In this document: positions 1 to 64,000 of the stretch, one piece after another
How positions within the stretch are numbered: position 1 is the first letter of the stretch
How the letters are laid out: every line of letters starts with the position of its first letter
Origin: Jaapia argillacea MUCL 33604
Lineage: Eukaryota; Basidiomycota; Agaricomycetes; Jaapiales; Jaapiaceae
Direction: 5' to 3'
Assembly (NCBI GenBank): GCA_000697665.1
Contig: KL197717.1
Location: forward strand, 630,095 to 694,094
DNA length: 64,000 bases
Program-made: the position numbers and the translations under genes
Notes under the pieces: model-generated
The model's database searches: none
What the model was told of the DNA's origin: nothing
What the model saw: only the letters and a program-made list of their open reading frames with translations

Positions 1-235
1 AGACTAAAAAACTTGACACGTGTAGACCTAAGACTGTAAGAGACTCCTGATTCCGAAGATGAATACACCTAGATGTAAGGCTGTGGATTGTGCAAGAATA
101 CCACTCTCTTCACCACGTTGGGATAGCCAGAACTGACCCTAGAACGAGAGTCGCCCCAGAAGATGATGATCCCATGCGAATACACTGGTGTCCTATCCTA
201 TCCTGACTGCTGACTAAGCCTCCCCAAAGGGGGAA

Positions 236-1194
236 ATGACCCCTATATCCTATCCTTCTCCCTCGCATTCTCAGTCTAGGGTGCAGGTTCCACTACTGCA
301 ACGTGGTCCAGCCGAGCACCGCTCGCTCGATATGGGCGATGACGGCGCCCCTCATCCACTTCGTGTCTCGGAGCACGATCATTGTCGGCTTATAGGGCCA
401 CCATTGCTCCATCCTGCTGATGGGCTCTCAGGAGATTATCCCTGGATGGCATACGCCTTTCCCTCTATCGCTGATTCTGGACTTGTCCTTCCCTCTTTGG
501 AAGAACTGCCCCCCAACAGTCTGGCCGACCTGCCCGTCGCTTCCCAGATTTCCGCTTGTGCACTATCGCTACGGCCAAGCCAACACTGCGTACTCTTGGA
601 GTACCAGAATATTCCTGATGCACTCTATCCATACACAACCTCGCCACTGGTCACTGCAGATCAACAGTATCTGGCTCTCTAGGCGTTCGCGACATCGATT
701 ATGGTCGATTTCGTGATGTGCGGCATTTGGTACTTGTTTTGAGCACACCGCAACCTCCTTCAACCTCCATCCCTTCCACCATTCCAGAAATGCCAAATCT
801 GGAGGAACTGGTGCTCACATGCGCGTCGAGCACCCGCTCCGCTTTCTCAGTGTTGACCGTTGTCAATGATTTATTGTCCCTATTTCGAGATGACGAGAGT
901 CGAACTCTCTTCCCCGGACTTCACCATCTTTTGATTCAAGGGAACGCTCATCTGTGGGATGAATTGCAGGAGTGGTCGAACGACTGCTCGAGTAAACTTG
1001 TATCTCTATGCGACGGACTGGGGATTACTTTGCAAATCCGGGAATTTTGTGAGTCGTACGATATTCTTATATCATATATCCTACTAAATACCGACATTAT
1101 ATCAGCGCTCAAACAGAGCAGCTTCAACGTAGGCTCATCCAGTCCATGGGCTGAAGTTTTAGGGACAGAGGGAATGCTGTGCCCTCGAACTTGA
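236..1194 (+). pseudogene. F-box/LRR-like protein, C-terminal part (fragment or unresolved gene)
   Basis: Plus-strand reading frames here give leucine-rich segments such as SLEELPPNSLADLP near 510-530 and PEMPNLEELVLTC near 785-815, followed by LFPGLHHLLIQGN and a tail LCDGLGITLQIREF. That order, an LRR stretch and then a short tail on the last leucine-rich unit, is typical of the C-terminal half of fungal F-box/LRR proteins. No F-box was seen in the 235 bases before it, and the frame changes near 680-720, so the start and splice sites cannot be fixed. It may be a gene cut by the window edge, a gene with unrecognised introns, or a decayed copy. F-box genes also lie at the other end of the window (59.1-61.8 kb). 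Confidence 0.3.
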
Positions 1195-1261
1195 CGTCTG
1201 TTCCTTTCGCGCCGCCCTCAGGGCGAATGTATCGATTGTTAATACCTCTCATGCGTTCTCA

Positions 1262-1819
1262 CTACATTCTCCAGGCATATATAGGCCATTTTCTTCCACC
1301 TTTGACCCTCTCATCAACCCAATGGCCAAACATCTTTTCTGTGTCAACGAATTTCCTTTCGTCCCACCGCTCTTCACTCGAACTAAATGCGATGCCAAAT
1401 CCCAACTTCGTCTCCACCCTCTTTGCGAAGTCTTGGAATTGGATCCCTTCTTGTTTCCATATGTCATTCGTCTCAGGGACAGAAACCTTGATGACTATGA
1501 AGGCGTTCTTGGCTACCCAGCTGGATTCGTTGACCACCGCTGCTCCGGCATTGTTTCCTACCAAATCGGTTGGTTGAAGCTTTACAAGCGTCTCGTGCAT
1601 TATCGCCGTGCGTGACCCAAACGATATGTCCTCATAACCGGGAGTGCCGGATGTGCTCTGTGATGTCTCTATGTTGGGTATTGGTGGTGGCGTGCGGGAG
1701 AGGAAGTTGGTGATGCCGAAGGATGCCAGAACCGCCTTTGGTGCGGATAGAGACCTTGTTGATCGTGTCATTGGTGTGGGGGTCCGTTTGGGTGGATGTG
1801 AAGCTCGTCCTCGCGCCAT
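1262..1819 (-). CDS. small PB1-like domain protein (hypothetical)
   Basis: Single open frame of 185 codons on the minus strand, downstream of and in the same direction as the SEC2-like gene. The first half (about residues 1-75) is basic and Ser/Thr/Pro-rich, so probably disordered. Residues about 105-185 look like a compact alpha/beta domain: a strand AFIVIKVSVPETND, a helix with FQDFAKRVETKLGF, and a final strand KWPIYAWRM. This order of elements resembles a PB1 domain, which pairs signalling scaffolds in fungi (Bem1, Cdc24, NoxR), but the acidic OPCA motif is not clear. The first ATG of the frame was taken as the start. The fold assignment is an inference and the cellular role is unknown. 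Confidence 0.45.
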   Translation of the reverse strand: MARGRASHPPKRTPTPMTRSTRSLSAPKAVLASFGITNFLSRTPPPIPNIETSQSTSGTPGYEDISFGSRTAIMHETLVKLQPTDLVGNNAGAAVVNESSWVAKNAFIVIKVSVPETNDIWKQEGIQFQDFAKRVETKLGFGIAFSSSEERWDERKFVDTEKMFGHWVDERVKGGRKWPIYAWRM

Positions 1820-2134
1820 AGTGCTCAGTTTGGCGGGATAGAAAAATAGGCTGGATCTGGTCAGGAGCGTTGTGGGCTATATGTTGCGAATCGGCTGGTC
1901 CTTATCAGTCCATCATAGTGGCTGGCATGGTCTCAGACACCATCCGACGATGGTCAACCACAGTTCCTTAAAGTTATAGCAGTTTGTAGTGTTCATTTCA
2001 AAGAATCCTCTAATGTGCGGATGCGAGCAGGACTACATACTGGGTATACAATTATAACATGTCCCTCAACCATGACGAACCGGTGTAGACGACGAACAAG
2101 TCCACTGTGCATAAGGTCCTGCAACCTCCTCAAA
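1820..2134. other. intergenic, about 315 bp
   Basis: Lies between the small PB1-like gene and the 3' end of the SEC2-like gene, both on the minus strand. It probably holds the promoter of the former and the terminator of the latter. No feature could be recognised. Confidence 0.4.
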
Positions 2135-5029
2135 TCACCGAACGCAACCAATCCTGGCCCAAAACATATCCTCTCTTAATCTTGTGATCTCCTTCCACGA
2201 GCGCTCTTCCCATGTAGCAGTTCCAACATACATTTCCAACGAAGATGCTTCAGAATCGGAACTGCCGTTGTCGCTCCCGTCTTCTGAAGGTTTGGCTTCA
2301 GAGATAGCGGCCGACTCTGTCAGAGTAGGTGTCTCCTCCTTCGTCGACTGTGTAATAGTCTTGTTATCAACGGAGGCCTCGTCTTGGTCTTGGACAGGCT
2401 GAACATCGGCCATGGTGAAAACGTCCACCTCGGGCTTGCTTGGTTCTGATGGGGCCGGTGCAGGGACTGATTCTTGAACGCTCTCCGGAACTGGTGTCCC
2501 TGATCTTGGGGTTGAGATAGACAGCGGACGAGCCCTCGCGGCGGCGCGCCGGGGAACAGGAGGTGGAGCCGGAGACGCAGTCCGAGCAGGCGAGCTATTC
2601 TGTATGGCTTTCGCGAACGTGTCATCAGGAGTTGGGGTGCTGGGGACACTCGAGGGCAGAGGAGTCGATTCTGCGACAGAAGGCGGGGCGGGTGTGGGCG
2701 TCGGTGAGGTAGCAAATGGAGTGGAGGGCAGTGATGCAAACTCTTCGGTGGGGGTCGAGAAATGCTCTTGGGATGTACTTTCGGACAAAGTTGATGGGAG
2801 AGAAGACATCGCCGAAGGGCCATGATCAGTCGAATCGTCTTGCCCGTGTCCGGTCAAGCCGTTCACGTGAATAGTAGGTTTCTCATCAGTGCTTGGCCTT
2901 GGGCTGCCAATTTCGCTAGTGCTGCCATTGAGGGCAGGAATCTCCTCTGTGGGTGTCCCCATAGTCGACCTCGTACGCTCCCGTTCTCGTATTTGACTCC
3001 GTTTTGGCAGTGGAGGTGGAGCTGCTGCCGGTAACTGTGGCCCAGGATCTGCCGACTTGGGATCAACGTGAGGTGGAAGGGAAGGATGTGTAGGAGGGGG
3101 TGTGAGAGGCAACTTCTTCTCCTTCTCTTTCTCCTTCTCCATTCCCAACGCGGTAGAGGCTATCGATGAGGCTCGCTCCCACAAACCCCTCCGCCGAGGA
3201 GGTACAGGTGGCTTCGCGTCCGCTTTCTCCCCATCTGCAGGGGCAACAACACCGTCCTCCTTCTTGTTGGCCTCAACGACTTCCTTCTCCTTGACCTTGT
3301 TCACCACAGGTTCTCTCGGTAACTCTTCCTCCCAGATCTTCTCCACGATCCCAGTACGGACAAACGACCAAAGCGAACAGGTGGTACGCAACCTCGATAA
3401 ACACCATCCCGACTTGCACAAAGGGTAGATCTGCGAATGGGTGGTTCGGATCGGATTGGCGCTGAGTGTCGGCGGAGGCAACGAGTTTGTCGCGGGTGGT
3501 GTTGAGACACGGAACACATAGACCTGAGTCGGGGGGGAAGGAGGCGGAGAGGACGGCACGGAAGTTTGAGGCGTGGAAGCATATGAAGTCAGTGACGTCG
3601 TCTTGGTGAGGAACCCAGACCACGATTTAGTGGATTGAATGCCATTGGTAGATCTTGACATCGTGAGTGAAGAAAGTGGATGTGATGGAGGTTTGGGTAA
3701 TCCGTTCATAGACGTAAGATCAGGAGTGGGAGGTAGAATGCAGGTACCGCAAAGGGCACAAGCAATAGTAGATGTGCTCGAAGTTCCTGGTAGTGTGGGT
3801 GAGGGGAAAGAGAATTCTTGGAGGATTGAGGTCGTCGACATGGGTTCGATTGTAAGTTGCCCACTGTATATCGCAGATATGACAGAACGACGTGAAAGCC
3901 AATTTAATGAAGGAGCAAGGTCCAGTCGAATTGTGGGATCCCTGAAACGCGTTCAGAACGCCGTCGGCCAAGATGAGATAGCAAACTTCGAGAATAATAC
4001 GTACGAGTCTTCGGCAGATAACCTCGCAAAGAATGGCAACCCCGTAAATGTGGACATAACTGGCGGCTGAGGTGTCGCAGGCCGGATAGACCGCAGGTGT
4101 GTGACGAACAGAATAAACTCCTGGTATGGAGTATGGCAGTTCAGTAGACGCGACGAAGGGTGACCTGGCTTGCTCGGAGATCTCTCAACCCACTTGCCCT
4201 TACCCATCGTCAACTTCATCTCCTCTGCCGCCCTTTCAGCAGCTTCTTTCTCTCCCTGCATCGTCTGCATATGCTCCTGCATCATCGCAACAGCCTCTTC
4301 TGCACCCTTCAAAGCAAGTTCCGCCTCCACCACTTTCCTCTCGCTGATGGCCCTAGCAAGCCTCGCCTCTGCTACCATCGTGTTCGCCTGGTCGAATAGA
4401 TTTGCGCTGAGGTCGTCCAACTCCTTCTCGATATCAGCTCGTGCCGTCTCTGCCTGGCCTCGTCTCGCAGCTTCTTCAGTCGCCTTCTCCATCAGCCGGG
4501 TAAGCTCAGTCGTCACATGAGACTTCTCCACGAGAAGTCCGGTGTTTAGAGCAGCCAAGTGCTGAGTTCGTTCGAGCTCCAGCTGGGAGATCTTGAGCGA
4601 CGAGTTTCGAAAATTGGACGAGGTGACATGGAGGTCATCTTCGAGGTCGGATACTCTATCGTAGGACTGGACTAATTTGTTGTTCAACTGTGACACTTGG
4701 GAGAAGAGGTCTTGGACTTGTGCTCGTAGAGAGTCGATGACCATGGCTTGAGCCTCTGGATCGGCATCTGAGCGGGCTCTGGTCAAAGTTGGAGGCGGTT
4801 TGCGGGTGACGGCTCGAACACCTTTCGTGGGAGGTTTGACGCCTCCATTCGTTTGCTGAGGCTCACTCGTAGTAGGGCTTTGAGAACCGCGAACATCCTG
4901 AGGTGTCGATTCGCCTTCGTGCTCCTTAACGCCGTTGATACTTGGCGCGCTGTCTGCACCAGGTGAAACGGGTGATGCCTCCTCCTTCGGTTGGGATTCG
5001 TTAGCCTGCTCCTGCAGGACTTCAGCCAT
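2135..5029 (-). CDS. SEC2: Sec2/Rabin8-type guanine nucleotide exchange factor for a Sec4/Rab8 GTPase
   Basis: Two exons, 5029-4005 and 3941-2135, joined by a 63-nt intron (GT at 4004, AG at 3942), give 943 aa. Residues about 135-300 form a long coiled coil that includes LFDQANTMVAEARLARAISE, the signature of the Sec2p GEF domain that opens the exocytic Rab Sec4. The splice joins ARLSAEDS to DPTIRLDLAPSLNWLSRR, which restores the conserved block after the coiled coil. Next come a cysteine motif (CALCGTC), the segment SRLRTTCSLWSFVRTGIVEK, a long Pro/Ser-rich linker and the conserved end ITRLREDMFWARIGCVR. In yeast this factor works on secretory vesicles in polarized growth. An upstream in-frame ATG at 5143 would add 38 residues; the ATG at 5029 was chosen because the peptide from there (MAEVLQEQ) looks like a usual N terminus. 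Confidence 0.88.
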
Positions 5030-5143
5030 AGTAACCGAGCTTGTAGTATCCAAGGTCAAAATAAGTCCTGAGCACGAAGACCAAGGGAGATTTTGGTCGT
5101 CGGGGTCGTTTATGATGGTGACAGGGCAAAGCGACGGCTCCAC

Positions 5144-7639
5144 GTGGCTTGTATGGGCTTCGACTTGGACTCATTCTCAAAGTCCCTCAAAATTTCTTCA
5201 GAATGGCAGACCTCGACCTCCTCACAACCTGGCCATGGGTGTTGCTCGAGTTCTGAAGTTACCTATGTCTGGTTTCACATATCGTTATGCAGGCATCATC
5301 CATGCCAAATTTTTGGTGGTGCCTCATGGGCCGCAAATATTGCACGTTCGCCATCAGAGATGGTTGGATTTTGTCTTTGTGGGTGAGCACTTATATCTAT
5401 GCCACCATTATTTACCCTCGACAAAACCAGGCATTTGACGCCTGGATCACGTCCAGCTCGCTGGTTGCCCTCGCTGTGCCCTCGCCGCGGCTCTCGTCGT
5501 ATGTCTCCGAGCCGGTGTCATGGTGCAGCGCACTTCTGCGTGCTAGATTACTAGAAGACCACTCAGGGGATGAGTTAGCCTACCATTCATACCTGGCCAG
5601 GCCTGCACCAGTTCATCTATCATCTGTCCCCAAATCCCCTTTCCCAATTTTCGCACCAACATTCCCTTGCGCCAAGTGAGCCCTTGGCTTCCCCTCGAAC
5701 AAGAGCCCCTTACTGGTGGGTCAAACAGTCCCCGATACCGATAGAGGGTGCCTTAGCAGAGCGCCAAGAGACCGTTGCCCCAGCCTCCAAACCTACTGAT
5801 CGATACATCCACCTCCCCACTTCCCCGGAAAGTCACCTTGACGTTACATACACAAAAGGTCGGGCAGGGTCACCGCCTACCACCTCATTCTCTTCCTTGG
5901 TTTCAATTCAAGTGCCAATCTGGGTCACTGTTCGCAAAATCTCCGGGCGCAGCCACCAGAAATAGGCAACCTTTTTGTGGGATTCGACTCCACCCAGTCC
6001 TCCGATTCCTGGTGTCACTCTTCTTCTGTGTTCGCTCTGGGTTACTGGTTCACCTCGGTTTCGCAAACCCTAACCTAATGGGATGCTGCGTCTAGGGCCT
6101 CATGTCCCCCAAGGTTAAATGCCTCTGACATTTCCTCTCAAACGAACGAATTTTCTTCGTACGACATGACGGAATGTACGAGCTCGAATCGTCATTAATT
6201 GCAATACGAACACATGTACCTCCCCAGCAGCCACTTGTTGGTCCCGAATGACATCAGCTTAAAAGCGTTCGTCCCGATCTCGGGGTCGATTCAACAGAGA
6301 AAGAAACCCACCTAAATTCGCCGCAAATGCCACGGGGAAGCTTTCGCAAGTTTTCAGTACACAGGTGGACCCACTACGAAACGGGTATCCATTGTTCCAA
6401 CCTCGGATTGTTCGCATCAGTACCGGCATCCGTAGTGAAACTCAACCCTGCCATGCAAGTATCGCATCGCAGAGGCTGTGGAGGGCGTGAAACACGTTGG
6501 GCGTGGGTATGTTGGCATGGATCTGGCGTTGTGAGATCGTGAGATCGAGGGGGTTACACAGAAAACCCGAAAATTAGAGTTTTGAGGTGGTTGTGGGCTA
6601 ACCATGGGGAACGGGGCCAAGGTTGTTCCCTGGCAGATAATTAGGACCGAGCCCAGAAATGAGACTCATCGCAGATGTTCGGCCGTTGAGCAAGAGTGTG
6701 GAAGTATCGACAACTTTTAATGTCGAGGTTGGAAGCGAAATGACAAAGGCCCCGCATTCTTGACACAATGAACCGCGAAAATCCTGCGAAAATCTCGTAT
6801 CTGAGTGATCATCTAGGAGCGCTAATCAACTTCGATCAGCCAAGATAACACTTGAGCTACTATTATCACGGTAACATCGACGTAAAAAGAGATAAAGCTT
6901 ACGACTGTTAATGATGATGAGAAAGGCCAACGTTCTTGATATGAAAGCAAATGAAGGATGATTTGCGCTCTATTGGCCAGATGAAGCACACGACCACTAG
7001 AACGACCAATGAGAGGAGAGGCTGGTGGCAATCTCCAGATGTTCAGTAACGGGGCGCATGGGTTGCGAAAGGGGCAACCAATCGGGATTGAACGGGTAAG
7101 CAGAAAAGGCGGAGTAGGTGAAGGGGAGCGGACAGCGGTCAGGGAGAGCGGAGAGATAGAGATAGCGAATGGACCTCCGGAGCCCAGAGGAGATTTGGTG
7201 GAGAACGAGAAACGGGGAGCCGATAGGGGTGCGCCGAGTATAGCACAGTCCCCCGCAGATGGATGGGCGCATATTTTTGACCCAAGCAGATATGTTCTGG
7301 AGCTTATGACGGTTGCATCATGTCAGGTGAACTGGTTGAAAGCGTTTATCTTGGTCCACAAAGCGCCAAGGACCGCTGTAGGGCATGTGATAAGGGCGCA
7401 GTTGCGGAAGAAAGGAGGAGATATGGCTGAGAGATGAAGTCTTTCCATTGACATTTTTTTCGACGGAGACCTTCCGCTCGGTGTCCCGACACGTTTACCT
7501 GGAGAATTAGAGCGCTCGGACCAGCTCGGAAGGATGCATGCTGTGATTATCGTGCGTAATCGGGGGTTGCTTCATGACGCAGATATCGAAGTGGAACTGC
7601 CTTTCAGTGCCGGTCGTGGCTGGCCATGGCAGGCTGCGC
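5144..7639. other. long gene-free region between SEC2-like gene and PCK1 promoter
   Basis: About 2.5 kb between two divergent genes. Several open frames of 70-142 codons occur (for example 7009-7437 on the plus strand), but none resembles a known protein, shows conserved-looking blocks, or joins to another by plausible splicing. The 5' leader of the SEC2-like gene and the upstream control region of PCK1 must lie here. Confidence 0.4.
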
Positions 7640-7646
7640 TATAAAA
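7640..7646 (+). promoter_or_regulatory. TATA box of PCK1
   Basis: The sequence TATAAAA stands 394 bp before the PCK1 start codon. A probable leader intron lies between them, so the distance to the transcript start is likely normal. PCK1 is strongly carbon-source regulated in other fungi, which fits a TATA-type promoter. Confidence 0.5.
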
Positions 7647-7742
7647 CAAGCCAATGTCGCTCCTCATCTTCCGACACCGCCCGCTCGAACTCTTCATATA
7701 CCTCACCATCGACATACCCATAGACCATTAGCCTACCTCACC

Positions 7743-7973
7743 GTGAGTCCTTACCTCTTAATTCACGCCTTATGACTTGTCGGTTATGCTCGGACCTTAC
7801 TGTACATGATGGTCACGGTACCCTGGTCGTGTGGATTCTTACCCCGCATCAACTGAAACCCCAGCTGCTAAAAGACAGGCCCCACTCCTGTCCAGTCTCT
7901 TTTCCTTACCTTCTCCACTTGTCTCGCGCTTAAAGTCGTCACCATTCCTAAACGTTGCTTTCTCGTTTTTCAG
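7743..7973 (+). other. probable 5'-UTR intron of PCK1
   Basis: A donor GTGAGTCC at 7743 and a pyrimidine-rich acceptor TTTTTCAG ending at 7973 bracket 231 nt between the TATA box and the start codon. This is inferred from splice-site shape only. Confidence 0.4.
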
Positions 7974-8033
7974 CTTCCACCCTCGTCTCCCTTGTCACCC
8001 ACATCCCCCTCATCACCAAAAAAGCAAATCGTC

Positions 8034-10143
8034 ATGGTTTACCCTCATGCTCATCAGACTCCTTACGTTACCCCACACATCCTTCACAAGCACTATGCAG
8101 CGACCGCAGAGAGTGATCAATACAGCGCCTGTAAGTTCATCGCGTCGTTGCCCCTCTACATCAATCTGACAGTCATGTAGTGATCGGCCGCGACCTCGAG
8201 TATTTCTCGCAGGCCGGTTTTGATATGGACAAGGTGACCATCAAACGCAACGCACCTGTCGCCCAACTCTACGAAGATGCCGTCCGAAACGAGGGAGCCA
8301 TCATTTCATCCAATGGTGCACTCATCAACTTTTCGGGAAAGAAAACTGGACGGAGTCCCAAGGACAAGCGTATCGTCTATGAGGAGACCAGTCGAGATGA
8401 CATCTGGTGGGGTCCTGTCAATATTAAGATGGACGAACGTCAGTTCTTTGTCTTCGTGATCCTCGCTGCTTCTTTGGCTGATTCCTTGGCGATTTCTCAG
8501 ATACTTTCGAAATCAACCGAGAGCGTGCCATTGATTATCTGAACACCCGCGAGAATGTCTACGTCTTTGATGGTTATGCAGGTGTACGTACCATGTGATT
8601 GTCTCGCTTCCTTGAACCTTTCTTCTCATTTCATATTCTCTCATCCTTCCTTAGTGGGATCCCAAATACCGAATCAAGGTCCGAGTCATCTGTGCTCGTG
8701 CGTATCATGCGCTCTTCATGGTACGTTGCGCTCTCCCGTTATGCAAATCTCGTCATGGGCTCATGACCGTATTCAGCACAACATGCTTATTCGCCCATCC
8801 GAGGAAGATTTGGCCCAATTCGGCGAGCCTGACTTTATCATCTACAACGCCGGTCAATTCCCCGCCAATCGGTTTACCAAGGGCATGACCTCTACCAGCT
8901 CCGTCGAGATTAACTTTAAGCGCATGGAGATGGTCATCCTCGGCACTGAGTACGCTGGTGAGATGAAGAAGGGCGTCTTTTCAGTCATGGTACGTTAGGG
9001 TTTACCTAATCTCGAGGGTTCACCCATTCAATGTTATCTCTCTCTATAGCACTATCTCCAACCAGTCAAATTCGGACAACTATCCCTTCACTCCTCTGCC
9101 AATGTCGGAATGGAAAAGGGAGATGTTACACTCTTCTTCGGTCTTTCCGGAACTGGCAAGACTACCCTCTCCGCCGATCCCCATCGTCAACTCATCGGTG
9201 ACGACGAGCACGTCTGGTCAGATTCCGGCGTGTTCAACATTGAAGGAGGTTGCTATGCCAAATGTATCAACCTTACCGCCGAAAAGGAACCCGAGATCTT
9301 CAACGCAGTTCGTTTCGGCGCTATCCTCGAGAACGTCGTTTATAACCCCGTCAATCGAGTACCGGACTATGACGACGTCAGCATTACGGAGAACACTCGG
9401 TGTGCGTACCCTATCGAGTTCATTCCCAATGCGAGGATCCCGTGCCAGGTGGATACGCAACCGAGCAATATCATCATGTTGACTTGCGATGCGTTTGGTG
9501 TGTTGCCGCCCATTAGCAAGTTGACCCCTGAGCAGGCTAGTTACCATTTCCTTGCGGGTTACACCTCGTGAGTCTTGACAGCTTCCACTTTTGGATTTCG
9601 CTCTAATTCACGTTTGGTAGGAAAACGCCTGGAACTGAGGTTGGTGTCCTCGAGCCCATCCCTACCTTCTCAACGTGCTACTCCGCTCCATTCATCGTCC
9701 TCCACGTAAGTCCATTCCTCTTGCACAAACCTACTTTTCCAATCTGACATTTATGTGTGTAGCCCTCTCGTTATGCCTCCATGTTGGCCGAGCGTATGGC
9801 CCGACACAACACCAACTGCTGGTTGATCAACACCGGGTGGACAGGTGGAAAGTTCGGTACCGGCAAACGCTGCCCTCTCAAATACACTCGCCGTATCGTC
9901 GATGCCGTCCACTCTGGCGAGCTCCTCAAAGCCGAGTACGAGACCTTTGGCGTGTTTGGGCTCAGTATCCCAACCCACATCGAGGGCGTACCCAGGGAGT
10001 TGTTGAACCCTCGTTTGGCTTGGACAGATCAGCAAGCTTTCTCGAGGGAGTTGAGGAAGTTGGCGGGAATGTTCACTAAGGCGTTTGCTATTTATGAGAG
10101 TGAGGTTGATAATAAGGTTAGGTTGGCGGGGCCACAGTTGTGA
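8034..10143 (+). CDS. PCK1: phosphoenolpyruvate carboxykinase (ATP)
   Basis: Makes phosphoenolpyruvate from oxaloacetate and ATP, the committed step of gluconeogenesis, in the cytosol. Eight exons (8034-8130, 8181-8438, 8501-8583, 8655-8720, 8777-8989, 9050-9567, 9621-9705, 9763-10143) add up to 1701 nt, or 566 aa, the normal family size. The P-loop [14 protein letters not shown], the metal-binding stretch [11 protein letters not shown] and the PEPCK signature region around [14 protein letters not shown] are intact. Other landmarks are [20 protein letters not shown] and the conserved tail from [20 protein letters not shown] onward. The start [10 protein letters not shown] is the first ATG after the leader intron. 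Nothing suggests damage. The next gene-sized unit downstream is a transposon that begins 236 bp after the stop codon. Confidence 0.97.
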
Positions 10144-10378
10144 GTGGATCTTGGGATGGTGATGTCGGTTCTCTGAGGTGATTAGAGTGAAAAGGGGTTA
10201 GACTGAGGGCGCTCATTAGCTAAGTTCTTGGAACGCTGTCTTTCCTCTTTTTCAAGTTTCGTATTCGTTTTGTCCCAGCCGTTTAATTTGTATTCTATGT
10301 ATGCGTACAATCCATGACCATACTGTATATTAGTCCCGACCACGTTCATCCGCGGCCATCCAATTTCCTGAAGATATA

Positions 10379-10404
10379 CAGTACTCAAGCGGTCCTCGGG
10401 TCAC
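10379..10404 (+). repeat. left terminal inverted repeat of the pogo element
   Basis: It matches the reverse complement of 16595-16620 at 23 of 26 positions; the three differences are all transitions. It starts with CAGT, as many Tc1/mariner repeats do, and TA precedes it. Confidence 0.85.
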
Positions 10405-10886
10405 GGGTGTTCCTTGGGTCAAACATTTTTCTACGGCTCTTAAGGCACCTGTTCCTCCCGCTAAAAATTAGGGAGTCGCTTTGAGAGTGTTAAAGTCTCC
10501 TCAAAAAATCTCAATGAAATTTGTTGACATATGAAGCCATAAAAAATCAAACAAGCACGGAAATCATCGAAATTTTTGGTGGCAACTTGGCCAGTAGGCT
10601 ATCGCAAGGGAAGAAGGGCCTCGTATGGCTCAAAAATATTTATGGACTACCACAACACCCTCCTATATATCCTCCCCGGACAACGAGTTCGGGAGGTGAG
10701 TATTGAAGGTGCGGTGAGGAGGCGGATGGCAACCCGAAATGAAGTGTGACGCCACGGAGAAGCACCGGACTTGACAACACTCCTCGTCATGTTTCGAGCA
10801 GAAATCACCCCAATAAACATTCAATATTCTTCTGCTTTACATTGAACTCTCTAACACTCAGATGAAACAACAGACCACAATCCAAC

Positions 10887-11100
10887 ATGGGCAAGAGCAA
10901 GACTCAAGCACTCCGATGTCGAGAAGCCCGTGCAGCATCAGATCAAAGCATGCAGAAGGCCATCGACGCGTACCGGGCAGACGGAGGGAGCATACACGCT
11001 GTTGCCAGAATACATGGGGTTTCGAGGACTACTCTGACCCGACTTCTCCAACCTGGGGCAGTGTTGATGACTGAGTTCAATCGGACAAAGTGTCTCCTCC
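10887..11100 (+). pseudogene. pogo transposase, N-terminal helix-turn-helix part
   Basis: Starts MGKSKTQALRCREARAA and contains the helix-turn-helix stretch GSIHAVARIHGVSRTTLTRL, the Psq/CENP-B-like DNA-binding module that reads the element's own ends. The frame then runs MTEFNRTKCLL and loses similarity where another element has inserted. The matching continuation, TESEEETLVQNLIQTA, is found about 2 kb downstream at 13110-13160. Confidence 0.75.
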
Positions 11101-11140
11101 ATCAGCAAAAAGCAGGGTTGCAACATTGTACAATGTGGCC

Positions 11141-13090
11141 CGTGTAGCTCGTATACCCCTGTGGTAACCCCCCCCTTGACATAGCACCCTGTAGCTGAGT
11201 ATGAGATGTCCATAGCTCCATGTAGCGCTACCTTGCCCAGATGTCGTCCATATAGGCAAGTAGCTTGGTAGTGCTGTAGCCCTACATAGGCTCCATAGCG
11301 GGACATAGGTATTTCGCAAGATATTCGCACTACTGAATTCCTCACCAGTTGTTAAAGCCACTCGCCAGACTGGACTGTAATACGAAGAATAAATGATATA
11401 TTGGACAACGGTGCAGGTAGTTACGGAGAAGATACAGTATGCCGGCCTACTCAACATCACCCCAGGCCATTGGCGAAAGCCCTGAGCAACCCCTTCTACA
11501 CCATCAGGATAGCAGCGTTGAAGGCGGCGAAGGAATCCAGGACCAGCTGACTTACGGCCGAGATACAGGACCTGAGCAAAGAGACCCAACCACAATGACC
11601 GAAACCTGCCCGACAACATTGGTTCATGAATGCATGGTGTGGTTTGCAAGGGAGGAGGGTGCTGGCAGGATCAAGTTGGATATCTTCTGGAACAACCACG
11701 TCTCGAAGGAGTGAATGAGTTAAGGACACTACCATAACCGGGGATAAAAATCAGTGAGCGTGGGAGCAAGACTGCCTCAGTACGAGAAGAAATAGGTCTT
11801 CGGTAAGGTGGCTCTCAGTCTAGTTGAACGCAACAAGTCCAAGTAGGGGCGGAAGAAGGCAAGTCCAGGATAAGGGGACAAGATGGGCAGAGTTTACAGT
11901 AGGTTGCAGACGAGAAGTGAGACCTCCTGCAGGTAATCTTATCGGTCGGAATACGCATCCTTGGCCTCGGTCGCGGGGGCTGTTTCTGAGCCAGCAAACG
12001 ATCGGGAGCACTTGGAGCGCGACAGGCTTGGAGAACTTTGAGGGCGGTCCAGGGGGTAGGAACCGCCTGTTGCAAGTCACCGCGAGAGCAACTACAAATG
12101 AGACTAGAGTAAAGTTTAATGGCGCGAGCTGGGCAGGCAAGGTGGGGTGTCAGCGAAAGAACCAGAGGAAGAGCAACGAGACGAACAAGTTGAACAAGTC
12201 CCCAACACGAGATTTTAGACTCCGATCGAAAACACGCTTTGTTGATTGTCACATGACATCACGACGCGTCCGGAGTTCTCGCCAACTGGCAACGATCTGC
12301 TAGGATCTGCTCGTTCTCCCTCTCGCCATCGCAATATGTTCGTTGGGTCATCTATGCTATTCTGGAGGCATACTTCGCTCTCAAAGCACCAACATCAGCG
12401 GATTCTCTCCTTCGAGCCCGCCAAGTGGGTGAATTGAGATCTCCAGTTCGGTCCGCCCACGATGTCGACACACCAAAATTTTACACTGTGACGTACTGTG
12501 TGAGTGTCCCTGTCCGGGAAGACCTGTATACAATTTGCCATCACAGGTTGGTGGGTTGGAGGGAACTTGGAGAAGAGAGTTGGAATGCAGCGATGTAAGA
12601 TTTTCGGGTATGTCGGGGATCGCTTTCACTCGGTCGTCTCTGACTGTCACTTCTGTGTGTACCCATGTCTTTTCACTGCCACTCCTGCATTGTCGTCATT
12701 ATGTGGTTTCAGGCCCCCCCCCCCAGATCTAAACTCCTGGATTATCTGCCCAATAATGTTAGTTCGTTTTCGCGTTGAGATCATCCAGTCCAGTCTGTGT
12801 AGATTTGTGTTTTGACATGATTCTGCTGTAGCTCGTGCGCTGCTGCCCTCCCTGGCGGGAACCGAAGCCTGAGATCTTTGTCAAACTTGGACTGATAGTA
12901 GGGCCTCGGTAGCCTATATTGCAATCTTCTGGGACTGTGTTGTTCGATGTATCATGAAGGAGTGCTATATTGAACTACAAACTGAAATCAAGGGCTATGG
13001 TATCTACAGCTGACTCCAGGACCTACCTCACGAGCTACCATTCTCTACAGAGGCTACAATGCTCTACATCACGTCAACTGGTGCTACACG
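11141..13090. mobile_element. insertion 1 in the pogo element: unclassified element with TGTAGC-rich ends
   Basis: About 1.95 kb separates the two parts of the pogo transposase. Its ends carry a short inverted repeat, CGTGTAGC at 11141-11148 and GCTACACG at 13083-13090. The hexamer TGTAGC also recurs inside the left end (near 11143, 11191, 11222 and 11276), and related GCTACA/CTACAG words crowd the right end. Arrays of short motifs just inside the ends are typical of CACTA-like elements and other DNA transposons with subterminal binding sites. No transposase was recognised inside, so it is probably non-autonomous. No clear target duplication was found, so the borders are approximate. Confidence 0.45.
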
Positions 13091-13099
13091 ATCAAAACC

Positions 13100-14521
13100 T
13101 TTTTCCTGATGTCACCGAATCCGAGGAGGAAACCCTTGTCCAGAACTTGATTCAGACAGCTGAGTGAGGGTTTCCGATGACCAAGGCTCAGATACGAGAG
13201 CATGTCACAGCCTTGTTGGTGGCAAAGGGTGGTGACAGTGCACCCATAGTCGGGAAGGCATGGGCAGACCGATTTGTCGAAAGGCACTTGAAGGAGTTGT
13301 CAATGTACTGGAGCAAACCACTTGACTCGCAGTGAGCCCAAGCTGTTAACCCCAGCAGCAACAAGAGCTATTGGGAGACTATGAGAGAAGTTATCGAAGG
13401 GCGGAATATCAAACCTTGGAATATCTGGGGTGTTGACGAGACTGGTGTCCAATTGGGGACATCTCAGAAGAAGCGGGTGGTCAGTGGGGCGCGGAAACGG
13501 ATTCAACACGAGCAGGGTGACGGAAATCGTGAATTGATTACAGTCTTTGGCATCATCTGCGCAGATGGCACATACTTACCCCCAACAGTGGTCTACAAAG
13601 GCACGAACTTCATGAAGCATTGGCTTCAACAAGAAAACCCCCTAAATGCAATGTGCGTAGTGTTTGATATTTTGGACTTGAGGATCAAGCTGACTAGTCT
13701 TGAAGTCTTGATGTCTTGAGTAACGGCTGGACAGATAATGAGCTTGGTCTTGAGTTTCTGAAGGACTTTGATGCTTGGTCGGTAGAAAAGGCCAATGGCA
13801 AAATGAGGCTGCTCGCATTTGATGGACACAGGAGTCATGTCACCGACACGTTCAGGACATACGCAATTGAACACAACATTGAACTTGTTTCCTACCTGAG
13901 GAAAGGGACCCATGTATACCAAGGCCTTGATGTGGTCTGCTTTAGCATCTTCAAGAGATGCTATGGGCAGGTGCGAGACGAGTTCCAACATAGGCATGGC
14001 CAACTTGTCACGAAGGATAACTTTCTTCCCATCTTGGTGGAGGCGTGGATGCAGGCCTTCATGGTCACGAATATTAAATCTGCATTCAAAGCCACAGGGT
14101 TACATCCATTTAATCCCAATGTTGTCACTCCGGAGAAGATGGCACCAAGCAAGGAATCCTCCATGGCAGGGTTATTCCCACTTCTGTTGCTGCCAATTGT
14201 CAATGGCATTGTTATTGCGTGTCGAAAGGTCCAGCAAAACCGAGCCTCTCGTGGTGGCAGACAAGAGGCAGTTCAATCTGAGGAGCCTTGCTCAAGTGGA
14301 GGAACTCTTGCAGACAGACCCCAGAATATACCCACACTGACCACACCAAATACCCAAAGGGCCCAGCTAATAACTCAGTCACTTGCACAGAGTGACTCGA
14401 GCTTCCTTCTCCCCAAAATACCATTCTCCTCTGCTGATACCATCCCTCCACCCACTATTGTAACGAATCCACCTTCCGCTGTAGAGGAAACACAAGTTTC
14501 CGGGTACAAGGACTTTAGACT
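13100..14521 (+). pseudogene. pogo transposase, DDE catalytic part
   Basis: Reads TESEEETLVQNLIQTAE, GFPMTKAQIREHVTALL and AWADRFVERHLKEL, then the DDE_1 core: WGVDETGVQLG (first Asp), MRLLAFDGHRSHVTDTF (second Asp) and THVYQGLDVVCFSIFKRCY (third Asp in the usual Q-x-L-D context). A family-typical intron of about 80 nt probably separates NPLNAM (near 13650) from SNGWTDNELG (near 13720). TGA at 13165 and 13335 interrupts the reading. The catalytic residues themselves are all present. The frame ends where the second insertion begins. Confidence 0.8.
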
Positions 14522-15613
14522 TGTAAGTGTAGCCTAGACGTAGCAAGAGAGAGAGAGGGAAGCGAGTGGGAGACAGCACTCTGTACTCGGTTTAACCATG
14601 TACAGGTGTGAGGTATGGGGCTGCGAATCAGGAGTTTTGAGCAAGAGGGTAGTGGTTGGCAGAGCTTCGAGAGCCAGGTAGCAGTAGACGAGCGAAGTAA
14701 GATCAGATCGCAAATGCGGAAGTAAATCCCACATGTGTTAGAGAGCCGAACCCAGAAAGCTTATCGACCGAGAGCGGGTCTTATTGAGATCGAGTTAAGC
14801 TGGAGGCGGGAACAGTCGAGTGGAGGAATTCAACGCTTTCGCAGAGAGATGGCAGTAAAACGTGGGGGATAATTCGACAGCGGCCCTTGAAGGTGGGCTG
14901 CACCTAAGTACAAACTCCCAATGCATCTGCACAATCTCCGCTGGTGCCTTCTGAATGGGAAAAATAGCTGAGATGACAGAGAAACAGTGAGTGACTGGTA
15001 GAAATGGCGAAAGAATTCAATGTGAAAGAGGGGAGTGGGAGAGTAAGCTATGGAGGAAGCAAGCGTGTCCAAACCAAACGAAAAAGGAATTTCGATCTAC
15101 GAAATCAAGCCTAACAGTACCATCGAATTCCTTACCATTGGGGCAATTGCTCGGGGAGAAGACGACTCCCGAGCGATCAAGCTGGGGCAATGCACCGACG
15201 TCCCGGTCCAACCAATGGGACCCAGCGATCAAACTCTGGGTTCTCCCCTACTTCCCCAACAGTTCCGGAACCCAACAATAAAGCTTCAACAAGATTCGAA
15301 AAATAGAATGTGGAGGACAGCCGAGACATACAATTGAGTAGAAGGTAAAATGGAAGTGAAAAGAACAAGAGATAAGATAAGAGGAAAATGACGATCGCAA
15401 AGGACAAGATGATAAGATAAACCTGAACCGAGTCCTCCGAATTGTAGGCAGCGCATTCGCGAGGGGCTACGCATGGTTTGACGATGGTGTAGGCTTGCAT
15501 TCTTGCAGCTTTCCGATTCTGGTAGTTAGTCTTCAAGGGCTAGATTCGATTGTGAGTCTGTTGAAAACGGAATTGATTCTGATTTAAAAGTAAGAGTCTA
15601 TTGTATTTCTACA
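14522..15613. mobile_element. insertion 2 in the pogo element: about 1.1 kb, possibly a solo LTR
   Basis: Begins TGTAAGTGTAG and ends TTTCTACA, giving TGTA...TACA termini. The flanks are TTTAGACT on the left (14514-14521) and TGTAGACT on the right (15614-15621), a likely 8-bp target duplication with one difference. TG...CA ends would suit a solo LTR, while an 8-bp duplication suits a hAT-like element. No protein was recognised inside. It is treated as an unclassified fossil. Confidence 0.45.
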
Positions 15614-15621
15614 TGTAGACT

Positions 15622-16272
15622 GCCCTCTTCTTCCACACCGCGGTTCATGATCCCACGATATTGGCCACTCTCACAGGAAAACGTAGTCACCACGAGCTCG
15701 AGAAAGAGAACCAAGGTCTCCGAGCCATTGCTCGTCAAGAGAAAGCCAAACGAGAGGCTTCCGAGTGAATTGTCGAGGGCCAAAATGCGCAGCTAGTTTT
15801 CCAGAGCCTCTACTGCAAGAAGCAGAAGCAAAAATTGACCTGGAAGGAGAAGAAGAAGAGCTCCACAAATCGGAGTGCTCTTTTGGCCAGTGAAGTCGGT
15901 CGGCATCTCACTGGAGATCGATTTCGAGAGGCTATCCAGAGGATTGAGAACTGGGAGAAGCATAAAGCAGATCTGGTGGAGATTCGGAAGGCCAAGGCAG
16001 AGTTGAACAAGGAGGTTAAGGATTGGTGGAGCAGAGCGACGAAACGGAAGAAGGATAGGTCAGAGTGTCAGAACAAGGCATGGGAGAGTGAGAAGGCACG
16101 TAGCTGAGAGATGGGGTTGCACATCCCAAAGAAACCGAGTGCACCGCAGAGGGAAACGACGCCAGAGGAGTTCCTGATCCGAGGGGTTGAGCTTGAGTAC
16201 CAGCAGCAACTTAGAGAGGGAGTGGATGACGAAGATTTGATTGAGGAGGAAGTTGGAGGGGATGAGGACTGA
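15622..16272 (+). pseudogene. pogo transposase, C-terminal basic coiled-coil tail
   Basis: Segments such as LEKENQGLRAIARQEKAKR, VEGQNAQLVFQSLYCKKQ and KQKLTWKEKKKSSTN, followed by RFREAIQRIENWEKHKADLV, match the charged coiled-coil tail of basidiomycete pogo transposases (the pattern is identify-helix, then 'AQLV-Q-LY-KK', then a Lys-rich run). Stops at about 15767 and 16106 break the frame. A remaining acidic piece ends GVDDEDLIEEEVGGDED near 16270. Confidence 0.65.
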
Positions 16273-16594
16273 GCAGTTTGAGAGGTTGTCAAGGATCTTG
16301 GGTGTCTTCGCGAGTTCCTTCGTTGTGTTTCCAATCCTTATCGCTGTCAATGACAACCATGAGACGGTCGTGGCTGATGTTCGGCAACCTCCGAAAACGG
16401 TCTCACGGTCGGCCCAAGGACATGATTTTTGTTGTGCTCGATGCCCTGCTCGTTGTCGGCAACAGCCCAGGTAGTAGTGGATGATACACCACAACAAAAA
16501 TTCTGTGTCACCCTTAAACATATTCTGATCATATTATAAAAAAACATTGGCGCAAAATACAGTATATCCGATTATATGAGGCAGACAACAAAAT

Positions 16595-16620
16595 GTGGCC
16601 CAAGGACCGCTCGAGTACTG
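16595..16620 (-). repeat. right terminal inverted repeat of the pogo element
   Basis: Inverted copy of 10379-10404 with three transitions in 26 positions, followed directly by the TA target duplicate at 16621-16622. Confidence 0.85.
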
Positions 16621-16622
16621 TA

Positions 16623-17781
16623 TTCGTTGTCATCGTCATCGAAATATGACTGAGGGAGGTTTTACAACTAAGTATAGCCTAGTTGCTGGATGGCGACGTT
16701 CGCCCTAACATTCCCGGGCATCAGCAGTTGCCAAACTCCTGGTTGATACCTCTCATTGTGGAAGAGTTCGTCAGAAATAGCGAATTGATGGTTCCATGCA
16801 GGCCGTAACTGGAACAGTATCAACGTCGCGGACTTCACCAACAGAATAGGCGAACAACTCACGAAGTCGGTTGGCAGAATATTCCATACTGTGGTGGATG
16901 TATGTGAAAAGCGACCAGCGACTTTAAATGATGAACCAAGTGGATGAGAGTAGGTAAAATCGGTCGCGCACCCTGCTTCGTAATTTCAAGCACATGAAGG
17001 GCGGGAGAATTCAGGGGACCGTCCAAGAATGGGATTTAAGTACGCCCTTGAATTTCTCTATTTCGACAGGGAATTTTCTCCCCTGAGGGTTGTTGGGGAA
17101 TGAGAGGGCTGATTTGGGGAAATCTCAGTAAAGTCAATGGCAGACGAGAGAAGGAACGCACGTTTCACTCTTATTAGTGACAATTTCGTTGCTTGAAGAC
17201 TCGGGGTACAAGACAGGGAAGGGGAAAGATATATATCTCCCTCCCTGATGTCATGCATCTGAAGCATTGGGAGGCTTCAAGTTGCAAATGAGGAGTGAGT
17301 CAGACTCGGGTGCACGGACTGTCAGTGTAGGTGAGGAGGAAATGGGTGTTCGTGGACAGGAGTAGGCTAGATGATGCCAGAGTGTCCGTTTGATTGGTGT
17401 TTATTCCACCGATTTCTTGCCCGTCGTCAGAACCGTGCAGTTGCAAGTGCGGTGCTGATCTTGGGAGGCCCGCTGCTGACCAGAGAAGGAATTTCGGCTA
17501 CTAACAGAGCTGTTCTCTGTGAGCCATGTCAATGATCCGACTGCTGGAGAGCAGACGCTGCCTGCAAAGTTCCTTGTGGGTCTTCTCGATTTCGATGATA
17601 GAATGAAAAAGATTCAAGAAACGGAACTAATCCTGACAGTCGATTATCTTTCAGTGCGCCGATAACAAAGTTGCGGAACAAGAAGTCCAAAGGTTCCCTT
17701 CCCACCATCATCTCAAGATCATTTGGACTCTCTCACTGCAGAACTGTGTCAACTCAACCGTCTCGCTTTCATTTCATCCAC
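16623..17781. other. intergenic, about 1.16 kb
   Basis: Lies between the end of the pogo element and the phosphopantothenate-cysteine ligase gene. No gene, repeat or RNA was recognised. The stretch just before 17782 must hold the promoter of that gene. Confidence 0.4.
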
Positions 17782-19148
17782 ATGAAGGATTCAGAGCCAT
17801 CAGGATCAGCTCCTTTCTCAGCAGAGACCTACTTTGCGACACAACCACCTCCGCCGTCACTCGACCATGATATGGCGACTGTCCGGAGTTTTGTCCGCAA
17901 ACAAACGGAGAGGGGCATGAAGGTAGTCTTGGTGACGGTACGTTTCATTATATTCGACGAGAGATATGTCTGATTGGGTCGATTGAAGAGTGGAGGGACT
18001 ACTGTTCCGTTGGAGCGCAATATGTGAGCCGGCGTCAGGGTATCCTGATTGTATCATCAGAGCTCATAACACAAGTGCGCTTCCAGGGTTCGTTTCTTGG
18101 ATAACTTCAGCGCCGGTGTGTCCCCTTCGATTACTTCTCACACTCCTCCTCAACTAACTCTAACATCGTAGGAACTCGTGGAGCGACTTCGGCCGAGTAC
18201 TTCATCAAGGCTGGCTACTCTGTCATCTTCATGCACAGACAGTTCAGCCTACAACCATTTAGTCGACACTACTCTCACTCTACCAACCCCTTCCTCGACC
18301 TCCTCGAAATCGAGCACACAAACACCAACCCTTCCTCCCCATTGACTGCTGTACCCAACATCACGGTTACACCATCGAAGAGGGAGGATCTGTTGGAAGT
18401 GCTTGCGATGTACAAGAAGGTTCACCATGACGAGACAATGCTCACGTTGAACTTTGCCACCGTGAACGACTATCTATGGATGCTTCGAGCCATCAGCCAC
18501 GAGCTCTCCCTCCTTGGCCGGAGCGTGATGTACTACTTGGCTGCGGCTGTCAGTGACTTCTTCCTACCCAGTCAGAAGATGGTACGTACGCGAAGTTCGT
18601 TACAGAACTGACAGCTGATATCTTGCTTTCACATTCCCAGTCAGAACACAAGATTCAATCAGGGAAAGGCAGTCTTCATATCGAAATGGACCAAGTCCCA
18701 AAGATTCTCAAGTCTATAGTAGACGAGTGGAGTCGTGAAGGGTTTATCGTATCTTTCAAAGTGAGCCATCATTTCCATCCCATCCCAACATCCAGGTTTT
18801 AATGGGGCCGCCAATCTACAGCTCGAAACCGACCCAGCCCTTCTCCTTCCTAAATGTCGCCAAGCCTTGGAACGTTACGGTCATCAAGTTGTCATCGGAA
18901 ACGATCTTCACCGTCGAAAATTTGAAGTCGTCTTCGTCTCTCGCAATGGTCCCAACGTCACCGAAAAGGCAAGCAACACCAGCAATAACAACTTTGGGGC
19001 CGGCGAGTCGCACCTTTCTGAATATTGGCTGCGGTTGGGGACATCGGATGCATCTGCTTCTTCGCTCCAACATCCTCGAGAAATTGAGGAGGATATTGTG
19101 AGGGAGCTCGAACGACGGCATCAACTGTGGATCGATGCTGCATCATAA
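17782..19148 (+). CDS. CAB2: phosphopantothenate-cysteine ligase (PPCS)
   Basis: Joins 4'-phosphopantothenate to cysteine, the second step of coenzyme A biosynthesis, in the cytosol. Six exons (17782-17937, 17989-18023, 18087-18115, 18172-18581, 18641-18760, 18822-19148) give 358 aa. The chain carries the eukaryotic PPCS/DFP fold: VVLVTSGGTTVPLERN (the nucleotide-binding TSGGT loop), VRFLDNFSAGTRGATSAEYF (conserved NFS-GTRG), SVMYYLAAAVSDFFLP (AAVSDF), KGSLHIEMDQVPKIL and the late CRQALERYGHQVVIGNDL. Length and order match the yeast and human enzymes, which are stand-alone ligases without the decarboxylase half found in bacteria. Exon 3 is only 29 nt, yet all phases agree. The start MKDSEPSGSAPFSAE is the ATG closest to the conserved region. 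Confidence 0.93.
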
Positions 19149-20318
19149 CGATGGCAAAATCGATATTCAAATGTAACTTTAGTATATAATCTATGAAGCT
19201 GACAAACACCAGTTGGTATTTCCCCGCCGCCGACTGGACTAGGAGAAGGAGGTGGGCACTCGTGACAACCCCCTGTGTTGCCAGACAAGGTCGTAGAGGT
19301 AATGATGCATCCACCGGGGATTGCACGAGCGTTCCCGCCTCGAGAGGTGAGCAGGAGCTGTGGGGTGAGTGACGGCCGTTCTATGCTTTGAACTCGTGGC
19401 ACATCGACTACAAGCAAGATCCATCCGTCGAGGGACAGTGCGCGTAGGTGCAAGACGAGGGACGGCAAGGTGAAGAGGCACTCAAGCCCAACCCAAGCCT
19501 TGGACCTCCAGAGAAGGGAAGTACCTCATCTCCTCAACTTCGGAAATTGGGGAAGGGGGCAGAGAGTATTGGGTACGGATGAAAAACCTGGATACTTAAG
19601 TGCAGGGGCTTCGAAGGACCCGTATATGGAAGCTACTTCTCTGTTGCATTCCGTGCATTTCCGCTGGCCTAATCCCAACCTCTCGGAGTGGGGGAGATAC
19701 AATTTGTATGATCTCCCAATCAAAGGAGTACTTATGAGAAAAAGCCATGAACTGGCGAGGGTCTGCGAGGATGCAGTGAGAGGGTGTAAATCTGCGACAC
19801 TGTCTGTGGCGGTGGGAACTGGTGGGAACGTTTTCGCTCTTTGGAATCAAGGGACTGTGAAGGGACTTTCATTTATGCTAGCTCTCAGACTGGCCGCGGT
19901 TTGCTTCCGATTTACGCCTCCTTTTCGCGAAGATTGTCCGCTGTGTCCTCTCGCAAGAGGTCTGAGATAAGTACGCTGACCTACAATATTAATGCATCGG
20001 ATCACCAGAGGACTGCGCGGTGTGTTATCTTGGCAGCCCAGACTTCAAGCTATGGGCACGGGGAACTGCAGATGCAGAGATAATTGACGGTTGATGTCAT
20101 GTCTTTTACAACAAGCGGCAGGATCGGACCCACAGCCCCTGCGATATCGGACATAACTCAAACCGTTTTGTCGCATTCTCCACAGGCCTTTGCCTTGCGT
20201 TTGAGATGGAGCGGAGAACCGCATCGGTCCGCGCAGTTCGTCGAGTGTAAATGTCCTACTTATAGCTCGAGTGGCATCAGGTTCGAAATCCACGACTTCC
20301 ACCGATTCGCCTGCTGCT
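19149..20318. other. intergenic, about 1.17 kb
   Basis: Lies between the ligase gene and the DOMON-b561 gene, both on the plus strand. One open frame of 166 codons (19470-19970) has no recognisable domain and no partner exon; it is not called a gene. Nothing else was seen. Confidence 0.4.
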
Positions 20319-22093
20319 ATGTATCTCAGTGCCTTGGTCGGTCTGCTTGCGATAGGGCTCGTCGCCGCTACCCCTCCAGTATGTTTCCAGTATTCTCCAT
20401 CTGCAACAGTCTCCCTCATGGAATGTTGCTGGCTGTAGTCGGCTTCTGGCCCCCTTCTGCGCCGACAAAGCGCCAACACGGGGGCATCGAATGTAACTGG
20501 CGACTTCCAATGTTTCAACGTACGCCTCCCTCTCAATGATGATTCCTAGGACTGACTGTGATTCCTCTCGCAGACGATGTGTGTCTCTGGCATGATGAAT
20601 GGCTCTACGATTGAATGTCTGTTTTATCTTTCATTCGTGAACTTTGGTATCAACTTCTGACAACCTATCAAGATATTCTGGAAAGCACTGGTATCCGTCC
20701 AACGGGATGGATGTCGATGTATGTCCTCCGCTTACACATCCTTATATCATCCCTTTTTTCACAACACTACACTTTTAGCGGCTTTGGGAGTCGGATGAGC
20801 GGTTCCCCGATGGTAATCCTCTGGTCCAACTCGGATGGTAGCATTACTTTATCACAGCGCGAAAGCAAGGGGCATAGTATGCCCACGGTTGTGGCCAGCC
20901 CTCCACGGATGGCGACCTTATCAACAGATCTGAGTATTGTAAGTCTCCATCCCCAAACAACCCGATACAGAGCCACGTCTTGACCCCTCGTTGTAGGCCA
21001 GCGGCACTCAACAGAAATTCGCCTTCTCCGTCCAGGTTCGTCTTTCTCTTGGCTCTCATCAACACATTTTACTCAAGAAACGTGACAGACAACTTCCTCG
21101 AACCAACAAACCCTCATATGGGCTTATGGTACTGGGAACCCCGGTACACCTGATATCGCCGCCGAAATAGAAGCACACCAGGCCTTTGGTACCTTCACGT
21201 TGAATCTCAACAAAGCCGACGCCAACATGACCCTATTATACAACCCCGCTTTGGGCGCCAGTCGCTCTGACCCTCCTCTCGTGGTTGCCCACGCTACGTT
21301 GTGCACTATCGGATTCCTACTGCTATTGCCCGCCGGGGCATTACTTGCCCGGTATGTTAGGACGTTCAGCGCGGTTTGGTACAAGGGGCATTGGATATTC
21401 CAGTTCGCATTGGGTGGGTGAAGTCTATCTGTTTTTGGTGTCTCTGACCGTTGAATACAGCGGGGCCGATCACTATCGTCGGCATCGTACTGGGAGCGAT
21501 GTCTGTGGGCACGGCAAACCTCTCGCACTTTTATGATGTTCACCAGGTGAGTGTCGCGTCGCTTGTCCGATCCTGCATGGTATCTCAATTAATGTCATCA
21601 TGAATCTAGAAATTGGGTTACGGACTGTTAGCCCTCTACATCGCACAATGTGCTCTCGGAGCATTCATCCACTGGGTGAAGCCGAAGAACAGGAGAGGAC
21701 GCCCACCGCAGAACTATGTGCACGCCGTTCTGGGTCTCGCGACGATTGGCATCTCCTTCTACCAAGTAAGGACAGGATACGCTACAGAATGGATGAATGT
21801 CACCGGTCGGACCCTTGATGGCGTGAACATCTTTTGGTGGATCTGGATTTTCGTAAGTTTCTTCACCATATGTTTATGGATGTTCTCAATGAATGCCATC
21901 CCATTTTCAGCTTCTCCCGGCTGCGTATGCCATTGGGCTGGCATTCTTGCCAAAGCAATGGCGTCAAGAACGTGCCAATTCTCGGAAACTTGCTGACCCT
22001 CGCGAGTCTTCAATTGACCTATCAAACCTCAGCCTAACAACTCCAGGGGATTCTTCTGGGACTAGTCCGAATCATAGTGCGCTGGCGCTATAA
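20319..22093 (+). CDS. secreted-entry membrane protein with DOMON and cytochrome b561 domains
   Basis: Ten exons (20319-20378, 20439-20519, 20574-20616, 20673-20718, 20779-20938, 20997-21035, 21089-21413, 21461-21546, 21610-21852, 21911-22093) give 421 aa. Exon 1 is a signal peptide, MYLSALVGLLAIGLVAATPP. Residues about 45-200 form a DOMON domain (CVSGMMNGSTIEYILESTG, GWMSIGFGSRMSGSPMVILW, ITLSQRESKGHSMPTVVASP). Five to six membrane helices follow, beginning VVAHATLCTIGFLLLLPAGA. The b561 haem ligands are probably His in VVAHATL, HWIFQF, HFYDVHQKLGY and NYVHAVLGL. Such proteins move electrons across a membrane, and the DOMON part resembles the haem domain of cellobiose dehydrogenase. The C-terminal 35 residues are Ser-rich and probably cytosolic. 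Substrate unknown. Confidence 0.88.
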
Positions 22094-22493
22094 CCCATCG
22101 GGGTGAACAGGGACTTTACGGATATGCGAAGTAAGCAGGGCTGAATGGTCGACATGTACAGTACTTAGATTGTAGAAGTCGACAAGGACTGGCTTAGCTT
22201 ATGGACACTTCAATTCACTTTAGTACGACTACTTCAACTCGCGAAGTCCACGTGGGTTCATCCTTGAACTGAGTTGCTTATTGCAAAGCCAGACGAGTCT
22301 ATGGATCTTGGCTCAGTGATATGTTTCACCCGTACACAATGTTGCTCGTCATCGGATCCATTCATGTCTCTCCGCTGGTGGACCGACGTCATGAAACAGA
22401 TATGTGTTATTCGTGATTCAAGGGTTTATAAACTGGCCAGCCTGCAAGTTTTGACCAAACCTCTCGTCTTTCCAACCTCACTAGTATAATAAG
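22094..22493 (+). promoter_or_regulatory. promoter region of trehalose phosphorylase with TATA box
   Basis: A 400-bp gap between two plus-strand genes. TATAAA at 22427-22432 stands 67 bp before the start codon, a fitting place for a TATA box. No other element was recognised. Confidence 0.4.
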
Positions 22494-25400
22494 ATGAGTG
22501 GTGAGTCTATAATTTATTCTAGTAGGTACCGCAGCCTCAAGTGTTAGATAAAGATCAAGGCGGGTCGAAAGACCTCTTAGGATATAGCATCTATAAGAGT
22601 GCACACGAGTCGGAGTATTCAGGCCCTCCAACTCCAGCTGAGCGGAGTCTACAGCTTCGGCGCCAGCCAAATCGAAAGTACGCCCAAACCTTCACTACCT
22701 CCCCTCGCATTCTCTAATTGGTTGGTAGGGAGGGTGCTAGCCTTTCTTCGGTCTACATAGGTCTGGCGCTTCGTGTCCATGATCATGAAGTCGAATACGC
22801 AGTCGTTGTCCATGACGGCATGGGGACGGTTGAATCGGAATGCGGTATCAAGAAAGACCTCCCCGATTCTTACGACATCATGGATATTCTCATCAACAAA
22901 GCCAAGAAATACTGCGAAGCTCGGGGTCACCGTGTACGTGATTGGCATGTTTGTATTAGTTTCATTGATCTGACGTTTCTCTCAGATTGAGATATTTGCT
23001 GTTTCCGGGCCTCTCGATGCACCTCTAACTGTTCCAGGTCCTCTGATCGAAGTTGACAGGAATGCTCGACCGTCCTTTGTGTCTCGACTATGGCTTGAGT
23101 TGGATGCCATACCATTCATATTCAATGGTCGGGATCAACTGTTCAGTCTTCAAGGGGAGGCCGTATGGGCAGTCGAGAGGGCATTAGATTGGCTAGCTCC
23201 GACTACCAAGTCGATCACCAAAGCCTCCACTTTGAAAGGAGAGGTACTAGGTAATCATTTATGTTCTCCCAAGTGCGGACTTTGACTCATCATTATCATT
23301 CAGTTGATGCTGACGGCCATGCCCACTTATACGATTTGAGCCAACAAGCAGCTCTAACTTCTCCAGACTTGTGGGAAACTTTCTGCGCACTTGCATCCCC
23401 TCTGAAGGATAAGGGAGTCAAAGTCTCCTTCTTCTCTGCTACACCCCGGGGAGGCGGTGTTGCCCTCATGCGCCATGCGCTTGTCCGCGTTTGGCGTACG
23501 TTTTTTCATTCCTTGGTATGTATGGAGTTTCTGAGACCGTCCTCCAGGTCTTGCAGGTCTCGACTTTAGATGGTATGTTCCGCAAGGCGATCCTACAGTA
23601 TTTGACATCGTATGTTTTCCCGTCCCTCAGTTTATTTTACTCTACTGACAAGTTGATTCAGACGAAGCGAAGGTTTCATGTACGTGTGACTACCTCCATG
23701 ATCTGATTAGCCAGTTTCACCTCTATTGTAGAATGTCCTTCAAGGTGTTGCTCCGGATGACATTACGTTACGAGCTGAGGACAAGAGAATCTTTGAACGA
23801 TGGACCGAATGGAACTACAAGACGTTTTGGAGTGGCGAGGATAGTCCTCTCAGAGCCGATATCATTGTGATAGACGATCCTCAATGTGTGGCCTTCGTTT
23901 TATCATTTCAGAATCCCATCACTGATGTCTTGCTTGGACTTTAGTGACGGCTTTGATTCCCATGATTCGTCGTGACAGTCCCAGTTCGAAGATCATTTAT
24001 CGATCTCATATCGAGAGTATGTCTCCATCGCTTCGCTGGGCTGTTTTTTGAGGCTGAGTGATGTTCTCCGACAGTTCGAGCGGACTTGATTGACGCGGGG
24101 AAGAAGCAAACGAAAGATACCTTTGAATACCTTTTCAATTTCATCAAGCACGCCGATTTATTCGTTTCCGTGAGTATATGCTCCATCACTATCTCGCAGA
24201 ACGACTGACCATAAGGTCTGTCTTCAGCATCCAATAGAAGAATTCGTTCCGAAGATGGTATCCGAGTCGATGCCGGTTGTATTTATGCCGCCGTCCACCG
24301 ATCCCCTTGACGGGTTGAACAAACCAATCGCAGAGTTTTGGATAACGACATATCGACACATGTTCGACTCATTGATGCATGCATCCACAGGCCAGGTTTG
24401 CTCGCATGTTGCGGAACCATGCATGGACGCTGACAAGTTTTGGTTGAGTAGCAACTTGATTGGGAACGAGGTTACATCATTCAGGTGGCTAGATTTGACC
24501 CTTCGAAAGGTAACTACCACTGGATTTTTGCTGTGAAATTGTTCACCAATTCCTTTTATCATCAAGGTATACCGGATCTCGTAGAGGGCTATCGCCTGTT
24601 CCGTCGGGAGGTCAAGGAAGAGCAATTAGAAGGAGCTGCTCCGCAACTTATCTTGGTATGGCCCAAGTCTATGATGTCCTGTCGACCGAGCATTGATACC
24701 TTTTCAGATCGGACACAGCAGCGTGGATGACCCTGATGGTACATACATTATCAACAAGTTGCGGGATACCACGTCAAGCCCCCCTTTCGCCGATATCAAG
24801 GACGACATTTATTATGTTCGAGCTCCGGCAGAAGGTAACAGCCAGACAGGCTTCGGAACCTTGCCATTATTGACGTATCGATCCCTTAGATCGTCTACTT
24901 GACGCGTTGATGCGTGGGGCTGACCTAGTGTGTCAGGTCAGCACCCGGGAGGGGTTCGAGATAAAGGTAATGTTCACTAGTAAATAGTCTTCCGACAGCC
25001 CGCTGATATTGACTGCTGATTCGATAGGTCACCGAAGCGATCCATAAGAACAAATGGATCATCGCCACCAAAGCAGGCGGTATTCCACTTCAAATACGGG
25101 ATGGCGTCGATGGCAAGCTTGTACCTCCCGCGGATCCGAATGCGATTGCTATGGCTCTGGCTGAGTTCTATTCGTCCGGAAAGGAATTGAACACTTCAGG
25201 GGAATCGAGAGGTAATTGCCCCGACAAGCCTCTTGGCGGTAGGTGGGCTGGTAACGAAGGGGAAGGGCCAAGAGAAGAGCTTTTCACCATTGGCAACGCG
25301 ACGATGTGGCAGGTACGTTCCTTTTTTTCGTTCTGCCATGATCATGACGTTCATTCATTCCTATGTATTAGTACTTGTTCTGCACCGTCCTTGGATTGGC

Positions 25401-25530
25401 GCAAGACGCGGTCAACGACTGTCACGAATCCCATAAACATCGATTGAAGGCGATTGGGTTGGAGCACAAGAGAGATGTACGAGACTTGCACGGGAAGAAG
25501 ATTTGGGATATTTTGTCGCAGAAGGAGTAG
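22494..25530 (+). CDS. trehalose phosphorylase / Ccg-9-like retaining glycosyltransferase (GT4)
   Basis: Reversibly splits trehalose with phosphate into glucose and alpha-glucose 1-phosphate, the basidiomycete type known from Grifola, Pleurotus and Schizophyllum; Neurospora Ccg-9 is a relative. Seventeen exons from a 7-nt first exon to 25372-25530 total 2163 nt, 720 aa, the family size. Conserved blocks: VSFFSATPRGGGVALMRHAL near residue 250, ADIIVIDDPQLTALIPMI, KIIYRSHIEIRADL, IIQVARFDPSKGIPDLVEGY, LILIGHSSVDDPDG, and the GT-B donor site QVSTREGFEIKVTEAIHKNK with the paired acidic residue E7 motif, then ATKAGGIPLQIRDGVDGKL. An 18-nt exon (23662-23679) is needed for continuity. The exon at 24452 restores STGQ-QLDWERGYIIQV. 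In fungi it serves trehalose turnover in the cytosol. Confidence 0.9.
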
Positions 25531-25797
25531 TTTGATCAAAGACATCGACTACATATGTATTTGTACACTTGCGGAAGTGAGGTGGTGGTGAGTGACAGTC
25601 ACGTTACCGTTCGTCACATCCTCCTGACTTCGTGACTCATCAATTCGAACCGTGTAACCGTGTTGTGGAGACCTCGTGTATTTTCCCTGCTTGTCTCCAA
25701 CCATGCTATAGCGCTATCTGCATAACATCTTGTCTCCCATTTCATCAATCCATACAATTGCCTAACCTGAGGGAATAGAATCGATCTTTACCAATCC

Positions 25798-27873
25798 ATG
25801 AGTTTCACCTCGACAATACCTCCTATTACTTCGAGAACAAACGCGGTCAAGGTCAACCTTTCACCCAGCAAGAAGAGACCTATTTCTCCTGATGGTGCCT
25901 TCTCCGATTCTGGCCCCGCACCGAGCTCGAGGGAAATTTGGCAATGGACCTTGACCAAAGCAGCCATAGCCCCTTGTTTCGTCAAGGACGTCTTCGATAT
26001 GAAAGAGAGCGGGGTTAGGGGTGAGTTGTCTCATGTTTTGTCCTAGTTGTCCGGGAACTGAACGGTTAGACTTGGTTTAAAGCAAACGATGATTACTTTT
26101 GGCTAGGCCGCGTACCCTGTCGAACGGTTCAATTAGTTGGTGTTCTTGTCGGTGTTCAAGCGTATGAGAAACGGGTCATTTACTACGGTAGCTACTATTT
26201 CTTCCTATTTTTCTCTCTCTAATCAACTGCGATACACATTGTCAGTGGATGATGGATCGGCCGTCATTGAGTGTGCGCATAAGCACCAACCTCCACCATC
26301 AACTCCTAGAAAGAGCAACAAGCCCAGGTCGAAATATCAACCTATCGCATCGTCGTCGGTTGTGGCTACACCCCTAGAGGTCGCATTAGCTCGTCCCATT
26401 GCAGGGGTTGGTACATCTGTTCGAATTGTGGGTCGTGTGAAGACCTACAAACGCACGAGGCAAATCGAGGTCGATGAGATTGGTAAACTGGTTTGACGTT
26501 CCTTTGCGTTTCGATAACGCTCAAGTACTCCTTAGATCGGTGCTTGTCGGTCAATGATGAGCCCAACCATTGGCGGATGGTTGCTTCGCTCCACAGAGAT
26601 CACTATTCTCTTCCTATACCGTTCGTGGTGCCGGCTGCGGTTGCTCTCGTTGCGACAGCCAGCGTGCTACCCCATGCAGAGGAGCCTCAAACCCCTAAGC
26701 GCTCAAACCCTCTGCCTAATTCCTCGCCCTTTTCGACACGAACTACCTCAAGTCCAGCCAAATCTATACCTCACGCTGTCCGTGATCTCTGTCGTTCATC
26801 GTCCATTCGTACTCACATCTGTTTAGTCTCCACCACGCCTCCGGCACCCGTCACGCTTACATCGGCAAGATCTAACAGCAAACACATTCAGGATATACCT
26901 GAAACATTACATGGATCATGCTACTCCTCCTCGGACTACCGGCTTGGGCGATAACTTATCCGATCTCAGATCGGAGAGCACGGATGATGAAGATGGGTTC
27001 CCAGAAACACCCACCAAACGAATTCATCATCGACAGCGAGGCTCTCGTCATCGATTATCTGGGGAAGTGGTTGACTCTACTCCCAGACCCGGCAAGAAGA
27101 TCTCCGGATCGGCCTACTGTCATTACACGCCGAAGCCCTATCGTTGCAACTCGGCAGTCAAAGACGAAGATGTTCGTCCTGGGGGTTTCCATGGGTTTAC
27201 ACTCTCGTACCTCCGCCGTGTACCAGAGCTCGCTCATCTTGCATCACGAATTGTGCAGGCAGAAGGGAGAAGGAGGGCAAGAGAGGAGCGTAAAGCAGGC
27301 AAGACCAAGCCCGCGGATACAAAGCCGAAGGAGAAACTGAAGACTAAGACGAAGCGACTTTTCGTGTGGGCCGTTGTCAAATTGCACGAAGAGGGAAGTA
27401 TCGTACTATGGGACGGCCCAGTACGCGACGTGGACATGGTGCACTGTGGGGATATGTGGAAGGGCGGAAATGATAGTGTGGCTAGCCGAACGGGAGTGTC
27501 GATGCTCTCCTGTTCTTCGACGGCGATCGGTTTTGAGTCCGAGGATGAAGATGAGGGAGAACTATCGGACCCTCCCGTAGGCGAAGACGCGTATATCCCT
27601 CTCAATGCGGCATATCTCGCTAATGTGGTTGAAGCTGCAATCAAATCTTTGACGGAACGTTCTGTTACCAAAACCCTACGTTCTTTTCAGAGACCGCCAG
27701 CTCCAGATGGTCCGACGAAGGATGAAATTACGCGGTATCTGAAGAAGAGTGACGAAAGATGGGCGAGGCTCGGCGATTGGATTGTCCAGGAAACGTTGGA
27801 GTTGTTGAAGGAGGAGGGACGAGTTTGGAGTGTAGCATCTGATCGATGGTTGTTGTGTTCGCCAGAATGCTAA
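25798..27873 (+). CDS. STN1: telomere-capping CST complex subunit Stn1
   Basis: Five exons (25798-26020, 26083-26187, 26246-26482, 26536-26777, 26827-27873) give 617 aa. After a short disordered start, residues about 35-220 form the OB fold: IWQWTLTKAAIAPCFVKDVF, YFWLGRVPCRTVQLVGVLVG, YEKRVIYYVDDGSAVIECAH, SVRIVGRVKTYKRTRQIEVD and DEPNHWRMVASLHRDHYS. Exon 5 starts PPRLRHPSRLHRQDLTANTF, the usual bridge in basidiomycete Stn1. A linker and GFTLSYLRRVPELAHLASRI follow, then C-terminal winged-helix parts ending GRVWSVASDRWLLCSPEC. Stn1 binds single-stranded telomere DNA together with Ten1 and recruits DNA polymerase alpha for fill-in. The start MSFTSTIPPI is the first ATG of the frame. The STN1 call rests on this combination of blocks. 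Confidence 0.85.
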
Positions 27874-28043
27874 GTTGACGGCATACCTTACGATTACACA
27901 TCTCCTACACACTACAGGGTTTACATAGGTTTACATGATCTCAGGATGTAACGATTTACGGATACGCTGGTTCGTAACTACTTATGCTATGATACTTCTG
28001 GTTGACAACCTGCACACCAGTCCAAGGCCAAGAGAAAGGGCTC

Positions 28044-28869
28044 TCATGCTGGAGTCGGGGTGGGTGGGTCAGCTAACCTCATGAGCTCCTCCTCCCCCTC
28101 TTCAGGCCAAAACTCCTCCTCGATTTCGATAAGCCTCGCCCAGATGACCTCGGCCTTCTTCCACTTCTCGGATCCATGATGGATGGGGAGATGGTTTACG
28201 AGATCGGCGAGTTGATCTACAAAGCGCACAAATTCGTGGGATGTCCAATTGGAAACGAAGTGAGAGATTGCGGTGGTGGTGGAGTCGAGGGCGTGAGAGG
28301 CTGTGAATTTCTCGAGAGTAGTTTCGACATATCGCCATGCATCTAGATAAGCCTGTTATCAGGATTTCAGTTGCGATCCAGAGGGCGACGACTTTGAACA
28401 AACTGACTTTTTCCATAGCCCACAGGAACACGAGACCTTCCTCCAGAGTACCCAAAGAGGCGATACGAATCATTTCAGCGGTGTAGTTCCTGGTTGCCTT
28501 CCTCTCTCTCCATCCATGAATGTCCAGCTGTAATTCTTTGGACGCCTCCCTGAAGAATCCGACCTCCTTCACTACATTCTGTAGAGAATAGGTTAAGATA
28601 TTGAGGACTCGCTCATTTCTGCGTTCCGCAGGGGAGTCAGGTGCATCGGAAGAGGAAAACGGTATTTTAGCTATCAACAGTCCGATGAAGCGGGGGTAGG
28701 CGTGGGCCGCATAAAGTCTGTCTTGAGATAACCAGAGGGCAAGTCTTGGATGAGGGAGGGTACCGTTTCCAGCAGCGGTCAGAAAATTATGTTCTACCGC
28801 AGCTGAGTATGGTCTCGGCGTCGAAAGGGAGAGCAGATGAGAAGTCAATGATTCCTTTGGCGCAGCCAT
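28044..28869 (-). CDS. TenA/THI-4 family protein
   Basis: Two exons, 28869-28408 and 28352-28044, with a 55-nt intron, give 256 aa. It shows the all-helical TenA pattern: SLSTPRPYSAAVEHNFLTAA, LALWLSQDRLYAAHAYPRFI (the W-L-QD-Y block of the family), then after the splice AYLDAWRYVETTLEKF and EFVRFVDQLADLVNHL. TenA proteins are thiaminase II or thiamine-salvage enzymes, but many fungal members lack the catalytic cysteine and have no known reaction. No clear catalytic Cys is visible here, so no enzyme activity is claimed. An in-frame ATG at 29016 lies further upstream; the one at 28869 was chosen because it leaves room for a 212-bp shared promoter with the divergent ALY/REF gene. Confidence 0.75.
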
Positions 28870-29080
28870 GACCCTCACTAAGATTTCGACAAGTCTGCAG
28901 AGGGAGTCCGGCAAGGATGAAGGATCAAAGATGCCGTAAAAGGAAACTGTGTCTCCGGATTCAAATTTGAAACTCCGAAGCGCTACGCCAGCCAGCCAGC
29001 GTGTTCGGCGTGCCACAATTGACTTTGACCACCACTACATCCTACGCTTCATTCTAATAGCTAGCTTGTTTCTATCTACT

Positions 29081-30114
29081 ATGGCTGCCCCTCGATTTGA
29101 TAGGTCACGAAAGCCATACAGCGTATGTGTCGATCTCTCCTCCTTTGAAGCTGGCACAATATCTAAACCATTGAATTAGCGCCCGACTCTTCGCTCAAGA
29201 GCTCCTGAAGGAGCTTGGACGCATGATAAGGCTCCTGGTAGCGCTGCCTTGAATGGCAGGGCTAATGGCGTTCAGCATCAAGATGGCGGCTTCACAAAAC
29301 TCGTTGTATCAAACCTGCATTACGAGATAAATACCAAAGACCTCACAGTTCGCTCAATTTGCCCCACTATTGTGACTCCAGTCACTTATTCTTGCTCTTA
29401 GTCAATCTTTGGTCAAATTGGCACGCTCGTTCGCGAGCCACTAATCAAGGTTTGAACCTCCGATGCACCGAATTTCTTGGCCCATGTCGACTCCTTTCGG
29501 TTCAATTTCAACTTGATTTTCAAGTACGATCGTAGCGGACGCTCCACCGGTGTGGGCATCATCTCCTTTGAAACGGCTGGCGAAGCCACAAGAGCAAAAA
29601 ATCAGTTTGACGGCGTTCTTGCTAAGGGTACTTGCATAGCTCCTTATCCACTATCTCTACGCCGGCGACGCATGTTGATCTTTCACATGTCAGGTCAACC
29701 GATGTCGATTTCGTTCGACACAGTGCCACCACCAATGACGCGCAAGCCTCGCCGTGTCGTCAGTGACCCTTCTTCACTTATCAGCAGGATCCAGAAGCCA
29801 GCTTTATTGGATCGGTTGAGCCGTGATGATAGTGGAGTCAAAGTTCCTCCCACTGCTCCGTATGTTCATTGTGCAGCTCATTTCATCTCACGTCCCTTAT
29901 CCTCGTTCAAACTCTCTACAGAAGATCGGGTCTTGGACCAATCCGCTCTCGACCTCGAGGCTCGGGTCGCCCTGGCCCCAAGAAACCCAAAACCGTGGAA
30001 GATTTGGACAAGGAGTTGGATGCTTTCATGGGTGATTCAAGCACCGTCCCGGCTGCCGACCCAGCTGCGCAGTCGGCTCCTGTTGTGGAGGGTGATGTAG
30101 AGATGTCTGCTTGA
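29081..30114 (+). CDS. ALY/REF mRNA export adaptor (Yra1/Mlo3 type, THO/TREX)
   Basis: Six exons (29081-29122, 29180-29347, 29402-29449, 29525-29627, 29694-29859, 29922-30114) give 239 aa. The N terminus is basic (MAAPRFDRSRKPYS, TLRSRAPEGAWTHD). The central RRM has RNP2-like KLVVSNLHYEINTKDL and RNP1-like RSTGVGIISFETAGEAT, followed by GQPMSISF. The tail is Gly/Arg/Pro-rich (RSGLGPIRSRPRGSG) and ends in an acidic C-terminal box (VEDLDKELDAFMG) known as the conserved REF-C motif, which helps bind the Sub2 helicase. The protein links splicing to mRNA export in the nucleus. It shares a short intergenic region with the divergent TenA gene. Confidence 0.9.
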
Positions 30115-33100
30115 GTTTGCTTGTTGCTCTCGGGTACCCCAGACCTTCATGCCAGTATTGTACATATTCCTTGATTTTGCTTGATCTGTTACTTAATGTT
30201 GCCTCTCCTCTTCCGTTACGTGTTGCTCTATCAGATATCTGTGTTGTGCCTACCCAGCTACCGGGTGTATCGTTATCATCCTCGTTAAATCAGATGATCT
30301 TCTGCGGACATTTCAACTGTCTGTTGGACCTTCGACATGAACCTTCACGGACACCGATCTCTGTCAAGTCCGGGCGGTGGTGTCCCGCTCATCGATGCTA
30401 ATGCAAATGATCCGCGTCAGCAATTGCGATCGTGTTGGCCGTCATTGCTTGCGGTCTCATCGGATGGTTAAGAAAGGATGCCGGCCAAGTTTTTCTGCCA
30501 GTGGCGTCCCCTTCTCGTGATTTCCTTGCCATATCTGGGAAAGTGTGCTCCTCCTCCGATGGATGCTCTGCCATTTTCATGTTAGGTGTGCACGATGAGG
30601 CTTTTCCCCCCGAATCACCAACGTTGTCATCAACGCGGGTGCTTTCGTACGGGAAGATTTTTTGAGGTCCATTTCCTACAGGGCATAGCCCTATTGTAGA
30701 CACTACAACGGGAAGATTTAACCCCTCTGGCGGGTGGGGTACGGATGTTCGAGGATATTTCTCCTCCTGGGGTCAGGATTAAGTCGACTTCCTGTTTCAG
30801 GTGAGTTCTCGCAACCTGCTGTTCTCCTGTGTTCACTTCTTCGGTCCTCGTAAAGCCCACTGCTTGCTTTGCGGCTGCCCTGCCCTTGGTGCCCATCCTT
30901 CTGCGATCGTTGGGCAGTTTCACACGATCCAGCTTGTCACGACAATCTCTGTGTTTGGACTAATAGGAATGCCCAACTACCTTGTCAACGCTGATCAGAA
31001 GCGCAGAACGCTATTCAACGTTTCAACAACAACCGAACCAGACATGTGCTGGTCGACGAAATCCGTGGACATTGGTCTAGTTGCCTAGGATCCTCAGAAC
31101 TTCTTCCTGCGGACCGCTCAATTCCAAATTCTCCTCGATGTGCTAGCTATTCGAGGGTTACTTCCTGGGCCGATCTACTAGCATCGGTGAGCGCAGTACG
31201 GTTTGATTGTATTGGGAAGAATGTGAAAAGTACTAGTGGCCTCTGTGGTACCGTTGTCCCCTGCGGCGCTCTTGTGGAACAGGGTAGGGGCGTGCGAGGG
31301 ACACAGTATGCTGACGTCACTGTGGGCGACGGGCCCCCTTGATTAGAGCCCTTGTACCCTCGCTTCGAGGAAGCTCTCCTCAGTAGGCCGTGGTTCAATG
31401 GTCTAGGCCTCCCTTCATACGCAACATGTAGGGTGCCGCAGATAGGTTGGCTCGGACGGCTGAGGGTACTGCGTGTTCAGGCAGGGAAAGGGTACTGATT
31501 GAAACCCCGCGGTTATCCAAGTAATATTTATGGAGAGGTCGCCGTCCAATTCAAGCTGATTTTTTACTCAGCGGCGACAGTTTGACAAGCGCCTTCGCGT
31601 TTGGGGTACCCTTCGGAAGTTTGTATTGGCCTAGTCGTGACGAGCACAAAGTACATCGGCAAGTGTTAGAAGGCCACTAGTGGAAGTGTTGGAGGCCTGG
31701 CACCAGTTCAACAACTGCGGGGAGGTCGCAAAGGGCGATGACTTCGGCCTCGACTCGTCTCCTCGCTTTCTTAACATTCGACCGTAGAATTCCAGAGTCC
31801 GCGAAATTGAGGGAGACTTCATCACCGATTTGCAAAGCTCGGAGCTCGGGGATGAATCAGTGGATTCCTGCAACTATGCCTTCAGCGAACACTGCGTGGT
31901 GTCTTTCGTGGCTTGCATTTGATCGCAGGGCCCTAACTCGAGTCGATACACACTCTCGATTGAGCTCGGGGTCGTCCGGGGAGGTCATGTCAAGTTCTCA
32001 CCGACGGAGAGTACGTCGCAGTCGTCAGGAAGGCCAGCACACCGTTTCCCTGGTCAAGAGCCGCGGAATAAATAAATTAAACCTCGCGGTGGAAACATTG
32101 TAATCTCCGTTGGAAAGAGATCCTTAAGTTTGACGGAAATGGACGAGGGAGACGATGAGGTTTGAAGTGGGTGGGGGAAAGCATTGCTGCCGTCAAACCA
32201 AATTGCACCGCGTATCAAACCGAGAAGCTCGTGGAGGTACCACCGCTTTCAGGGTTTTTTCAACGAAAGGGTTCAATCGACTCTCGGTTGGGAATCTATT
32301 TTGGCAGGCGTGGGCAGGTTGGGCACCGAATCGCCCTCGTCCATATCATCATCCGAAGTATCAACGAGACGAGAAGCACTGATGATAGCGCCAGTGCCTA
32401 TGCGGTAAGATAAATCAGTCTTCGCTCGTAAAGAGAAGAATGGCATGGCACGGTGTGCCCTGTCTGGGACTCGGCGTCCGCGTCCCCGTATATGGGGTCA
32501 ACGCTTCCCATTGATTTCCCTGTTGAGAAGAACATGCCCGGTCTCTGGCTGCAGGCAGGATATAAAGGCGTAGGGGGATATCCTTAAGACTGCATGAGCG
32601 GAGATTGGATAACTTCTTGTTGCGTTTCAATGTGGTTCAATTTATAACGCACTGCGCAGGTCCTTTGGTCGCCAGAATACTGAGAAGGGGAGTTCAATAT
32701 TCACCGAGGCAGCTGAAGCTGTGAGGAGGCCTTGAGACTCGGCGAGTATGAAGCAATTTTCCCATCCTTCAAGTTCAAGTCGTGCTGTCATATGTCACAT
32801 GTCACACAGAAGGTTTACAACACATTCACCGCCGCTTGAAAATTCTATCAATCTTCACAACCATACCGGCAATTCCTGAGCTCATCGATTCTGGTTTCAC
32901 CCGCTCTCAGTCTTTGAAGGGTCGCCTGGGTCGAGTATGCTCCGTCAAATCGAAAATCCAGGTTCCAGAAGATATGTGATGCAGGATTGTAACGTTATTC
33001 CGGATTCGACAAGGTGGGGAAAATGGTAGTACGTCTCCGATCAATCCATGACCGTCCTATCAAGACTCACGCCGAGTCCAAGGTGGTCGAATGATGATGA

Positions 33101-33554
33101 GAGCTAGTAGCTGGCCACCTTGCCGCAAGTTTTGTTGGAGTTCTTATGTCGAGATTTAAGTTCCCGTGAGCGCCTCATGTTCGGGTTCGACATTCCATAG
33201 ATAACAGAATTCTTTCAGAGATCCACAGTGGCGCTGGCAATCACACGCCCTGAGCTACCTCGAGCCTGCTTCGAGGTTCGCCGGATCGGCTCACCCGCAC
33301 AATTATAGCTGACAGAACTTGATTCGAGGCACACACCTGTCCTGGGTTTGCCCCGCAGATGAACCAGGAAACTAAATGCAGATATTAGCATAATATATGG
33401 TTTCGTTATGCAAAAAACAACGCGGAGCCAGTGCCCTCCTCATGGGTGATCGAAAAAGGTGCTTAAATCCTTGTCTATATCGTTATCGACCCTTCATAAG
33501 GACTGGTCCTGAAATGGCGTACCACCCATTGCTCAGCATATTTCTAACCTTACG
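30115..33554. other. gene-free region, 3.4 kb, unclassified
   Basis: The longest stretch without a recognisable gene. All six frames were inspected: open frames stay under about 120 codons and show no familiar domain. A minus-strand stretch near 31650-32030 reads fairly long without stops in one frame and could be worn coding DNA or repeat. There are no terminal repeats or TA/8-bp duplications that would delimit an element. Confidence 0.4.
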
Positions 33555-35222
33555 TTGGATCTCACATCCATCTTAGACTCGCGACATCTATCCCCCACTG
33601 CACCGATAAGAACCCTGTCTCACTCTGCCACCATCAGACCTTTACGGGTACGCCACCCTGTTCAATCTCAGCGGTTTTACTCGGCGTCTGATAATTCCCT
33701 TCAGAGTCATGAATATTTCAACCGAGTCCCCGAGACATTGGCTCGACAATGGGCATGCCACCCTTATAGAACCATCCGCCACCCTCGCTCACGAGGTCGC
33801 CTACGGGCTATCGGGATTAAATCATCCAGCCTCATGTAACCCGCTACTACCGCCCAGCTGTTAGTCTGGCAATCCCCAGGCTGTAAACTCTCACTTACTT
33901 CTGCATCTCCTCTACGTCTATCCTAGCATCCACAAGCAGATTCAACTACTCGGCTTCTCGTTCTTATACCTTGTCCGACGCCCTCCGTTTGCCAACCAGC
34001 ACACCGTCCTCGCGAGCGTCCAGTCACTACGAATCCTCGTCGTCGGTTGATAATTCACCTCGCACTGAGCGTTCCGACACACCGGACACAATCGTATCTG
34101 ACATCGACACATCGATCCCACGAGATCCTCCGTCCACTTCACAAAATTTTCGATCACAGTCCCATGGCACCATCCAGCAGCCAACCCCTACCATCAAGGA
34201 AGAGCCAGACGATACCAATGACCGACTTTTCGTACTGGAAGCGCCAATCTTCTCGTTTTCCCGTGTCGTGGAAGCTGAACCACAAATCCGATTTCGAAAG
34301 ACGAGGTCACCAGTGGTGGAGGCCATGAAGCGCAGGATGGGTGTGTTTCACGTCGACCCATTCTCCTCACCACGCCCTCCTCATCCCCCAGCCTCCTCCT
34401 TGACATTGAAGCAGGAAGAAGCAGGTCCAGCTTTCCTCACGTTTCAGCTGGATCGAGACTCACTGGTCGAGGTTGATGACCCTGAGATGCAATTCTTGGT
34501 GTCTTTCTTTGATGACGACGACGACGAAGATATACCGGTTGACCCAGTCCACTACAGACGTCTACCGAACGCCATTGGATCACATAGTGGGGAATCCTTA
34601 CCAATGGCACGGATCACAACCATGGGCAATCCCTTCAGAGATTTTCGAGGTCTGGTATTGTCCACCGATCACGCAGTCGTCACTCCCCCCTCCAAATCAT
34701 CCTCGTCTTCATTGCCTCCAAGTCCAGGGGGAAAGAAGACATCCGCTCGCCGTCGCAACTCGAAATCGAAACCTCATATCTGCGATGTCTGTCAGAAGGT
34801 TTTCCCTCGTCCCAGTGCTCTAAGCACCCACATGAATTCCCACACAGGAGCCAAACGTGAGTATCTCCAGTTCACACCATCCTCCGACTCCGTTGTCGAC
34901 CCGGATGTACGCTTTAGCATTCAAATGTCCAATCCCGACATGCGAAACTTATTTTACCGTTCGGTCAAACGCCAAGCGCCATCTCAAGACCCATCGATGT
35001 ACATCCGCAAGTCCTGAATCCACCGACGACTCCAAATCATCGGGAACTACCTTCAAGTTTGAAAAACCCGTCGTGTCACATGTGCTCGAACGATGCCCCA
35101 CACAACTGCGGTGGGCTCGACCGAGTGTTGCCTTGCGACCGCTCGGCAACCATATGGTCAGCCACGGTACAACCTCGTTATGCTCGTCCGATAGCGAATC
35201 GGACCAACTTGACGACAGCTAG
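33555..35222 (+). CDS. C2H2 zinc-finger protein (probable transcription factor)
   Basis: A large exon from about 33945 to 34857 reads Ser/Pro-rich disordered sequence with an acidic run (FDDDDDEDIPVDP) and the first zinc finger, HICDVCQKVFPRPSALSTHM. A splice (GT at 34858, AG near 34916) leads to the second finger, FKCPIPTCETYFTVRSNAKR with HLKTH, then a 65-residue tail ending SESDQLDDS at 35222. The two C2H2 fingers have normal spacing and would bind DNA. The 5' end is uncertain: MDLTSILDSRHLSPT at 33555 can be spliced into the large exon through acceptors near 33704 and 33942, but an ATG at 33709 or 33971 is also possible. Target genes are unknown. Confidence 0.65.
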
Positions 35223-35469
35223 ACTGACGCCACTGCATCATTTCGACCCTGCACCCACTTCCGTTCCACAACCACGTGCAAGGTAGAGGGTGTCTTGGCC
35301 GGGCGCGTTTTCTCTGTGGCAGTCCCTTGGTTTTTTTATCGGTTAGCGTGGGCATTCTTCGGACCTTCCCTTATCCTGAACTTGTACCCCATATCACTGA
35401 CTAATATGTACATGAATTCACCCCTTATACACTGAACAATATTGCACACGTTCGCTGTATCCTAGCTAC

Positions 35470-38166
35470 CTAGACATGAAATATGACATCCCATAGCCTG
35501 ACGCACCCGTCAGCCCCAGCACTTGCCAACTGGCCTTTCTTGCCGTCGCTGTCGAGCCAGGCTACAGCGTTAACGCCACCGGGGACTGCCTTCTTGATGG
35601 AAATATTTCGAAGCGGCTTCTGTACGCTCCAAATGTACACGTCCGTGTCGAGCGATCCCGAGGCGCAATGCAAACTATCTGCTGTCCAGCTGAGGGAGTT
35701 TATCCGAGCAGAATGGAATGACCAGCGGGAGGTGACCACCTACCATTTAGTGTACACATTAAGGTATACTCGACAAGATAGTTTTCGCTATCTCACCTTC
35801 TTTTCCTTGACATCAAACAGTACGATCTTGCCGGTGCTCTGGTGATCGAGTCAGTGGCCGAAATAGAAACGAAGAAGCCCAAGAAAACTGACATCTCCAG
35901 CCACGAGGAGAGAGCCGTTGGGGGAGAACGCCAGGGCCGTGACGGAGCCCTTGTTACCTTCAAGGTTCGCAGTTTCCCGTAATTGTTTTCCATCCCACTC
36001 ATTGAGGCGTATCTTTTGATCCTAAAGGAACGGTCATTAGGGATGCGTGGAAATCGCCGAGCAGTTTGGACACTATAAGCTCACCTCGCCGCCTATGACC
36101 ACAAGAGAACCATGTGATGCAATGGCACTTGGTGTGAACTTGGTCGAAGTCTCGAAGACCTTTTGATTGGATCGGAATGCTTCGACGTTCTGCGCCTCCG
36201 CGACAAATACAGTGCCGTCACCAGCGACAGCGACAGATTTGGGTTGTGAGCTTGTGGATGCCGCCGCCGAGCTATATAAAATCACGAGAGGGTTATTCAC
36301 TGTGCGACATAAGCAGGCAGGGGGAACGACGAACGTGAACTTCGAACCCTCAATTTCCCTGAGGCGATCATCGAAGCCGACGGAAAACACCATGCCATCG
36401 GGCGCGACAGAGAGACTAGTTACGAGATTTGTGTGACCTTCACCTTCAACATATGATGCATCTCCCGTCGTCGACGAGAACTGCAGTATCCGACCCTCCG
36501 CCGTCCCAGCTAGGAAGGTATCTGAAGCCACCGGCACGGTTGCAGTGACCGCTTTAGTAGCTCCCTAAAATAAACCGGTATTAAGGTTCCCCGACGGTAA
36601 AGGGGCGGATCGATGCAAGTAAAATTCATCGCGCACGGTAACCACCCTAACTGGTTTGTCCTCACTCCTTCGGTCGAGGACGTTTAGGTCACCCGACATT
36701 GAGAGCGAAACGATGGTGTCATTGCCTAGCCATATGTTCCCGACCTGCTGGTGATTGACACCGGAGCCAAGCGTCCATGTCGTAATAGATTTGCGATTTT
36801 CCACGTCCCCTGCGTGACAGAACCTTAACGCATCGTCCTATGAAAAAAGAACAAAGTCCTTACACAGCTTTACAGTGCAATCGGCGGAGGATGTCACGAG
36901 CGACTTGTTATCCGAGTTCCAGTTGCCAGCCATCTGTCAAAGTCAAAGAAGAGGATGATCCGAGATCTTATCTACATGCACCAAACAGCACAGCTTACGA
37001 TGGTTCCTTTGTGCCCATTGTCAGTCAGCTCAGCAGCCGTCTCGCCAGTCAATCCGTCGTAGATGAAGATCTTAGCATCAGAACCCACACTGGCAAAGTG
37101 GCTGCCAGATGGCGCATATCGAATATCCTGAACAAATTTTGTGTGGGTCTTGATGGTCTGGAGACAACGCGCTGCGTCAATCGATGGCGGATATGAACTC
37201 GACAGTGAGTTCCCGTCATTACCTTGTCAAACTTGTAGGGTGTCCCTGCAACAGCGTGTAAGTCAGAACAAAAGGGACGAAATACTGCACGCACCGAGGT
37301 GGAATACAATAGTCGTGTCGTCACTAGCTGTTACGGCTCGATATGGGCGCTGTGAGCGGATAGAAACAGCGTTGATGGGCTGTGATAAACGGGAAATTAG
37401 ATAGAAGCTCCAAGGCCGAGTCGTGTCGACCTGCCGACCTTCTGATGGCCCATGATTTCCCCTACAGACGATCCCGTGTCCATCATGAAAGCGTGGCCGA
37501 ATCTAGGAGAGGGGGGTCACCGATGACGGACGGATCTCTGCGAAATGATTTACTTCTCTCTTCCATCCCCGACCGCAATTATTCGTTTGCTTTCACCGTC
37601 CCATTCAAGGTCATTACTGCTCGCATTTCCATTAGATCACTAGCGCGGTGTGGGGACGTTTCGGATTCACGCACATTCTCCCGGAGATGACTTTGTACTC
37701 GGCTTTGAGTGTTTGATCACCACCGACAGTGTCCCAGATCCGAACTTCAATTGGGGGTAATGATGGACAGCTGAACACGACGCGTTTTCAATTCAGAGTG
37801 ATGACATGGACGCACCGGTGCCGGAGGCATCTCCAGAGGCACAGTAATATCCCGAAGGCGAGAACCGAGCAACAGTCGCGTTTTGTGTATGGCCTGAGTA
37901 CGCGGTTGCAATGGCAGGATTCTATCGGCGCCGGTGAGCCTCCATAGAAGCTTGCAGCCATGTGGATCTTTCACACTAACATTAAGATCCCGAATCTGAA
38001 GTATGCTCAGTCACTCTATGAAAGCCACAGGGTAAAGAGAGGTACGTACAATAACTGTCTTTCCGTTCGTGTAGATAATCTTGTCCTTGCTAGCACTGAG
38101 CTTCGTTGCCACTCCCCGAGTGGTGCTGGGGTTGCACGGGAACAGACTAGACACTTTGTAGGACAT
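35470..38166 (-). CDS. AIP1: actin-interacting protein 1 (WD40, AIP1/WDR1)
   Basis: A minus-strand, many-exon WD40 gene. The first exon reads SLFPCNPSTTRGVATKLSAS and DKIIYTNGKTVI. Later exons read AYSGHTQNATVARFSPSGYY, RIWDTVGGDQTLKAEYKVIS, GTPYKFDK, FVQDIRYAPSGSHFASVGSD, SITTWTLGSGVNHQQVGNIW, SLSVAPDGMVFSVGFDDRLR and, at the end, INSLSWTADSLHCASGSLD and GGVNAVAWLDSDG. This is the diagnostic order of AIP1, a two-propeller protein of about 600 aa that works with cofilin to take apart actin filaments. At least seven introns are needed; not every splice site was fixed. The start is ATG at 38166 (MSYKVSSLFPCNP) and the stop follows WDVIFHV. Two other minus-strand genes precede and follow it. Confidence 0.88.
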
Positions 38167-38505
38167 ATTGCGATGGGCGATATGAAAGTAATGCTTTCAA
38201 GATGAGGGGGATTTGTAGGTCGTAGAACCCACTGCGGGCAACGGTGTTCAATCACCACTCCAAAGATAGGGGCTAATTGATGTTGGATATTCCTTTTTTG
38301 GTAATGATCTCGGAACCAAAATATTCTGTCAAACTCAAGCTCGGCAACGCTCATTGCGAATTTGCAGATTAGCAGTACGTCGAACTGTAGTTCTGTGGCA
38401 CAACGTCGACGTCAGCAACGGTTCAAAATACCTCATCGTCTCCATCAGCAGATCAAACTTAATATACAACGCCAAAGCGCACAAAAAATCACCGAAGGGA
38501 CCAAC

Positions 38506-39987
38506 TCATTCACCCGACACATCTGCGTAATTTTTGAGAGGGTTTTTCCTCAACGCCTCAGCTTCACTTGACGGCCCAACATCAGCTTCACCAGCACGTT
38601 TGGCTCTCATCACCGATTCCGACACAGGTGTTCTCGGATGAGAGGGAGTCGTAGGCGCGCTCTGAATAATTATAGCCGGGGTCAACGAACGATTCATGCT
38701 AGCTATCAAGCGAGCGGCTCACCTCATCGCGGAAAGGTGTAAAACTTGGTGTCGAAGGAACCCCACCTGGCTCGTCACGGAATGGGGAGAACCCAGTTGA
38801 TTTGGAAGGCGTCTGAGGGACGGCAGGTTTATCCTTTTCTTTCTTCTTGGAAACTGGAACAGGTGGAGGTGGCATCTCTGCAGCCTCAGCCGCGGTAGCT
38901 TCCTCAGAACCAGGCTCTGGGTCTCTAAACACCATAATCCTCGACGGGGCCCCACCCGACCGTGAGGTCGAAGACCCAGAAGCAGTCCTCCGACTTGATC
39001 CTGCTCGAATCGTCGTACCAGCTGCCTTTTTCACTTCAGGAATATTTTCCTTGACGCGTGATTTACGAGTACCGAGTTCCGGATAGGGATTCGTTTCCGA
39101 GGAGGACGATTGTGAACCTGTAGGGTCGACAAAGATCTGCATACGAGCATTCGGTGGTGCCCTTGTAGGAGCTGCAGCGGTAGAAAAGACGTCACCCTGC
39201 TCAGAGGCTGGCGTGGAAGTGGATGTTGTGGCCAAAGCTGCTCTCCGAGTCCTGGATGACGATTCAGGCGCTGCAGCGGGTGGGGGGTTTGCAGCAGGTG
39301 CAGACACCATCATTCTTTTCTGAAATTCGCGATGCTTGTTCTTGAGACGATCCAGAGGTGAAGCTTGCCTCGCGATAGCCAATAGATAAATTTCGTCGGC
39401 TTCCGTTCGGCTGTCTGTTTTGTTGGTGGGGTGGTAACGAAGAAAGTGATGAGTTTGACTCACCGACCGCTCCGCTCCAAGGCGAGTGCATACTCTTCAT
39501 ACATCAGAGCAAAATCCGTCCCTATCTCGTTCGCCATCAAGAACTTATAGATGATGGCGGGTCTCTCGACGTAGGAGGCGTAGAGAGTCCAGAGCTTCAA
39601 GTACCTCAAGTCGTTTCGCCATTTCCCATCCCTATCATCCTTCAAAACCCTAGTAGCCTCCTCTAATAACTCCAGTAACCCAGATTCGGCGCTGTGGCCT
39701 TGAGGGTAGTTCTCTACCGTCCAATACACCAACTGACAGTACGCATCCAAAGGGTCATCATCTTCATCCTCCAAAGCAACCTCGACATTAATTCTAAGGC
39801 GGTTTCTGGTGGAAGCGAGGCGAGCGTCGCGTTGTGAATGTGGAGTAGAAAGGATGGCGGAGAGGGTTGTTGCTCGTCGACCTGAAGCCAACGGCTGGAT
39901 ATTTTCCTTGGCCGCCTCGAGTACGTCACAGTCTACAATGGCCGGCACATCGTCTTGAAACACGTCGTCGATGGCTGGCGCCGACAT
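38506..39987 (-). CDS. MAD3: spindle assembly checkpoint protein Mad3/BubR1-like
   Basis: Three exons (39987-39468, 39414-38723, 38661-38506) give 455 aa. Residues about 60-200 form the Mad3/Bub1 N-terminal TPR region: DDPLDAYCQLVYWTVENYPQ, SGLLELLEEATRVL, DLRYLKLWTLYASYVE, FALMYEEYALALERS and, after the splice, ADEIYLLAIARQASPLDRLK. There are two KEN boxes, AAKENIQP near residue 28 and VKENIPEV near residue 285, which Mad3 uses to block Cdc20 in the anaphase-promoting complex. The C terminus has no kinase domain, so this is Mad3 and not Bub1. The rest is Pro/Ser-rich. The start MSAPAIDDVFQDD is the first ATG in the frame. Confidence 0.87.
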
Positions 39988-41380
39988 CGAAGGATAGTTT
40001 AGCTAGTTGGCTCGGGTACAATGTTGGGACAGGGTACGAACGGTCACGGTCACGATGTAACGCGTCGCGTCAAGGTTCAATGTGACCGTCACTGACACCT
40101 GGCTTCGGACTTTCACCTGGTTTTTTAAAAACTTTTATCTCTTCCAGTCACCCAACAATGGCATATTTCTAGTCAACTCTAGTTCCAGAAAGCCCCCAGC
40201 AAAGATCTCATCAAGTGGAACATCTACCACAAGGAAGGGAAGCGAATGCTGGCGGCTGAGGGTTATGCAAGCTTATGTAAAATCGCGTGCAAATTCAGTG
40301 CACTGTGATCGACGTGAAATCCCTTTCAGATCTCTGTGCTCCTCACCAGTAAAGGGACCCCATGCTGGGGGTATACACAGCTGTCGGTTCTCATCCAGAT
40401 CTCTTCATCGTTCGAGGAATCAATTCAGCCGGTTTACTTCGCCAGTTGGATCCTTGGAGACACCTCACAGCCTTCTCCTGTGGGCGTGAATGATGTAGCC
40501 ACTTGTTAGCGCTCTCCGATCGGTGACCACGCCTTATTAGATTGGTGGATCGTGAGAGGACGCTGACCCATTGCCTGCGGCAGTAGAAGACGGGAAAGCT
40601 CGACTTCGTTCATCCGTCAGGACTTGGGGCCTGGGGTTTTTTTTGAGGGGGGCAGGGGAACGCATGGTTTCAGATCAGAGGGATATGGTTCGGCCAAGAG
40701 AGGTTGGTTATTTGACCTGGTTGTTGAAGATTATCCAGTCGAACGGGCAAGGATAGGAATCCCAGCAAGCTAGCTAACGACGAAGGATGGATGAGCTCCC
40801 TTCGAAATTGGGTCCGACGCTGATAGATGATGTCGAGATTGTTCGAAGACAATAATTGTAGTCTGGGAATTCTCCTCCACTAACTGTGGATTCGAGAGAT
40901 TAACGGAGGCGAAGTCTCCTAGGATCTTTGAGGGAGCTCCTTCACCATGTTAGGGAGGTTGGTTCGTACGGAATGCCGATGATTCTAAAATATCGAACTC
41001 TGAGTGCCCATGCTGTTCTCGAGCACTTCGGGCATCCACTGACAGTGAGGTCACCTCGCCAACCTTCTCTTTCGGCCCGCATGTCTTTTCGGAGCCTCGG
41101 TCGACGATGGTAAAACTCATTTTGCGAAAGTTTACCCCGCATTTTCGCCACAAATCTATCATCTGGTCATCGACAACCTACTATCTCGACGATTCCTCTG
41201 CTTGACTGAACCGTTGTACAAGTCGCAAGACCGATTCTCGGGGGTGTGCCGTAGGGCCGAAAGAAGCGGAGCTGTCAGACATGTGGGGAAACCTGAGACG
41301 AAGAAGCAAACACTCGGACTCTGCATCCAACTTCTCAACGTCGTTGGCGCTGCCCCACTCCATAAATACGACATCAACCC
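39988..41380. other. divergent intergenic region, about 1.4 kb
   Basis: Lies between the start of MAD3 (minus) and the start of the transporter (plus), so both promoters are here. No gene, repeat or motif was recognised; a poly-T run with G-rich flanks occurs near 40635. Confidence 0.4.
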
Positions 41381-43755
41381 ATGTCTTCTCTTCCCGCACC
41401 AAGAGGCTATCAACCAATACCAGGTTCATCCGATATGGCCAGCGTTATCGATACACAAGCAGATTCATACGGCGACGACAAGGATGCCCAGGTCGGCGTT
41501 ACAGACCTCAACAAATCTCTGACTTCAGAAGGTCCATTCGAGAAATCTGAAGAGGAGAAGAGGTTGGTGAGGAAGTTGGATCGCCTGATATTGCCTTTTG
41601 CTTGTCTCTTGTACTTGTTTGCTTGTAAGTCACCCTTCAACTCGTACTCTCATAGGGGCGAAGGACGAAAAGGCTCATGGAAACGAGTTAGACTTGGACA
41701 GAACGAACCTCGGTAATGCTCGACTCCAAGGGTTACCTCAAGATGCCTTGGGAGGAGATCCAACAGGCAATCTCTACGCTTGGGTCAACTCTGTCTTTTT
41801 CTTCTCATACGTTCGTCCTCTCACCCACCTCATCACCCGTAAAAACCCCAATACTAAAAACCGCTCCAGATTCTATGTCAAATACCCGCTACAGTCATCT
41901 CGAAGTTATACCCTCCTCGAGTGTGGCTAGCATGTGCAGCGATTGGATGGGGTACATGTTCAACTTTGATGGTACGCGTTCCCTCCTCTCTCCCCCTCCC
42001 CCACCAACACCAACCCTACTACTACAGTCAACTGCATACAACCCAGCCGGTCTTATGGTAGCCAGAGTATTGTTAGGCGTATTCGAAGCAGGGTTCGGTC
42101 CCGCAATCCCCTTATACTTTTGTATGTTCCCTCTACGCAATTACCCTCTGTAGCCCCTCTGACACGACGACAGCACTGTTCTACACTAAGAGCGAAATGG
42201 GCTTGAGGATGGCATATTGGTTCGGCTTCGCAGCCGTAGCAGGTGCCTTTGGTGGTCTAATAGCCTTCGGGATCCAACACGCTCATACTGCGATTGCAAA
42301 CTGGAGACTCTTGTTCATCGTCGAGGTACGTCCACCACCCTTCGTTTTCTCCCCCAAAAAACTCAATGAGTTGGCTGCACTTAAAAGGGCATACCATCCG
42401 TCCTCCTTGGATTTGGCGCGCTGTTTTATTTACCAAACAGACCTGAGATGTCTGATGTCTTCACTGAGGAAGAACGTCAACTTGCGATTGAACGTATGAA
42501 TAGAGACCAGACGGGGGATGTGGGGTTGACGGTTAATAAGAGTACGTACCCTCTACTTATCCCTCGATTTGTTATTTCTCATTGGCATGTCAACCCAATT
42601 AGAGCATATATGGGCCGCTTTGAAAGATTGGAGGGTCGGTCATCATCACCCGTACACTCCCTCCATTTCTAATGCCTCATCTAGATATACATGGGAGGTG
42701 TAGTCTACTTTGGCCTAAACTGCGCTCTCGCCTCCATCTCAGCTTTCCTCCCAACCATAATCAAGACTTTCGGATATAGTCAGTCCTCACCCCTATCACT
42801 CAAAAAAACCCAAGTTCTAAAGAACTCTTTTGTTTTGCGCACTAGCTAACGCCCTCGCTCAACTACTTACCGTACCACCATACGCCGTCGCCGCCATCTT
42901 CTTATGCCTCTGCGCTTACATCTCAGATCGAATCCAATCTAGAGGGCTTATCATGGCTGGGTCATGTGCATTGGGCGGCATAGGTTACCTGTATGTACCC
43001 ATGATCTCCCTTTCGAACTCTTCCTTACTCATAAAGCGGTTGGACCCCTTTCAAGCTTGGTCCTAACCGTCCAAGAGAACATGCACGTCAGGTATTTTGC
43101 CACCTTTTGCATCACTAGTGGTACGTATACCACTATCGGCGTGATTATCGCTTGGTGTAAGTCCCCTTCCCCACATACACACCGCCCTAAAAATCTCTGA
43201 GGGAATACGATGATTTAGACGCACATAATTTGGGATCGGAGACGAAGAAGGCGACGGGTATACCGATGTTCATGGCCATCGGACAATGTGGCAGTGTCCT
43301 AGGATCGCAACTCTATCCCATCACAGACGGTCCCAAATATATGTGAGTGTCCTTGCGCATGTCGTCGGTGTGGCCGATTCTGATGGTTCACCCATTAATT
43401 TAGTAAGGGATTTGCTGGTGAGTTGGTTTGTTGTTCGAGGTGAATGGATAGAAACCGATGTTGCGTTTTAGTCACCTGCGCTCTCGAATTCTTGGCTGCT
43501 ATATGCTGCGTGATCCTTTCGGTATGTCGTTCCTTACGATTCTCCATCCTCTCTTGACGCATCGCTTCCCACAAATAGGTGTCATATCGGATGGATAACC
43601 GCCGTCGAGATCGTTTGTATGGTCGCCCTCGACCTGATACGAAAGTGGACACGTCGGAGCTTGCTGATAAGGTGAACACCATTCCGTTCCATTCGTCGTG
43701 CCATCATTGACTTCTTATTTGATACTAGGCGCCTGAGTTCCGCTATGTTATATAA
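41381..43755 (+). CDS. major facilitator transporter, Dal5/anion:cation symporter family
   Basis: Exon 1 (41381-41624) codes a polar N terminus and KLDRLILPFACLLYLFA. Splicing to 41692 gives YLDRTNLGNARLQGL, the family signature. The chain continues NLYAWVNSVFFFSYILCQIP, ATVISKLYPPRVWLACAAIG, STAYNPAGLMVARVLLGVFE, AGFGPAIPLYF, FAAVAGAFGGLIAFGIQH, IYMGGVVYFGLNCALASISA, QLLTVPPYAVAAIFLCLCAY and ETKKATGIPMFMAIGQCGSV. It ends in a short basic/acidic cytosolic tail, DNRRRDRLYGRPRPD and APEFRYVI. At least nine introns are needed. Members carry organic anions such as allantoate, nicotinate or pantothenate with protons at the plasma membrane; the substrate cannot be told. An ATG at 41435 is an alternative start. 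The next gene is convergent, only 125 bp away. Confidence 0.85.
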
Positions 43756-43880
43756 TTGTTGTTCAGAAGATATTTGTATGATTATTGTTTGTGGATTTTA
43801 TGATATTAACGAGTTGGAATTTGAATGATCTTTCGACCTTCGGTATGAAGATAAGAGTGTCACTGTCGTCAATCCAAAAT

Positions 43881-45302
43881 CTAGGGTCTCCAAGTGTCAT
43901 TCCCGTCAGGGGCGACAGCCTCACCTTCTCCTAAAAGGGTCAAGATCTCTTCCGCGATCTTGGTGACCTCCGGGAGATGCTCTCCAGCATCGCCATCCAG
44001 CCAATCCGTCACTACCTTGGCAACGATGCTCTTCTCTACCTCCCAAGGTGGCCGCAAATCATCGACCGCCTCCGTCCATCGCGAGGTACTCTCCCCATTC
44101 ATTGATCGAGGAACAAGGTATCGCCATCTAATCATCTCAAAATATTCCTTCCAACTCCATCCAAAATTCCGTAAGGTTAGGTCTTGGACGAGAACAGAGA
44201 CTTCGGAGCTTGATCCGAGGTCAAATCCCTCTAGCGCGAGTTCGCCGAGACGAACTTCTTCTGACAATGCAGCCGACATTCGGGACAGGCAGGATGCGTT
44301 GGCCCAGTTGTGATTGATGGAAAGTGTCTCGCTGAGGCGTAGAAACGCATTTAGATGCGACTGGAGGGTAGATAGAGCAATGCTCACCCAAAATTCTTGA
44401 CCTGTAAAGGTTCCAATTCTTAGCCATGGAAAAACAGTTGGAAAGGTGTACAAACCTCGTGAAGCCATCCAGACGGAACAAACACACTCTCGCCGGGATA
44501 CTGCCAAACAGTCAAGACCGCATCTCTAGCCTTTCCAATATTTGGATAATCCCGTTCCACTCCTTCTCCAAACAACTCTGCCGGCATATCTCCCGTCTTA
44601 CTGTCCCGAACGAGATGAGCGAGTTCGGGTGGAACGAATCGCCATCTCTTGATGCCAGCCAACGAACAGCTCCAGGAATGACTGGCGTAGACGTCTCGAT
44701 GAAAGTTGGTCGTCGTGCCCGATTGTCCGAGATAGACGAAACGGAAATCGTCTTCCCCCTTGGATTGGGAAGCAGCTGTGTAGCTGTTCAACCAGTCATC
44801 TGCGAAGAGTGGTGGTGTTTCGTATGCGGATGATTGTCCTGCGATGCACAAATGGAAGTCCTTGGTGCTCGAAATGAGTAATTGGGAAAGGACGTTAGAG
44901 TTTGAAAGGTACCTTCATGTACACCCCAGCCGAGGGGTTGGTTCGCCAAATGGTTGCAAACTCGGGGAAAGTCATTTGCGATCTCTGTTGCCCTCCACAT
45001 TCATCAGACTCGAGACAGAAAGCCACCTCCACTGTACAAGATTCGAAAGCGGACTCGAGAGCGTCGATGTCAGGGACAGTAGGGCCGGGATCGGAGTGTC
45101 TGACCCATTCACTCGAGGCTTTCCATGAGAATATCTCTGGCATGGATATCAGGCATGGCTTCAAGGGGAGGAGGCAGCAGTTTAGGAAAGTTGGGTATGT
45201 GGGGGTATCGTGAAGAAAGTCTATATCGTGCACTCTGGTCGTGGCAGATGGAGGAATCTCGCATGTCATGGAGATGGTCAAAGATATGATCCATGATACC
45301 AA
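43881..45302 (-). CDS. JMJD4-like JmjC-domain protein hydroxylase
   Basis: Four exons (45302-44913, 44860-44456, 44401-44388, 44331-43881) give 419 aa. Landmarks: an N-terminal DALESAFESCTVEVAFC, MTFPEFATIWR, DDWLNSYTAASQSKGED, then the iron-binding site TTNFHRDVYASHSWSCSLAG (HxD), GIKRWRFVPPE, GESVFVPSGWLHEV and ETLSINHNWAN with the distal histidine. This arrangement matches JMJD4, which hydroxylates a lysine of translation termination factor eRF1 using 2-oxoglutarate and iron. The third exon is only 14 nt, but both joins are in phase and it rebuilds HEVKNFGETLSINHNW. The start could be at 45302 or at the ATG for MTCEIPPSA about 33 nt later. It is divergent from the next gene, with 158 bp between starts. 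Confidence 0.85.
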
Positions 45303-45460
45303 CTGGAACGAGTGAACCTCCGAGGGGCACCGCTTATCGCAAATCGTGTTCGCTGTTCAGAGTTTGGTCAAGATTGGAGCGGATATCCAATAAGTCACGT
45401 CACCTGATCTGTGACGTGCCTCGCGTCAAAACCCCCATGCTTGGTGGTCGACCCTCGAGC

Positions 45461-45733
45461 ATGTCGCGTTTTTCTTCCCGTAGCTCCCAAGAACGACAGG
45501 GATCGTCTACATATTCTATCACAAAGTCCTATGGCGGCTATAACAACTTCATGGCGTCTTTTGGGCTCAAACTTGGTGAGTTTGATGAGGCTAGGGAGAT
45601 TGTGGAGGGTTTGAAGGCTGAGGATCTGGATGGGCAAGATTATGAGTCCTCTGGTAGGGCTTCTCAAGGATCTGTTGATAAAAGTCAGGAGTATAATCGT
45701 GGTGGATCTAAGTACGAGTATGAGGAACGATGA
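45461..45733 (+). CDS. small conserved protein with YGGYNNFM core (copy 1, shortened)
   Basis: Ninety codons starting MSRFSSRSSQERQGSS. The core KSYGGYNNFMASFGLKLGEF and DEAREIVEGLKAED belongs to a short fungal protein family of unknown function whose members share the pattern 'YGG-NNFM-S-GLK'. The frame stops at 45731-45733. In the inverted copy at the right end of the window the matching frame continues through one intron into a Gly/Tyr/Asp-rich tail. Here the stop, plus a one-base shift near 45803 and more beyond, prevents that, so the tail region (about 45734-46114) is no longer read. The family core is complete, so the short protein may still be made. Start chosen at the ATG nearest the core; an ATG at 45293 lies in the same frame. 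Confidence 0.6.
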   Translation: MSRFSSRSSQERQGSSTYSITKSYGGYNNFMASFGLKLGEFDEAREIVEGLKAEDLDGQDYESSGRASQGSVDKSQEYNRGGSKYEYEER

Positions 45734-46377
45734 GGGGGTGATGCTTCCAGTGGTTCGTACGATTATCAGAGTTACCCGACTCGAGATGAAGAGGGTGCAG
45801 GATTGGAGAGGTGAACCGACTAGCTCATATGATGAAGGTGATCTTGTCTGTAGATGCTTCGTCCAGTGGTTGATCCCCAAGAATATTCGCAGAGCGTCAG
45901 CCTGAGTCCGATCATTCCCATGGCCAATTGTCGGCGAACGAGTGGAATGGAGGCAACTATGTCTCTGAAGAACATTCGGAAGGCAGTGATGGAGGAGGAT
46001 ACGATTATCCCATTCCGGTGCAGGTGGATATGATGGTTATGGAGGAGGCGAATACGATGACTATGGTGCAGACGACTACAACGACTACGATGACGAAGGT
46101 GGGGACTACTATTAGGTTTGATCATTTCTGGAATGGATGCACGATACTAGTATCAAGTATGCCACAGGGAAAACAACCTTTGAAAGGAAATGGGATCAAC
46201 ATGATTCGGTATTGAACGGCCACCCCATTCTGCTCAACAGCAACACTCCTGCAAAGTGGATTGCTACGATGACTGTGAACCAGATACAAAACTAATAGCA
46301 CAAAGACGGGAAAGGCACCCTTCTACAACTTTCATGGGGGCTAAAACGAAGCAGTTATCTATGGCACAGGCCCTATG

Positions 46378-47431
46378 TCAATGATAACATCCCCGCCAAT
46401 TCAGATCCTCACGATAGTGGACACTGCTCTGTTTCGCTCCATAGGCATTGGTAGATCCGGGGGTGTGCCGACAACAATGTCCCCGCCAGTCGACACCCTC
46501 ACGAATCCACTCCATTCTGTGATATGGGCTACTTCTGGGGACTGCTAAAGGCCCGCCGACAACCTCAACCACGATTTCCTGTCTCACTACATCTTCAGAT
46601 GGACCACGAACCGGACCGTAATTCGGATCCGCTCGAAGCGGCTGGGTTTTGTCCCTCGAGATGGATGAGAGCGTCTCGCGGATGATGTTGGGGGTGTCGA
46701 CTGTAAACGGTATGATAGACAAGCATTAGCTGAGGTAATTTAAATTTCACAGGAGATGATTGCTGAGCACGTACCAAGCGAGTACGTTTCCAATGAGCCG
46801 GTAGTTTGAAACGAAATCAGCGATATCTCGTAGAGATTGCCCTTCTGAAAGTCAACATAAACGCGGCCACCAAAAAGCCGCCTTTCAAATTCAGACCCTG
46901 CTCTTTCACTAGCGATGTCCCGGTGGTTGGAGAGTCCGACGTCAGTGGGTGTTGTGATATATGAACCGAGCACTCCACGAGCGAGAGAATGGGTGAACCC
47001 GTGCAATAGAGTGAGATAAAAAATCAACCGAGCGCCGCCATAGGAGGGACCACACTGTTCGATTTTGAAAGTGAGTAAATGACGAACGAGATGTCGCATG
47101 AATATGACTCACAGGGGATTGGAACATGAAAGAGACACAAGCGTCGATTGATGTAGATAGTAGGGCACAGGATCGAGGGCTCACCCATAACCATGTTGGT
47201 TGCATCATTTCCATCCTCAGTATCAATCTCACAACCATCATTCGCTTTCTGCTCTGCTTCCGGAATTGAGAACGTATAAATCCACCTCCAGACCATCTTG
47301 CCCACATCATCGAACCCTCCCCTGGACGTGAACACAATTTTCAACTTGGGGGGACACTCGGCAAGACTCGGAATGCTCACCTCCGCGAGAAGGCGTTGAT
47401 CTTGCTCAAGTTCCTCCCTCTTCGCCTCCAA
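46378..47431 (-). pseudogene. uncharacterised protein, copy 1 (in left arm), probably decayed
   Basis: Minus-strand exons read PPKLKIVFTSRGGFDDVGKM, WIYTFSIPEAEQKA, CPTIYINRRL, then after a 60-nt intron CGPSYGGARLIFYLTLLHGF, SLARGVLGSYITTPTDVGLS, SEFERRLFGGRVYVDFQKGN and, after another, PNIIRETLSSISRDK and VRGPSEDVVRQEIVVEVVGG. The 5' part that exists in the other copy (MANIFFEDKTPVPSTDY and on) is missing, replaced by unrelated sequence with a hairpin. The protein is not recognised. In related fungal proteins the stretch before 'LGS--TP--VGL' looks like a zinc-peptidase HExxH helix; here it reads HGFTH, so if that link is right the glutamate is gone. Confidence 0.5.
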
Positions 47432-47501
47432 GAAACTGGTAAGGTTCGACTCATATGTCCGGAGGGTGGCTTGAACCGATGAGGGAGTGGAAGTATCACT
47501 G

Positions 47502-47561
47502 ACCTATGAGATACCCCAATATGTCGATCGCTAGATCAACTTATTGGGGTATCTCATAGGT
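47502..47561. repeat. perfect 20-bp inverted repeat with 20-nt loop
   Basis: Arms at 47502-47521 (ACCTATGAGATACCCCAATA) and 47542-47561 are exact reverse complements, separated by 20 nt that include CGATCGCTAGATC. The other duplication arm lacks this sequence: homology stops at CCAGGAACC beside the hairpin, so it arose or was inserted here. Confidence 0.9.
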
Positions 47562-47812
47562 TCCTGGTCACCAGCGTAGCTCTCCTTGAAGATGTACAAG
47601 AGGATACCAGCGGTCGATTGACTTGTGAGCAACTTGTGAGGATACTATTCTCTGACCGCCGATCGTCGACGATCACTGCAGGCAGGAGGGTCTGGAATGA
47701 CGAGTCATTGCTTCGATCGGCGCAGCTTGAATGATCCTTCCAAATCCGGTCGCCCTGTCGATGTTCAACCTTCGCTGTTTGCACCCCAATCCTGACCCCT
47801 AAGTAATAAAAA

Positions 47813-48243
47813 AAAAAGGACTAGCGAGCAACGAGAAGTTTCTGATCAGTGCAAGATTTCAACCCATACGAGTAATGACGTTACGGCCGACATATAGACT
47901 CATATTCCTGCTTGTGATACGGCCCATACATTGAGCCCCGCTACATAAAGCAACCATGTGAATCGCTGCAAGGCGACTGTGGCATGAAATATTTTATCGA
48001 CCAGATACAATACGACTAGAGGTGTATGATGGGTGACAGTCAACACGAAGTAGTCACTCGGGTACAGAAAATATGGAACAAAGTCCGATGATGCAAGTCC
48101 AAATCGTCAATCCATGAGTTGTCCGTGTCCTTGCAGAGAGGTCATAAGAAATTGAGTGACTTCGAACCAATCGACAGTCAAGCAGAAAGCGGTGAAATTT
48201 GGCTAGCCAATGAGTCCAATTCTGATCAGGCAATTGCTATCCC
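47813..48243. other. intergenic, about 430 bp
   Basis: Lies between the left duplication arm and the 3' end of the peptide-synthetase-like gene. It must hold that gene's transcription end. A ten-base A run occurs at 47809-47818. Nothing else was recognised. Confidence 0.4.
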
Positions 48244-51200
48244 TCAATGATGTCGCTCCATCTCGATAATGCTGGGTAGGAGTCGAGTGGATGAGGGGTT
48301 TGACTTCAAGCCCGCTAGGAGAGGGTATGCGTCGAGGGACCGAGCCGGCCAGCCCGTGTAAACGCAACCCGATTCGGCTGTTTCTCCAGAGGTGAGAAGG
48401 GTATGCTCCAGAAGCATTGAATTGTCCTCCATCGAGGCGCCGGAGAGCAGTCGGGAACCGGTGCGAAGCGCACATCTGGAATCATGACATGAGAAGGATA
48501 TGAAGGCATGAACACTGAGCACTCACGAGTTCCCTATTTTCAGGGTATGGAGGGAGAATTTTCCTCGCGAATTGATATGAGCGACGACCGAGCAATCGTC
48601 TAAAGCCACTCTGTCACCCAACTGGACGAGATCTGGCTCCGTCATCAAGCCTACTCTACCACCAGCAAATATCGCACAATCTCTTCCCATCTTAGCGCCC
48701 ATAGCGCGGAAGAGCCACACAATATAGGCAGAGCCAGTGATGTTACCCAAGATACCACCATTTCCGAAGGCTCGATAGAGAGTGCGAGAGAGGACGAGAT
48801 GTAGTTGCCAACGTTGGGAGTATGAACTCTTGTCCCAATCGTAGCTTCCCTCCTGCCGACGACCGATAAGCACCCACTTAGTCGCGAGTACCCAACCAAT
48901 GGCGAGCCAAGTCTGAATGTGAAGGGCGACGACGAAAAATGAGGCGATCAGACCATACAAAGTGAAAACCTGATACCAAGTGTTATCGAAAATGTGGAGT
49001 TGCGGGAGGTGAATGCGGATTTCGTTCAGGATCTGGGTGCAGAAAACGGCGGGTATCGACCAGTACCCGGCTGATCCACCGGCGACGAGGAGGTTGATGA
49101 AGATGATCAAAGGAAGAGGAAGGACATAATAGGAAGCATCATGCTCGTAAAATGCCTTTCCGAAGGGGCTCATCGTGCTTCCGCCCACATCTTTGTGAGG
49201 CTTCGTGAAACACACCGCCTGTCCATGCTCAACTCCCATCCAAACCGAACCATCTCCATAAGAGCCATTACGGACACCCATGGCTCCGGAACCCATCACA
49301 GTACGCCGACCAACTCGAGTCCCAGGTAGCAATACAACGCGATCGGCAATCATCGCACCATCGGCGATGGTCACTCTCGCAGACCCAGTCGCGTCGGTGG
49401 TGAATATTTCGGAGCGGGATCCAAAGACAACGTCGTCCCCAATCTCGAGGAGCTCAGGATCGGGGCAGTAGACACCAGACCCTGGCCAATAAACCCGTTT
49501 CCCCACTTTGGCGCCCATTGCTCGCATGACCACCGATACCATCTCGTAATGACTTCCCAGAATATCAAACGTACGACACAGAGCCTGTTGTGAAAGTAGG
49601 TTTTCGCTGATATGGCGCCGAAGGAGTGACCACTGGCTCGCATCAAACATCGACCCCTCAGTGTTCAACCCCATCAGCCGCTTGACGATGATACCGAGCA
49701 AGGTTTGGATGAGAGGAGGGATGATGATCCTAATGATGCGCGCAAGCGAATGCCACATAATCCGTTGGGGGGAAGCGAACCACTTGATGACGGTTTCCAA
49801 GGAATTCAGACCGGCGTTGTTCATCGTCTGTGTCAACAGCGCGAAAAGTGCGGCGAACCATGGAATGTAGGAGATGAAGGTGACCACGAAAATGATGGGC
49901 ATAGCGACGAAGATTTGGAGAGCCCAATGAGGTTTGACAAAGTTGGTTCGGTTATAGCCAGCATGATTCTTGGGGACGGGCTCGTCATAGGACGAAGCGT
50001 GAGGACCGTATACAGCGCCATCAGGGATGACAGCACCAGGAGAGATCTGAGTGTAGGTGTTCAAAACCGCTCCCTTCCCAACGACGATCCTATCCAACCG
50101 GAAGTACCCATCTCGCTCAACACAAAAACCTCTCAAAAGAGCCCTATCGATCCTTGCACCATCGTGGATCGTCAACAAGTCATACTCACCCAACTTGGCC
50201 ATCTTGTCAATCTTGACATCCCTCCCAATTTTCGCGCCCAATAATCGGTAATAGGTCAACTCTAACCATGGATGCATCGCAAAGATACCACGGCCTGCAA
50301 CCCGGATGAACTGATTAGTGATCCACCACCGAAGATGATAGTTGCTCCAAAATCTGTAGACGCCGGGTTTGTATCTCCCAATGACGATCCACTTGACCGC
50401 AATCGCCGCGAGAGGGAACAAGACTCGAGCAATCAACCTAGCAGCGATGATAGCCGTCATTAACGACCCAATCCTCTCCCAATAAGTCCCGTTGATGAAA
50501 CGAGACATGGCTGCGAGGATGAAAACGATGGCCGTCCAGGTCATGGCTGCCTTGAGGGGATAGAAGAATATGACCGGAATGGCCTGGACGAGCAAAGGTA
50601 TAGGATGAGTCTGCCTCCTTCCTTTATCCTCTCTTTCGAAGGTGAAGGCGAGAGTCTCCGAGTCCAAAGCGTCGCTACTCCAATTCGGACTCCCAATGAA
50701 CTTTTCCGATCCAAGAGCCGTCGCAGTCGCAACAGCAGTCTTCGACATGGCATCCTGCATCTCAGCATCAACAAGAGTCGCGATGCCATTGATGGTGCTA
50801 TAATTGAAAATCGAGGAAACCTTCAAACTAGCGCCCGTCTCCTTTCGAATGAAATGGGCGAGTCGACCGAGGAGTAACGAGTTCCCTCCAATGAGGAAGA
50901 AATCCGAATCGCCAGTGATCTCTCCAGGGTCGCGTTCCAACAACCTCGCAACTATATCCCTGACCATCAAAGCACGACTGGACATGATCGAAAATTGACG
51001 GTGCTTGATCTGCCTATCCATCAATTCCCAATCCACCTGCCCATCAACGGTCCTCGAAAACACATCCTGAACGACGTGGATGGGGTTAGGCACGCAATAA
51101 CCATGCAAAACCCGCAACAATCGGTCGGTGATGATATTGGCGTCCAATCCAATTTCGGGGAGGACACCAACGAGAGCCTCGAGTGATCCATCTCTCTTCA

Positions 51201-53286
51201 TCCTAACGGCAACCTCTTGAACACCCGAAATCTGCTCCAACATCCTTCCCACTCGAGGTACGTCCAGCGATACCCCAGTACACGATATCGGGTCAGAATG
51301 CCTCGCATGTCTCCTGGGGGCCTGAGCTTCGAAGTGCCTCGAGTAAACAGGCAAATCATCCGAAACGGTTCCCAGACCTAACCTCGTCGCCAACTTGATT
51401 CTCAAAGGTTTCCCAGCCGCGTTCTTAGGCAAGTCTTCCATATAAACGATCAAGAAGGGCCATTTCGAAGGGTGGAGAGCATCTCTCAACAATTCCTGCA
51501 ACTCCGCGATGCCGATACGAGGTCGTGTATGGGCGGGGACGACGACCAAGCCGATGGTTTCCTGCAAGACGTCATGGTCGACGGAGAAAGCCAACACAGC
51601 CACCAAACGATCTTGAGCGACCTGAAGGACGGCTTCTTCAATCTCGAAAGGGGATATAACTTCACCCCCTTTATTGATGATCTCTTTTGAGCGACCAGTG
51701 ATGTAGAGGTATCCATCCTCATCCATATACCCAAGATCACCCGAGTCGAACCAACCCTGGCTCGAGAATGCCGACGTATCGAGGGGCACACGAGGATCAG
51801 GGGAGATTTCGTATCCTTCAAACGTCGGTAACCCTCGAATGCAAACAGCCCCCACCTCTCTCATCTTACATTCCAACTCCGTATTGCCAGGTTGTCGGAT
51901 ACTCAAATGAGGTCCACAAGCGATACCGGAGCAACCGGGGCGATCGAGGGCGTAAGAAGTCGGGGGGGATGCTATAGGCATACATTCCGTCATTCCGTAG
52001 GATGGTAGGATGGTAGCGCCGAATGTGGAGCGGAGAGATGTAGCGAGGGTCGGGAGGAGACCTCCCGCTGCGTTTGCGATCATGCGTAGTTTGATGGAGG
52101 ATTTTGGGAATGGGGACGGTGCGGAGGAGAGGATGGCATGATGCATTGTTGGTGCGGCATAATACCTGCGATGTGATCGGAAACCGTTGGTGGAGAGCGA
52201 ACGATAATGAGGGAATAGATATAAAAGTGATTAGGAGGGACCAATCTTCCGACAAGAGGGAAAAGGAAACTAACCATGTTGCACCGCGCTCGATGATGAT
52301 AGGCCAGAAGGCCTGAGCATCAAATCCCGTGCACATGATTGCACTCCCACCCGAGAACATGGGTGCCAACAAGTTACGGACGATACCGCCGACATGGAAC
52401 AAAGGCATCATGTTCACTTGAAAGGAATGAATGAGTACGGTGGTCACATAGCCAACAGAGCAAGGAAAAGACATACTGTTGACATCTTCTTGGCGGAGAT
52501 CCCATGATTTAATGACACAGCATGTCCCAACAATCAAGGATCGCAGAGAATATGGGACTACCTGTGTATGTATGCGTGGTCAAGTCCATCGGTACAGAAC
52601 TGAAAACCCGAGCGGCTTACCTTCTTCTTTCCACTCGTTCCTGAGGTATGCAAAACCAAGCTCTGATCATTCAAGCTATGTAATTTAGAGGGGTAACGTC
52701 GTCTTTTCCTTGGAAGGACACCCAAAGTCCGTTCATCGTCATTTTCCTCCATGACGTCCATATCAAACAAACCAACAGGACCGTTCGTCCTCCCGTGTAC
52801 AAGAATAATCTCACAGTTCAAACGCCTCCTCAGCTCCCGCAACTCCAAGCGGTCAGCCGCATCCGACGTAGTGATGACCGCCTTTGCCCGTAAGTTCCTA
52901 GCATCTTCGAACAGCTCCGTCGGTGTACACGAGGAGTTGACAGGAGCGCACGTGTGGTACGCTGCTACCGCCAGCAAAGCCAGAGCGTTCTCGGGGCCAG
53001 TGGGCAAGACGACCATGACCCTGTCATTAGGACCCAGCGGCGTGCCATGCAAGGTCGATGTTGGCAGGCAGAAATTAGAGATGAAATGGTGTAGAGTGTT
53101 ATGGGATAGAGGGGGTTGTGAAGGCTCAGGGGACCAGAGAGCGGGGCTGTCTGTGGAACAAAGACAGTCGAGTAGGGTGTTGTATCGACCAGACTGGAAC
53201 AGGTGGTCTGCTAGGTGGTCGCCCAGGGAAGAGCCATGCGGAGGGGCAGGCAGGGTGTGCAGAAAGCAAAGGGGAGTGTTCATCAT
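48244..53286 (-). CDS. membrane peptide-synthetase-like protein: adenylation, carrier and three beta-helix domains
   Basis: Five exons (53286-52621, 52561-52477, 52416-52275, 52165-48527, 48475-48244) total 4764 nt, 1587 aa. Residues about 20-550 are an AMP-binding adenylation domain: LVLHTSGTSGKKKV (phosphate loop), MMPLFHVGGI, SYGMTECMPIASPP, GWFDSGDLGYMDEDGYLYIT, GRSKEIINKGGEVISPFEIE and the catalytic-lysine motif PKNAAGKPLRIK. A second short alpha/beta unit follows (about 595-680), then a carrier domain (DSDFFLIGGNSLLLGRL, Ser near 726). The last 800 residues alternate membrane helices with three left-handed beta-helix (hexapeptide) units near 945-1025, 1190-1300 and 1460-1560, each opening RxxGAKxG. 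No condensation or thioesterase domain is seen. This is the layout of epsilon-poly-lysine synthetase (Pls) and related 'NRPS terminal domain' proteins. Monomer and product are unknown. Confidence 0.85.
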
Positions 53287-54719
53287 GACCGTGAAAGTCG
53301 AGTCGTAAAAGAAAGGAGTTCCCTTCCTTGTGGAAACGAAAGGAGTGATAGGGGATATAACCTTGACAAAAGAATGGGGTAGCGACAGGAAGCGCTTGGA
53401 TGCGGGGAAGCAGAATTGTGCTGTTCGCCACCTGGAATGTTTTCAACCGGTTTTCATTCTCCGTAACATTATCCACTTCGGGCCAGCCAACATCCCAATA
53501 CTTGTCAATCATTTCGAGGCCTAGAAACGTCATCTTTGCACGTTCACGCAGGCCAAAACACACCGCATTGTGATTCGAATACCCACTTGGCTCTTCGGGT
53601 CTGTTGTTCGCAGCCAGAAGCATCCATCAAGCCTGGAAGGCTCACTTTTGTGGCATGGATTGTATACGTCCTAAACGCCAACGCAATGAAACGTGCCCTA
53701 AAAAGACAAGAACCTGGCAACGGGGAGATGTATGTTCCACTTCGAGGCTTCATTTAGGCTGTGTTATTGCAGATCCCGTCGGATAAAATGCAAAAGCTGT
53801 CAAAGGGAAGCAAAGCGGTCCTTGGCGCACAGCCACATCCTTTTGACTTATGCGCGTCTCTACGTAAGCTCTTTCATATTTTAGCACACCGCGAAGCGTT
53901 CCCTGCCGCATCGTGTTCACGAAGGGCACCATGCTCCGACCCAGCGAACACCGTTCCGAGGCGGTGAGAGGGATGATTACGAATATGTGGACTTCGAGCG
54001 TGAATGTCCGTTGGATAGGAGCATGGAAGGGTACTAAGTACGTACAGATGTTGGAGGATGATGGGTATTCAAAGGTGGAGTCGAAGACATCGCCGAGCAG
54101 CAAGTCTTCGCTGGGTATGTAGGCGCATGGAAGGGCACTAAGTACGTCCATATGATGGAGGATTATGGGTATTCAATATTCAAGGCATAGACGGTGGAAT
54201 CGAAGATGTCGACTCTCATTATCGTCAGTAGCCTCCAAATCGCTAGTCTTGCACTCAACTCGAATAATCCCTACATTGCAATTGCTGAAACACATCGACA
54301 AAAGACTAAACGACAGCAACAACGGAGAGGGGGAAAAAAACAGAAAAATCCAGCCAAAACTCAACACAATCATAAAACCGTCGTCAATGAAACTACTGTA
54401 ACTAGCAATGATAGGGGGTCGTGAATGGGTAATGCAATCGTGAACACAGTATGGATATAAGAAAGAGATGCAAGTTGTGAAAAGAAAAAAGGAAAGACAA
54501 TAGGATTGGATGCGATGCGACGATCGAGGAATCTTGAATTGCAGGGATTATTCAATGAAAAGATTCGAGTAGAGTGGGCACTCCTTGGAATATGCAATAG
54601 GTGCGCGGTGAAGACGAGGAGGAGCGGGGGAAGGGGGCAATCGTATGAAGAGAGATAGTAATGTGCTGATCAAGTGATGAAGGAACGGGAGGAAAAGGTG
54701 AATGCAAACAGGTCCAAAT
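53287..54719. other. intergenic, about 1.4 kb, with a duplicated segment
   Basis: Lies between the start of the peptide-synthetase-like gene and the 3' end of the Rrm4-like gene, both on the minus strand. The synthetase promoter must be near 53300-53500. A minus-strand open frame of 133 codons (53750-54151) has no recognised domain and overlaps a direct repeat. A-rich sequence fills 54300-54410. Confidence 0.45.
54021..54213. repeat. imperfect tandem duplication, units offset by 103 bp
   Basis: GCATGGAAGGG-ACTAAGTACGT-CA-ATG-TGGAGGAT-ATGGGTATTCAA occurs at 54021-54075 and again at 54124-54178, and both go on into a G-TGGA-TCGAAGA segment. About 9 in 10 bases agree in the first 55. The second unit has an extra 20 nt before the last part. 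Confidence 0.75.
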
Positions 54720-57627
54720 CTATTTACCAACAGGTTGTAATAACTGCGCCTTTTCCTTCAGCACCCCTGGATAGCTATTCATGAGATGTGCAAGCGATCG
54801 CAAATCTTCTTGATCAAGGAGTGCAATCGTAAGCTTGGGAGCACCCTTGACGCCGAAAGACTTGATAACTCGGAACCTGACAAACCATGGTTCAGTAAAA
54901 CGATCCAACAACGACAACGATACAAAGGGTCCGACTCACAGTTTATCTCCGAGAGTCTGTTTCTGCTGTTGAATAGGCTTGTCTAACAACGAGTTGATGA
55001 ACTCGTCAGTGGCCTTTGACACAAGAGGGTCAGCCTTGGCCAAAGGTAAGCCAGTAGCAGAAGGCGAGTTCGCAAGCCTAATAATCTCCGCTGCAGGCAA
55101 CCGCGCAAGCGACGCGATAGTATACGTCCCAGGCGACGCCACCGAACCAGACGAAGGAGTAACAGGCGCAGGCGAAGCAGCAGTCGAAGGTCCTCGTGAC
55201 GATAAATCCGGCGTTCGTGGACTCTCCACAAGAGTCGTAGACGTCGACACCTTCCTAGCAATAGGCGTAACAGGAACCGGAATAGGCGAAGCTTCAGGTT
55301 CATCTTCATCCCCATCATCACTCTCCAACACCAACTTCGCATCAGCTACTTTCGCCCTCAAAACTTCCACATTAAACAAACACATCGCCCTCTCCCTCTT
55401 TGGCAGACTCATCAACAAATCGGTCAAGTCTTTTTGTCGTGAAGACTCCAGTTTGCTGACCGCTAACAACATACGTTCTTTCTCCGATGTGGGTTGTGCG
55501 ACTGAGCCTGATGGGGAGGAGGTACGAGGAGGTGTAGAGAGGGATGCAGAGACTGATATTGGGGTAGAAGGGTGCTCTGGAGCCGATGCCGTTGCGTTGA
55601 AAGTATTGGGATCCAGTAAACCATTGGAATCCTGCGAAGCAACAGGCGAAGGAGACTTTTCCGGCGTCTCCCCTCTTCTCTTGACGCGCAACGCAATTTG
55701 CGCCGATCGGACTTGATCTGATAACTTGTGAGGGTCTTGGATACCAGTGACGACATCGCTGAGGGAGAGTCCAACAATGGACTCTACGAGCGAATCGACC
55801 TCGTCAGAGGGAACGCTATCCATAGCTTTGATTCGCCGACTGAGTTCGCCTGTGAGAACTTCTTTCCGAACGACTGGAGACAGAGCTGCCAACTCGTCGT
55901 AACGCATTGGCAAGTTCAATGTGCCGGCAAGCGCAGCCTAACCCCAGAAAAACACATCAGCCGGGACCCCACACAAGGAGAAAAGACCCACATTATAATA
56001 ACTCCCACTGCCCCTCCTCAACCTCTGTTGTTCTCCAAGCGGACTCCCAGGTCCTGAACCTAAAAGACTTCCACTCCCACCCAACCTAGGACTAGTCCAG
56101 CCACCACCAAGATAACTATCCCCAGCTTCACTAGCAGTCGGACTAGTAGCCCCACTCGCACTTCTCGGATGACCGTTTTGACCACCGAAACGTTGAGCTA
56201 GTTTTTCTTGACGGAGTTGTTTGGGTTCGTGAAGACGGACTACGATGGGTTTGGAACCGATGACTACACCGTTCATTGCGTGGAGGGCGGCGGCGGCTGG
56301 GCAGGCAGGGTTATGGGTGTGAGTGTGAGTTTGGGGAAAGAAGGAGTGAGATTCGGATTGCGATTGGAGGTGGAAGGGGAGGCAAGTACCTTGGTCGGGC
56401 TGTTGGTAGGATACGAATCCGAATCCACGAGAATCGCCGCTTTCGTTACGCATCACTCGGGCACTACTGATCGTGAGCTCCAGCCGATTGGTATCGAACA
56501 TCTTACATACCTGACAATTTGTCCAAACTGTGAAAAACGGACGGAGTGAAACGAGATTCAAACCGAGTAAAGGAGAACGGAACGCACGTGGCGGAAATGG
56601 GAGAACAAGGCATTAGAATCTATATCTGCATCGAGGTTCTGAAAGCGGAGTTCAGCATCAGATCGTGTGGCAATAATAAAAGGTATACCTTGATGAACAA
56701 ATTGCAAGGATCGATGAGCCCGCTATGGCTTCCTTGAGATAACTGTACTTGTTGACCAGGTCCGTGTATGAATGGTACAACAGGTGGTCGAGACGGGTAT
56801 GAAGGTCGAGGAGGGGAATACTGCGACTGCATTAGAAACAGCACGTCAACCAAACCGGAACCGGGGATAGTGATGGCACAACAGGGATGACGAGAGGAAA
56901 CAACAAACGTACCTGAGTGGGAGAGTAAGGGTATACAGCACCACTAGGCACAAAAGCCGGTGCACTTGGACTAAACTCTGAAGCGTTGGACCCAGCCCTT
57001 CGTTGCTGGTACATCTGGACAACGATATTATATCCCTCGACATCGGCGCAATGCATAGCTTCTTCTGCAACCCTGGCATCTTCCTCTCTCCAAAACTCTA
57101 CAATACCCGTATCCTTCCCAAAACTGGTTGAAGTACGGACGGAGGCGAGGGCGCCGAATGGGCGGAAAAGGTCGTATAGTTGTGAATCGATGTAGCCAGG
57201 AGGGAGTTGTTTGATTAAACGTGGGCAGGCGCTGGGTGGGGGTAGAGGCGTGGGTGGATTCGTGGGTGGGTATGGAGATACGATCAGTAGGACTGGGGGT
57301 GTAACTCCGAGGAGTGGGCGTGACTGAAGAGTAGCCAAGGCCTTTTCGGCTGCAAAAGAACTCTCTTAGTTTTTCTGCAGCCACTCTCGTAAGGTGTGCC
57401 GGCTGTCAACACGTACCCTTGTCTAGAAACTTGAATTCGATGGTCCCGGACAAAGCCACGTTTGATCCATCGCGAGGGATGTTAAGTCTGAAGGGCGCGC
57501 AGGATTGGAGGGAGCCAGCGAGGACTTCGTCTGAGATGTAAGGGGGAAGCCCTGTGACATACAACAGGGGCTCGTGCAAGTAGGGATGAGCGGCGAGTTC
57601 AGGATGAGGGGCGTAATCGGCGGCCAT
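54720..57627 (-). CDS. RNA-binding protein with three RRMs and MLLE-type C terminus (Rrm4-like)
   Basis: A multi-exon minus-strand gene of roughly 800 aa. RRM1: PLLYVTGLPPYISDEVL and SGTIEFKFLDK. RRM2: PRLIKQLPPGYIDSQLYDLF, RPFGALASVRTST, TGIVEFWREEDARVAEEA. RRM3: NLFIKNLDADIDSNALFSHF and DSRGFGFVSYQQPDQ, the best RNP motifs. After a Gly/Ser-rich linker come an MLLE-like helical unit (YDELAALSPVVRKEVLTGEL, VDSLVESIVGLSLSDVV), long disordered parts, and a C-terminal MLLE-like unit (FRVIKSFGVKGAPKL, LLDQEDLRSLAHLMNSYPGV). Three RRMs plus MLLE repeats is the build of Ustilago Rrm4, which rides endosomes and carries mRNAs along hyphae. Six or more introns; start MAADYAPHPELAAHP at 57627. An intron splits RRM3 twice near 56440-56640. 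Confidence 0.78.
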
Positions 57628-58400
57628 CGTTGGTGGTCGTAGGCAGAGAGAAAGAGGGAGAGATGTCTAGATATTTTCCGGTAGTAATTTTGCCTGGGCG
57701 ATGGGGGCTTGAAACACGCCTGCGAGGGTGAGGACAAGAGGACAAGACAGACCTCACGGAACGCGACAGGCAACGACTTGGACCTCCAGAAAAAAGTGCA
57801 ATCACAGTGGCTGCACCCTTACATAACAAAACATGAGGCTGCGGGAATTGCCGCCCTTTGTTCTTGCCTCTTTCTTCCCACCATACTGTCCACACACCGG
57901 TTCCGTCCTCAATTGACCTCTAGTGCTTGAACCTCCTTCAATATGCAGTCCCCCTGCAAGTGAACACTTTCTCTTACTTTTTGTCGTTCCTTTGTATCAC
58001 GGTAACAATTTCGGCGGAATTCCCATCACCGCGGTTGCCAGTGTATGGAACGGTGACTTGCTATGTGCTCGGATGACCGCAATCTACCCAAGCTGCTCTA
58101 TTGTTCGCTTTCGCGCTGTCCTGATGGTCTCTGCTTTGATGTCCCCCCTCTGCACCCTGTCGCTTGCACACCCTGGCTCCTGCTCTACCGCGCCTTTGGT
58201 CTCCTCCCAAATGAAGCGCAGACGCGCAGCCACCCAGCTATGACGCCTTTGGCCGCGTGATCGCCTCGAATGCCTGGAGCTCACAAAGTTTCCTACTCGT
58301 CATCGATGCAGGACCTCCGCAGCCTACATAAAACGGGCCGCGGACCTGCTTAGTGGGGCCATCGCCTACAACCTCCTAGTCTGTCAGACTCGACCATACA
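57628..58400. other. divergent intergenic region, about 770 bp
   Basis: Holds the promoters of the Rrm4-like gene (minus) and the small conserved gene at 58401 (plus). No motif or gene was recognised. Confidence 0.4.
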
Positions 58401-58859
58401 ATGGCATCAAATGTAACCGACAAGATCAAGTACGCATGTTGGTTCATACATGTCCACGAAAGCTGACCATGCTTTTCGGAATTGAGGTCTCTCTTTGGTG
58501 TCGCTCACGGCTTGGGCGACATAGTCCGTGGAAGCTTTATGAACACTCTTGACAAGACTTTCCAATCTTCTTCCTCAGAGGCCCACGGCCCACATGAGGA
58601 TATTATCCAAAAAGGGGTTCAAGAGTTTCGGGATGGCTACAATAAATTATGGGGAAGTAGGCAGGAAGTGGAGGGTCCTACAGAGCCGTCTGCGCAAAGT
58701 GCGCGTCAAACATCGTCATTTCCACCGGCTGGGTGGGAATCTCAAACGAGAGACGGGACTGGCGAGGGAGTTCAGAGAGTGAGTGGGAGACGTGGAGAGG
58801 AAAGCTTTGGCGGAGATGTGAAGGCGAGAGGCAGAGACGGAGGAACTGACGACACGTGA
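58401..58859 (+). CDS. small conserved fungal protein, 133 aa
   Basis: Two exons, 58401-58429 and 58487-58859, make 402 nt. The protein begins MASNVTDKIK and the splice gives DKIKSLFGVAHGLGDIVRGS, then FMNTLDKTFQSSSSEA and DIIQKGVQEFRDGYNKLWG. Short fungal proteins with a helix of the type 'KIKG----VHG-GD-IRG----' followed by a tail of repeated charged segments are common in basidiomycetes; their function is unknown. No signal peptide, membrane helix or catalytic motif is visible. It is hydrophilic, especially the Glu/Arg/Gly-rich last 50 residues. Confidence 0.6.
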
Positions 58860-59119
58860 TTGTCATGGTGTTTGGCGTGGTTCGAAGAGTTTTTGGAGAT
58901 CTATGCAATGAAGGGTTCGGCCCTTCAGAGTATTTTCATGATCACACAACAGATAGTCTTTACTTTCCCTGAAACAATGACGTCGCGACAGTGCTTCTCA
59001 AATAACATGAACAAATGTCCATTTGAGCATCGTTACAACTCAGCCGTTTTCTCCCTCCCAATATTTCCTTCAGCCTCGTGGAGCACGAAAGTTCTGAACC
59101 TGTGCATGAATAGCATGTC

Positions 59120-59983
59120 ATGCTCAACAATCTCCCTGAAGAATTGCTCAGAGACATTCTGCAACCTCCTCCCACGTCCCCGACTCGCTTTTCGTCAACC
59201 ACACTGACGATCCAATATTTTTCCGCTCAACACCTTCCACTTCCATCCTTCTGTTGGTCTGCAAGCGATGGCTTCGGGTCGCGACTCCTCTCCTTTACGA
59301 AATCCTTATCATCCGATCCAAAGCCCAAGCTCAAGCACTCTCTTTGACTTTGCCCTTCAACAACTCTCTCGGGTTGTATGTCAAGAAACTCCGCATCGAA
59401 TGTGGTTATGTCAGCTTTGGACAAGGGACCATCGAGTTGATGCCGAATGTCCCTCATTCGTACCTTTCTTTGGCTGTTTGGCCTGAAGATAACGTGTCGA
59501 ATGTGTGCGCTTCCCTCGCGTCGCTCAGCCCGACTTGTGTGGTGCTATACGAATGCTCGGAGCAAGATCAAATGCTAGATAATGATAATACGCAACTCTT
59601 GTGTCTAACAATACAAGAGCGTGTCGTTGCGTTTTGGACGAACATGGTGGGTAAACGTCCCTTGTATCGGCCCTGTTTCCGTTCGTTCATTCTACCGCTA
59701 CTTCCAAACCACCACAGAAATCATTCTATTTCCCATATCCATACCGCAATGGCTTCTACCAAGCCATCGATCCAACCAACATCCTCGGCAAGCGATAGTC
59801 TCTACAGCTCTCTCGATAGCCCCATCTCTCGAACTGGTCATTTTCTCCAACATTGTTCTCAGACAGGATAACATCCTGAGGCACCATCCACTTCAAGTCA
59901 TCACTAAAAACTACAAACTGAAACACGTTGTCGTACCCGATGAATTCAAAGAATTGATAGAACCCGTACCGGATATGTCTTAA
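59120..59983 (+). CDS. F-box protein, gene 1 (structure uncertain)
   Basis: Begins with an F-box: MLNNLPEELLRDILQ. A frame change near 59245 (an intron or a decay mark) leads to LVCKRWLRVATPLLYEILII, the second half of the F-box helix set, then LSLTLPFNNSLGLYVKKLRI and ECGYVSFGQGTIELM, as in LRR-type fungal F-box proteins. Beyond about 59560 the frame changes again and a separate frame continues PLYRPCFRSF until about 59983. F-box proteins act as substrate receptors of SCF ubiquitin ligases. Ends and splice sites are not fixed, and it may be a pseudogene. Confidence 0.5.
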
Positions 59984-60089
59984 GGCGAGGAGAGGCTGGT
60001 TCGTCTGTTCATTACCACCAATCAACTGTAGGACGCCATTCCTTTCACCCCGTTTGATGATCTCATGCTGGCCCACTTGTTAGATACGG

Positions 60090-61766
60090 CAACAACAACT
60101 CATCTCCCCGAGCACCCGTACCTCTTCCACCTGTAGACCCATTATATGTTCCCCTCGCCTCCGTTCCACCTACAATTCGCGACAAGATCTGGACCATAAT
60201 CCTCACACACGCAATGGGTATTCATATGTGCAATCAACGTATGAGCGGTCCAGACCGTGGCTCCTTCTTCCAACAAAACTTTAACTCGACACGTTTCAAT
60301 CTGCTATTAGTGTCGAAAACGTTCAACGGAAGTCTTCCTTCCCATCACCTGACAAAACACCTAAAAACTAACATAACTTTGAGTTGACGGCGTCTAGCGA
60401 CACCATTGGTGTACGCCTACCCAGTCGTCCGTAGATCACATATGAAGATATTATCCAGAACCCTACAAGCCAACCCGTCTCTCGGTAGTCTCGTTCGCTC
60501 CGCGCTGATATGTACCGGCACAGGCGACGGAGAGGATGCTGATGCCATGTTACAAATAGTCTCTAGGACGCCGAACCTTCAACGGTTGTATGGTGTTACT
60601 AGTATGCGTGGAACACGTTTTCGATGGGAAGGGTTTGAGACTTTGGCGAATACCTGTAGGGAGGGTATGTCTTGTTTGGGAGTGAAGATTATACCTCCTG
60701 AAAAGGGTGAGAGACCTAGTAAGACTGGGTAAGATGACTCTCTTTCGGTTCGCTATTCCTTTCACGATTGAATTGTCTTTAATGGTTTGCGTGGGGAGCA
60801 GATCTGGCGTAGCGTCCTTTGCGCTCTTCAACCATTTTTCGAACCTACGTTGGCTTCAGTGGGATTCACCACTCAGAATGACAATCGCGCCGAGGAAGAA
60901 AGACGTTTTGGCCACTTGTCTATCCAATTTGGAATCTATCATTTTTGGTGAATTCCATGCTTCGTTTTTGAACTCCATGACGGATCTCAGGTGCGAGCCT
61001 CTAATCTTTTTCATTTTCTGGGGAAAGCGCTCATGTGCATTCAGCTTACCATCGTTGAAAGAAGTCAACTTTGATCATCTCGGTTATGTCCCAGGAAGAA
61101 AGGAAAATTTGGTACCTTTCTTGACGAAACATGGTGGGAAGTTGAGGACGGTGCTGTTGTGTATTGATCATGATGTGCCGGTGTTTGATTTGTGCCCGAA
61201 TATCACTCGGTTCGAGTATACCGATCAGGACAAAGTGAGTTTGGTTGCTCCTCTCATCTAATTCTTTGACATAGACTGTTCATGTTTGGTGGTTATGCCC
61301 CGTAGATCCCTAACCCGTCTCGGTTCAACTGCAAAGTTGATCATAATGCTTTGACCAAAGTGATCATCAGCTGCTTGTACGTCGCCCATTACCCATATGT
61401 CCAAATCTACTCCTCGTGATATGACACGACTGAGATTCGTGGCTTCCCCCCCAGCAACGCATCCGATTCACCCAGTAACACCCGCGGTTGGTCTCAATTC
61501 TTTGACGCCCTCGACCTAAGTCGATTCCCATCTCTATGCGAGATACAAACGTAATACTGTATCTGGCCCAAAACAGAGTGAGTAATGATTGGTTCGTTTT
61601 GACCGTATCAGTGGTGGGGGAACGCTAACATGTCTGAACGCTTAGGCGTGCAATTGAACAAAGTCCATGGCCTCAGGTGGCTGCCTTGATGAAGATGAGA
61701 TGGGATGTGGATGTGACGGATAAGGAGGGGATGAAGTGGAGGCCGAGACTGCAAATACGGGAGTAG
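60090..61766 (+). CDS. F-box/LRR-like protein, gene 2 (5' end unresolved)
   Basis: Parts in order: PPTIRDKIWTIILTHAMGIH and FNLLLVSKTFN (60150-60330), the segment TPLVYAYPVVRRSHMKILSR (60400), SLGSLVRSALICTGTG, TPNLQRLYGVTSMRG, then FALFNHFSNLRWLQWDSPLR, LATCLSNLESIIFGEFHASF and LPSLKEVNFDHLGYVPGRKE, and finally SPWPQVAALMKMRWDVDVTD and WRPRLQIRE ending TAG at 61764-61766. This looks like one F-box/LRR gene whose exons are joined by introns near 60350, 60725 and 61235-61300. The start was not found; a frame upstream of 60150 is stopped, so a short first exon must exist. It is a tandem neighbour of gene 1. Confidence 0.5.
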
Positions 61767-62129
61767 TTTGTACCCGAAGTCCCGAATCTCGATGGGTTTT
61801 TCATTGTTCACCTACACGTCGATGTATGTGCCTTATTGCAAACAGGAATATCAGTTCACATGTCGGCCATAGCGCCATCGCCCCCACGGGTCGAAATCTC
61901 GCGGTGATCAGAAGCTTCTCCTCGTTGCTCATTAATCCGTTTTTTTTTGCTTAGGTGTCAGGATCGGTGCCCAAACAGCCGCGTGGACGGATTTACCGGA
62001 TTTGGAAGGATCATATTTCAAGCTGCGATCGAAGGAATGATGTCATTCCAGACCCGCGGTGATCCTCGACGATCGGCGGTCAGAGAATTGTACATAAGGT
62101 GAGATTCAGTTGCGTTTTCCCCCGTTCAT

Positions 62130-63420
62130 CATGGCTAACATCTTCTTTGAGGACAAGACCCCGGTCCCATCCACGGATTACCCCTTCCTTTACGACCTGA
62201 CCAACACAGTCAGAGATCACCTCCTTACAAGTCAATTGACCGCCGGTATCCTCTCGGACATCTTCAAGGAGAGCTATGCTGGTGACCAGGAACCTCCAAG
62301 CCTCGATGAGTTTCGAAGATGTTTTGCCGAACATTCCCCCAAGTTGAAAATTGTGTTCACATCTAGGGGAGGTTTTGATGATGTAGGCAAGATGGTCTGG
62401 GGGCGGATTTATACGTTCTCCATTCCGGACGCAGAGCAGCAAGGGAATCATGGTGAAATTGATACTGAGGATCGATGCGATGCAACCAACACGGTCGTGG
62501 ATGAGCCCCCATTCCGATGCCCTACTATCTACATCAATCGACGCTTGGTTTATTTCATGTTCCAAGCCCCTGTGAGTCATATTCATACGACTTCTCGTTC
62601 GTCATTTACTCACTCTCAAATTTGAATGGTGCTTCTATGACGACGCTCGGTTAATTTTTCGTCTCACTCTATTGTATGGGTTCGCCCATTCTCTCGCTCG
62701 CGGAGTGCTCGGTTCATATGTCACTACACCCGCTGGTGTCGGGCTCTCCAACCACAGGGACTTTGTCAGTGGAAAAGCAGGGTCCGAATTTGAAAGGCAG
62801 CTTTTCGGTGGCCGCGTTTATGTTGACTTCCAGAAGGGGAATCTCTACGAGATATTGCTGATTTCGTTCCAACTACCGGCTCATCACAAACCTACTCGCT
62901 TTGTACGTGCTTAGCAATTATCTCCCAAGTAACATCAATCGCCTCTGCTAACGCTTGTCTATCATACCGTTTACAGTCAACACCCCCAACATCATTCGCG
63001 AGACGCTCTCATCTATCTCGAGGGATAAAATTCAGCCGCTTCAAGCGGATCCGAATTACGGCCCAGTTCGTGGCCCATCTGAAGATGTAGTGAGACAGGA
63101 AATCGTCGTTTAGGTTGTCAACGAGCCTTTAGCAGTTCCCAGGAGTAGCCCACACATCAAAAAATGGAATGGATTCGTGAGGGTGTTGACTGGCGGGGAC
63201 ATCGTCATCGGCACACCCCCGGAATTGCCAATGCCTATGGAGCAAAACGGAGCAGCACCCAGTATCGTGAGGATCTGAACTGGCGGGGAAGTTATCATTG
63301 GCGTAGGGCCTGTGCCATAGATAACCGTTCCGTTGTGCATCGGTCCGTATATATTCGTCCCCCTGAAAGTTGTAGAAGGGAGCCTTTCCCGTCTTTGTAC
63401 TACTAGTTTCGTGTCTGGTT
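62130..63420 (+). pseudogene. uncharacterised protein, copy 2 (in right arm)
   Basis: Reads MANIFFEDKTPVPSTDYPFL, YDLTNTVRDHLLTSQLTAGI, LSDIFKESYAGDQEPP, then the shared part SPKLKIVFTSRGGFDDVGKM, WGRIYTFSIPDAEQ and CPTIYINRRLVYFMFQAP to a donor at 62573. The next exon (LIFRLTLLYGFAHSLARGVL, GVGLSNHRD, SEFERQLFGGRVYVDFQKGN) has lost the acceptor CAG that copy 1 keeps, and the frame beyond DVVRQEIVV stops, so this copy is probably also damaged. A third part, INPNIIRETLSSISRDK-type, is visible near 62990-63110. Function unknown. The N-terminal part gives the best idea of the original protein start. Confidence 0.5.
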
Positions 63421-63595
63421 CATAGTCATTTTAGCAATTCACTTTGAAAGAGTGATGCCTTTGAGCAGAATGGGGTGGCCGTTCAATACAGAATTGAGTT
63501 GATCCGATCTCCTTTCAAAAGTTGTATTCCCTCGCAACAGTTCTGGCATACTTCGTACTAGTATCGCGTGCCCGTTCCAGAAACGATCAAACCTA

Positions 63596-64000
63596 CTAGT
63601 AGTCCCCGTCTTCATCATCGTAGTCGTCGTAGTCGTCTGCACCATAGTCATCGTATTCGCCAGCTCCATAATCATCATACTCGCCTCCTCCATAACCATC
63701 ATAGTCACCTGCACCGGAATCGGGATAATCGTATCCTCCACCACCACTGCCCGAATGTTCAGAGGCATAGTTACCTCCATCCCACTCGTTCGCCGACGGT
63801 TGGGCATGATCAGACTCAGGCTGATGCTCTACAAACATTCTTCGGGGTCGATCACTGGACGAAAGGTGAGCATCTACTGAGAAGATCACCTTCGTCATAT
63901 GAGCCAGTCGGTTCACCTCTCCAATCTTGCGCACCCTCTTCATCTCGAGTCGAGTAACTCTGATAATCGTACTCCGAGCCAGCACCACCCCCTCCTCCCT
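63596..64000 (-). CDS. YGGYNNFM-family protein, copy 2, C-terminal part (cut by window end)
   Basis: Only the 3' half is inside the window, on two exons: 64000-63890 and 63828-63596, with a 61-nt intron. It reads SEYDYQSYSTRDEEGAQDW, RGEPTGSYDE, then after the splice EHQPESDHAQPSANEWDGGN and a Gly/Tyr/Asp tail (YDYPDSGAGDYDGYGGGEYD and repeats of DYGA-[ED]YD, ending YDDYDDEDGDY). This tail is highly acidic and low in complexity, probably disordered. The frame is open to the window edge, unlike copy 1, which stops just before this part. Its N-terminal core lies beyond 64000. Confidence 0.6.
   Translation of the reverse strand, partial: REEGVVLARSTIIRVTRLEMKRVRKIGEVNRLAHMTKVIFSVDAHLSSSDRPRRMFVEHQPESDHAQPSANEWDGGNYASEHSGSGGGGYDYPDSGAGDYDGYGGGEYDDYGAGEYDDYGADDYDDYDDEDGDY

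Follow-up and report, generated by a model that had tools for sequence, protein, structure and literature searches.

The closest described precedent for the enzyme analysed here appears to be the polymalate (PMA) synthetase of the fungi Aureobasidium melanogenum/pullulans, which we liken to it by its published description. It is described as a transmembrane enzyme made up of A-like, T and C-like domains, in which no thioesterase was found, and as encoded by a gene of 5049 bp (PMC9210645; PMC11905612, which gives the accession QHD40385.1), and a review places six membrane segments at its N-terminus (PMC9210645). A second group is formed by the Pls/PosA synthetases of epsilon-poly-lysine and delta-poly-ornithine (TIGR02353), including the fungal Epls. 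In PosA, Asp217 is reported to bind the alpha-amine and Glu221 the side-chain amine, and changing either to Ala left no detectable activity (PMC10522769). The Epichloe Epls is described with a conserved lysine-type pocket (PMC7179176).

Here we analyse a gene of the basidiomycete Jaapia argillacea MUCL 33604, located in a stretch of 64,000 nucleotides (the window). Like polymalate synthetase as described, its product is an NRPS-like fungal membrane protein that has A-like, T and C-like parts, lacks a thioesterase and is encoded by a gene of similar size, but its membrane segments are C-terminal, whereas the wording of the review puts them at the N-terminus (PMC9210645). With the Pls/PosA proteins it has in common a carrier, three membrane-helix pairs, three left-handed beta-helix units and an invariant His in unit 3, and no condensation or thioesterase family was found in either. 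It differs from them in its class of adenylation domain, which is devoid of the amine-binding Asp and Glu, and in an additional complete C-subdomain; identity from the hinge onwards is 20-26%, and the TIGR02353 score is below the cut-off. The original prediction had named the Epichloe enzyme as a relative. It belongs to the same Pls/PosA group, but its lysine-type pocket means that, by that description (PMC7179176), it is no functional equivalent. In the literature searched (titles and abstract openings), neither an acyl-type core nor an extra C-subdomain is described in a Pls-like protein.

The gene is intact and present in two copies

The gene lies on the minus strand, as do all features below, and runs from an ATG at 53286 to a stop codon ending at 48244, in exact agreement with the spliced model (48244..53286; 1587 codons, 1587 aa). 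Its five exons (53286-52621, 52561-52477, 52416-52275, 52165-48527 and 48475-48244) are separated by four GT-AG introns of 59, 60, 109 and 51 nt. We regard the gene as real. A second copy, intact and non-syntenic, is found elsewhere in the genome with 86% protein identity, and it agrees in part order, intron positions, splice sites and open reading frame.

The two copies are under purifying selection, with a pairwise dN/dS of ~0.09. Among the segments compared, the carrier has the lowest value (0.029), followed by the beta-helices (0.03-0.05), the adenylation core (0.074) and a unit between core and carrier, hereafter the extra unit (0.205). Of the folded parts, the extra unit has changed fastest between the copies, with 72% identity.

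No biosynthetic cluster was evident, by partial annotation with Pfam, among seven ORFs of the window and two beside the second copy. The seven comprise one RRM protein, one C2H2 zinc-finger protein and five without a match. The pair next to the second copy represents fragments of an anoctamin. Scans of viral contigs and prokaryote genomes, which reach close relatives only, found no close relative.

The carrier, membrane and beta-helix parts follow the Pls order

The protein consists of an adenylation core, its own C-subdomain, the extra unit, a carrier and, after it, a membrane region in which three helix pairs and three left-handed beta-helix units alternate. Pfam recognised AMP-binding (1.5e-38), PP-binding (8e-12) and Hexapep (4.1e-10), and neither condensation nor thioesterase families were among the five Pfam families matched at E up to 1. 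The original prediction of one adenylation domain and one carrier with its serine, with neither of these families, stands. The carrier (residues 699-763; 50770..50964) has its serine, Ser727, within GGNSL.

Hydropathy gave three pairs of membrane segments, i.e. six helices, in agreement with the helices of a fold model: pair 1 at residues 820-894 (50377..50601), pair 2 at residues 1040-1129 (49672..49941) and pair 3 at residues 1307-1393 (48880..49140). Between and after them lie the beta-helix units, at about residues 943-1021 (49996..50232), 1184-1281 (49216..49509) and 1456-1560 (48328..48693, spanning intron 4). Each corresponds to one of three stretches matching TIGR02353. Units 1 and 2 are also seen in the model, unit 2 additionally contains the Pfam Hexapep match (residues 1229-1259), and unit 3 is further placed by alignment. 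The suggested profile check gave an overall match (NCBIfam, E 9.8e-49), yet at 166.3 bits it falls under the family cut-off of 423.1. The beta-helix assignment rests on these family matches and on a model of medium confidence (mean pLDDT 65), built with 42 bacterial Pls rows; taken together, they uphold the predicted Pls-like membrane architecture with three beta-helix units. Foldseek of the model gave a weak match to serine acetyltransferase (E 1.5e-3, prob 0.54). In unit 3, His1494 (48577..48579), Thr1473 and Glu1474 are invariant in 43 of 43 alignment rows, and His1494 is a candidate catalytic base. After the invariant His, most Pls rows have an EDR-MK motif; this motif is not conserved here.

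The adenylation core is of the acyl-CoA-ligase type

The adenylation core covers residues 60-454 (51697..53109, spanning introns 1-3). Its best PDB relatives by phmmer were oxalyl-CoA synthetases (6qjz, 5ie0 and 8aff; 188, 183 and 160 bits), and the next family, malonyl-CoA ligase, scored 121. Oxalyl-CoA synthetases (plant AAE3, yeast Pcs60), which are stand-alone enzymes that load CoA, are the closest solved structures to residues 60-557 as a whole and have the A8 motif GRxKExINxGGExISPxE in common with this protein, in which the equivalent enzyme is fused to a carrier and a membrane domain. The best NCBIfam matches of the first half were fatty-acyl and other acyl-CoA ligases. As a control, a bacterial Pls (L028) matched NRPS and PosA/Pls adenylation structures instead (best 60 of 123 matches). 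The core (GMTECMPIASPP) is thus nearer to acyl-CoA synthetases than to amino-acid activators by both NCBIfam and PDB matches, as had been predicted. The core's own C-subdomain (residues 455-557; 51388..51696) matched acyl-type profiles by hhalign (P 1.6e-13 with three rows, 3.7e-16 with 15 rows) and retains the A10 lysine, Lys550, in AAGKPLR. The P-loop reads TSGTSGKKKVV, compared with the usual PKG form.

We then considered the pocket, in which an Asp for the lysine amine would have favoured poly-lysine. The position aligned with PosA Asp217 is Val259 (52391..52393), for which the role of the Asp is taken from the PosA work (PMC10522769). The Asp/Glu pair reads Val259/Val263 without gaps or Val/Arg264 in the MAFFT alignment, so that none is acidic. 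In the same alignment, both acids are present in each of the 11 Pls rows. Of 80 bacterial Pls loci, 74 showed the motif, the stored DNA of the other six beginning too near the matched part to include it, and all 21 further loci showed it as well. Since the core has neither amine-binding residue, the protein is, judged by its sequence, not a plain poly-lysine synthetase, and a product other than poly-lysine is probable, in line with the original prediction.

The acyl pocket also differs from that of the nearest solved relatives: VGG stands where oxalyl-CoA synthetase has VHG, and NAAGG where it has SCSAS (SCSSA in Pcs60). The VHG and SCSAS stretches presumably have a role in oxalate binding. 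The dicarboxylate specificity of that branch is thus not simply transferable to this protein, and oxalate was dropped as a candidate substrate because these two stretches, common to AAE3 and Pcs60, differ here.

The extra unit is nearest to the C-subdomain of Pls and NRPS enzymes

The extra unit occupies residues 587-681 (51016..51300), from the A8 hinge to A10. Pfam did not recognise it even at E 10. By hhalign it matched the Pls/NRPS C-subdomain over 94 columns, from hinge to A10 (prob 94.9, P 4.5e-8, score 47.9; maximum of 150 shuffles 20.6). The Pls profile detects such subdomains in general, the acyl-type one of the core included (P 6.6e-7). The comparison was also made with 15-row profiles of similar diversity. 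Here the extra unit reached scores of 45-49 with five Pls samples, compared with 26.0 (P 7e-4) for the acyl-CoA-ligase profile, which was made from 15 of 30 acyl-CoA-ligase loci, the other 15 not fitting the search pattern. The reverse was seen for the core's own C-subdomain, which reached 88.3 with this acyl profile and 40.4 with a 57-row Pls profile. The weak acyl match had been missed by an earlier control profile of three close rows (P 0.13).

An HMM of the two fungal units alone gave a consistent picture. Searched against 7240 prokaryote-locus ORFs, a database of almost only Pls loci, it matched 110 ORFs with E values of 10 or less (best E 2.3e-9), and the best 25 of these are Pls or NRPS ORFs in which the match begins at the A8 hinge or just past it. 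The top Pls scored 35.8 bits, whereas none of 15 acyl-CoA ligase ORFs exceeded 5.8. In the PDB, the only phmmer match of the unit was the acyl-CoA ligase FadD10 (E 0.16). Foldseek of the model agreed with NRPS folds, with acyl-CoA synthetases among the lower-ranked matches; this agreement is not independent, as the model was built with Pls rows aligned to this unit. Predicted without an alignment, residues 455-775 reached a pLDDT of only 42.

The extra unit did not match the protein's own first C-subdomain (residues 455-557; P 0.31). By these profile comparisons it is a homologue of adenylate-forming C-subdomains and not a copy of its neighbour. The original description of it as a repeat thus holds as regards the type of subdomain, but not as regards the source, which is nearer to the Pls/NRPS type. 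It appears clearly nearer to that type than to acyl-CoA ligases, but given the general Pls profile, the weak acyl match and the FadD10 match, the difference is one of degree. At the position of the A10 lysine it has Gln674 (51037..51039; DGQVD), as does the second copy. Nearness to the Pls/NRPS type together with loss of this lysine suggests that the extra unit is what is left of a replaced adenylation domain and not a duplication, and its fast change between the copies fits a relic that is under structural constraint only.

A possible exchange of the core in a membrane homopolymer synthetase

From these parts we infer a domain-swap history, and with it a substrate, a linkage and an export route. 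The protein would be a membrane homopolymer synthetase of Pls/PosA architecture whose core was replaced by an acyl-CoA-ligase-type enzyme and which probably builds its product from a non-amino carboxylic acid, a reading to which we give about an even chance. The amino-acid-activating core of a Pls would have been exchanged for a complete adenylation enzyme of the oxalyl-CoA-synthetase branch, and the C-subdomain of the replaced domain would have been kept beside the carrier, where it would serve for spacing or docking without a catalytic function. ATP would activate a carboxylic acid without an alpha-amine, assisted by Lys550 of the first C-subdomain, and the acyl group would be loaded onto the phosphopantetheine arm of Ser727. 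The membrane beta-helix domain, with His1494 as candidate base, would then join the acyl units and extrude the product. With a hydroxy-acid monomer the product would be a polyester, for which polymalate is the leading candidate type. The product is perhaps polyester-like.

The main alternative is an acyltransferase that transfers an activated, possibly larger, non-hydroxy acyl group once to a lipid, sugar or amine, instead of polymerising it. Left-handed beta-helix enzymes are often single acyltransferases, and the weak structural match to serine acetyltransferase points the same way, as do the fatty-acyl and other acyl-CoA ligases matched by the first half and the small neutral residues of VGG and NAAGG, with which the pocket could be large. 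However, the protein retains the full set of Pls-type units, three in number, and the six membrane segments tied to Pls/PosA polymer synthesis, the beta-helices are under strong selection, and the one fungal non-amino-acid enzyme of similar layout that we found described makes a polymer (PMC9210645, PMC11905612). We consider single transfer less likely than polymerisation, though by no means remote. A plain poly-lysine or poly-ornithine (cationic homopolymer) synthetase whose pocket has diverged would account for the carrier, membrane and beta-helix parts in the same order, and fungal Epls is reported to make epsilon-poly-lysine (PMC7179176), but with both the alpha-amine Asp and the side-chain Glu missing from a core of acyl-CoA-ligase type this is very improbable.

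Two further alternatives dispense with a domain swap. Two C-subdomain-like units side by side, one of them invisible to Pfam and weakly similar to the 15-row acyl profile, could suggest a tandem duplicate of the protein's own C-subdomain or an unrelated insertion; the failure to match residues 455-557 and the far better Pls/NRPS than acyl match, both with size-matched profiles and with the HMM of the unit alone, already disfavour this, and we regard it as improbable. The joining of parts of two enzyme classes could also reflect a wrong gene model or an assembly chimera of two genes. This is hardly credible, as a single unbroken 3639-nt exon holds the first C-subdomain together with the extra unit, the carrier and the membrane part, and the second genomic copy matches the first in order, intron positions and open frame.

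If the exchange of the core is correct, replacing a single block would have given a membrane homopolymer synthetase a different class of monomer, with the joint still marked. This would suggest that the membrane beta-helix domain can use substrates beyond diamino acids, and would be a pointer to more fungal enzymes for polyester-like biomaterials. More tentatively, the protein could represent a eukaryotic enzyme class in which a cationic isopeptide-polymer synthetase received an acyl-CoA ligase in place of its core, keeping the old C-subdomain as a scar, and which makes polyesters or other non-peptide acyl polymers.

Gene model and second copy

The synthetase gene lies on the minus strand of its contig in a 43.7 Mb host genome of 95 contigs. 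Joining five exons, separated by introns of 51-109 nt whose shortness, like the gene content, would suit a fungus, gave 1587 codons with the start at 53286 and the stop at 48244, exactly the span of the original prediction. A whole-genome search with TIGR02353, the NCBIfam NRPS terminal-domain family, identified two places only, this gene and a second copy with 86% identity (C44:164664-169688), for which the same splicing pattern gave 1641 codons. The second copy is 54 residues longer at the C-terminus (about 2500-2670 in L022, the stored stretch that carries it, vs 48244 in the window), and the two tails part directly after MERH. With dN at 0.082 and dS at 0.909 over 1584 codons, purifying selection has acted on the pair, although a pairwise figure of this kind does not tell the two branches apart. 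When the 50 kb surrounding the second copy was compared with the window, the gene alone aligned as DNA, and translated comparison outside the gene gave only matches of up to 31 bits; thus, the copies share no flanking gene. An anoctamin-type (TMEM16) gene adjoins the second copy (L022:221-1991), and ~0.7 kb past the 3' end of the window gene lies an inverted repeat (47502-47521/47542-47561) whose 20-bp arms match perfectly and stand 20 nt apart.

The adenylation core resembles oxalyl-CoA synthetases

Judged by its sequence, the adenylation core is not of the Pls type. Its best solved relatives were plant and yeast oxalyl-CoA synthetases (188, 183 and 160 bits), followed by a malonyl-CoA ligase (121 bits), which bears out the predicted acyl-type core. 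The oxalyl-CoA synthetase result was repeated with the core alone as query, and a bacterial Pls used as control found NRPS enzymes and PosA/Pls adenylation structures instead (best 60 of 123 matches). PosA, a delta-poly-ornithine synthetase, depends on Asp217 to bind the alpha-amine and on Glu221 to bind that of the side chain, and activity was undetectable in alanine mutants at either position, according to the available part of that study (PMC10522769). Both acids are kept in 11 of 11 Pls rows of our alignment, whereas the window protein has Val at the first position and, according to where a gap is placed, Val or Arg at the second; the Asp that would have favored lysine is thus replaced by Val. 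Because both of these defining residues are absent, the protein is not classed with the cationic homopolymer synthetases. For the Epichloe Epls, a fungal Pls, the accessible text describes a lysine-type pocket as kept (PMC7179176). The P-loop (residues 212-222, where exon 1 ends, near 52621-52653) reads TSGTSGKKKVV rather than the usual TSGTTGxPKG, a deviation that is probably tolerated, as it is the same in both copies.

Bacterial Pls loci were checked for acyl-type cores. The amino-acid motif was present in 74/80 Pls loci from one scan (66, 3 and 5 over successive readings); in the other six (L047, L051, L081, L097, L102 and L104), the stored DNA begins too near the matched part to include it. 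A second set, from 398 genomes of the phylum of genome G001, gave matches in 19, and the motif was found in all 21 loci when two more were added (17 directly, four in a longer stretch). An acyl-type core was found in 0 of 95 readable loci, a count from two sets that possibly share members (L060, L072 and L038, at the least, occur again) and that come mostly from one phylum. On a Sphingomonas plasmid (L027), the Pls gene is directly followed by phosphopantetheinyl transferase and GNAT acetyltransferase genes. A Pseudonocardia plasmid Pls (L031:1871-5977), read by eye, has a seemingly degenerate adenylation part and several tandem carrier domains.

The extra unit is a C-subdomain homologue nearer the Pls/NRPS type than its neighbor

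Residues 587-681, between the core's own C-subdomain (455-557) and the carrier, match the Pls C-subdomain from hinge A8 through A10. With hhalign, this unit gave P 1e-5 against seven bacterial rows and, against a 57-row Pls profile picked from 78 rows by redundancy, probability 94.9, P 4.5e-8 and a score of 47.9 over 94 columns, vs a maximum of 20.6 in 150 column shuffles. In a scan of the full protein with sliding 134-residue windows, just four exceeded a score of 21, each with its aligned portion inside the extra unit or the core's own C-subdomain. Because the latter also scored 40.4 (P 6.6e-7), the Pls profile is a general C-subdomain detector, and it is acyl-CoA ligases that serve to distinguish the types. 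The extra unit scored 26.0 (P 7e-4) with a 15-row acyl profile, made from the half of 30 acyl-CoA ligase loci that fitted the search pattern, vs 45.0-49.1 with five comparably diverse Pls samples of 15 rows each; the core's own C-subdomain scored 88.3 against the acyl profile. The extra unit matched neither a three-row oxalyl-type profile (P 0.13) nor the core's own C-subdomain (P 0.31). The predicted repeat therefore holds as a C-subdomain homologue but not as a repeat of its neighbor, and in sequence the unit is nearer the Pls/NRPS type than that neighbor.

An HMM from the two fungal units alone, with no bacterial rows, matched 110 of 7240 ORFs from prokaryote loci at E up to 10 (best E 2.3e-9, values that hold for this set, drawn almost only from Pls loci). 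The best 25 of the 110 matches start at or just past the A8 hinge, in Pls or NRPS ORFs. The best Pls reached 35.8 bits, and 80 long ORFs from Pls loci, each matched over >60 positions, had a median of 16.2; of 15 acyl-CoA ligase ORFs added to the set, the top one reached 5.8. In a whole-genome search, the fungal profile matched an ordinary NRPS, its NRPS motifs present, over unit and carrier (profile positions 28-204, E 2.3e-14). Both copies carry Gln674 at the A10 lysine position. Of the folded segments, the extra unit is the one that differs most between them (72% identity), yet it is still constrained (dN/dS 0.205).

Structure prediction without an alignment gave pLDDT 42, and a model of residues 570-1510 with 42 Pls rows a mean of 65. 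Model positions 31-110 of the extra unit had pLDDT 73-81, the first residues of the unit being lower, and further on the strand patterns were beta-helix-like. The 15 best Foldseek matches in the PDB were NRPS chains (best E 2.9e-7) aligned across 174-197 columns, roughly what a C-subdomain plus carrier would span; lower ranks included acyl-CoA synthetases over ~100 columns. The model supports a C-subdomain fold without being independent proof, because in its input rows the unit is already lined up with Pls C-subdomains.

Carrier and membrane half

As predicted, Pfam and NCBIfam matches comprised an AMP-binding domain, a carrier with its serine and hexapeptide/TIGR02353 regions, with no condensation or thioesterase family among the Pfam matches or the best 25 of 116 NCBIfam matches. 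Hydropathy placed membrane segment pairs at residues 820-894, 1040-1129 and 1307-1393, and TIGR02353 matched three times within this half. From the hinge onwards, identity to bacterial Pls in the alignment is 20-26%. In the third beta-helix unit, Thr1473, Glu1474 and His1494 are invariant in 43/43 rows; by analogy with other beta-helix acyltransferases, His1494 is a candidate catalytic base.

Origin and likely product

The original observation is confirmed as a whole, with the type of the extra unit corrected. The simplest history would be a fusion, in which an oxalyl-CoA-synthetase-like enzyme, its own C-subdomain included, was joined to what remained of a Pls after loss of its core, namely the C-subdomain, carrier and membrane portion. 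The extra unit looks like a relic, and the C-terminal half of the protein resembles Pls. Given such a swapped core, the expected monomer is a carboxylic acid that lacks an alpha-amine. Fungal polymalate synthetase (5049 bp) is described, in the accessible parts of the sources, with adenylation, thiolation and condensation-like domains, six membrane segments and no thioesterase (PMC9210645, PMC11905612, PMC10751350). Compared by description, its layout is similar to that of the window protein and its substrate is a non-amino acid (PMC9210645, PMC11905612), although the available text of one review puts the membrane segments N-terminal, which fits poorly (PMC9210645). Polymalate synthetase was the one such fungal enzyme that we found described, which makes a polyester our leading guess for the product.
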